Source: Candidatus Moraniibacteriota bacterium (GTDB lineage: Bacteria > Patescibacteriota > Minisyncoccia > Moranbacterales > UBA1568). From it: 32,734 bases of DNA. The stretch covers positions 76,699 to 109,432 of the forward strand of contig JAAXXG010000003.1 of assembly GCA_013334575.1 (NCBI GenBank). Direction: 5' to 3'. How positions within the stretch are numbered: position 1 is the stretch's first letter; every line of letters starts with the position of its first letter. This document shows, one piece after another, positions 1 to 32,734 of this stretch. The notes below the pieces were generated by a model that was given only the letters and a program-made list of their open reading frames with translations, ran no database searches and was not told where the DNA came from. A program made the translations under genes and the position numbers.

Positions 1-495
1 ATCGCGGACCTGCTTCAACCGTTGCAGCGCCGGCGCGATATCGAATTCTCGCTCCGGAATCTCGACCTCCTTCTGCGCGGAGAAGCGCTCGAGGAGGATG
101 CCCGTGAATTGATGCTCGGTCGTCTTGCGCAGCGTGAAACGGTAGCGAAGCTCGTCCGAGAAGGTGCGTTCCGTTCGACCGGAGGCGTGTATTTCGCCTC
201 GTTTTCCGAACGTCACGACGCGGCGTTTTTTCCGGCACTTCTTCCGGAAGCGGCGGTCATCCTCGTCGGCAGTCCGATGTCGGACGATTCCGGAAAGACG
301 GTTCTCAAGATCCGGCTCGGACTCGCGGCGCCGGACGGCTTCCGTGTTAATACGCTCGGCCTGCCGGATTTCGGCGGTCGATGGAATGCGGGAAACACGA
401 AACGGCATGGAGGAACGGCGATTCCGATCGAGGAGTATGCCGAACTCGTCCGGGAGAAGTTGGAAGCGTTCGTTTCTCAATCCGATGAGGAATGA
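1..495 (+). CDS. C-terminal part of an unidentified protein, possibly DHH-type phosphoesterase (5' end outside window)
   Basis: The frame is open from base 1 and stops with TGA at 493-495, so about 164 residues of a longer protein are visible. A TTG at 22 is an internal codon rather than a credible start. The visible part has a hydrophobic strand (AAVILVG) followed by a segment with FGGRWNAGNTKRHGG and a terminal helix (IEEYAELVREKLEAF). A late glycine-rich loop after a strand of the type 'KIRLGL' resembles the DHHA1 substrate-binding domain that ends DHH phosphoesterases, but the canonical GGGH motif is not present. It ends 9 bp before the photolyase start, so co-transcription is likely. The family call is a guess from layout. 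Confidence 0.4.
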   Translation: MADLLQPLQRRRDIEFSLRNLDLLLRGEALEEDARELMLGRLAQRETVAKLVREGAFRSTGGVYFASFSERHDAAFFPALLPEAAVILVGSPMSDDSGKTVLKIRLGLAAPDGFRVNTLGLPDFGGRWNAGNTKRHGGTAIPIEEYAELVREKLEAFVSQSDEE

Positions 496-504
496 AATGC
501 GCCT

Positions 505-1860
505 ATGAGCCTCGTCCATCCGAACAGAATATTCCCGCTCAACGATCGCCCGATGAGGGAAGGGGCGGTCGTGTATTGGATGAGTCGCGACCAGCGGGTG
601 CGCGACAACTGGGCACTCCTTCATGCGCGGGAACTCGCGCTTAAGCTGAGGCGGCCGCTCGTCGTCTTCTTCGGCCTGTCTCCGAGTTTCGTCGGAGCGA
701 CGTGGCGGCAGTACGCGTTCATGCTTGCGGGTCTGCGAGAGGTCGAGCGGGACCTGCGCGCGCTCGGCATCGGGTTCCGAATCGTGACGGGCGATCCGGG
801 CGAGGAGATTGTCCGTTTCGCGGAGGTGGTCGGAGCGGGAATGGTCGTAACGGATTTCTCCCCGCTTCGGATTCATCGGATGTGGAAGGATGCCGCGGCG
901 AAGCGACTCGCCGTGTCGCTCGTCGAGGTCGACGCACACAATGTCGTGCCATACCGGGAGGCGTCCCCGAAGCGCGAGTATGCGGCGCGGACTATCCGAC
1001 CGAAGATCCATCGATTGTTGCCGGAGTATCTGACGGACTTTCCGAAGATAAAGAAGCATCCGTTTGCGCTCGACTCCGCTCTTCCGGAGACGGACTGGGA
1101 GGCGCTCCGAGCTACACTCTCCGTGGATGAATCGGTCGGAGAGATATCGGATATCGTTCCCGGCGAGCGGGCGGCACAGGGGGTGATGGATGAGTTCCTG
1201 AAACACCGGCTCAATCGCTACGACCGCGACCGGAACGATCCGAATGTAGGAGGCGTCTCGGGACTCTCGCCGTATCTTCACTTCGGGCAGATCGCTCCCC
1301 AGCGGGTGGCGTACGAGGCCGCGAAACGAGACGGTGCTGGGGCGGACGCGTTTCTCGAGGAACTCGTCATCCGGCGGGAGCTCGCGGAGAACTACTGCTT
1401 CTATGAGCCACACTATGACGCGGTCGACGCGTTCCCGGAATGGGCCAGGCGCACGCTTGCCGCGCACCGCGGAGATGAGCGGGAGTATGCCTATACGAAG
1501 GACGAGTTCGAAACGGGAAAGACACATGATCCACTCTGGAATGCGGCGCAACGCGGACTGGTCGAGACCGGGCGGATGCACGGGTATCTGCGTATGTACT
1601 GGGCCAAGAAGATCCTCGAGTGGAGCGCTTCTCCCGAGGAGGCTATGGCGACCGCCGTCTTCCTGAACGACCGATACGCGCTCGATGGGCGCGACCCGAA
1701 CGGGTATGCGGGCATCGCCTGGTCCCTGGGCGGGGTCCATGACCGTCCTTGGTTCGATCGTCCCATCTTCGGTACCGTGCGATATATGGCCATAAGCGGC
1801 ATGAAGAAGAAATTCGACGTGGAGAGATACGTCGGAGGTCGCATAAGCCAGGAAGCATGA
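505..1860 (+). CDS. phr: Class II CPD deoxyribodipyrimidine photolyase
   Basis: A 451-aa FAD enzyme that uses blue light to split cyclobutane pyrimidine dimers in DNA. The N-terminal Rossmann-like photolyase domain starts with VVYWMSRDQRVRDNWALLHA, a class II signature. The C-terminal FAD/DNA-binding half carries WNAAQRGLVETGRMHGYLRM, the helix KILEWS, FLNDRYALDGRDPNGYAGI and a final WSLGGVHDRPWF segment, all typical of class II rather than class I enzymes or cryptochromes. The length is normal for the class. The ATG at 505 is 9 bp after the preceding stop, and no strong ribosome binding site is visible. It is one of three DNA repair genes in the window. Confidence 0.95.
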   Translation: MSLVHPNRIFPLNDRPMREGAVVYWMSRDQRVRDNWALLHARELALKLRRPLVVFFGLSPSFVGATWRQYAFMLAGLREVERDLRALGIGFRIVTGDPGEEIVRFAEVVGAGMVVTDFSPLRIHRMWKDAAAKRLAVSLVEVDAHNVVPYREASPKREYAARTIRPKIHRLLPEYLTDFPKIKKHPFALDSALPETDWEALRATLSVDESVGEISDIVPGERAAQGVMDEFLKHRLNRYDRDRNDPNVGGVSGLSPYLHFGQIAPQRVAYEAAKRDGAGADAFLEELVIRRELAENYCFYEPHYDAVDAFPEWARRTLAAHRGDEREYAYTKDEFETGKTHDPLWNAAQRGLVETGRMHGYLRMYWAKKILEWSASPEEAMATAVFLNDRYALDGRDPNGYAGIAWSLGGVHDRPWFDRPIFGTVRYMAISGMKKKFDVERYVGGRISQEA

Positions 1861-1873
1861 TGCCGCGAATCGT

Positions 1874-1939
1874 ATGAAGACAGCCTTATTGGTCGTGGAC
1901 CCGCAGAAAATCTTCCCGCGGGAATCCGTATGTGCATGA
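1874..1939 (+). pseudogene. N-terminal stub resembling an isochorismatase-family hydrolase
   Basis: An ATG opens a 21-codon frame beginning MKTALLVVDPQKIFP before TGA at 1937-1939. The start of isochorismatase/nicotinamidase-type cysteine hydrolases typically reads M-x-x-A-L-L-V-(I/V)-D-x-Q, with Asp as a catalytic residue, so this looks like the first beta strand of such a gene. About 95 bp of non-coding or scrambled sequence then leads to the nitrilase-family start at 2036. No continuation of the family is recognised in the other frames. It could be a deletion remnant or chance similarity over 15 residues. Confidence 0.3.
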
Positions 1940-2035
1940 ACGGGACCGCGTTCACTTCCGACTCCGTCAGGAAAGACGTCGCGGGGAGACGGTCCAGTTC
2001 TTTTTTTACGAAGGAGTCATTTTTATGGCAGTGTT

Positions 2036-2830
2036 ATGAAAATCTCACTGATACAGATGGATGCCGGGCAGGACAAGGAGGCGAATATCGGGAAAGCGCT
2101 CGCGTTTCTTGATGAGGCGGTGGAGGTCGGGGCGGACATCGTCTGTTTCCCGGAGATGTTTTCGGTATACGGTGGAGATCGCTTCGAGCATGCCGAGACG
2201 GATGCAGACTCGGGCACCGTGAAACGATTCCGGGACGTGGCTCGGGAAAAACGTGTGGGTATTGTGCTCGGGAGCGTCAAGGTCCGAGCGGATCAGGTCG
2301 GAAGGGTCACGAATACGTCGTTCGTTATCGATCGTGACGGCGAAATCATTTGCCGCTACGACAAGATCCATATGTACGACGTTATGCGTGAAGACGTGTA
2401 TGTTCGCGAGTCGGACGAGACGGTGTCCGGTGAGTCAATCGGTTCGTTCGAATTCGACGGCGTGAAAATGGGAGTCGGCATCTGCTTCGATCTGCGGTTT
2501 CCGAATTATTTCCAGGCACTCATGCAAACGGGCGCCGAGGTGATCTTCCTTCCGTCGCATTTCCGCAAGGCAACCGGTCGGATCGCGTGGGACATTTTGC
2601 CTAACGCGCGGGCAATCGAGAACCAGTCCTATTTCTGTGCGTGTGGACAGGCCGGTGGGGAGGGGGCGAAGGCCCGATGTGCGCATACGAAACTTGTCTC
2701 GTACGATGGGACAGTCTTAGGAGAGCTCGGCGAGGAGGAGGGGGTGCTGACGGCGGAAGTCGACCTTGATGCGCTTCGTACGTTCCGGAAAGAATTTCCG
2801 ACACTCGAACAAATACGGGATTTTCAGTGA
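2036..2830 (+). CDS. Carbon-nitrogen hydrolase (nitrilase superfamily, omega-amidase-like)
   Basis: A 264-aa cytosolic amidase fold enzyme. The Glu-Lys-Cys triad is visible: Glu40 in CFPEMFS, Lys110 in YDKIHMYD and Cys150 in GICFDLRFP. The DLRFP context and the overall length match the Nit1/Nit2/omega-amidase branch, which hydrolyses small omega-amides such as alpha-ketoglutaramate or deaminated glutathione. The substrate cannot be fixed from sequence alone. The ATG at 2036 follows GTT at the end of a T/A-rich gap; an AAGGAG lies about 20 bp upstream, too far to be a normal ribosome binding site. An in-frame small ORF follows the stop directly. Confidence 0.9.
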   Translation: MKISLIQMDAGQDKEANIGKALAFLDEAVEVGADIVCFPEMFSVYGGDRFEHAETDADSGTVKRFRDVAREKRVGIVLGSVKVRADQVGRVTNTSFVIDRDGEIICRYDKIHMYDVMREDVYVRESDETVSGESIGSFEFDGVKMGVGICFDLRFPNYFQALMQTGAEVIFLPSHFRKATGRIAWDILPNARAIENQSYFCACGQAGGEGAKARCAHTKLVSYDGTVLGELGEEEGVLTAEVDLDALRTFRKEFPTLEQIRDFQ

Positions 2831-2869
2831 TGTTGTTGTGCACAGAACCGACCCCTTAAGTCCCTCCTT

Positions 2870-3052
2870 GTGAACTCGGGGCACTTCCGCGAGGACGAGG
2901 TCCGTATCGGGAGGATGTTCTTTCGGAATCATAATTCGCCGACGTTCGGCTATTCCGTCTTCATCCATCAGTACGCGCTCGTCGATTTCGACGGCCGGAC
3001 GACCGTGAAGGCGGACCCGTTCTATGGTATCTTCGAGGAGAGAAGTCACTAG
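2870..3052 (+). CDS. Small orphan ORF, unknown function
   Basis: A GTG-started frame of 60 residues with G/C-rich third positions like its neighbours, ending 6 bp before the next gene. The frame is open right back to the nitrilase stop codon (2828-2830) and is the same frame, so it could also be read as a 74-codon continuation past that stop. The product has a hydrophobic aromatic patch (TFGYSVFIHQYALVDF), no signal peptide and no recognised domain. It may be a remnant of a larger gene or a genuine small protein. No Shine-Dalgarno sequence supports the GTG. Confidence 0.4.
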   Translation: MNSGHFREDEVRIGRMFFRNHNSPTFGYSVFIHQYALVDFDGRTTVKADPFYGIFEERSH

Positions 3053-3058
3053 CCTGTC

Positions 3059-3925
3059 ATGGATATGGATATCGGATACGCGGTGCTGTTCGGTCTCGTC
3101 GCGATGGTCGGGAGCGGACTCTCGAACGTCTTCTCGCGCGTGCCGACGCGGGTGATCGGCAGTGACCGGGCGCTGTTTTGGCGTCAGGTAATTTTAGTCG
3201 CCTTCCAGGTGCCGCTCGTCATCGCGTTGTTCCCGAGGGAGACGACGGCGCTCGGATTGCTCGAGGCGCTCGCCGTCGGCGCTTTCGGTTATCTTCCCGT
3301 GAGGTTTTTCTTCATGGCGGTGGAGCGCGGCCGTGTCGGTGTCGTGACGCCGATTTCGAACGCCTCGGCCGTTATCACGTCGCTTCTGGCGATCGCCGTT
3401 CTCGGGGAGCCGTTCGGCCTTCCGCGCGTACTCGGCCTTATGACGGCATTCGCCGGGGTAGCACTCATCTCCGTCGAATTCCGGGACTGGCGGAATTCGG
3501 CCCTGTTTCGAAAGGAGAGCGGGATCCCGTTCGCTGCCGCGGCATGCCTCCTCTGGGGCGTGATCCTGTTTCTTATCCGGTATCCGGTTCTGCTCATCGG
3601 TCCTATACTTACGTCGTTCATCGTCGAGGTGACCGTGCTTGTCGTGTCTGCCATTCGGCTTCATGTCACTCGTGAGCCGTTCGGTCTGCCGAAAGAGGTT
3701 CGACTTGCGGCGGTCGGAGTGGGATTCTTCAGCGTGCTGAGTTCCGTCGGGTATGATGCGGGATTGTTGACCTCTGCCGTCGCCGCGGTCGCCGTCATCA
3801 ATATGACGAATCCGGTCATCGCAGCGGCATACGAGCGGCTTGTGTATCGGGAGTCGTTGACTTTTCGCCAGTATGCCGGCATGGCACTCGCGATCGCGGG
3901 CGCGGCGATGGTATCGGTCCTATAG
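3059..3925 (+). CDS. EamA/DMT-type permease, about 10 transmembrane segments
   Basis: A 288-aa hydrophobic protein made of two repeated halves of about five helices each, as in the drug/metabolite transporter superfamily. The first half ends with GVVTPISNASAVITSLLAI and AVLGEPFGLPRVLGLMTAFA; the second ends with INMTNPVIAAAYERLVY and RESLTFRQYAGMALAIAGA. This paired 'E-x-x-(+)-x-x-Q-x-x-G-x-x-L-I-x-x-G' ending is the EamA repeat signature. The substrate is unknown. The ATG at 3059 follows the small ORF by 6 bp, and the end lies just before the P-type ATPase, whose promoter-like TATAGT overlaps the stop codon. Confidence 0.85.
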   Translation: MDMDIGYAVLFGLVAMVGSGLSNVFSRVPTRVIGSDRALFWRQVILVAFQVPLVIALFPRETTALGLLEALAVGAFGYLPVRFFFMAVERGRVGVVTPISNASAVITSLLAIAVLGEPFGLPRVLGLMTAFAGVALISVEFRDWRNSALFRKESGIPFAAAACLLWGVILFLIRYPVLLIGPILTSFIVEVTVLVVSAIRLHVTREPFGLPKEVRLAAVGVGFFSVLSSVGYDAGLLTSAVAAVAVINMTNPVIAAAYERLVYRESLTFRQYAGMALAIAGAAMVSVL

Positions 3926-3938
3926 TATCCTTCGATCT

Positions 3939-5825
3939 ATGAAACCGGACATGAGCTTCCGAAACATCCCGGCCGACATGGTGGATAAGGCGCTTCTCGG
4001 CATCCTCGCGCTCGCGCTCGCGTGCCATTATCTCGGATTCCTTCCGACATCCATCGAGGCGCTCCTGTTCGGGATCCTCTCTGCGATAGCGACCGTCCCG
4101 GTTGCCGTTTCCGCGATCGCGGCCCTGCGGCAGCGGCGGATCACGGTCGACCTTCTGGCGAGTATCGCGCTTTCGGTTTCCATCGCGAATCGCGAATGGA
4201 CGTCGGCCTCATTCATCGGTCTCATGCTCGCGTCGGCCCGCGTCTTCGACCGTTATACCGAGAACCGTGCGCGGAACGCGATCCGGAGTCTCATGAAGCT
4301 CCGTCCCGAGAACGTTCGCGTACGGCGCGACGGGGCCGTATCGGCCGTACCGCTTTCCGCGCTTGTCGAGGGAGACCTGGTCGTGATAGGGGCCGGCGAG
4401 CGGATTCCGGTCGACGGGAGGGTCGTCGAAGGGGAGGGTGCCGTCGATCAGTCGTCGCTTACCGGCGAGTCGTTACCGGTCGACCGGAAGGTCGGCGATC
4501 GGACGCTTAGTTCGACACTGCTTGTTTCGGGCGCGCTTTGCGTCCGGGCAGAGAAGGTCGGGGCGGATACCGCCTTCGAGAAGATGATCCGCCTCGTTGA
4601 GGAATCACAGGACAGCAAGGCCGGCATACAGACGTCCGCCGATCGGTTCGCCGCATGGTACATCACGCTCTCGCTTCTCGTGATGGTCGCGCTCTACGCG
4701 TTCACCCGCGATCGGCAGTTGGTCCTCTCGGTCCTGCTTGTGACCTGTGCCGACGATATCGCCGTCGCGCTTCCCATGGCGTTCCTGGTCGCGATCGGCA
4801 ACGCGGCCAAACGGGGTATCATCGTGAAGGGCGGAGCGTTTCTTGAGCAGCTTACCCGGGTTCGGACGCTCGTGGTCGATAAGACCGGAACGCTCACGAG
4901 GGGGCGGTTGCGGGTCGTGCGCGCGGTGCCGTTTTCCGAGGGGATGACGTCGGAGCGACTGCTTTCGATCGCGGCGTCCGCGAGCTTCTTTTCCGATCAT
5001 CCCGTTTCGAAAGCAGTGATGCGTGCGGTCGAGGAAGGGGCGATCCCGTTCGGTCAGGCATCGGAATTCGAGGAGCATTCCGGCAAGGGGACTCACGCCG
5101 TCCTCGACGGGAAGCGGATCGTTTGCGGCAAACTTCCGTTCCTGGAGGAAGAAGGTACCCCGGTGTCTTCCGACGAACGGCGGCGGATTTCCGGAATAGC
5201 CGATGACGAGGCTGGCAGCATCCTGCCGGTCGCGTACGACGGCAGGGTCGCGGGAACGATCCTGCTCGAGGACGAAGTCCGTCCGGAAGCCGAGTCGGCG
5301 ATCGCCCGTCTGGCGGAGCTCGGTGTCCGCGAAGTGGTAATGCTGACCGGAGACAACGAGGCGGTCGCGCGGAAGGTCGCGGAGCGTCTCGGTATCACGA
5401 CCTATCACGCGAATCTTCTTCCGGAGGACAAGATCGCGCACCTCAAGGGATATATCGCGCGCGACGACGGAGCGGTCGCGATGGTCGGAGACGGCGTGAA
5501 CGATGCGGCCGCGCTCACGCTTTCCGATGTCGGTATCGCGATGGGCGTCATCGGAACGGATGCGGCGATCGAGGCGGCCGACGTGGCGCTTATGAAGGAT
5601 GATTTTTCCAAGATACCGGAGGCGATCGAGATCGGTCGGTCCGTCGGGACGATCGCGAAACAGGATTTCGTCATCTGGGGCGTCGTGAACGTGGTCGGTC
5701 TTATCCTCGTGTTCGGTCGGATCCTCGGTCCCGAGGGGGCGGCCGTCTATAATTTCCTTACCGATTTCCTGCCGCTCCTCAATTCTATGCGGCTGGTCGG
5801 GGAAAGGTTTGGGCGCCGTCCCTGA
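3939..5825 (+). CDS. P1B-like cation-transporting P-type ATPase with atypical M6 motif
   Basis: A 628-aa membrane pump using the ATG at 3939; an upstream in-frame ATG at 3873 lies inside the permease gene and gives a poor N-terminus. The P-type machinery is complete: TGES at 175-178 (actuator), phosphorylated Asp314 in DKTGTLT, an HP pair at 354-355 as in the nucleotide domain of heavy-metal ATPases, and GDGVND at 517-522. There is no N-terminal HMA metal-binding domain. In the M6 helix, where P1B pumps carry CPC, SPC or TPC, this protein has TCADDIAVALP (Cys270, Asp272, Asp273), so the transported ion cannot be called. The tail reads YNFLTDFLPLLNSMRL, similar in position to the M7/M8 helices of P1B enzymes. 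Confidence 0.88.
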   Translation: MKPDMSFRNIPADMVDKALLGILALALACHYLGFLPTSIEALLFGILSAIATVPVAVSAIAALRQRRITVDLLASIALSVSIANREWTSASFIGLMLASARVFDRYTENRARNAIRSLMKLRPENVRVRRDGAVSAVPLSALVEGDLVVIGAGERIPVDGRVVEGEGAVDQSSLTGESLPVDRKVGDRTLSSTLLVSGALCVRAEKVGADTAFEKMIRLVEESQDSKAGIQTSADRFAAWYITLSLLVMVALYAFTRDRQLVLSVLLVTCADDIAVALPMAFLVAIGNAAKRGIIVKGGAFLEQLTRVRTLVVDKTGTLTRGRLRVVRAVPFSEGMTSERLLSIAASASFFSDHPVSKAVMRAVEEGAIPFGQASEFEEHSGKGTHAVLDGKRIVCGKLPFLEEEGTPVSSDERRRISGIADDEAGSILPVAYDGRVAGTILLEDEVRPEAESAIARLAELGVREVVMLTGDNEAVARKVAERLGITTYHANLLPEDKIAHLKGYIARDDGAVAMVGDGVNDAAALTLSDVGIAMGVIGTDAAIEAADVALMKDDFSKIPEAIEIGRSVGTIAKQDFVIWGVVNVVGLILVFGRILGPEGAAVYNFLTDFLPLLNSMRLVGERFGRRP

Positions 5826-5891
5826 CCCGTGTCCCTTGCGGTTCCGGCGCAAATGCGCGAACATATCCCGGTACCACCCCTGTTTCCCGTT

Positions 5892-8003
5892 ATGGATTTC
5901 CTGATTTCCCTGCTGCCGGCGGTTTCCCGTCTCGGTATCCTCGGCTATATCGTCGCGGCTGGCATCTCGCTCGCCGAATCGCTGCCGTTCGTCGGACTGC
6001 TGCTTCCGGGAACGGTTTTCATCCTGTTCTTCGGCTTTTTCTCGTCACAGGGATATCTCGATTTCGGGACCCTGTTCTGGTCCGTCATGCTCGGTGCGAT
6101 GATCGGGGATTCGCTCGGATTCTGGCTGGGAACCAAGGGAGTTCATCTTTTCCGTGCGGAAAACAGGATCCTTCGCCTGAGTCATCTCGAGAAGGGACAG
6201 AAATTTTTCTCCGTTCACGGGAACAAAAGTGTTCTTCTCGGCCGGTTCGTCGGGCCGCTCCGTCCGATCGTCCCGTTTGTCGCGGGGCTCACCGGGATGC
6301 CGTGGTGGAGATTCCTCCTCTGGGATCTCATCGCGTCGGTCTTATGGGCATGGTCGCATCTTACCCTGGGATACTTCTTCGGCGGTGCGGCGGCGGTCAT
6401 CGAGACCTGGTTCACGCGCGCGTCCGCATTCCTGCTCCTGCTTTCGATTCTGACCTTCCTGCTCTGGTATGTCGCGAAGCGTTCCAGGCCGTTCTTCCGT
6501 CTGGCTCGTTCGATTATCCGTTCGGCCTTTGCCGGTGTCATGGATAATCCGGACATCCGTCGGTTCGCCGGCCGCTATCCGGGCGTCGCGTCGTTCTTGC
6601 GTGGGCGGTTCGACACGGGGCGGTTCTCCGGACTTCCGACCACGCTGTTTTCGCTCGCGTTCCTGTATCTCGTCTTCCTCCTGACCGGAACGGTGGATGG
6701 AGTCGTGACCGCCGAGCCGATTCTTCTGGTCGACGACCGGGTAGCGAATCTCATGTTTGCGTTCCGGGATGCCGGTTTCGTCCGTGCGTTTCTCTGGGTG
6801 ACGCTGCTCGGTCGGCGCGATGTCGTCATCGTCGTCATGCTGGCGACCGTTTCGCTCGCAGTTCTCTGGAAGCGTCGCATGTTCATCCTGCCGCTTCTCG
6901 TCTCGGTCGGCGGGGCGCAGCTGTTCGTCTCGCTCGGTAAGCGGCTCGTTCACCGGCCGCGTCCGGATATCGCGTATTACGCCGAACCGTCTTTCTCGTT
7001 CCCGAGCGGACACGCGACGCTTTCCGTCGCGCTTTACGGATTCATCGCCTATCTTCTGCTGCGGACCGCCGCGAAACGGTGGCGATACCGGACCGTAACG
7101 CTCTTCGCCGCGCTCCTCGTTATCGTTCTCGTCGGCCTCTCCCGGCTCTATCTCGGTGTCCACTACCTCTCCGATGTGTGGAGCGGATACCTGCTCGGAG
7201 CGCTCTCCCTGATTATCGGTATCAGCATTTCCGAGACTCGGATCGGCAAACGGCCGCCGCATGCGCATCTGTCCGGAGGGGGCCGGCGCCACCGGCGGCT
7301 TCGTATCGTGTCCGGGTCGATCCTGGCCGTGATATTCTCCTGGTACGTGTATCAGGGGGCGGCGTACGTCCCGGTCCGTTCCGTGGTCGACTTGTCCGAG
7401 TCCGAGACGGTCTCCGACGATGTCGCGGGCGCGTTCGCCACGCTCGGCCTGCCCAGGTATTCCGAGACCTTTTCCGGAACGCATCAGGAGCCGATGAGTT
7501 TCATTGTCATCGTTCGTGATGAGCGGACCTTCGTCGATGTCATGGAGCGGGCCGGGTGGTTGCTGTCCGATCCCGTGACCGTTTCGAACATGACACACCT
7601 TGCCGAGGCGTCGCTTCTACGTACCGGATATCCGCGCGCCCCCATGACACCGTCGTTCTGGAACACGCGGGTGCACGACCCCGGTTTCCAGAAACAGACG
7701 AGCGAGGGTACCGTTCACGCGAGACATCATGCGCGATTCTGGAAGGCCCCGATCCGAACCCGTGACGGAGACTCGGTCTTCGTCGGCACGGCGAGTCTCG
7801 ACATCGGCATCAAGTGGCTGGTGACGCATCGGATCGCGCCGGACATCGATACTGAGCGCGAGGTGCTCTTCGGTGACCTCCGGTCGACCGGAATGGTCGC
7901 TGATGTCGAAAAGGTCCGTTTCGTCGACCCGGTGCTCGGGAAGAACTTCTCCGGTGATCCATTTTTCACCGACGGTGAGACATACGTGCTTCGGCTGCGG
8001 TAG
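5892..8003 (+). CDS. DedA - PAP2 phosphatase - LssY_C fusion membrane protein
   Basis: A 703-aa protein from the ATG at 5892 (GTG at 5829 and ATG at 5853 are alternatives). Residues ~1-210 form a DedA/SNARE-associated domain with a GLLLPGTVFIL membrane loop and the FVGPLRPIVPFVAG motif typical of DedA flippases or transporters. Residues ~250-460 are a PAP2 lipid phosphatase with every catalytic motif: K350 and RP in KRLVHRPRPD, PSGH at 371-374, and SRLYLGVHYLSD with Ser417, Arg418, His424 and Asp428. The remaining ~200 residues resemble the LssY C-terminal domain (GLPRYSETF, then DIDTEREVLFGDL). The fusion suggests dephosphorylation and movement of undecaprenyl-phosphate or phosphatidic acid-type lipids at the outer face of the membrane. 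Confidence 0.9.
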   Translation: MDFLISLLPAVSRLGILGYIVAAGISLAESLPFVGLLLPGTVFILFFGFFSSQGYLDFGTLFWSVMLGAMIGDSLGFWLGTKGVHLFRAENRILRLSHLEKGQKFFSVHGNKSVLLGRFVGPLRPIVPFVAGLTGMPWWRFLLWDLIASVLWAWSHLTLGYFFGGAAAVIETWFTRASAFLLLLSILTFLLWYVAKRSRPFFRLARSIIRSAFAGVMDNPDIRRFAGRYPGVASFLRGRFDTGRFSGLPTTLFSLAFLYLVFLLTGTVDGVVTAEPILLVDDRVANLMFAFRDAGFVRAFLWVTLLGRRDVVIVVMLATVSLAVLWKRRMFILPLLVSVGGAQLFVSLGKRLVHRPRPDIAYYAEPSFSFPSGHATLSVALYGFIAYLLLRTAAKRWRYRTVTLFAALLVIVLVGLSRLYLGVHYLSDVWSGYLLGALSLIIGISISETRIGKRPPHAHLSGGGRRHRRLRIVSGSILAVIFSWYVYQGAAYVPVRSVVDLSESETVSDDVAGAFATLGLPRYSETFSGTHQEPMSFIVIVRDERTFVDVMERAGWLLSDPVTVSNMTHLAEASLLRTGYPRAPMTPSFWNTRVHDPGFQKQTSEGTVHARHHARFWKAPIRTRDGDSVFVGTASLDIGIKWLVTHRIAPDIDTEREVLFGDLRSTGMVADVEKVRFVDPVLGKNFSGDPFFTDGETYVLRLR

Positions 8004-8450
8004 ACGGTTCCCGGTATGCCGATCCGATTCCACCGTTAATATGCTTCGGAAGCCCTGCTTTCCTTGATGCGGAATCTGCACGTTAAAGAAAACGGCTGCG
8101 GTGTCGAATGGCTCATAATTAAACCGGGAGGTAATCAGGGGAAAGGAAGGGTTCACGGTGATTTTCTCGGGTATCGGTCCTGAGGGGATATTGTCGATGC
8201 CGCCGAATCGGAATCCGGGAACGGCGGTATGCTCCCTCGGGGACGGATCGGTATCGCCGCCCCGTGCTCGCTTCGAAAAAGACGGAAGAAGCGTAAGCGT
8301 ATCTCCGGTGGCACTGCGGCGGGGAATTGTTCGTTCCAGCGGGAGGTTTCGGCTCGGGACGTCTTGACAGGTGTGTGGTCCGGTCTATCGGAAGGTGTAT
8401 ACTGGAGTCACGTTGAAAGCGGAGATTTCAAACGGAAAGGAGGTGTTCGT
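8004..8450. other. Intergenic stretch with a doubtful small ORF
   Basis: About 450 bp between the DedA fusion and the DUF378 gene. A GTG at 8158 with GGAAGG 7 bp upstream opens a 69-codon frame ending at 8367, but its composition (MPPNRNPGTAVCSLGDG) gives no fold or family and it is not called as a gene. A TTGACA at 8364-8369 and TATACT at 8398-8403 lie 28 bp apart, too far to act together; the TATACT is the more likely -10 for the DUF378 gene. No convincing repeat or terminator is seen. Confidence 0.5.
8398..8403 (+). promoter_or_regulatory. Probable -10 element upstream of DUF378 gene
   Basis: TATACT followed by GGAG, 47 bp before the DUF378 start. The same TATACTGGA string occurs ahead of the beta-propeller gene (15043) and the YdjC-type gene (28638). 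There is no -35 at the right spacing. Confidence 0.45.
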
Positions 8451-8657
8451 ATGAACAAACTTTCCACGATGGATCTGGTCGCGATCGTCCTTCTGGTCGT
8501 CGGCGGCCTGAATTGGGGTCTGGTCGGACTCTTCGGGTTCGATTTGGTCGCGGCGGTCTTCGGAGACATGTCGGTATTGTCGCGGATCGTCTACGTCGTT
8601 GTCGGCGCCTCGGCCGTCTATGTCGCGGTGATGTCGGCGAAGCTGGGCAAGTCCTGA
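8451..8657 (+). CDS. DUF378 family small membrane protein
   Basis: A 68-aa protein with a very good ribosome binding site (AAAGGAGG 7 bp before ATG). Two hydrophobic helices, roughly residues 8-32 and 42-62, are joined by FGDMSVLSRIVY. The first contains VVGGLNWGLVGLFGFDLVAAV, the hallmark of DUF378 (YuzA-like) proteins. The function is unknown in the family. The gene stands alone, with its own probable -10 element and an intrinsic terminator just downstream, so it is probably a monocistronic, well-expressed unit. An upstream extension of this frame to 8229 exists but ignores the ribosome binding site. Confidence 0.92.
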   Translation: MNKLSTMDLVAIVLLVVGGLNWGLVGLFGFDLVAAVFGDMSVLSRIVYVVVGASAVYVAVMSAKLGKS

Positions 8658-8679
8658 CGCCGTACGGCGTCCGTTTCGG

Positions 8680-8705
8680 AAAGCGGTCCCTCGGGGCCGC
8701 TTTCT
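8680..8705 (+). terminator. Intrinsic terminator after DUF378 gene
   Basis: Arms AAAGCGG (8680-8686) and CCGCTTT (8697-8703) pair perfectly around a 10-nt loop, with further TT after C. Confidence 0.75.
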
Positions 8706-8800
8706 TATCGTGACCGATCCTCCTTTGACAGTATCCCGATATCCTGCTTCTGTATCATCAAGAAGTCCCTTAAATCAACTCAAGACCCAAGGGGGTAATC

Positions 8801-9919
8801 ATGGATAATAGAGGAAAACGCCGGATTTCCCTCTTCTGGTTCCGACCGGAGGGGAGGTCCGAAGAAGTGACGGGTATCTATTGCAGTTATGTGAGCGATT
8901 CGGCGTCGAAATGGACGTTTGTCGGGTTGAGCCTGAAGAAGAAGATGCTTTTGCCCTGCCCGGAAATGGCGGATCACTTCGTTCCGTGTACCGTGACCGA
9001 TATCGTGGGAGTCCTGAATTCGGTTGGAGAAGATATGAACGGGATTAGCGGATTCGACTCTTCGATCTTCGTCGACATCATGCGAGATCCCGGGTCTTTT
9101 GTCTCCGACATGGTAACTATCGATAGCGCGCGGATTCGCGTGGGCAGGAGTTCTTCGAACGGTGACAACTGGACGTTGGGACTGGACAGGCCTCGGAATC
9201 CTGATAGTGAAGCGTTCAAGGAATCCGACGGGAAGAGAGGGGAGACTTATCAAACGGTTTCAACATCCGGAGAATCGACATGGAAAGGTCCGCTTTCGAA
9301 AAAAGCGAAAAAGGCTCCTGTCATGATTCGACCGGATGCGGACGGAGGAAGTGCCGTTTCGACGGATGAGGGAATCAGGAAGGCGATCAGACGTATCAGG
9401 ACGGCATCCGTCGCGGCGATGACTTCCGGTTCAGGAGCGGGAAGCTCCGTTTCGAAACCGCTCAAAGAGAGTGGCGAGCGCGCTTTGAATGGAACGGAAA
9501 CGGGAAAACGGCGCGGGCGACCGCTGGGATCGGAGAGTCGGGTGTCGACCGTCGAAGAGGATGTGAATCCGAAAAATGTTGCCGTTCAAACGGATGGTCC
9601 GAGTCCATCGGTCTCTGACGAATGTGATAAGGCTTGCGGCGGCACAGGGCAGACAGAGGGCGCGGAGAAGTTCGTCGTTCCGGATGCGGACGGGCATCCT
9701 TCCGGCGTGCTTATCAGGAACATCGGGTACGTCTCCGACGTGCTCAAAAAGACGCTTGAGTCTCTCCAGAAGAGGATAGGCGCGCTTCAAGCGAACTGTT
9801 TCTATGGAGATGGAAGCGGGTCTGCATCGCGGGAGCTCGATGCCCTTGTGGAGATGTATAAGCATCTGAACGATGCGCGGCATGAGGTTGCCGAAGTGCT
9901 GGTGAAGTTGGGGGAATGA
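8801..9919 (+). CDS. Unknown 372-aa protein with AT-hook-like patch
   Basis: ATG at 8801 is preceded by AAGGGGG. The product has no signal peptide or membrane segment and three visible parts. Residues ~1-115 are an ordered-looking region (ISLFWFRPEGRSEEVTGIYC, then a strand-rich stretch). Residues ~125-285 are low-complexity and charged, rich in Ser, Lys, Gly and Glu and probably disordered; they contain KRRGRPLG at 236-243, which fits the GRP core of an AT-hook. Residues ~300-372 are predicted helical (LIRNIGYVSDVLKKTLESL...LVEMYKHLNDARHEVAEVL). A possible DNA-associated role is inferred from the basic patch alone. Codon use is less GC-biased than its neighbours. A strong terminator follows. 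Confidence 0.75.
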   Translation: MDNRGKRRISLFWFRPEGRSEEVTGIYCSYVSDSASKWTFVGLSLKKKMLLPCPEMADHFVPCTVTDIVGVLNSVGEDMNGISGFDSSIFVDIMRDPGSFVSDMVTIDSARIRVGRSSSNGDNWTLGLDRPRNPDSEAFKESDGKRGETYQTVSTSGESTWKGPLSKKAKKAPVMIRPDADGGSAVSTDEGIRKAIRRIRTASVAAMTSGSGAGSSVSKPLKESGERALNGTETGKRRGRPLGSESRVSTVEEDVNPKNVAVQTDGPSPSVSDECDKACGGTGQTEGAEKFVVPDADGHPSGVLIRNIGYVSDVLKKTLESLQKRIGALQANCFYGDGSGSASRELDALVEMYKHLNDARHEVAEVLVKLGE

Positions 9920-9930
9920 CGGTTTTTCAT

Positions 9931-9963
9931 GAGGGCCATACGCCGTAGTATGGCCCTCGTTTT
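9931..9963 (+). terminator. Intrinsic terminator
   Basis: An 11-bp perfect stem (arms 9931-9941 and 9948-9958) with a 6-nt loop is followed by G and TTTT. It lies 11 bp after the unknown 372-aa gene. Confidence 0.85.
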
Positions 9964-9972
9964 CGTTAATCG

Positions 9973-9994
9973 AAAAAAAGCCGGCTTTAGCCGG
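9973..9994 (-). terminator. Minus-strand intrinsic terminator without an obvious gene
   Basis: On the minus strand CCGGCT-AA-AGCCGG is followed by C and seven T. It faces the plus-strand terminator at 9931. No supported minus-strand gene lies on its upstream side (9995-10393), so either an unrecognised transcript ends here or it is part of a decayed region. Confidence 0.55.
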
Positions 9995-10393
9995 TACGTG
10001 CGCTTGAGGTTTGGTCCGTCTACGGCGAGCGCATTCATTTGCCGCCGATGAAACAGGTATCGTCATTCCGGCCGAGTCTCCGAGCGGCGGCGCGTTGCTC
10101 TCTATTAGTCATCGATTAATGTGCATTCCCGGCCTTGCTCGGGATGACGTATTCCCGTACATCGGCTTGTACCGCCTATCACGCCGGCTGCGCCGATAGG
10201 ATGGAACCGCCGACGGGTGAGCCGGTGGTTCATTTTCCGATGCGATCGAAAGAAAGCAAGAGGGCGCTTGATGACGATTCGTGATAAAATCAGCTTGTCT
10301 TCACCGGAAAACTTCCTTTTCGGTCGGACGTAGTAGGGGTGTTGTCGAAAATCCCCAACGTTTCTCCCCTTATATCCGTAAAACGTCATCCGT
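9995..10393. other. Non-coding gap with a REP-like inverted element
   Basis: About 400 bp with no supported gene. A minus-strand frame at 10105-10389 (94 codons) is very basic and unrecognisable. Within 10062-10150 there is a left half containing GTCATTCCGGCC and a right half containing CATTCCCGGCC...CGGGATGACG. The two halves can pair and look like the GTCATTCC/GGAATGAC palindromic intergenic repeats found in many bacteria. TGATAAAAT at 10283-10290 resembles an extended -10 about 100 bp before the exporter operon, with no clear -35. Confidence 0.5.
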
Positions 10394-11545
10394 ATGAACC
10401 CCCTTGGCCGGACGTGGTCTTTTTTCCGTAAGCATCCCTATTGGGCGGTTCTTGCCGTTTTTGCCGTAGCCGGTGGCGGGTATTTCTGGTACCGGCAGTC
10501 GAATTCCGCCGCGAATCAGTCGGCTTCCATTCGGACCTCGACCGTCGAACGGACCGATTTGCGCGTCTCCGTGACGGGAAGCGGGCAGGTCTATGCGCGG
10601 GAGGAGGTCGCCCTTAAGGCGCCGGCCGCCGGCGATGCGATCGAGGTCACGGGCGTGTCGGTCAAGAACGATCAGAAAGTGAAGAAGGGTGATCTTATAG
10701 CTACGCTCGACGCGTCGGACGCCGTTAAGGCGGTTCGTGATGCGGAACTGTCGCTGCGGAGCGCTGAGATCAAGATGAAACAGACGAAGAACCTCTATGA
10801 TAACGAGACGGAGGATGATAAGCTGAACCGTCAGAATCAGGAGATTTCCGTCACGGAGGCGCGGAACCGACTCGCGGATGCTCGGGAGGATCTTGCGGAT
10901 TACCGGATTGAGGCGCCGTTTGACGGAATCGTGACAGGCTTGTCCGTTGCTGCCGGGGATTCCGTCTCGCGCGATGATGCGATCGCTTCGGTCATCACCG
11001 AGGAGCTCTATGCCAAGGTGTCGCTGAACGAGGTGGATGCTGCCGGGGTCGAGGCCGGGGATTCGGCGACACTCACGTTTGATGCGCTTGACGGTGCAAC
11101 GACGGTCGGAACGGTCTCGAAGATCGATACGATCGGCACCGTGAGTCAGAACGTCGTTACCTATAATACTGAAATCGCATTTGATTCTTCGCTGCTCGAA
11201 CGACTCAAGCCGGGGATGAGCGTTGATGTCGAGATCGTGACGGCAGAAAAGACCGACGTTGTCGCGGTGCCGATCGCAGCCGTCCGTACGTCCTCTTCCG
11301 GCTCATCGGTCACGGTCCTCGGTTCGGACGGCTCCACACGGAACGTGAACGTGGAAACCGGGCTTTCGACGGATACGTCGATCGAGATCGTCTCCGGACT
11401 GTCCGTCGGTCAGGAGGTCGTTCTTAAGTCTTCCTCCTCTTCGTCCTTGTCATCGTCATCCTCTTCCACTTCCTCGTCGGGACAATCGGGAACTTCCTTC
11501 ATGCAGGTCGGCGGTCCCGGTGCCGGCGGGCCTCCGGGAATGTAG
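10394..11545 (+). CDS. Membrane-fusion protein of a MacAB/YknXYZ-type ABC exporter
   Basis: A 383-aa HlyD-like adaptor. A single N-terminal membrane anchor (YWAVLAVFAVAGGGYFWYR, residues ~16-34) is followed by the first half of a lipoyl/barrel-sandwich domain (REEVALKAPAAGDAIEVTGV), a coiled-coil hairpin (residues ~115-160) and the second half (DYRIEAPFDGIVTGL). A beta-barrel domain follows (KVSLNEVDAAGVEAGDSA), then a membrane-proximal domain. The C-terminus is unusual: about 18 serines in low-complexity runs followed by a Gly/Pro tail. It probably links the ATPase-permease pair downstream to substrates outside the membrane. The ATG at 10394 has no good ribosome binding site. Confidence 0.9.
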   Translation: MNPLGRTWSFFRKHPYWAVLAVFAVAGGGYFWYRQSNSAANQSASIRTSTVERTDLRVSVTGSGQVYAREEVALKAPAAGDAIEVTGVSVKNDQKVKKGDLIATLDASDAVKAVRDAELSLRSAEIKMKQTKNLYDNETEDDKLNRQNQEISVTEARNRLADAREDLADYRIEAPFDGIVTGLSVAAGDSVSRDDAIASVITEELYAKVSLNEVDAAGVEAGDSATLTFDALDGATTVGTVSKIDTIGTVSQNVVTYNTEIAFDSSLLERLKPGMSVDVEIVTAEKTDVVAVPIAAVRTSSSGSSVTVLGSDGSTRNVNVETGLSTDTSIEIVSGLSVGQEVVLKSSSSSSLSSSSSSTSSSGQSGTSFMQVGGPGAGGPPGM

Positions 11546-11561
11546 GCCGTCGTACTGAAGG

Positions 11562-12290
11562 GTGATTGTTAATCCTACTTATCGTTCGCGTGTGATCGAA
11601 TGCAGGAACATTTCGAAAATCTACCGAAACGGGGATAACGAGACGGTCGCGCTTGACGGTGCGAGCTTCTCGGTTCGTGACGGTGAGTTTCTGGCGATCA
11701 TGGGTCCGTCAGGGAGCGGCAAGTCCACCCTGATGAACGTGCTCGGATTGCTCGACTCGCCCTCTTCGGGGACCTACTTCCTTGATGGACGGGACGTGTC
11801 GGTCTTGTCCGAGGATGAGCTTGCCGAAATCCGCATCCGGAAGATCGGATTCGTCTTTCAGTCCTTCAACCTGCTTCCGAGAACGAGCGTCATGCGCAAT
11901 GTCATGTTGCCGCTTATCTATGAAGGGGTTCCGCATGCCAGACGTTCCGAACTCGCCGAGGAGGCGCTTCGTGCCGTCGAGTTTCCCGAATCGCGCTGGA
12001 ATCATCTCTCGAACCAACTGTCCGGCGGACAGATGCAGCGGGTCGCGATCGCTCGGGCCCTCGTGAACGCTCCCTCGCTCATCCTCGCGGACGAGCCGAC
12101 CGGAAACCTCGATACGAAAACCGGAGAGCTCGTCATGGCAGCGTTCCGGAAACTGAATCTCGAGAAGGGGCATACGGTCATACTCATCACCCATGAGCAC
12201 GACATCGCCCGGTATGCCGACCGGATCATAACCGTCCGAGACGGACGTATCGTGAGCGATTTTCCGAACCGCGACGTCCGATCCGCTTGA
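11562..12290 (+). CDS. ABC transporter ATP-binding protein, MacB/LolD type
   Basis: A 242-aa nucleotide-binding subunit with Walker A GPSGSGKST at 48-56, Q-loop in FVFQSFNLLPR, signature LSGGQ at 153-157, Walker B LILADEPT (Asp177, Glu178) and switch His211 in LITHEHD. The sequence is closest in style to the MacB/LolD/FtsE-like exporters that work with FtsX-fold permeases. GTG at 11562 is used here; a second GTG at 11592, just before IECRNISKIY, would fit the usual family N-terminus better. Its last codons lie 12 bp before the permease ATG, and a TTG at 12287 overlaps the stop, so the three genes form one operon. Confidence 0.93.
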   Translation: MIVNPTYRSRVIECRNISKIYRNGDNETVALDGASFSVRDGEFLAIMGPSGSGKSTLMNVLGLLDSPSSGTYFLDGRDVSVLSEDELAEIRIRKIGFVFQSFNLLPRTSVMRNVMLPLIYEGVPHARRSELAEEALRAVEFPESRWNHLSNQLSGGQMQRVAIARALVNAPSLILADEPTGNLDTKTGELVMAAFRKLNLEKGHTVILITHEHDIARYADRIITVRDGRIVSDFPNRDVRSA

Positions 12291-12301
12291 ACCGTCTTCA
12301 T

Positions 12302-13525
12302 ATGCTGTTCATAGATCTCATCCAGGAAACCTACATCGCGCTGACGACCAATAAGGTCCGATCCGGGCTTACGATGCTCGGGATCGTTATCGGCATCGCG
12401 TCGGTCATCGCCATGATCGCCGTCGGACAGGGAGCTCAGAAGTCGGTCGAGGACCGTATTCAGTCCATCGGGTCGAACCTGCTCATGATCCGGCCGGGCG
12501 CGGCCCGCAGTCCCGGGCAGACCGTGAGTCAGGGACAGGGATCGTCGACGTCGCTGTCGCTCGAGGATGCGGATGCCATAGGGCGGGAGATCGACGGGCT
12601 TTCCGCTGTCGCCCCTTCCGTCTCGGGGAATTACCAGGTGGTCGCGGACGGATCGAATACGAGGACGAGTGTCACGGGGACCTTGCCGGCGTATGCCGCG
12701 GTCCGGAACGTCTCCATGGACAGCGGTTCCTTTTTCACGGAGGCGCATGATGCTCGCAGGGCGAAGGTCGCCGTCATCGGACCAGATGTCCGCGACGAGC
12801 TGTTTCCGGATGAGACGGACCTAACCGGGAAGAAGATTCGAATCAACGGGATCGACTTCACCGTTCTCGGTCTGACCGCGACGAAGGGCGGGTCCGGAAT
12901 GGACAGTTCCGACGACGTCGTCTATGTCCCGCTGTCGACCGCGATGCAGTACCTGACCGGAAGCGATTCGCTTTCCATGATCAGCGTGACAGTCTCGGAT
13001 CAGGCGCTCATGGATCAGGCCTCGGCGGATATCAGCTCGCTGCTTTTCGAGCGTCACGGTCTGAGTGATTCCGATACGGCGGATTTCCGTGTCATGAACC
13101 AGTCCGACATCGTCGAGACCGCCTCGTCCGTCACCGAGACGTTCACACTTCTTCTTGGGGCGGTTGCCGGTATCTCTCTTGTCGTCGGGGGAATCGGCAT
13201 CATGAACATGATGCTGACGACGGTTACGGAACGGACGCGCGAGATCGGACTTCGGAAGGCGATCGGCGCGAAGGGGCGTGATATCAGGAAGCAGTTTCTT
13301 GTGGAATCCGTCGCGTTGACCTTTCTTGGCGGGGTCGTCGGAATCGGAGTCGGTTGGCTGACGGCGACGCTTCTGACGAAGTTCGCGAGTGTTTCGACAA
13401 GCGTCTCAACCTCGTCCGTCGTGCTCTCATTCGGAGTTTCGGCCGGAATCGGGATCCTTTTCGGATATTATCCCGCGCGACGCGCGGCGCGTCTCAACCC
13501 CATCGAAGCGCTCCGCTACGAGTAG
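12302..13525 (+). CDS. ABC permease, MacB/FtsX type
   Basis: A 407-aa permease from ATG 12302 (an in-frame TTG at 12287 would add five residues and overlap the ATPase stop). It has the MacB topology. There is one N-terminal helix (LTMLGIVIGIASVIAMIAVG), then a large extracytoplasmic MacB-type domain (~residues 55-270), then three C-terminal helices of the FtsX domain with GGIGIMNMMLTTVTERTREI and GLRKAIGAKGRDIRKQFLVE, and a final YYPARRAARLNPIEALRYE. Together with the adaptor and ATPase it should form a tripartite exporter or mechanotransmission complex. The substrate (peptide, lipid or antibiotic) is not evident. No outer-membrane factor is encoded nearby. Confidence 0.92.
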   Translation: MLFIDLIQETYIALTTNKVRSGLTMLGIVIGIASVIAMIAVGQGAQKSVEDRIQSIGSNLLMIRPGAARSPGQTVSQGQGSSTSLSLEDADAIGREIDGLSAVAPSVSGNYQVVADGSNTRTSVTGTLPAYAAVRNVSMDSGSFFTEAHDARRAKVAVIGPDVRDELFPDETDLTGKKIRINGIDFTVLGLTATKGGSGMDSSDDVVYVPLSTAMQYLTGSDSLSMISVTVSDQALMDQASADISSLLFERHGLSDSDTADFRVMNQSDIVETASSVTETFTLLLGAVAGISLVVGGIGIMNMMLTTVTERTREIGLRKAIGAKGRDIRKQFLVESVALTFLGGVVGIGVGWLTATLLTKFASVSTSVSTSSVVLSFGVSAGIGILFGYYPARRAARLNPIEALRYE

Positions 13526-13561
13526 GCGGCAGAGCTTAGGAAGCGTGACTTATTCCGTCAG

Positions 13562-13590
13562 TTGACGGGAAATATTTTTCGTGTTATCAT
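13562..13590 (+). promoter_or_regulatory. Sigma70-type promoter of the DEAD-box helicase
   Basis: TTGACG at 13562-13567 and TATCAT at 13585-13590 with exactly 17 bp between, plus a TG two bases before the -10. The expected start near 13597 gives a leader of about 80 nt. Confidence 0.8.
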
Positions 13591-13677
13591 TAACTTCTAT
13601 CGCTTCGACGCTTTACTGCGAGGTTTCGGGGTGATGAACGGTCCGATTACGGGCCGGTTAATCCGTCCGAATACGTT

Positions 13678-14976
13678 ATGCAGCGGAAGAGTCTCGAAAA
13701 GAGGATGATATCGAAGATAGGTAAGGGAAGGCGGTACGGTTCCGGCCGTCCGTCCGGTCCGTCGCGTCCGGCAGGTCGCCCGGGAAGCGGCAAGAAGCGG
13801 CAGGATACGGACAAGCGGTTGCTTGATCCGTCGCGTTTCGTGAAGAAGGCGATCCGTACCGTGGAAACCGAGCCGTACAACCCGAAGCATCGCTTCGCAG
13901 ATTTCAAGGTGAATGACGGGCTCAAGCGGAATCTCTACGCGCGCGGGTTTTCCAATCCGACACCGATCCAGGACGGGGCGATTCCGCCGGCGATCGACGG
14001 CCGCGACGTAATCGGCATCGCCAATACCGGGACCGGCAAGACCGTCGCGTTCCTCGTGCCGCTCATCGACAAGGCGTATCGTCGTCGTGGCGAACGCGCG
14101 CTCATCGTCACGCCGACGCGCGAGCTCGCGCTTCAGATCGAGACTGAGTTCCGTGACTTCTCGAAGGGTATGGGACTCCGGTCGGCGGTCGTCATCGGTG
14201 GGACCGGTTTTCCGAGGCAGATCGCGGCCGTAGCGAAGCGGCCGGAGTTTGTCATCGGTACGCCCGGACGTATCAAGGACCTCGTTTCGCGCGGTGTTCT
14301 CGATCTCGCCCCGTTCAACAATGTCGTCCTCGATGAGGCTGACCGCATGCTCGACATGGGATTCGTAAAGGACATCCGTGAGATGCTCGACCTGGTGAAT
14401 CCGAAACGGCAGACGCTGTTCTTCTCGGCGACCATGCCGAAGGAGATCGGCGATCTCGCGGTGAAGTTCCTTTCCGATCCGGTCACCGTCGAGGTGAAGA
14501 GTCGGGCGACGTCGGAGAACGTCGAGCAGGATATCATCACGGTGAAGGATAACGACCAGAAGCTCGAGATCCTGCACGACCTTCTGCTCAAGGAGGACTT
14601 CCGCAAGGTGCTCGTGTTCCGTCGGACGAAGCGTAGCGCCGAGAATCTCGCACACGCGCTCGTGAAACGCGGGTTCCGCGCCGATGCGATCCATGGCGAC
14701 AAATCCCAGGGGCAGCGGGAGCGGGCGCTTCGGAAATTCTCACAGGACGAACTGCAGGTCCTCGTCGCGACCGATGTCGCGGCGCGCGGACTCGACATTC
14801 CCAACGTGTCGCACGTGCTCAACTACGACCTTCCGGAGAATTACGAGGACTATATCCATCGCATCGGGCGGACCGGTCGCGGCACGAAGACCGGATTCGC
14901 GTTCACGTTCGTCGAAGAGGGGACGATGGGTGAGGCGCGTCCGAATGTTCGGAACTTCGGCAAGGGTCGGAGGTAA
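13678..14976 (+). CDS. DEAD-box ATP-dependent RNA helicase (RhlE-like)
   Basis: A 432-aa helicase. A basic Gly/Arg/Pro/Ser-rich N-terminal tail (residues 1-45) precedes the two RecA domains. Visible motifs are the Q motif (GFSNPTPIQ), motif I ANTGTGKT at 115-122, Ia PTRELALQ, DEAD at 219-222, SAT at 250-252, IV VLVFRRTK, V ATDVAARGLD and VI HRIGRTGR at 394-401. It should remodel RNA duplexes, for example in ribosome assembly or cold response. An alternative ATG at 13705 overlaps the stop of a 24-codon ORF (13634-13708) in ATGA fashion, so the true start may be 13705. Neither start has a good ribosome binding site. Confidence 0.93.
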   Translation: MQRKSLEKRMISKIGKGRRYGSGRPSGPSRPAGRPGSGKKRQDTDKRLLDPSRFVKKAIRTVETEPYNPKHRFADFKVNDGLKRNLYARGFSNPTPIQDGAIPPAIDGRDVIGIANTGTGKTVAFLVPLIDKAYRRRGERALIVTPTRELALQIETEFRDFSKGMGLRSAVVIGGTGFPRQIAAVAKRPEFVIGTPGRIKDLVSRGVLDLAPFNNVVLDEADRMLDMGFVKDIREMLDLVNPKRQTLFFSATMPKEIGDLAVKFLSDPVTVEVKSRATSENVEQDIITVKDNDQKLEILHDLLLKEDFRKVLVFRRTKRSAENLAHALVKRGFRADAIHGDKSQGQRERALRKFSQDELQVLVATDVAARGLDIPNVSHVLNYDLPENYEDYIHRIGRTGRGTKTGFAFTFVEEGTMGEARPNVRNFGKGRR

Positions 14977-14996
14977 CGCTTGACATATTCCGCGAA

Positions 14997-15019
14997 GCGG
15001 CGCATGCGCGCCGCTTTTT
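14997..15019 (+). terminator. Intrinsic terminator after the helicase gene
   Basis: GCGGCGC (14997-15003) and GCGCCGC (15008-15014) pair around ATGC, followed by five T. Confidence 0.88.
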
Positions 15020-15042
15020 CGTTCGTTGTCCGTACTCGGTGG

Positions 15043-15061
15043 TATACTGGAGCCGTATAAT
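15043..15061 (+). promoter_or_regulatory. Two -10-like boxes before the beta-propeller gene
   Basis: TATACT at 15043-15048 (followed by GGA) and TATAAT at 15056-15061. The second would place the transcript start about 7 nt before the ATG at 15075. No good -35 is visible for either. Confidence 0.5.
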
Positions 15062-15074
15062 ACGGAACACGGAT

Positions 15075-17159
15075 ATGGATCGGAAACAGCTTCTTATCAC
15101 GGTCGCTTCGGTCGGTGCGCTTGCACTCGTGCTGTCCGCGGTACTCGCTTCGGTGCCGGCATTCCGCGATCTCGGTCGTGGCACGCTTTCGGGCTCGTAC
15201 GGTTCCGGGGAACGGTCTCTCAGGCGGGGAGCGGTCGCGCTCGGGACCTTCTCGTCCGCTGACGAATTCCGGCGGTTTCTTGAGGCGGGAGGTTCTTCTT
15301 CCGGGTCTGTCGGGTTCGGCGGAGGTGTCCGGGAGACGGCATTACTCGCGCAGCCCGCGGTCGTGTCGAAGGACTCCGTATCCGCGTCGGCTCCGTCGGC
15401 ACCGCGCGTTTCCGAGACGAATGTCCGTACCGAGGGTGTCGATGAGCCGGATATCGTGAAGACCGACGGGAAACGTATCTTCTATTCCCGCGAACCGCAG
15501 TACCTGTTTCGCGGCGGTCCGGAGCCGATTCCGGCGCCTATGATGGACGTTCAGGGTGGCGCCGCGAGTTCGATCGGAGTGTCGGCGCCTTCGGATGCGA
15601 AGATCGGTATCGTACCGCCGTTCTATCAGTCGGTCGCCCGGACGGATATCTTCGGTATCGACGGATTCGATGTCTCGAAACTCGGATCGTTCGAAAAAGG
15701 CGGTGAGACACTCCTCTTCGGTCAGACACTGGTATTGTTCGAATCGTCCGGCCGGTCCGTGATCGGGTACGACGTGTCCGATCCGACGGAGCCGAAGGAG
15801 AAGTGGACGCTTCCTATCGGGGACGACGGTATGCTGCTCGAGGCGCGGAAGACCGGCGACCGGCTCTATCTCGTTGAGCGTTCCATGGTGAATCGGGCCG
15901 TTCCTTGCCCGTTCCGTCCGTTCGGAGCGGGGTCGGCCGAAGTGGCCTGTACGGATATCCGTCATCCGGAAACCCCGTTTCCCGCGGACGCCGTGTATAC
16001 GCTCGCCTCCGTCGATCCCGCGACGGGGGTGGTCGGCGGACGGACGTCGTTCGTCGGCTCTTCGGGGCAGTCCGTCGTCTATATGGGGCCGGATAACCTG
16101 TATGTCACGTATCCGAAACCGGTCGACACCGTGCCGTTTCTTATCGCTTTCCTTCGTGAGAGCGGTGCCGGACTCTTCTCGATGGGACTGCTCGATCGTC
16201 TCGAACGGCTCGACGGGTATGACATCGGTCCGGAAGCCAAGACAGCCGAGGTATCGCGACTCCTGTCGGACGAGTATGCGGGTCGGAGTCAGGATGACCG
16301 ACTCGCTCTCGAGACGGACGTGTCGAACCGCCTGGCCGACTACGTGAAGCGGCATCTGCGCGATCTCGGCTCGACCGGTATCGTGAAGGTCTCGCTCGAC
16401 GGGCCGTCGGTTTCCGGGAGCGGATCCGTCCCCGGGACGCCGCTCAACGATTTCTCTCTCGACGAATACGACGGACACCTCCGGATCGCGACGACGGTCG
16501 GTATGGATGGCGGATGGTTCGCAAGCGGCGTCTCTCTTCCGTCGGGTTCCTCGACCGAAAACGACCTGTACGTACTCGATGGCGATTTGCGGCAGATAGG
16601 CTCCCTTCAGGGGCTCGGATCGGGTGAACGGATCTACTCCGCGCGGTTCATAGGCGATCGCGGGTACCTCGTGACCTTCCGGCAGACCGACCCGTTCTAT
16701 GTGCTCGACCTGTCCGATCCGAAGCAGCCCGAGAAGACCGGGGAACTCAAGATTCCCGGATACTCCTCGTACCTGCATCCGCTCGGGGATCATCTCGTCC
16801 TCGGCATCGGACAGGAGGATGGCCGGGTGAAACTTTCGCTCTTCGACGCGTCCGATCCGAAGGAACCGAAGGAACCGTCGAAGTACCTGCTCGACGAATA
16901 CTGGTCGGAGGCGATGAACGATCGGAACGCGTTCCTCGCGGATCCCGAACATCGGATATTCTTCCTGCCCGGCGGCAAGGGCGGGTACGTCGTCTCGTAC
17001 GACGGCGGGACGCTCTCGCTTCGGAAGGCGGTCGCCGGCGACGGCATCCGGAGGGCGCTCTACGTCGGTGACGCGTTCTTCATGGTCGGCGACTCGGCCA
17101 TCGTGTCATTCGACGAGAATACCTGGCAGGAGAAGGGGAGGCTCGATATCGCACGGTAG
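15075..17159 (+). CDS. Secreted or membrane-anchored beta-propeller domain protein
   Basis: A 694-aa protein from the ATG at 15075 (a GTG at 15039 lies upstream of the -10 boxes). An N-terminal hydrophobic segment (residues ~5-30) acts as signal anchor. After a Gly/Ser-rich linker comes NVRTEGVDEPDIVKTDGKRI, the signature entry of the bacterial beta-propeller family (Pfam PF09826, called from memory). Repeats of the 'VIGYDVSDPTEPKEKWTL', 'FYVLDLSDPKQPEKTGELK', 'LFDASDPKEPKEPSKY' type are propeller blades. An insert at ~360-440 contains helical RLLSDEYAGR. It is probably located on the cell surface; no enzymatic motif is visible. It is flanked by terminators on both sides and is therefore monocistronic. 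Confidence 0.88.
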   Translation: MDRKQLLITVASVGALALVLSAVLASVPAFRDLGRGTLSGSYGSGERSLRRGAVALGTFSSADEFRRFLEAGGSSSGSVGFGGGVRETALLAQPAVVSKDSVSASAPSAPRVSETNVRTEGVDEPDIVKTDGKRIFYSREPQYLFRGGPEPIPAPMMDVQGGAASSIGVSAPSDAKIGIVPPFYQSVARTDIFGIDGFDVSKLGSFEKGGETLLFGQTLVLFESSGRSVIGYDVSDPTEPKEKWTLPIGDDGMLLEARKTGDRLYLVERSMVNRAVPCPFRPFGAGSAEVACTDIRHPETPFPADAVYTLASVDPATGVVGGRTSFVGSSGQSVVYMGPDNLYVTYPKPVDTVPFLIAFLRESGAGLFSMGLLDRLERLDGYDIGPEAKTAEVSRLLSDEYAGRSQDDRLALETDVSNRLADYVKRHLRDLGSTGIVKVSLDGPSVSGSGSVPGTPLNDFSLDEYDGHLRIATTVGMDGGWFASGVSLPSGSSTENDLYVLDGDLRQIGSLQGLGSGERIYSARFIGDRGYLVTFRQTDPFYVLDLSDPKQPEKTGELKIPGYSSYLHPLGDHLVLGIGQEDGRVKLSLFDASDPKEPKEPSKYLLDEYWSEAMNDRNAFLADPEHRIFFLPGGKGGYVVSYDGGTLSLRKAVAGDGIRRALYVGDAFFMVGDSAIVSFDENTWQEKGRLDIAR

Positions 17160-17193
17160 CGGGAGTCGGTTCCCGATGTCCGGGAAAAGCGAA

Positions 17194-17223
17194 AGCACCT
17201 GGCCGCATATTGCGTCAGGTGCT
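17194..17223. terminator. Bidirectional terminator between convergent genes
   Basis: AGCACCTG (17194-17201) pairs with CAGGTGCT (17216-17223), with an inner CGCA/TGCG stem. Plus-strand T content follows as GATTTTCG and minus-strand as TTTCGCTTTTC, so it can end both the beta-propeller and cupin transcripts. Confidence 0.75.
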
Positions 17224-17242
17224 GTTCGATTTTCGTCGCGCC

Positions 17243-17545
17243 TCAGAAGTAGAGACTCGCGTAGATGACATCGGAGGTAGGGCATCTGATGGCGAATCCT
17301 GCGACTCCGAGAGCGGGGTCAAACGTAAGGCATGAGCCGGGCTCGATTTTATTTCCGTTGATCACCGCTTCGCCGGTGATGAGGATCAGTACCTCTTTTT
17401 TCGTAACGGAAAATGTGGTGTCGAGCCCTTTCGGGAAAACGCCTACGGTCGCATCTCCCTTTCCTTCGATATAGGCAGACAGGCTTACGGTGCCACTCTC
17501 GTATTCATTCAGGCGGCTATTCCTCGGTCCATTTTGATCGCTCAT
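17243..17545 (-). CDS. Small cupin, PpnP/DUF1255-like (nucleoside phosphorylase family)
   Basis: A 100-aa protein with a textbook ribosome binding site (AAGGAGG about 7 bp before ATG). It is made almost entirely of beta strands: VGVFPKG, FSVTKKEVLILITGEAVING, KIEPGSCLTFDPAL, then FAIRCPTSDVIYASLYF. This order (a 'thG-V-hhPG' strand, an E-V-hhh-(S/T)-G-x-h strand and a 'hxPGxSh' turn) matches the PpnP (YaiE, DUF1255) pyrimidine/purine nucleoside phosphorylase cupin, normally about 94 aa. The family call is moderate. It lies downstream of the RND operon on the same strand but has its own promoter at 17603-17632. Confidence 0.7.
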   Translation of the reverse strand: MSDQNGPRNSRLNEYESGTVSLSAYIEGKGDATVGVFPKGLDTTFSVTKKEVLILITGEAVINGNKIEPGSCLTFDPALGVAGFAIRCPTSDVIYASLYF

Positions 17546-17602
17546 TAGGTCCTCCTTGTGGTTGAAGGTGATTTAAGGTGGCTTTTCTCTTACTGCTTTG
17601 GA

Positions 17603-17632
17603 ATGATAGGGCGTATCGGAACCGGGTGTCAA
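17603..17632 (-). promoter_or_regulatory. Sigma70-type promoter for the cupin gene
   Basis: On the minus strand, TTGACA (17632-17627) and TATCAT (17608-17603) are 18 bp apart, about 58 bp before the start codon. Confidence 0.78.
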
Positions 17633-17641
17633 CCGCGCCGA

Positions 17642-20600
17642 TCAGGACGCGTCGGCAGCTTCGCGCTCCCGGCGCGGCGCGAGCATCCGGTAAAGGAGCG
17701 GGACGATGAAGAGCGTGAGGAAGGACGAGAGCATGAGACCGAAGATGATGACGGACCCGAGCCCCTGCCAGACCTCGTCGGAGAGGGTGATCGGGATGAT
17801 GCCGAGGATGGTGCAGATCGACGTGATGAAGATCGCCTCGAGTCGCGACTTGCCCGCGTCGACGATCGCCTCCTCGAAGGGGATGCCGCTCTTCTCGTTG
17901 AGCTTGATCTTGTCGACGAGGATGATCGCGTTCTTCACGACGATGCCGAAGAGGGCCAGGATGCCGATGAGTCCCGGAAAGGAGAGCGGGACGCGAAGGA
18001 TCGCGAGGCCCGGGAAGACGCCGATCAGGGCCAGAGGGAGCGTGATGAGTACGATGAACGCGCTTCGGAACGAGTTGAACTGGATGACGAGCGTGGCGAG
18101 GATAAGGATGCCGGCGACGACCATCGCGCGAAGGATGGACTGTACCGATTCCGCGTTCTGTTCGTTCTCGCCGCCGTAGGAGACCGTGTAGCCGTCGGGG
18201 AGTCCGCCCGCTTCCGCGAGTCGCCGCTCGAATTCCTTCTGGATCTCCTGAGGGTTCGCGGCGCCTTCGACGTCGGAGGAGACGGTGACGGTCCGCTTCT
18301 GGTCGGTATGTTCGACGGCGTTCACCGATGGGCGCAGTTCGATCTTCGCCATGTCGCGGAGGAAGACCGGCTTCCCCGAGGCGGTGACGATCCGCAGGTT
18401 TTCCACGGCGGTGAGGTCCGGCATTGCTGCCGTGTCGAAGCGCGCGACGATATCCGTTTCCTCTCCGTTCCGGAGGACGGTCGAGACCGTGGTTCCCGAG
18501 ACCGCCATGCGCAGCGTGCTGCCGACCGTCGTCGCGTCGAGTCCGGCGGCGGCGAGCCGGGCGTGATCGAGTGCGAAGGTGAATTCCGCCGGTGCTTCCT
18601 TGAGCGAGATTTCCTCGCCGACGGTTCCGGGAACGTCGGAAAGGATGCCTTTCAGCCGCTCGGCGAGCCGGGAAAGCTCGGAAAGGTCGTCGCCCTCGAT
18701 ATGAGCCTCGAACGCCGCTCCGGCGGGTGGGCCGCTTCGCGGTGCCTCGACGGTGATGTCGGCTTCGTCGATACGGGGAAGTTCCTCGCGGATCTTCGTC
18801 GCGAGGTCGTACGAGGCGATGTCCCGTTCTTCCGCGGGAACGAGCTCGAGACTGATCGTCGCCTCGTGCGAGGCACTGCCGGATCCGACGACCGTCGAGA
18901 AGCTCTCGATTTCCGGATACGTCCTCAGGTGTTTCTCGGCGGATCGGACGATCGCGTCGGTCCGTTCGAGCGTGAGTCCGGACGGGCCGGTGACGGAGAC
19001 GGTGAGCGTTTCCGAATCGGAAGCCGGGAAGAACTCGGATTTCACGATTCCCGTGACGGGCAGGAGCGCGGAGAGGACGAGCAGCGCGACGGCGGTAACG
19101 ACCGTGAGGACGCGTCGTTTCCGGGTCGACAGGACGAAACGGAGCGTTCGTTCATAGACGGGGATGACGGCGTCGAACCGGATGATGCCATGGATGAGAC
19201 GGGAAAGGAATCCGTCGTCTTCCGAGCCCTGGTGCCGCAACTTCCGGCGGATCGCCTCGTCGTCCGTCCGTTCGAGCTCGACCTGCGATTCGTTCCGGAG
19301 CAGGGTTTCCTTCCCGCCGTTTCGCCGCCAGAGGACGAGCGAAAGCGCCGCCGATCCGGCGATCGACGAGGACAGGAAGCCTGCAAGACCGTGAAGCCGG
19401 AGCAGCGAGAAGGCCGCAAGCGCGAGCGCGGAGAGAAGGAGGGTCGCGAAGAAGCCGCGCGTGAGCCGGATGCGTTCGAGTGCCGCCGCGAGCGGGTGGT
19501 TGATAGCCAGAGCGATCGCCAGCGACGAGAGGAGCGTCACCGAGACGGTGATCGGGATGGATTTGATGTATTCGCCCATGATGCCGGTCGAGAGGAGGAG
19601 CGGTAGAAAGGCGAAGGTGGTGGCGAGCGTCGTGGAGAGCAGGACGACCTTGAAGTCGCGGAGTACCAGGAGAACCGCCTCTTCGGGAGTGAACTTCCCG
19701 GTCCGGAGATACTGCTTGGTCGCCGAGACCACCACGATGGCATCGTCGACGAGGAGTCCGAGCGAGAGGAGGAGCGAGAAGAGCGAGAGGAAGTTGAGCG
19801 AGGTACCGGAGAGGAGCATGATCCCGAACGTCGCGAAGAAGACGAGCGGGATCGCGAGTCCCGCGATGACCGCCTCCTTGAGACCGACGATCAGGAAGAG
19901 CGTCGCCATGACGAGACCGAGCGTGATGAGAAAGTCGCGCCGCAGGTGGTCGAAGTCCTCGCGGATGTAGTCGGCATGGTCGAGCATCACCTCGGCGCGT
20001 ACGCCGGAGGGCAGTGTTGCCGCCGCATCACGGACCGTCTGCTGTGCCTGGTCGGAGATATCGATGATCGATCCGCCGGTCTTCTTTACGAGGGAGAGCG
20101 TGACGGCATCGGCCGGCTCGGAGCCGCCGACCGAAAGGCGCGAGAGGCTGGTGCGCTCGATCGCGGTCTCCTCGACCCGGGCGACGTCCGAGAGTCGGAC
20201 GGGTGTCCCGGATGCGGAGGTTCCGATGGGCAGGTCGCGCAGCGCAGCCGCGGTGAAGACGCGTCCGTCGGCACGGACGGGGTAGGAGAACGTGTCTCCG
20301 TCCTGCGATCCGGCCGGTATGGCGACGTTGGCCGCGGCGATCGCGCGGTTCGCCGAGGAGGCGGAGATGCCGAGCGCCGCGAGGCGGGACGGGTCGTACG
20401 CGACCGAGAACTCGCGCGTGTCGCCTCCGGAGACCGAGACCTCGCGGACGCCGGGGATCTTTTCGAGCGTGTCGGCAAGGTCGTCCGCCTCTTCGCGGAG
20501 GACGAAACCGTCGGACGCACCCGAGAGGGCGACCGTGAAGATGGGGCGGTCGTCGAGCGATATCTCGCGGACGACCGGATCCTCGGCGTCCTCGGGAAGG

Positions 20601-21067
20601 TCGTTCTTGACGCTTTCCGCTGCGTCACGGACCCGGCGGATGGCGTCGTCGAGATTTTCCTTCGCGTCGAACTCGATGACGACCGAGGAGACCGAGTTCG
20701 CCGAGGTCGAGGTGAGGTCGGTCACGCCCTTGAGCGCGGCGAGTTCGGTCTCGATCTTCTTGGTGACGAGTTCCTCGACGTCGCCCGGCGAGGCGCCGGG
20801 ATAGGCGGTCGTGACGACCGCGATCGGGATCTTCACTTCGGGTTCCGATTCGCGCGGGAGCGCAAGGAACGCGTAGATGCCCCATGCCGAGAGGATTCCC
20901 ATCATGAGCAGGATGACGCGCGTGTGCGTCACGAAGAAATTAAGGAGGCCCGTGCGGAGCGACGGATCGAAGGAGAGCCGGGAAAGATACCGGGAGTCCG
21001 AAGAGGTTCCGTGTTTCGCGGTATCGTCCGGGAGTGGTCGGTGCGTGTCGTTCATATCCGTGGTCAT
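17642..21067 (-). CDS. RND efflux pump (HAE-type, AcrB-like) with an enlarged central loop
   Basis: A 1141-aa inner-membrane proton-driven exporter, longer than the usual ~1020-1050. It has an N-terminal cytoplasmic extension of ~40 residues, then TM1, the first porter half (RESEPEVKIPIAVVTTAYPG) and TM4 with the proton-relay pair Asp441-Asp442 in LLVDDAIVVV. The second half ends with LATLVIQFNSFRSAFIVL and GIVVKNAIILVDK. The central loop between TM6 and TM7 carries about 110 residues that include two extra hydrophobic segments (~537-557 and ~562-578) and a charged stretch. The start overlaps the adaptor stop by 4 bp (ATGA), so the two are translationally coupled. No TolC-type gene is present. 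Confidence 0.93.
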   Translation of the reverse strand: MTTDMNDTHRPLPDDTAKHGTSSDSRYLSRLSFDPSLRTGLLNFFVTHTRVILLMMGILSAWGIYAFLALPRESEPEVKIPIAVVTTAYPGASPGDVEELVTKKIETELAALKGVTDLTSTSANSVSSVVIEFDAKENLDDAIRRVRDAAESVKNDLPEDAEDPVVREISLDDRPIFTVALSGASDGFVLREEADDLADTLEKIPGVREVSVSGGDTREFSVAYDPSRLAALGISASSANRAIAAANVAIPAGSQDGDTFSYPVRADGRVFTAAALRDLPIGTSASGTPVRLSDVARVEETAIERTSLSRLSVGGSEPADAVTLSLVKKTGGSIIDISDQAQQTVRDAAATLPSGVRAEVMLDHADYIREDFDHLRRDFLITLGLVMATLFLIVGLKEAVIAGLAIPLVFFATFGIMLLSGTSLNFLSLFSLLLSLGLLVDDAIVVVSATKQYLRTGKFTPEEAVLLVLRDFKVVLLSTTLATTFAFLPLLLSTGIMGEYIKSIPITVSVTLLSSLAIALAINHPLAAALERIRLTRGFFATLLLSALALAAFSLLRLHGLAGFLSSSIAGSAALSLVLWRRNGGKETLLRNESQVELERTDDEAIRRKLRHQGSEDDGFLSRLIHGIIRFDAVIPVYERTLRFVLSTRKRRVLTVVTAVALLVLSALLPVTGIVKSEFFPASDSETLTVSVTGPSGLTLERTDAIVRSAEKHLRTYPEIESFSTVVGSGSASHEATISLELVPAEERDIASYDLATKIREELPRIDEADITVEAPRSGPPAGAAFEAHIEGDDLSELSRLAERLKGILSDVPGTVGEEISLKEAPAEFTFALDHARLAAAGLDATTVGSTLRMAVSGTTVSTVLRNGEETDIVARFDTAAMPDLTAVENLRIVTASGKPVFLRDMAKIELRPSVNAVEHTDQKRTVTVSSDVEGAANPQEIQKEFERRLAEAGGLPDGYTVSYGGENEQNAESVQSILRAMVVAGILILATLVIQFNSFRSAFIVLITLPLALIGVFPGLAILRVPLSFPGLIGILALFGIVVKNAIILVDKIKLNEKSGIPFEEAIVDAGKSRLEAIFITSICTILGIIPITLSDEVWQGLGSVIIFGLMLSSFLTLFIVPLLYRMLAPRREREAADAS

Positions 21068-22170
21068 TCGGCGATTTCCACCCGGTCGCCGTCCTGGATG
21101 CGTTTGGCGTTTCCGACGACGATCCGCGCGTCGTCTCCGAGATCGGCGGACACCTCGGCAGTCTCTCCCTCGATGCGGACGATGCGCGCCGTCGCTGCCG
21201 AGACGGTTCCGTCATGTTCCGTAAGGAGCGATGTTCCGGTCTGCCCGATCGCGAGCGCCGACAGCGGAACGAAGAACGTTCCCGTGGCCGATGGGCGGAG
21301 CGGGGCGGAGATGCGGACGGTGACCGGGATGCCCGGGGACAGCGGGGCGTTTCCGCTGACGATGGCTTCCGCGAGGAAGCGTCCGCTTCCCGGGTCGGCG
21401 GTCGTCGAGACGCTCCTGAGAGTTCCGGAAAGCGGGGTGCGGTCGTCGGGGGTGCGTTCGATCGAGACGGCGGTACCGACCGGAAGGAGTGCACGCTCGG
21501 TATCGCTCACGAAAAACCGGACGGTCCGTTCCCGTCGGCCGCTGTCGATAACGAAGAGCGTCTGTCCGGTCGTGACCGTATCGCCTGATGCGACGGATGC
21601 TTCGGTCACGGTTCCGGCGATCGGACTCTTCGTGACGTGCCGGTCGAGCAGTGCGGCAAGCGAGGCCTTGGCGGTATCGAGATTCTTTCGGGCGAGGTCC
21701 TTGTCGAGCTCCGAGGCGTGGGAGTCGGTATTGCCGTCCACCCGCTTCAGTTCGCGGTAGGAGAGCTCGGCACGTTCGACGGCCAGTTCCGCCTCGCGGA
21801 CATCCGCGCTTCGGAATCCGGAAGCCGACGAGATGCTCCCCGCGGGATCGTCGATGCGCGCGAGAACGGTTCCGGTGCCGACCTTCGCGCCGAGACGGAT
21901 ACCGGAAGAGACGACCGTACCCGGGACGCCCGCGGAAACGGTCGCGACACCGTCCTGGGAGACGGTGCCCGGAAAGGAAAGCCCGACGGACGTATCGCGG
22001 AGTTCCGCGACGGGACGCACGGTGACGCGGATAGCGTTCGGTTCCTTCGGGCCGGTCTCGGTCTGGGAGGGCTTGCGCAGATACGCGAACGCTCCGGAGA
22101 GGGCGACGACGATTACGATGCCGATGATGAGGGGTTTTCTGGATTTCATAGGGGAAGAATGATGAGTCAT
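21064..22170 (-). CDS. RND periplasmic/extracellular adaptor (membrane-fusion protein)
   Basis: A 368-aa HlyD/AcrA-type adaptor with a membrane anchor at residues ~13-30 (PLIIGIVIVVALSGAFAYL), no lipobox, a barrel-sandwich first half (VATVSAGVPGTVVSSGIRLG), a short coiled-coil hairpin (ELAVERAELSYRELKRV...LDKDLARKNLDTAKASLAA) and its second half (KSPIAGTVTEASVASGD). A beta-barrel (FFVSDTERALLPVGTAVSI) and membrane-proximal domain complete it. The short hairpin fits an adaptor that may not reach a TolC channel. ATG at 22170 is used; ATG at 22149 just before KSRKPLI is an alternative. The pump gene overlaps its stop codon. Confidence 0.9.
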   Translation of the reverse strand: MTHHSSPMKSRKPLIIGIVIVVALSGAFAYLRKPSQTETGPKEPNAIRVTVRPVAELRDTSVGLSFPGTVSQDGVATVSAGVPGTVVSSGIRLGAKVGTGTVLARIDDPAGSISSASGFRSADVREAELAVERAELSYRELKRVDGNTDSHASELDKDLARKNLDTAKASLAALLDRHVTKSPIAGTVTEASVASGDTVTTGQTLFVIDSGRRERTVRFFVSDTERALLPVGTAVSIERTPDDRTPLSGTLRSVSTTADPGSGRFLAEAIVSGNAPLSPGIPVTVRISAPLRPSATGTFFVPLSALAIGQTGTSLLTEHDGTVSAATARIVRIEGETAEVSADLGDDARIVVGNAKRIQDGDRVEIAE

Positions 22171-22200
22171 GAATGAGGAATCGTGAATTCGGGAAGGGGG

Positions 22201-22740
22201 TTAACCGGTCGGTTTCGATTTTCGTCTCGACGGCCGCTCCGATCTTTCTCCGCATCCGTGGCAATTGCCAGTCTCAGCTTGATCGAGGAGGAGGAGTAGT
22301 TTCCGGAAGAATGCCCGGTGTGCCGCGAGTTCCCGTTCCGAGAACAGTCCGGACAGGCGGAGTCCCGCGTCGCGGGCGAGCCGTTCGGTTTCCCGGAGCT
22401 TCCGTCTTCCTGCGGGCGTGATCCGAAAAGGGGCGACCCGTCGGTCGGTTCCGGACGGGGCCGGTATCCGTCGTACGAACCCCTTACGAGCGAGCATACC
22501 GAGGCGTTGGCTCAGGTTCGACTTCGTGCCGCCGAGCGTCTCGAGGATCCGCGTCGACGGAGTCGGTCCGGCGTGGTCGAGGAGCGCGAGAATTCGGAAG
22601 GCGGTCAGGGAGAGTCCGGACGGTTCGAAGATATGCCGGTCGGAAAGCCGTTCGAAACTTGCGGCGGCGTGAAGAATCGGCGGAACGATGTCGTCCGTCG
22701 GGAACCCCTCCGTCGTGTCGTTTCCGAATGCTCTTCCCAT
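22201..22740 (-). CDS. MarR-family transcriptional regulator of the efflux operon
   Basis: A 179-aa winged-helix repressor. The N-terminal dimer helix leads to LTAFRILALLDHAGPTPSTR, the recognition helix region LGGTKSNLSQRLGMLARKG and the wing VRRIPAPSGTDRRVAPFRIT, the standard MarR layout with the Asp-Arg-Arg wing motif. The C-terminal helix runs to a Cys/Arg-rich tail (GNCHGCGERSERPSRRKS), longer than in most MarR proteins. It is first in the operon, 30 bp before the adaptor. An 18-bp palindrome lies over its own -10 box, so autorepression relieved by a pump substrate is the natural model. Confidence 0.9.
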   Translation of the reverse strand: MGRAFGNDTTEGFPTDDIVPPILHAAASFERLSDRHIFEPSGLSLTAFRILALLDHAGPTPSTRILETLGGTKSNLSQRLGMLARKGFVRRIPAPSGTDRRVAPFRITPAGRRKLRETERLARDAGLRLSGLFSERELAAHRAFFRKLLLLLDQAETGNCHGCGERSERPSRRKSKPTG

Positions 22741-22747
22741 TTCCTTT

Positions 22748-22776
22748 TAGTTTATCAGTAAACTATTCGCTGTCAA
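22748..22776 (-). promoter_or_regulatory. MarR operon promoter with overlapping palindromic operator
   Basis: On the minus strand TTGACA (22776-22771) and TAAACT (22754-22749) are 16 bp apart. A perfect palindrome TAGTTTA-TCAG-TAAACTA (22748-22765) covers the -10. Only 8 nt separate the -10 from the ATG at 22740, so the mRNA would be leaderless or nearly so. Confidence 0.78.
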
Positions 22777-22858
22777 GCGGTAGGGAGGTGGAGTGTCTTG
22801 GTTGGCGGATTACTCGGGGTTTTTTGTGGCTTTCTTTCGGAAAAAACCTGATGAACAG

Positions 22859-22887
22859 TTGACGAAAAGCTTTTTTTGTACTATAAT
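22859..22887 (+). promoter_or_regulatory. Strong promoter of the first secreted paralogue
   Basis: TTGACG (22859-22864), a 17-bp spacer with seven T, and a consensus TATAAT (22882-22887). The spacer AAAAGC-T7-GTAC parallels that of the second paralogue. Confidence 0.9.
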
Positions 22888-22893
22888 GGAAAG

Positions 22894-23010
22894 TCCGTGA
22901 AGGAAGCGGTCTTGCAGGATCGGATGCTTCCCAGCACGGGCTTAACAATATCTTTTCCAACATCACTTCGTCGGGCCGGTGCGGCCGAAGGGGTACAACG
23001 GTATGTCATC
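22894..23010 (+). promoter_or_regulatory. Conserved structured 5' leader, copy 1
   Basis: About 117 nt between the predicted transcript start and the ATG at 23011. GGAAGC (22902-22907), part of a purine-rich Shine-Dalgarno-like tract, pairs with GCTTCC (22926-22931). A linear conserved block CTTAACAAT...CTTTTC..AACA (22941-22963) follows, then a GC-rich hairpin whose arms are TCGG (22971-22974) and CCGA (to 22988). The second paralogue has the same blocks in the same order. The frame read through the block differs between the copies, so conservation is at RNA or DNA level. It does not match a riboswitch class I recognise. Confidence 0.6.
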
Positions 23011-23745
23011 ATGAAAAGGAGTCTGTATTCTCTGGCCGCGGTAGCCGCATTCATCGTCGTGAGTCTTCTGAGTATCGTTCCGGCATTCGCCGCCACGGTT
23101 ACCGGCCGACTCGATCTCGGCGCGAAGAACATGTATTCCTCCGATTCGATCGGGGACGTGTTCTATCGCGATCACCTGATTCCTCAGGGGTCGTTGACGG
23201 TTACGCACGAGCCGTCCGGCGTATACGTCCAACTCTGGACGTCAATGTCGCTTGACCGCGGGCGGAACTTCGGGAAGGAAACCGACTTCACTGTCGGAAT
23301 CACCCGTAAGGTAGGCGGCTTCGTCTTCGGCGGCGGGTACTCGTACTGGGCGCTTGTCGGAGTCGATCTTCACGACCTGTTCGCGAGCGTCGACTTCCCA
23401 AGCGTGCTCGGCGCGACTCCGTACCTCTGTGTCGACCAGGCTCTTCCTACCGACGCGGATGTGCTCGAGGGAGGCGTCCTGTACAAGGCCGGTCTCAAGG
23501 GGACGGTCGATGTCGCGGGGCAGCCCTTCGCGCTCGATGCGCATCTCGGCGGCCATGACGGAGCGTTCGGGAAAAATCCGGCGCATCCCGCTATCGGCAA
23601 GGTGGGCGTCTCGACTACGATCGGAGTGATCGGCAATCTCTCGGTAACGCCGTCGGTTGCCTACCAGTTTCCGATCAGCGGTGACTGTGGCAACGAGGTG
23701 TTCTATGGGGCGAATCTCTCGTTCCCATTTGACATCGTGAAGTAA
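23011..23745 (+). CDS. Secreted, probably beta-barrel-like protein, paralogue 1
   Basis: A 244-aa protein with a clear Sec signal peptide (MKRSLYSLAAVAAFIVVSLL... cut after PAFA). The mature part is an alternation of short amphipathic strands, Gly- and aromatic-rich (GGFVFGGGYSYWALVGVDLH), ending in hydrophobic residues and K, as in small outer-membrane beta-barrels of the TorF/porin type. A conserved centre shared with the next gene reads DLHDLFASVDFP, GGVLYKAG, VAGQPF, GGHDGAFG. The start at 23011 is chosen for the signal peptide and because the frame upstream runs through the promoter. No Shine-Dalgarno sequence is present near the ATG. The function is unknown. Confidence 0.82.
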   Translation: MKRSLYSLAAVAAFIVVSLLSIVPAFAATVTGRLDLGAKNMYSSDSIGDVFYRDHLIPQGSLTVTHEPSGVYVQLWTSMSLDRGRNFGKETDFTVGITRKVGGFVFGGGYSYWALVGVDLHDLFASVDFPSVLGATPYLCVDQALPTDADVLEGGVLYKAGLKGTVDVAGQPFALDAHLGGHDGAFGKNPAHPAIGKVGVSTTIGVIGNLSVTPSVAYQFPISGDCGNEVFYGANLSFPFDIVK

Positions 23746-23775
23746 AAAAGTCCGTCAAACGACGGCAGGAGAAAG

Positions 23776-23812
23776 GCAGGTGTGTCGCAACGACCCCTGC
23801 TTTTTTCGTTTC
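23776..23812 (+). terminator. Intrinsic terminator of paralogue 1 (identical to that of paralogue 2)
   Basis: GCAGG...CCTGC outer stem with an inner GTCG-CAA-CGAC, then six T. All 37 nt are repeated exactly at 24785-24821. Confidence 0.85.
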
Positions 23813-23879
23813 TATCATCTGTCGAATCATGGTCTCGTTGTCATTCCCCCCGTCTTCTTTTCTCGTAATATGGTGGAAG

Positions 23880-23908
23880 TTGACAAAAATAGTTTTTTGT
23901 ATTAAAAT
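23880..23908 (+). promoter_or_regulatory. Strong promoter of the second secreted paralogue
   Basis: TTGACA (23880-23885), a 17-bp spacer with six T, and TAAAAT (23903-23908). It is similar in spacer sequence to the promoter at 22859. Confidence 0.9.
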
Positions 23909-23913
23909 AGATT

Positions 23914-24027
23914 GTCGGTAAAGGAGGCGCTTCTACCTGGTTTGAGGCCTTCCTGACAGGAAGTCTTAACAATCTTTTCAACACTTCGTCGGGCTGGTGC
24001 TGGCCGATGAGCAACCATTGTCAAATC
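23914..24027 (+). promoter_or_regulatory. Conserved structured 5' leader, copy 2
   Basis: Equivalent of the leader at 22894. GGAGGC (23923-23928) pairs with GCCTTC (23947-23952). Compared with copy 1, one A-T pair has become G-C by change on both sides, and one G-C has become G-U. The linear block CTTAACAAT..CTTTTC.AACA (23965-23983) and the final hairpin with TCGG/CCGA arms (23989-24007) follow. No start codon lies at a usable distance after the AAGGAGG tract, so that tract may serve regulation rather than initiation. Confidence 0.6.
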
Positions 24028-24753
24028 ATGAGAAAAGCCATCGTGTTTCTGGTAGCGGTGTTTTTCACCGCTTTCTCCGCTGTCAATGTGTGGGCGGAAG
24101 GGGTGTCTATCCGTTCGGAGATCGGCGTATATAGCGGGTATGCTTCGAGTTCAACCGGGAAGATGAAATACGATGGGTGGTTGCCTCAGCAGCAGCTGTC
24201 TGTCGTTTACGAGGTCGGCGACTGGAAGTTCCGTGGGAAACTGTGGAACTCAGCGTCGCTCAACGGGGTATCAGACAAGGGTGACGAGACGGACTATGGG
24301 TTCGACATTACAAAAAAAGTCGGTGACTTTTCGGCTAATGTCGGCTATGTCTACCTCGATATGACCGGTCCCGATCTGCATGATCTGTTTGTTGTCGTAG
24401 ATTTTCCGAAGGTGGCCGGGGTCGTGACGCCGTTTGTCATGATAGAAGACGTGCTGTCTGCGCAGCCGAAAGTGATGGAAGGCGGCGTCCTCTACAAAGT
24501 CGGTGCAAAGGCCGTCGCATCGGTTGCTGGACAACCGTTCAATCTGAAGGGCTACTTCGGAGGTCACGACGGAGCGTTTGGGAGCGAACCGGAGCATCCG
24601 AGCATCTTTCGTGTCGATGTCGGCACGACGGTGAAGGTGGGCGACGGCCTGACACTGACTCCGGAAGTCCGGCGGCAGTGGACGTTGAATGGTCTTAATC
24701 GGGATAAGACGTTCTATTGCTTCAACATTGGCTATGTTCTGCCTATCAAGTAG
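24028..24753 (+). CDS. Secreted, probably beta-barrel-like protein, paralogue 2
   Basis: A 241-aa homologue of the preceding gene. Signal peptide MRKAIVFLVAVFFTAFSAV with a likely cut after VWA. Shared blocks include LPQQQLSVVYE against LIPQGSLTVTHE, ETDYGFDITKKVGDF against ETDFTVGITRKVGGF, DLHDLFVVVDFP, GGVLYKVGAK, VAGQPFNL and GGHDGAFGSEPEHPSI. The mature chain is again strand-rich and ends in LPIK. Codon use is less GC-biased than in paralogue 1, so the duplication is old or the genes have different histories. An in-frame ATG at 24007 lies inside the conserved leader hairpin and is less likely to be the start. Confidence 0.82.
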   Translation: MRKAIVFLVAVFFTAFSAVNVWAEGVSIRSEIGVYSGYASSSTGKMKYDGWLPQQQLSVVYEVGDWKFRGKLWNSASLNGVSDKGDETDYGFDITKKVGDFSANVGYVYLDMTGPDLHDLFVVVDFPKVAGVVTPFVMIEDVLSAQPKVMEGGVLYKVGAKAVASVAGQPFNLKGYFGGHDGAFGSEPEHPSIFRVDVGTTVKVGDGLTLTPEVRRQWTLNGLNRDKTFYCFNIGYVLPIK

Positions 24754-24784
24754 GCAGGTTGGTTCATCGAGTGAAATGAAAGAA

Positions 24785-24821
24785 GCAGGTGTGTCGCAAC
24801 GACCCCTGCTTTTTTCGTTTC
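24785..24821 (+). terminator. Intrinsic terminator of paralogue 2
   Basis: The same 37-nt sequence as at 23776-23812, with T run at 24810-24815. Confidence 0.85.
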
Positions 24822-24832
24822 CGCGGTCGGTG

Positions 24833-24838
24833 TATACT
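24833..24838 (+). promoter_or_regulatory. -10-like TATACT
   Basis: TATACT preceded by TG, immediately after the paralogue 2 terminator and 56 bp before the ATG of the small basic ORF. There is no clear -35. Confidence 0.4.
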
Positions 24839-24893
24839 TTCCGTGCCCGGGTGTTTGATGTGTCGGGTGACGATGAAAACGACGGAGGGGAAC

Positions 24894-25064
24894 ATGCGAA
24901 CACCATTGCATCGATACCGACTGTATGTCGGTCTACCGCTGGCGCGGCAGGAGCCGTCGCCGGATGCGCGACGGAAAGGGGAGAAGAAGTCTTCCGAGGT
25001 CCGGAAAGGACCGGGAATCCGGAAGGCGCGAAGGATCCGACGGTCATCGAAAACGAGAGCGTGA
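24894..25064 (+). CDS. Doubtful 56-aa very basic ORF, perhaps a frameshifted lipoprotein gene
   Basis: ATG at 24894 has GGAGGGG 3-4 bp upstream and lies between a -10-like box (24833) and an intrinsic terminator (25097), so a short transcript probably exists. The product is Arg/Lys-rich (KGEKKSSEVRKGPGIRKARR) with no fold. In the reading frame one base back, the same DNA gives STAGAAGAVAGCATERGEE, which resembles a lipoprotein signal ending in a lipobox Cys. Joining the MRTPLHRYRLYVG start to it by a single frameshift would make a convincing lipoprotein N-terminus. That frame does not stop before the terminator, so the gene would still be broken. Confidence 0.35.
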   Translation: MRTPLHRYRLYVGLPLARQEPSPDARRKGEKKSSEVRKGPGIRKARRIRRSSKTRA

Positions 25065-25096
25065 TCGGGACTTTGTCGGATCGGATCAACGGAAAG

Positions 25097-25132
25097 AAGC
25101 AGGCGCGTCCTAATGGCCGCCTGCTTTTTTCG
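25097..25132 (+). terminator. Third AAGCAGG-type terminator
   Basis: AAGCAGGCG (25097-25105) pairs with CGCCTGCTT (25118-25126), followed by T and CGTTTCC. It shares the stem base and tail with the two terminators upstream. Confidence 0.85.
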
Positions 25133-25212
25133 TTTCCAAAACGACTGGTGTATGCTATGGTTACTGGTCGGCAGGGATGTTTTCCTCTTCCGATGTTGCG
25201 GTGGTCCGGCTT

Positions 25213-25241
25213 GTAGAGACGCCCCGTCGGGACGTCTCTAC
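25213..25241. repeat. GTAGAGACG palindromic repeat in the uvrB leader
   Basis: GTAGAGACG (25213-25221) and CGTCTCTAC (25233-25241) form a perfect 9-bp stem. The 11-nt loop contains CCC and GGG, which extend the pairing. This palindrome type is a known dispersed intergenic repeat in several bacterial groups. It lies 18 bp before the uvrB ATG. Confidence 0.7.
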
Positions 25242-25259
25242 GGAGAAATAAATGATAGT

Positions 25260-27287
25260 ATGTCCGTCTTTACGCTGAAATCGGAATATATGCCCGCGGG
25301 GGATCAGCCGAAGGCCATCGAGGGTCTGGTTTCGGGTCTTCGCGAGGGGGTCGCGCGGCAGACGCTCCTCGGCGTGACCGGGTCCGGCAAGACCTTCACG
25401 GTCGCGAACGTCATCGCGGCGTACGACAAGCCGACTCTGGTCCTGGCGCACAACAAGACGCTCGCGGCGCAGCTCGCGCAGGAATACCAGCAGTTCTTCC
25501 CGGATCATGCGGTGCACTATTTCGTCTCCTACTACGACTACTACCAGCCGGAAGCGTACCTTCCCATCACCGATACCTATATCGAGAAGGACGCGCAGAT
25601 CAACGCCGAGATCGACCGCCTGCGGCACGCCTCGACGCAGTCGCTCCTCACGCGGCGCGATGTGATCATCGTCGCCTCGGTCTCGGCCATCTACGGACTC
25701 GGCAGCCCCGAGGAATACGAGAAGGAGAATCTGAAGCTCGTCGTCGGGGATGAATGTTCGCGGCCGGAGCTGCTCCGGAAGCTCGTCTCCATCCATTTCA
25801 ACCGCACGTCCGCCGACCTCTCGCCCGGCATGTTCCGCGCGCTCGGCAACCGCATCGAGGTGATGCCGGTTTCGGAGAAGGTCGTCTACCTCGTCGAGCT
25901 CGAGGGTGATCGCATCGCCGCTATCACGAAGATCGATCCGGTGACGCAGAAGATCCTCGGGACGCTCGGGAACGTCTTTCTCTTTCCGGCCAAGCACTTC
26001 ATCACCGAGAAGGGACGGCAGGAGGAGGCCTTCGCCAACATCCGCGCGGAACTCGACCTCCAGCTCGCCCGGTTCGAGAAGGAAGGGAAGCTCCTCGAAG
26101 CGGAGCGGCTCAAGCGCCGGACGAACTACGACTTGGCGATGATGGCCGAGATCGGCTACTGCAACGGCATCGAGAACTATTCCCGACAGCTTTCGTTCCG
26201 GCCGGCGGGCGCGCCGCCCGAGACGCTGCTCGACTATTTCCCGCACCTTTCGGACGGGACGCCGGACTTCCTGACCGTGATCGACGAATCGCACGTGACG
26301 GTCCCGCAGATCCGCGGCATGTACGCGGGCGACCAGGCCCGCAAGAAGAATCTCGTCGAGTACGGGTTCCGGCTCCCGTCCGCGATGGACAACCGGCCGC
26401 TCCGCTACGAGGAGTTCGACGAACGCGTCGGAGCGGTCATCTATACCTCGGCGACGCCAGGCGACTATGAGCGGGAGGTGAGCGGGCGCATCGTGGAACA
26501 GGTCATCCGTCCGACCGGACTCGTCGATCCGGAGATTTCCGTGCGGCCTGTCCGCGAGGAGGGGGCGTATCCGGGGCAGATCGGCGACTTCATCCGCGAG
26601 ACCGAGCTCGAGATCGGTCGCGGCGGTCGCGTCATCGCGACGACGCTGACCAAGAAGATGGCCGAGGACCTCTCGCGGTACCTGCGCGAGAAGGGGCTCC
26701 GGGCGGAATACCTACACAGCGACGTGAAGACCATCGAACGCATCAAGATCCTGACCGTGTTCCGAAAGGGCGAGTTCGATTGTCTTGTCGGGGTGAACCT
26801 CCTGCGTGAGGGGCTCGACCTGCCCGAGGTCTCGTTCATCGGTATCCTCGATGCGGACAAGGAGGGGTTCCTCCGGTCCGAGACCTCGCTCATCCAGACG
26901 ATCGGCCGTGCGGCACGCAACGTGCTCGGCCGCGTCACGCTCTATGCCGATACGGTGACCGGCTCCATGAAATACGCGATCGACGAGACGAACCGCCGCC
27001 GAGCGCTCCAGATGGCATACAACGAGGAACACGGTATCACGCCCGAGACGGTCCGTCGGACGATCCACGACATCACCGAGCAGCTCGAGAGCGAACACGA
27101 CGTCGCGGTGCGGACGAGCCTCGCGATCGACGACGAACTCTTCTCGCGCGATCCGATGCGGCTCATCCGTCGCAAGGAGAAGGAGATGAAGGAAGCGGTT
27201 AAGGTTCTCGACTTCGAGACGGCCGCGATCCTGCGCGACGAGATCCGTGCGCTCGAGGCGCGGATGGGGAAGGGGAAGCGGAAGTGA
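25260..27287 (+). CDS. uvrB: UvrABC excinuclease subunit B
   Basis: A 675-aa nucleotide excision repair protein that loads onto damaged DNA with UvrA, verifies the lesion and recruits UvrC. Walker A GVTGSGKT is at 38-45. The damage-probing beta-hairpin begins at Tyr91 (YYDYYQPEAYLP). TVIDESHVTVPQ is the Walker B region. Helicase motifs such as VGVNLLREGLDLPEVSF and QTIGRAARN follow. The C-terminal UVR domain that binds UvrC is complete (RRKEKEMKEAVKVLDFETAA). The length is normal. The ATG at 25260 is chosen because MSVFTLKSEYMPAGDQPKAI is the expected N-terminus; the frame is open further upstream to 25113 through the repeat. Confidence 0.98.
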   Translation: MSVFTLKSEYMPAGDQPKAIEGLVSGLREGVARQTLLGVTGSGKTFTVANVIAAYDKPTLVLAHNKTLAAQLAQEYQQFFPDHAVHYFVSYYDYYQPEAYLPITDTYIEKDAQINAEIDRLRHASTQSLLTRRDVIIVASVSAIYGLGSPEEYEKENLKLVVGDECSRPELLRKLVSIHFNRTSADLSPGMFRALGNRIEVMPVSEKVVYLVELEGDRIAAITKIDPVTQKILGTLGNVFLFPAKHFITEKGRQEEAFANIRAELDLQLARFEKEGKLLEAERLKRRTNYDLAMMAEIGYCNGIENYSRQLSFRPAGAPPETLLDYFPHLSDGTPDFLTVIDESHVTVPQIRGMYAGDQARKKNLVEYGFRLPSAMDNRPLRYEEFDERVGAVIYTSATPGDYEREVSGRIVEQVIRPTGLVDPEISVRPVREEGAYPGQIGDFIRETELEIGRGGRVIATTLTKKMAEDLSRYLREKGLRAEYLHSDVKTIERIKILTVFRKGEFDCLVGVNLLREGLDLPEVSFIGILDADKEGFLRSETSLIQTIGRAARNVLGRVTLYADTVTGSMKYAIDETNRRRALQMAYNEEHGITPETVRRTIHDITEQLESEHDVAVRTSLAIDDELFSRDPMRLIRRKEKEMKEAVKVLDFETAAILRDEIRALEARMGKGKRK

Positions 27288-27341
27288 ACGGATCCATTCC
27301 GACTCGAAAGGAAACGGGCGCGGTCCGTTCTGACCGTTTCG

Positions 27342-27350
27342 TGGTATAAT
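27342..27350 (+). promoter_or_regulatory. Extended -10 promoter
   Basis: TGG-TATAAT (27342-27350), an extended -10 with consensus hexamer, 31 bp before the ATG at 27382. An in-frame ATG at 27349 overlaps the hexamer and so cannot be the start. Confidence 0.7.
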
Positions 27351-27381
27351 GATTACCGATAACGGTAATACGAACGGATCT

Positions 27382-27732
27382 ATGGATACGTGGCAAAAAT
27401 GGGTCGTCGGTATCGTCGGAGCGGTCGTGGCGTCCGCGATCGGTGCGGTCGTCTATACGCAGTTCGCGACGGCGCCGGGTATCGGCGGAACGTCGGGAGA
27501 GTCGTTGTCCGATTTTCCGTCGTTGACCGGCGGCGCGGCGACGGAAGCGTCGGAAGATGCCGTTCCGGCGGGAGAGGTCTCCGTGGACGATGTCGCCAGG
27601 GGTATTTCCGGCGACCTCGACCGCGAGGATATCTCGACCGATACGGAAGTCTCGGCGGAGAAGTCGGATGCGACCGGGGCTGCCGAGTCGCTTAAGGATT
27701 TGGAAAACTCATATGAAGAGGGCAGTCTCTAA
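27382..27732 (+). CDS. Membrane-anchored acidic protein, unknown function
   Basis: A 116-aa protein with one N-terminal membrane helix (WVVGIVGAVVASAIGAVVY, residues ~6-24) and an acidic, Ser/Ala/Glu-rich, probably disordered tail (VSVDDVARGISGDLDREDIS). No family is recognised. Its last 20 bp overlap the next gene in another frame, so the two are translated together. The tail probably faces outward, given the single Lys/Trp flank on the N-terminal side. Confidence 0.75.
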   Translation: MDTWQKWVVGIVGAVVASAIGAVVYTQFATAPGIGGTSGESLSDFPSLTGGAATEASEDAVPAGEVSVDDVARGISGDLDREDISTDTEVSAEKSDATGAAESLKDLENSYEEGSL

Positions 27733-28552
27733 TGTCGCGACAGCCGCGTTGTTCGCTGCCGCGTTCCTTCCGTTCGCGTCGGCGTCCGCGGGTCCGCTCG
27801 ATCAAGTCGGTGCCGCCCGAAGGATGATCGGCGATGTCCGGCAGAAGGTCGAATCCAAGCAGGAAGAGATCAAGACTCAGGTCCAGGGAGAATTCTGCGG
27901 CCGCTTCGCCGACGTGACGGCGCGGATGGCGGAGCGGATGACCGAGGCGGAGAATCGTGTCTCGGATCGGATCCGGAACCGCGAGGGAAGCGTCGAGGAT
28001 CGTCGCGACACGCGTGACGAGGAACTATCGGCGATCCGTTCCCGGCAGGACGCCCGTCGGATCGAGTGGTACGGCAAGCTCGTGGATCGCGCTCTTTCCG
28101 ACGAGCAGAAGGAGGCGGTCGAGAAATTCCGGAAGACCGTCGACCAGGCGGTCGAGGATCGTCGCGATGCGGTCGATGCGGCTATCGCCGCCTTCCGTTC
28201 CGGGGTCGACTCGCTGGTGTCGGGAAAGAAGGGGGTGGCGGAGGATGCCGTCGAGGAGTTCCGGAAGTCCGTCGATGCGGCCGTCGCGCAGGCAAAGGCC
28301 GACTGCGAATCCGGGAAGGACCCCGAGACGATCCGGAACTCGTTCCGGGATTCGCTTAAGGCGGCCCGGACAAGGTTGGCCGAGCGACGGAAGGCTGCGG
28401 AAGGGATCGGATCCCAGGTGGAGGCGCTTGCCAAGACCCAGAACGAGGCCGTTCGTGAAGCGCAGGAAACGTTTCGAAAGACCTTTGAACAGGCGCTTAC
28501 CGATCTTCGCAAGGTGTTTCCGTCCGCTGACGGAACGGCGGTTTTCGAATAG
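27713..28552 (+). CDS. Secreted coiled-coil protein, unknown function
   Basis: A 279-aa protein with a signal peptide (MKRAVSNVATAALFAAAFLP, cut after ASASA). The rest is nearly all charged helix with heptad-like spacing: RRMIGDVRQKVESKQEEIKT, MAERMTEAENRVSDRIRNRE, then internal repeats of the kind VEKFRKTVDQAVEDRRDAVD and VEEFRKSVDAAVAQAKAD. Two Cys (in GEFCGRF and KADCESG) could form a disulfide. The ATG at 27713 lies within the end of the previous gene. The pair may form a surface complex in which the anchored protein holds the coiled coil; this is inferred from the overlap only. Confidence 0.8.
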   Translation: MKRAVSNVATAALFAAAFLPFASASAGPLDQVGAARRMIGDVRQKVESKQEEIKTQVQGEFCGRFADVTARMAERMTEAENRVSDRIRNREGSVEDRRDTRDEELSAIRSRQDARRIEWYGKLVDRALSDEQKEAVEKFRKTVDQAVEDRRDAVDAAIAAFRSGVDSLVSGKKGVAEDAVEEFRKSVDAAVAQAKADCESGKDPETIRNSFRDSLKAARTRLAERRKAAEGIGSQVEALAKTQNEAVREAQETFRKTFEQALTDLRKVFPSADGTAVFE

Positions 28553-28594
28553 GTGATCGTGTCGGGATAGGTTTCAAGCGGTGAGGCTGTTCGG

Positions 28595-28624
28595 AAAGCG
28601 GGACTTCGGCCCCGTTTTCGTTTT
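28595..28624 (+). terminator. Intrinsic terminator
   Basis: AAAGCGGG (28595-28602) pairs with CCCGTTTT (28611-28618) with one G-U, then CGTTTTC. Confidence 0.7.
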
Positions 28625-28637
28625 CTTCCGGTCGGGA

Positions 28638-28643
28638 TATACT
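28638..28643 (+). promoter_or_regulatory. -10 element giving a leaderless transcript
   Basis: TATACT followed by GGACAC and then the ATG at 28650. A start 6-8 nt after the -10 would fall on the ATG itself. Confidence 0.55.
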
Positions 28644-28649
28644 GGACAC

Positions 28650-29375
28650 ATGAAACAGGAATCTTCGTTTCTTGACCGGGAACGTTTCATCGTGTCGGCT
28701 GACGATTTCGGTATCCGCGACGCGTCGTCGGCTATTTTGCGGCTCGCGCGTGCCGGAAAGCTCGATCGCGTAGCCGTGATGGCCGATAGGGTCTCCTTAG
28801 AGGACGCCTCGGCGCTCTCGGCGACCGGAGTCGCGATCGATATCCATCTCGAACTGACCCGTCTCGTGGGAAGCGGTGAACATGACGACGTGAGCCGCCT
28901 CCGGACAGTGATGAACTTCGCGATCCGCTTCCTGTCGGGTCGTCTGTCTCCGCGTCGTGTCGGCGGGGAGTGGGAGCGACAGCTTTACCGGTTCGAGGAA
29001 CTCTTCGGACGCAAGCCCGACGGGTGGAACGTCCACGAACATTATCACTATTTCCCGGTCTTTTTCCGCGTGCTGGCCGGATTCGTCGAGCGGCACGGCG
29101 ACGGGTTCGTTCGGTTCGGACACAAGGGGATCTTTTCCGGAAGGCGGATCCCTTTCACGCCGCTGATCCTTTCGGTCCTCAGGTTCTTCTGCCAGCCGGC
29201 GTTCGTCCGGCATACCGCCCCGACGTCCGACTATATGGCGAGTTTCGACTGGTTCGCCGGACGGGAAGCGGAACTGTTCGAGGAGGAAGTGCATGGCTCC
29301 GTCGAACTCGTCTTCCATCCCGAGCGACCGGAAGAGTGTCGGTGGATCGAGGAGCATGTCCGGACCAAGAGCTGA
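28650..29375 (+). CDS. YdjC/ChbG-family carbohydrate deacetylase
   Basis: A 241-aa putative metal-dependent deacetylase of N-acetylated sugars. The metal-binding and catalytic positions of the family are visible: Asp18-Asp19 in VSADDFGI, His66 in DIHLELT, and the HxH motif His129 and His131 in NVHEHYHYF. The end of the chain carries VELVFHPERP, which fits the last family motif (a His near the C-terminus). It may act on chitooligosaccharide-type or cell-surface sugars. ATG at 28650 is chosen because it directly follows the -10 element and begins the family-like N-terminus. No Shine-Dalgarno sequence is present. Confidence 0.86.
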   Translation: MKQESSFLDRERFIVSADDFGIRDASSAILRLARAGKLDRVAVMADRVSLEDASALSATGVAIDIHLELTRLVGSGEHDDVSRLRTVMNFAIRFLSGRLSPRRVGGEWERQLYRFEELFGRKPDGWNVHEHYHYFPVFFRVLAGFVERHGDGFVRFGHKGIFSGRRIPFTPLILSVLRFFCQPAFVRHTAPTSDYMASFDWFAGREAELFEEEVHGSVELVFHPERPEECRWIEEHVRTKS

Positions 29376-29397
29376 GGAATTTGTCTTGCTCTGTCAT

Positions 29398-29460
29398 TTC
29401 CTGGGAGGCGGGAATCTTCCTGAATGGGAACGAAGGTCCCCGCCTTCGCGGGGACGAAAA
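29398..29460. repeat. REP-like palindromic intergenic repeat
   Basis: A left part reads GTCATTTCCTGGGAGGCGGGAA and a right part is a perfect hairpin GTCCCCGC-CTTC-GCGGGGAC (29436-29455). These match the style of the widespread GTCATTCCCGCGAAGGCGGGAATC repeats. It fills the gap between the deacetylase and MGMT genes. Confidence 0.65.
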
Positions 29461-29467
29461 AAATCAT

Positions 29468-29746
29468 ATGGATGCCGGACAAGGAAATCAGCTGTCGTTT
29501 CGGGATTCCGTTCTTGATGTCGTGAAAGCGATTCCGAAAGGAGCGACGATGTCGTACGGACAGGTCGCCGAGGCGGCCGGGTTTCCCGGGGCGGCGCGCG
29601 CCGTCGGGTCGCTCATGCGGAAGAACTTCGACCCGTCGGTCCCGTGCCACCGCGTGATCCGGTCGGACGGCCGACCGGGAAACTACAATCGTGGCGGGGA
29701 GGAGGCGAAACGGAAGCTCCTCGAACGGGAGGGGGGTGCGGTTTGA
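29468..29746 (+). CDS. MGMT-type O6-alkylguanine DNA alkyltransferase DNA-binding domain protein
   Basis: A 92-aa single-domain protein of the 6-O-methylguanine methyltransferase family. It shows the winged-helix part (FRDSVLDVVKAIPKGATMSY, GQVAEAAGFPGAARAVGSLM), the arginine-finger region (AARAVG) and the active-site motif PCHRV with acceptor Cys60, followed by RPGNYNRGGEEAKRKLLERE. The retained Cys suggests direct alkyl transfer rather than the non-catalytic ATL proteins, although the N-terminal Ada/MGMT domain is absent, as in many small bacterial members. ATG at 29468 follows the REP-like repeat without a ribosome binding site. Confidence 0.9.
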   Translation: MDAGQGNQLSFRDSVLDVVKAIPKGATMSYGQVAEAAGFPGAARAVGSLMRKNFDPSVPCHRVIRSDGRPGNYNRGGEEAKRKLLEREGGAV

Positions 29747-29832
29747 TGAAAAAGGGTCATTCAGAAGGAGTGGATGAATGCAGCGAGGTTTCTAATCACA
29801 TAAGTAAATACGAGGGCGTAAGCCTGTGGGAA

Positions 29833-29979
29833 TTAGATCTGCGCTTGAGGTCGCTTTCTCTCTTTCTTCCAGTTCTCGATCACGATTTTCGAGCCTGAAG
29901 CGCGGACGACCACCTTCTGTCGCTCCTTCAGACGTAATTCCTTCACGATTTCTTTGGGCGCGTTCACATAGATAGCCAA
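29833..29979 (-). CDS. AbrB/MazE-like antitoxin fragment or small regulator
   Basis: A 48-aa minus-strand frame from TTG 29979. It reads LAIYVNAPKEIVKELRLKER then QKVVVRASGSKIVIENWKKE, the swapped-hairpin AbrB pattern of P-K-E-I-x-x-x-L-x-L-K followed by two strands. The first strand is short and a TAG lies 6 codons above the TTG, with NVVST between, so the original start may have been lost; GTG at 29967 is another option. Such proteins bind DNA as dimers and often repress their own promoter. Three AACGTT boxes sit at its 5' end. No toxin gene follows; only a weak plus-strand ORF overlaps in antisense. Confidence 0.55.
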   Translation of the reverse strand: MAIYVNAPKEIVKELRLKERQKVVVRASGSKIVIENWKKERKRPQAQI

Positions 29980-30008
29980 CGTTGAGACAACGTTACCCTA
30001 ACGTTGTC
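29978..30008 (-). promoter_or_regulatory. Three AACGTT boxes at 11-bp spacing (operator-like)
   Basis: AACGTT occurs at 29978, 29989 and 30000, exactly one helical turn apart. The last two lie inside a perfect 10+3+10 inverted repeat GACAACGTTA-CCC-TAACGTTGTC (29986-30008). It is located at the 5' end of the AbrB-like frame. Confidence 0.65.
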
Positions 30009-30037
30009 CCCACTTCCGTATCTTCTCGATTCTGTCT

Positions 30038-30235
30038 ATTGCCTGCGGATGATGCGAAGTTTTCCGAAAAGAAATGAGATTTCTTGGAGGGAAGCTTTCG
30101 CACCTCGCTGTCGTGCGGAGTTCCGCGGAGCGCAGTGGAGGAGAACGAAGAGATGACCATCCGTAGGCATTATTCGCAATGGAGCGGGGCGGAATCGCGA
30201 ATAACGTATCCGAGTACATGAAGTTCCACCCTTGT
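30038..30235. repeat. Modular hairpin repeat, copy 1
   Basis: It starts with TGCCTGCGGATGATGCGAAG (30039-30059). The hairpin at 30054-30101 has outer arms GCGAAG/CTTTCGC and an inner AAGAAAT-GAG-ATTTCTT. Then comes GTTCCGCGGAG (30120), a TTATTCGC/GCGAATAA stem (30170-30204) and AACGTATCCGAGTA (30203-30216). The modules recur in copies 2 and 3. No gene is encoded. Confidence 0.7.
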
Positions 30236-30359
30236 TTATTGGCAAATACTCCACTTATCGTCTTACTTTGATTATATCACCAAATTTTATCTTACCGCAG
30301 CGCAATTTGGGTAAGCAAAAAAATTTGAATCGTCCTTAAATTAAGTCTTTTTTGAGTGA
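30236..30359. other. AT-rich gap with a CCAAATT/AATTTGG hairpin
   Basis: No gene is seen. CCAAATT and AATTTGG (about 30280-30310) form an inverted repeat around CTTACC...GGGTAAG. The next promoter follows. Confidence 0.4.
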
Positions 30360-30388
30360 TTGACACGAGAGTATTTTTCTGTTACAAT
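30360..30388 (+). promoter_or_regulatory. Sigma70-type promoter for the 85-aa gene
   Basis: TTGACA (30360-30365), 17-bp spacer, TACAAT (30383-30388), 62 bp before the ATG. Confidence 0.9.
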
Positions 30389-30450
30389 AGTACGATGCTA
30401 ATTTGAGCATTATTATCGTTTACAATATACCAACGCAAAGGAGGCGCACC

Positions 30451-30708
30451 ATGGCGTACACATCAGAGCAGGCAGAGAGGGACAGAATCGAGTTCCTAAA
30501 AATGGCAGTTAAGGTCGATAAACGCGGTGATCGCGAGAAAGCGGGTCTGTATCGCGTTGAAGCTTCCAATTGTGAAAATCGTGTGGGCATGAAGAGAGCT
30601 CACAAGCCAAACCTCGGGCCATACTCGGCAAGCAATCCGATGTGTTGCATGAATTGCGGAAAGCCCGGGGATCAGTGGGTTGAAGGCGAGGAATGCGTTG
30701 GCAAATGA
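30451..30708 (+). CDS. 85-aa protein with C-terminal Cys cluster, unknown
   Basis: ATG at 30451 has an ideal ribosome binding site (AAAGGAGG, 6 bp spacing). The N-terminal two thirds are charged and helical (SEQAERDRIEFLKMAVKVDK, GDREKAGLYRVEASNCENRV); the end carries four Cys in CCMNCGKPGDQWVEGEEC, which could hold a zinc ion. No family is recognised. The gene has its own promoter and terminator and lies between two copies of a modular repeat, like a captured cassette. Codon use is more AT-rich than in the first 29 kb. Confidence 0.8.
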   Translation: MAYTSEQAERDRIEFLKMAVKVDKRGDREKAGLYRVEASNCENRVGMKRAHKPNLGPYSASNPMCCMNCGKPGDQWVEGEECVGK

Positions 30709-30721
30709 TTGCGAACGGTTG

Positions 30722-30764
30722 GCCTGTCCGGACATTCGGTATAATACGTCCAGACAGGCTTTTT
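30722..30764 (+). terminator. Intrinsic terminator of the 85-aa gene
   Basis: GCCTGTC (30722-30728) pairs with GACAGGC (30753-30759), with inner GGAC/GTCC, then TTTTTC. Confidence 0.85.
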
Positions 30765-30790
30765 CTTTTTCAAAAAATTTCAAAAAAGCT

Positions 30791-30852
30791 GTCTAAAAAT
30801 AAAGAAATATTCAAATTGTTTCTTTTGTGAAACCAGATATTCAGTGTTAGAC
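30791..30852. other. 62-bp imperfect palindrome with integron-like ends
   Basis: It begins GTCTAAA and ends GTTAGAC (30846-30852), with an inner GTTTC/GAAAC stem and AT-rich partially paired arms. The size and ends recall an attC site, but the conserved AAC of the first core is AAA here. Confidence 0.3.
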
Positions 30853-30951
30853 GATGTTTTGCCGATGCGGCAAAATACGAACTATTTTTTGGAAGAAACT
30901 TCTTACAAGCACTAAACAAATTTCAAATCGTTACTACGAGGCAAAATTTCA

Positions 30952-31250
30952 TCTAATGCCTGCGGATGATGCGAAGTTTTTCTGGAAAGGAATGAAATTT
31001 CTTGGAAGGAAAATTTCGCATATCTCGCTGTTATACGGAGTTCCGCGGAGCACGACTGTCGCGTGAGCGCCGAGTATTTTGTGTTGGAATGGAACGCGCG
31101 CCCGTCCGTAGCGTCCGCGCGCAGGTGGGGAGCGGAATGGAGTATAGCAGTGGGATGGACATCCACAGGCATTATTCGCAATGGAGCGCATGTCCGTTCG
31201 TAGCTTTAGCGAAGGTGGGAAGCGAGATTTTGGCTAATGTAGGCCCCGAC
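30952..31250. repeat. Modular hairpin repeat, copy 2 (expanded)
   Basis: TGCCTGCGGATGATGCGAAG is repeated from copy 1. The hairpin 30971-31019 keeps the inner stem as AAGGAAT-GAA-ATTTCTT, with an A-T pair replaced by G-U. GTTCCGCGGAGCACGACTGT starts at 31040. An internal GCGCGC...GCGCGC stem (about 31095-31121) and a second GCATTATTCGCAATGGAGCG module (about 31169) follow. No gene is encoded. Confidence 0.7.
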
Positions 31251-31304
31251 GACTGAAAGGAGGAGAGTGCAGCGGGGCTTGAGTTCAAAAAATATTTTCC
31301 GTTC

Positions 31305-31697
31305 TTATTTACTAGCATTTATCCATCTTTTCACAATGGATGATAACTCTTTTTTATGTGATTCGATATCAAAATCCACTAAATTAATTAGTGCCCTATC
31401 ATTTGATTTCCAAACTAACAATCCACTATCGTCTTTTATCAGATGATTTTTTAAATCTGTTCTTGGTTTTGCACCACAATGGAAGATTAATTGAAAACTT
31501 TTTGGAGGGAATAGTCTCATTGTAATTCTATCTTCTTCATGAATCTGATAATTTGGTCCGTTCCATTTGATATTTTCCTCCAAATTTTCATCCGTTGATA
31601 GGATTATAATTCTAAGTTTTTCAATAATTTCGTTGTGCGGATGTCTTTTCTCACTGAGAAAAGCAGTGACTTGTGGACTGTAGTTTCTTAGCTTCAT
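31305..31697 (-). CDS. DUF1801 domain protein
   Basis: A 130-aa protein from the ATG at 31697. It has the DUF1801 (YdhG-like) layout: an N-terminal helix pair (VTAFLSEKRHPHNEIIEKLR), then ENIKWNGPNYQI, then the strands RITMRLFPPKSFQLIFHCGA and a C-terminal helix (HKKELSSIVKRWIN). The family function is uncertain. A consensus TATAAT on the minus strand (31710-31705) ends 7 nt before the ATG, suggesting a leaderless message, and no ribosome binding site is present. The gene is very AT-rich compared with the rest of the window and is placed opposite to its neighbours between two repeat copies, consistent with acquisition. Confidence 0.8.
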   Translation of the reverse strand: MKLRNYSPQVTAFLSEKRHPHNEIIEKLRIIILSTDENLEENIKWNGPNYQIHEEDRITMRLFPPKSFQLIFHCGAKPRTDLKNHLIKDDSGLLVWKSNDRALINLVDFDIESHKKELSSIVKRWINASK

Positions 31698-31865
31698 AAT
31701 GTTGATTATATTTGTAAATATATAAATTTTTCGAATCTTTTTCCGTGTTAAGAAAAATATATTTTGAATTGCGAATACTGCTCGGCGCGTATGCAACGTT
31801 TTTTCAGCTCAAAAGTAAGTTTTTGTTCTGAAAAAATGGAGCGAAGCGGTGCATACGCGTCAGTT
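31698..31865. other. AT-rich gap upstream of the DUF1801 gene
   Basis: It contains the minus-strand TATAAT at 31705-31710. Otherwise no gene, terminator or recognisable repeat is seen before repeat copy 3. Confidence 0.4.
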
Positions 31866-32108
31866 GTGCGGAGCTTCGCAGAGCACGACTGTCGCGATAG
31901 CGCCGAGCATTGTGAAGGAATGGAGCGGAGCGAAATTCCGTCACAACGTATCCGAGTATGCGAAGTTCGCTTTTCGGATTTATTGATTATGATTTAGATT
32001 ATCTGAATACTATTTTAGCTGGTTTTCGCTTAAATTACCACCTGACAGAGAAAAGCGAATTTGGGAAAAACTCGAGCCGAGAGTTTTTCCGCATACTCGG
32101 TGTTAGGC
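31866..32108. repeat. Modular hairpin repeat, copy 3, with long inverted arms
   Basis: GAGCACGACTGTCGCG...AGCGCCGAG (31881-31907) is shared with copy 2, and AACGTATCCGAGTA (31945-31958) with copy 1. CCGAGTATGCG (31952-31962) and TTCGCTTTTC (31966-31975) are exactly complementary to 32090-32100 and 32050-32059. The right arm also holds a hairpin with arms GGAAAAACTC/GAGTTTTTCC (32064-32090). It ends next to GTTAGGC (32102-32108). No gene is encoded. Confidence 0.65.
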
Positions 32109-32187
32109 GAGGGTGAGCGAAACGGAGTGAAGCGAAAGCGCAGTAACCCCGTAGCGTTTCCTTTCAAATTTTTTTGTGGTCGTGGGA

Positions 32188-32216
32188 TTGACAGACAAGC
32201 CGTAATCTGCTATACC
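32188..32216 (+). promoter_or_regulatory. Sigma70-type promoter of the 50-aa gene
   Basis: TTGACA (32188-32193), 17-bp spacer, TATACC (32211-32216). The ~95-nt leader contains a long hairpin with GAGAAA/TTTCTC outer and CTTTT/AAAAG inner stems (32232-32267). Confidence 0.85.
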
Positions 32217-32315
32217 AAGATGTCAATAGTTGAGAAATCATCTTTTAACCCAAAAGAGTGGTTTCTCGCTGTTGTGAGGATCTGCTTTTTTACAAAACCT
32301 TGAAGGAGGTGTAAA

Positions 32316-32468
32316 ATGTTGAACTTGGCAGGAGCATTGATTGGGGTCGGAGCTCTTACCCTTTACGTCCACTTGCAAAAAGGATATGAAGGAGACCGGC
32401 CGATAGCACTTCAACTCGGATGCGGTTTGATGATGCTTGGCGGAGGATTTATTGCTCTTTTTGCATAA
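32316..32468 (+). CDS. 50-aa two-helix membrane peptide, unknown
   Basis: ATG at 32316 follows an ideal AAGGAGG ribosome binding site by 6 bp. The peptide reads MLNLAGALIGVGALTLYVHL, then a short polar turn (QKGYEGDRPIALQ), then a Gly-rich helix (LGCGLMMLGGGFIALFA). Two membrane helices joined by a charged loop suggest a small integral membrane protein; no family is recognised. Promoter, structured leader and terminator make it a complete single-gene unit bounded by complementary GTTAGGCGA (32102) and TCGCCTAAC (32555) motifs. Confidence 0.78.
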   Translation: MLNLAGALIGVGALTLYVHLQKGYEGDRPIALQLGCGLMMLGGGFIALFA

Positions 32469-32493
32469 AAGAGCAGATCCGGTTCACACACAA

Positions 32494-32524
32494 GGCGTTG
32501 GCTTATGCAGCTGACGCCTTTTTT
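32494..32524 (+). terminator. Intrinsic terminator of the 50-aa gene
   Basis: GGCGTTGGCT (32494-32503) pairs with AGCTGACGCC (32509-32518) with two G-U pairs around TATGC, then six T. Confidence 0.88.
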
Positions 32525-32610
32525 CTATGAGCAAAAAATAATTTGAAAAAAATGTCGCCTAACTCGTTTTTATCCAACTCTACAGCTTGATTACAGTAAA
32601 ATATTGAATG

Positions 32611-32734
32611 TTATCCGTTTTCCATTATTTCCTTCAAGCCTTGCAGAACCGTATCGGAAAACGTCTTCGTCAATTCGCCTTCTTTCACCCATCCTAAAAA
32701 GGTCAGCTCCGTCGTATTCTCATCGATTTCTTTA
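32611..32734 (-). CDS. C-terminal 40 residues of an unidentified protein (5' end outside window)
   Basis: A minus-strand frame is open to the window edge and ends with TAA at 32613-32611. The visible part reads KEIDENTTELTFLGWVKEGE, then LTKTFSDTVLQGLKEIMENG. A strand ending in Gly-Trp followed by an amphipathic C-terminal helix would fit the end of an SRPBCC/AHSA1-type ligand-binding fold, but 40 residues do not settle it. Codon use looks genuine (no stop in 123 bp and a balanced protein composition). Confidence 0.6.
   Translation of the reverse strand, partial: KEIDENTTELTFLGWVKEGELTKTFSDTVLQGLKEIMENG

Follow-up and report, generated by a model that had tools for sequence, protein, structure and literature searches.

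Two tandem genes for secreted proteins that carry the same leader raise the question of why such a leader is kept and what it might do. The genes lie in a window of 32,734 nt, the whole stretch of DNA that was analysed, from the genome of a Candidatus Moraniibacteriota bacterium. Positions 22859-24817 of the window hold two complete tandem units, each with a strong sigma70-type promoter, a leader of ~115 nt, a gene for a secreted protein of ~240 aa and an intrinsic terminator. In both leaders a 5'-terminal stem-loop is followed by a single-stranded linker rich in U and CAACA, and this by a hairpin (P3) close upstream of the start codon. Such promoters are real in this genome, as the pattern TTGACA-N16-18-TANNNT occurs 104 times compared with 6 times for the reversed control. 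The parts of the two units are as follows.

22859..22887, + strand: sigma70-type promoter of copy 1, TTGACG...TATAAT, from the sequence
22895..22939, + strand: 5'-terminal stem-loop of copy 1, P1 enclosing P2, from the MFE fold, the z of -3.6 for the first 60 nt and P1 pairing in relatives with other sequences (stems picked by eye)
22895-22899 with 22935-22939, + strand: P1 of copy 1, CCGTG/CACGG
22902-22907 with 22926-22931, + strand: P2 of copy 1, GGAAGC/GCTTCC
22941..22966, + strand: unpaired linker of copy 1, CTTAACAATATCTTTTCCAACATCAC, from the sequence, with look-alike stretches in unrelated leaders
22968..22991, + strand: P3 hairpin of copy 1, TCGTCGG...CCGAAGG with one G-A mismatch, from pair counts across leaders
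23011..23745, + strand: CDS of copy 1, predicted secreted beta-barrel of 244 aa
23776..23808, + strand: intrinsic terminator of copy 1, identical to that of copy 2, from the sequence
23880..23908, + strand: promoter of copy 2, TTGACA...TAAAAT, from the sequence
23913..23958, + strand: 5'-terminal stem-loop of copy 2, P1 (TGTC/GACA) enclosing P2
23923-23928 with 23947-23952, + strand: P2 of copy 2, GGAGGC/GCCTTC
23965..23983, + strand: unpaired linker of copy 2, CTTAACAATCTTTTCAACA, from the sequence; compare the leader of the unrelated L154 gene
23986..24010, + strand: P3 hairpin of copy 2, TCGTCGG...CCGATGA, then GCAA, from covariance model R1 (47 bits) and covariation
24028..24753, + strand: CDS of copy 2, predicted beta-barrel of 241 aa, without a Shine-Dalgarno before the start codon
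24785..24817, + strand: intrinsic terminator of copy 2, from the sequence

The original prediction had described in both leaders the stem that we call P2, with one compensatory A-T to G-C change between the copies, a CTTAACAAT...CTTTTC...AACA block and a TCGG...GGTGC...CCGA hairpin. All three were found where it had placed them, the block at 22941-22964 and 23965-23983 and the hairpin inside 22968-22991 and 23986-24010; P2 of copy 2 also differs by one change from G-C to G-U, and the outer stem P1 around the first hairpin had been overlooked. The reading frame through the conserved block does differ between the copies, as had been stated, and a conserved leader peptide was dropped as a candidate for that reason.

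When promoter and leader 1 were compared by blastn with the 1.13-Mb genome, copy 2 was the only significant match besides the query itself (E=1.2e-9; next best 0.17). Simple inheritance, i.e., joint duplication of the whole unit from promoter to terminator, with gene conversion now and then and no function of the leader itself, would agree with the promoter and the 33-nt identical terminator that the two units also share. However, the two genes agree at only 36% of their codon third positions, which are near saturation, and linker plus P3 are still 87% identical, which suggests that selection on the leader RNA is likely and recent duplication is not the cause. Inheritance alone is further weakened by pairs kept through both-side changes across genera, described below, and we consider it improbable. 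The folding energy of the full leader was no better than that of shuffled sequences (z about 0), and the sole stretch to stand out was the first 60 nt (z of -3.6 for copy 1, -1.0 for copy 2).

The porin-like protein family was found in 20 of the 131 genomes of the order, and a separate genome-contig scan with the copy 2 protein as query gave no match. Upstream of porin-like genes the plan of the leader, i.e., a strong promoter, a stem-loop soon after the -10 box, a U-rich/ACAA linker, P3 and the start codon, recurs in the genus (G001, G003, G004 and G005) and in another family of the order (G076, G077, G078 and G079), where the sequence changes and the architecture is kept. A second G004 gene (L018) has P3 with a different 5' part, G080 and G086 keep the 5' stem-loop with an ordinary Shine-Dalgarno in place of P3, and L015, L016 and several f8 genomes carry leaders of an ordinary kind. 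In G003, whose UvrB on contig C74 is 85% identical to that of the window, an unrelated DMT-like gene directly upstream has its own leader copy with stems changed and re-paired (P3 TCCGCCG/CGGCGGA); a homologue search for this gene in the genus added one incomplete copy without useful leader data.

Across 12 leaders, one of which precedes an unrelated gene, the seven positions of P3 are paired in 80 of 84 cells, and five of the seven show compensatory both-side changes with three to five standard pair types. These counts were made without the MAFFT alignment, which misplaced some 3' strands. Permuting whole 3' strands among the leaders gave a mean of 63.8 paired cells and a maximum of 78 in 20,000 trials, compared with the real 80, in a test that ignores relatedness and uses registers picked by eye, as they were also for P1. 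In the six-sequence training alignment the true register had 94% paired cells and slid registers 20-56%, and in most members the register is anchored by flanking CTTCGTC and GAGCAA. Because phylogeny does not enter into these tests and the stems were picked by eye, the evidence for P3 is good, yet it is not an R-scape result. The P3 loop varies, being GC-UUUU-GC in some members, GUUCUCGGAU in G003b and long in G004 and G005. P1 is paired in every listed leader, always just after the -10 box and with unrelated stem sequences; since the P1 stems were selected to pair, architecture alone is claimed for it.

The new homologues, which retain stem pairs, and the covariation thus back the predicted conserved, structured 5' leader of surface-protein genes outside Rfam, and the prediction withstood the refuting conditions that had been set for it. 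Indeed, no known riboswitch class had been recognised in it, and Rfam covariance models at gathering and loose thresholds gave no match at either leader. A structured, conserved leader without an Rfam match could be a metabolite-binding riboswitch of a new class, but this is very improbable because the families have no conserved unpaired core in common, the compared leaders sharing just stems and a U/A linker. Moreover, the AAGGA/UCCUU part is lost in G076-G078, inspection found no U-run after the leader hairpin, no terminator and no anti-Shine-Dalgarno partner, most starts have no adjoining Shine-Dalgarno, and the gene context is one of surface proteins, not metabolism. A resemblance to guanidine-II, an ACGG/ACGA loop inside P2 of G001 and G005, was rejected as it concerns one hairpin only, does not occur in the other leaders and has no Rfam score.

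Strong matches to R1, a covariance model built from six training sequences including copy 2, are confined to the order, and a search of 384 genomes drawn evenly from the class gave nothing beyond the window genome's own copy. The extra weak order-wide matches L055-L057 had no suitable promoter or gene context and were discarded. As a small and rough model, R1 fails on divergent members (copy 1, G004 and G005 among them), and its silence outside the order is therefore weak evidence of absence.

P2 had been proposed to capture a Shine-Dalgarno-like purine tract, a proposal that fares poorly. Relatives G076-G078 lack the AAGGA tract, and where it occurs ~90-105 nt separate it from the start codon; it is therefore unlikely to act as the gene's Shine-Dalgarno, and P2 is probably no translation switch. 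The same tract could instead open a short upstream reading frame through which the leader acts by translational coupling or attenuation, and short frames do follow AAGGA in G001 and G005 (GTG AAC ATC CTT ACC TGA) and in G004 (about 21 codons). This is very improbable, however, as neither the frames nor their lengths and residues are conserved, none follows the tract in G003b and the leader has no terminator.

The leader had also been treated as one unitary element, and here the comparison of relatives leads to a different view, in which the leader comprises two separate modules, the 5' stem-loop and P3, inherited differently. Between G001 and G005, identity is 93.6% across 1,444 nt that stop inside the linker just before P3; beyond it P3 and the CDS are of a different lineage, and the similarity returns downstream. 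The alignment of window copy 2 with G001 starts immediately upstream of P3 and leaves out the 5' stem-loop. The 5' stem-loop is thus inherited together with the promoter, P3 together with the CDS. The marR-porin-uvrB locus of these two genomes (L011 in G001, L013 in G005) is a natural cassette swap, with near-identical flanks, promoter and 5' leader half and with a different P3 and surface-protein gene, and it looks like surface-protein diversification. In the window a MarR-family regulator gene at 22201-22740 on the minus strand is divergent from the porin genes; as the G001/G005 DNA similarity upstream of the porin genes spans the marR region, MarR may be a conserved neighbour and a possible regulator.

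The single-stranded block resembles the leaders of unrelated genes, since U-tracts plus CAAC/AACAA runs also follow the promoters of such genes in the window's genome, and the leader of L154, an unrelated membrane-protein gene, starts GCCTGTGCTTAACAATTTTTCAACC. Over all strong promoters the UUUAACAA-type linker motif was modestly enriched, with an EM log-likelihood of 55 compared with 34-47 in six shuffles run with fewer seeds, and the fixed regex counts used patterns picked after the data were seen; as a genome-wide element it was dropped, the enrichment being modest only. Another leader of this genome, that of L123, is like the 5' module, with a long outer stem GCTTCGTTC/GAGCGAGGC around AAAGG/CCTTT and then a TTTTAATAAACC linker. 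In many of the 89 leaders behind strong promoters of this genome, a crude criterion recognises no Shine-Dalgarno.

We give about even odds (0.5) to the reading that this is a modular structured 5' UTR of Moranbacterial porin-like genes, which combines an ompA/aprE-like stabiliser with a start-proximal hairpin acting on translation where a Shine-Dalgarno is missing. Strong promoters would transcribe the porin-like surface-protein genes with this 5' UTR, and the stem-loop, next to the predicted transcription start, would block 5'-end-dependent decay by RNase J and so stabilise the mRNA. The U-rich/CAACA single-stranded linker would probably be a ribosome landing stretch, and P3, in the Shine-Dalgarno position, would set or regulate (help or gate) initiation at the nearby start codon. 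P1 starts within a few bases of the transcription start that we infer from the -10 box. The host genome has an RNase J match over the cut-off, i.e., the 5'-end-sensitive nuclease that a 5' stabiliser calls for, and RNase E/G, searched for in the same genome, is absent. Roadblocks at the 5' end stabilise mRNA because RNase J acts as a 5' exonuclease (PMC3997798), and the mRNAs of ompA and aprE owe stability to 5' stem-loops and leaders (PMC7509114). With RNase J in the genome, these precedents make a stabilising effect most likely for the stem-loop at the start of the porin mRNA, and of the two guesses of the original prediction, a new cis-regulatory RNA or an mRNA stability element, the latter appears the better. 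Over 89 strong promoters of the window's genome 5'-proximal hairpins showed no excess over downstream controls, and 5'-hairpin stabilisation is thus no visible general strategy in this genome.

It is possible, though doubtful, that with P3 the order has a cis-regulatory RNA of a new class, which replaces the Shine-Dalgarno and controls translation of a variable surface-protein cassette passed between species while promoter and 5' stabiliser stay constant. Alternatively, a protein or small RNA could bind P3 and control translation through it (e.g., in feedback or envelope stress), the 5' stem-loop being secondary. P3 covaries, adjoins the start codon and travels with the CDS, and an ordinary Shine-Dalgarno takes its place in G080 and G086, but its loop sequence is not conserved across members and no candidate binder is known, which leaves this account unlikely.

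The proteins under this leader are predicted to be beta-barrels, Gcw_chp/TorF-like and porin-like, and the two of the window are 40% identical. Pfam PF09694 (Gcw_chp), which we take to comprise TorF-type putative porins, matched two of nine homologues (best 3.9e-6) and neither of the window's own two proteins. An AlphaFold model of the porin-like protein, built from only two sequences with a mean pLDDT of 67, is rich in strands; Foldseek matched it to outer membrane porins and autotransporter barrels. Predicted porin-like, Gcw_chp-like barrels with signal peptides and about 12 strands (window 23011-24753, L011-L016 and L032-L048) occur in Moranbacteria and relatives. Moranbacteria belong to a CPR/Patescibacteria lineage usually held to be without an outer membrane, and the leader draws attention to predicted outer-membrane-type barrels in it. 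Post-transcriptional control in Patescibacteria is little known, and a review of the group mentions riboswitches and untranslated regions solely as possible engineering tools (PMC11665869); the leader of porin-like genes is a concrete, testable element with comparative support.

As compared to known systems, the window leaders have a structured leader in common with the riboswitches and cis-regulatory families of Rfam, but no family matches them, and literature searches found no published RNA motif in Parcubacteria and none in porin leaders of candidate phyla. The aprE leader of B. subtilis and polypurine 5' stabilisers likewise have a 5' stem-loop or a run of purines close to the 5' end, in a host that has RNase J (PMC3997798, PMC7509114). 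For aprE, however, ribosome binding is also needed for stability, whereas in the window leaders the purine tract is paired and in the second family it is absent. The E. coli ompA leader has a 5'-terminal stem-loop, then single-stranded sequence and a second hairpin. It is of similar size and precedes a beta-barrel surface protein. Its role is that of a stabiliser (PMC7509114). Unlike E. coli, the window's organism has no RNase E/G, and most members of the present group have no Shine-Dalgarno before the start; the likeness to ompA is one of plan, with no sequence relation implied.
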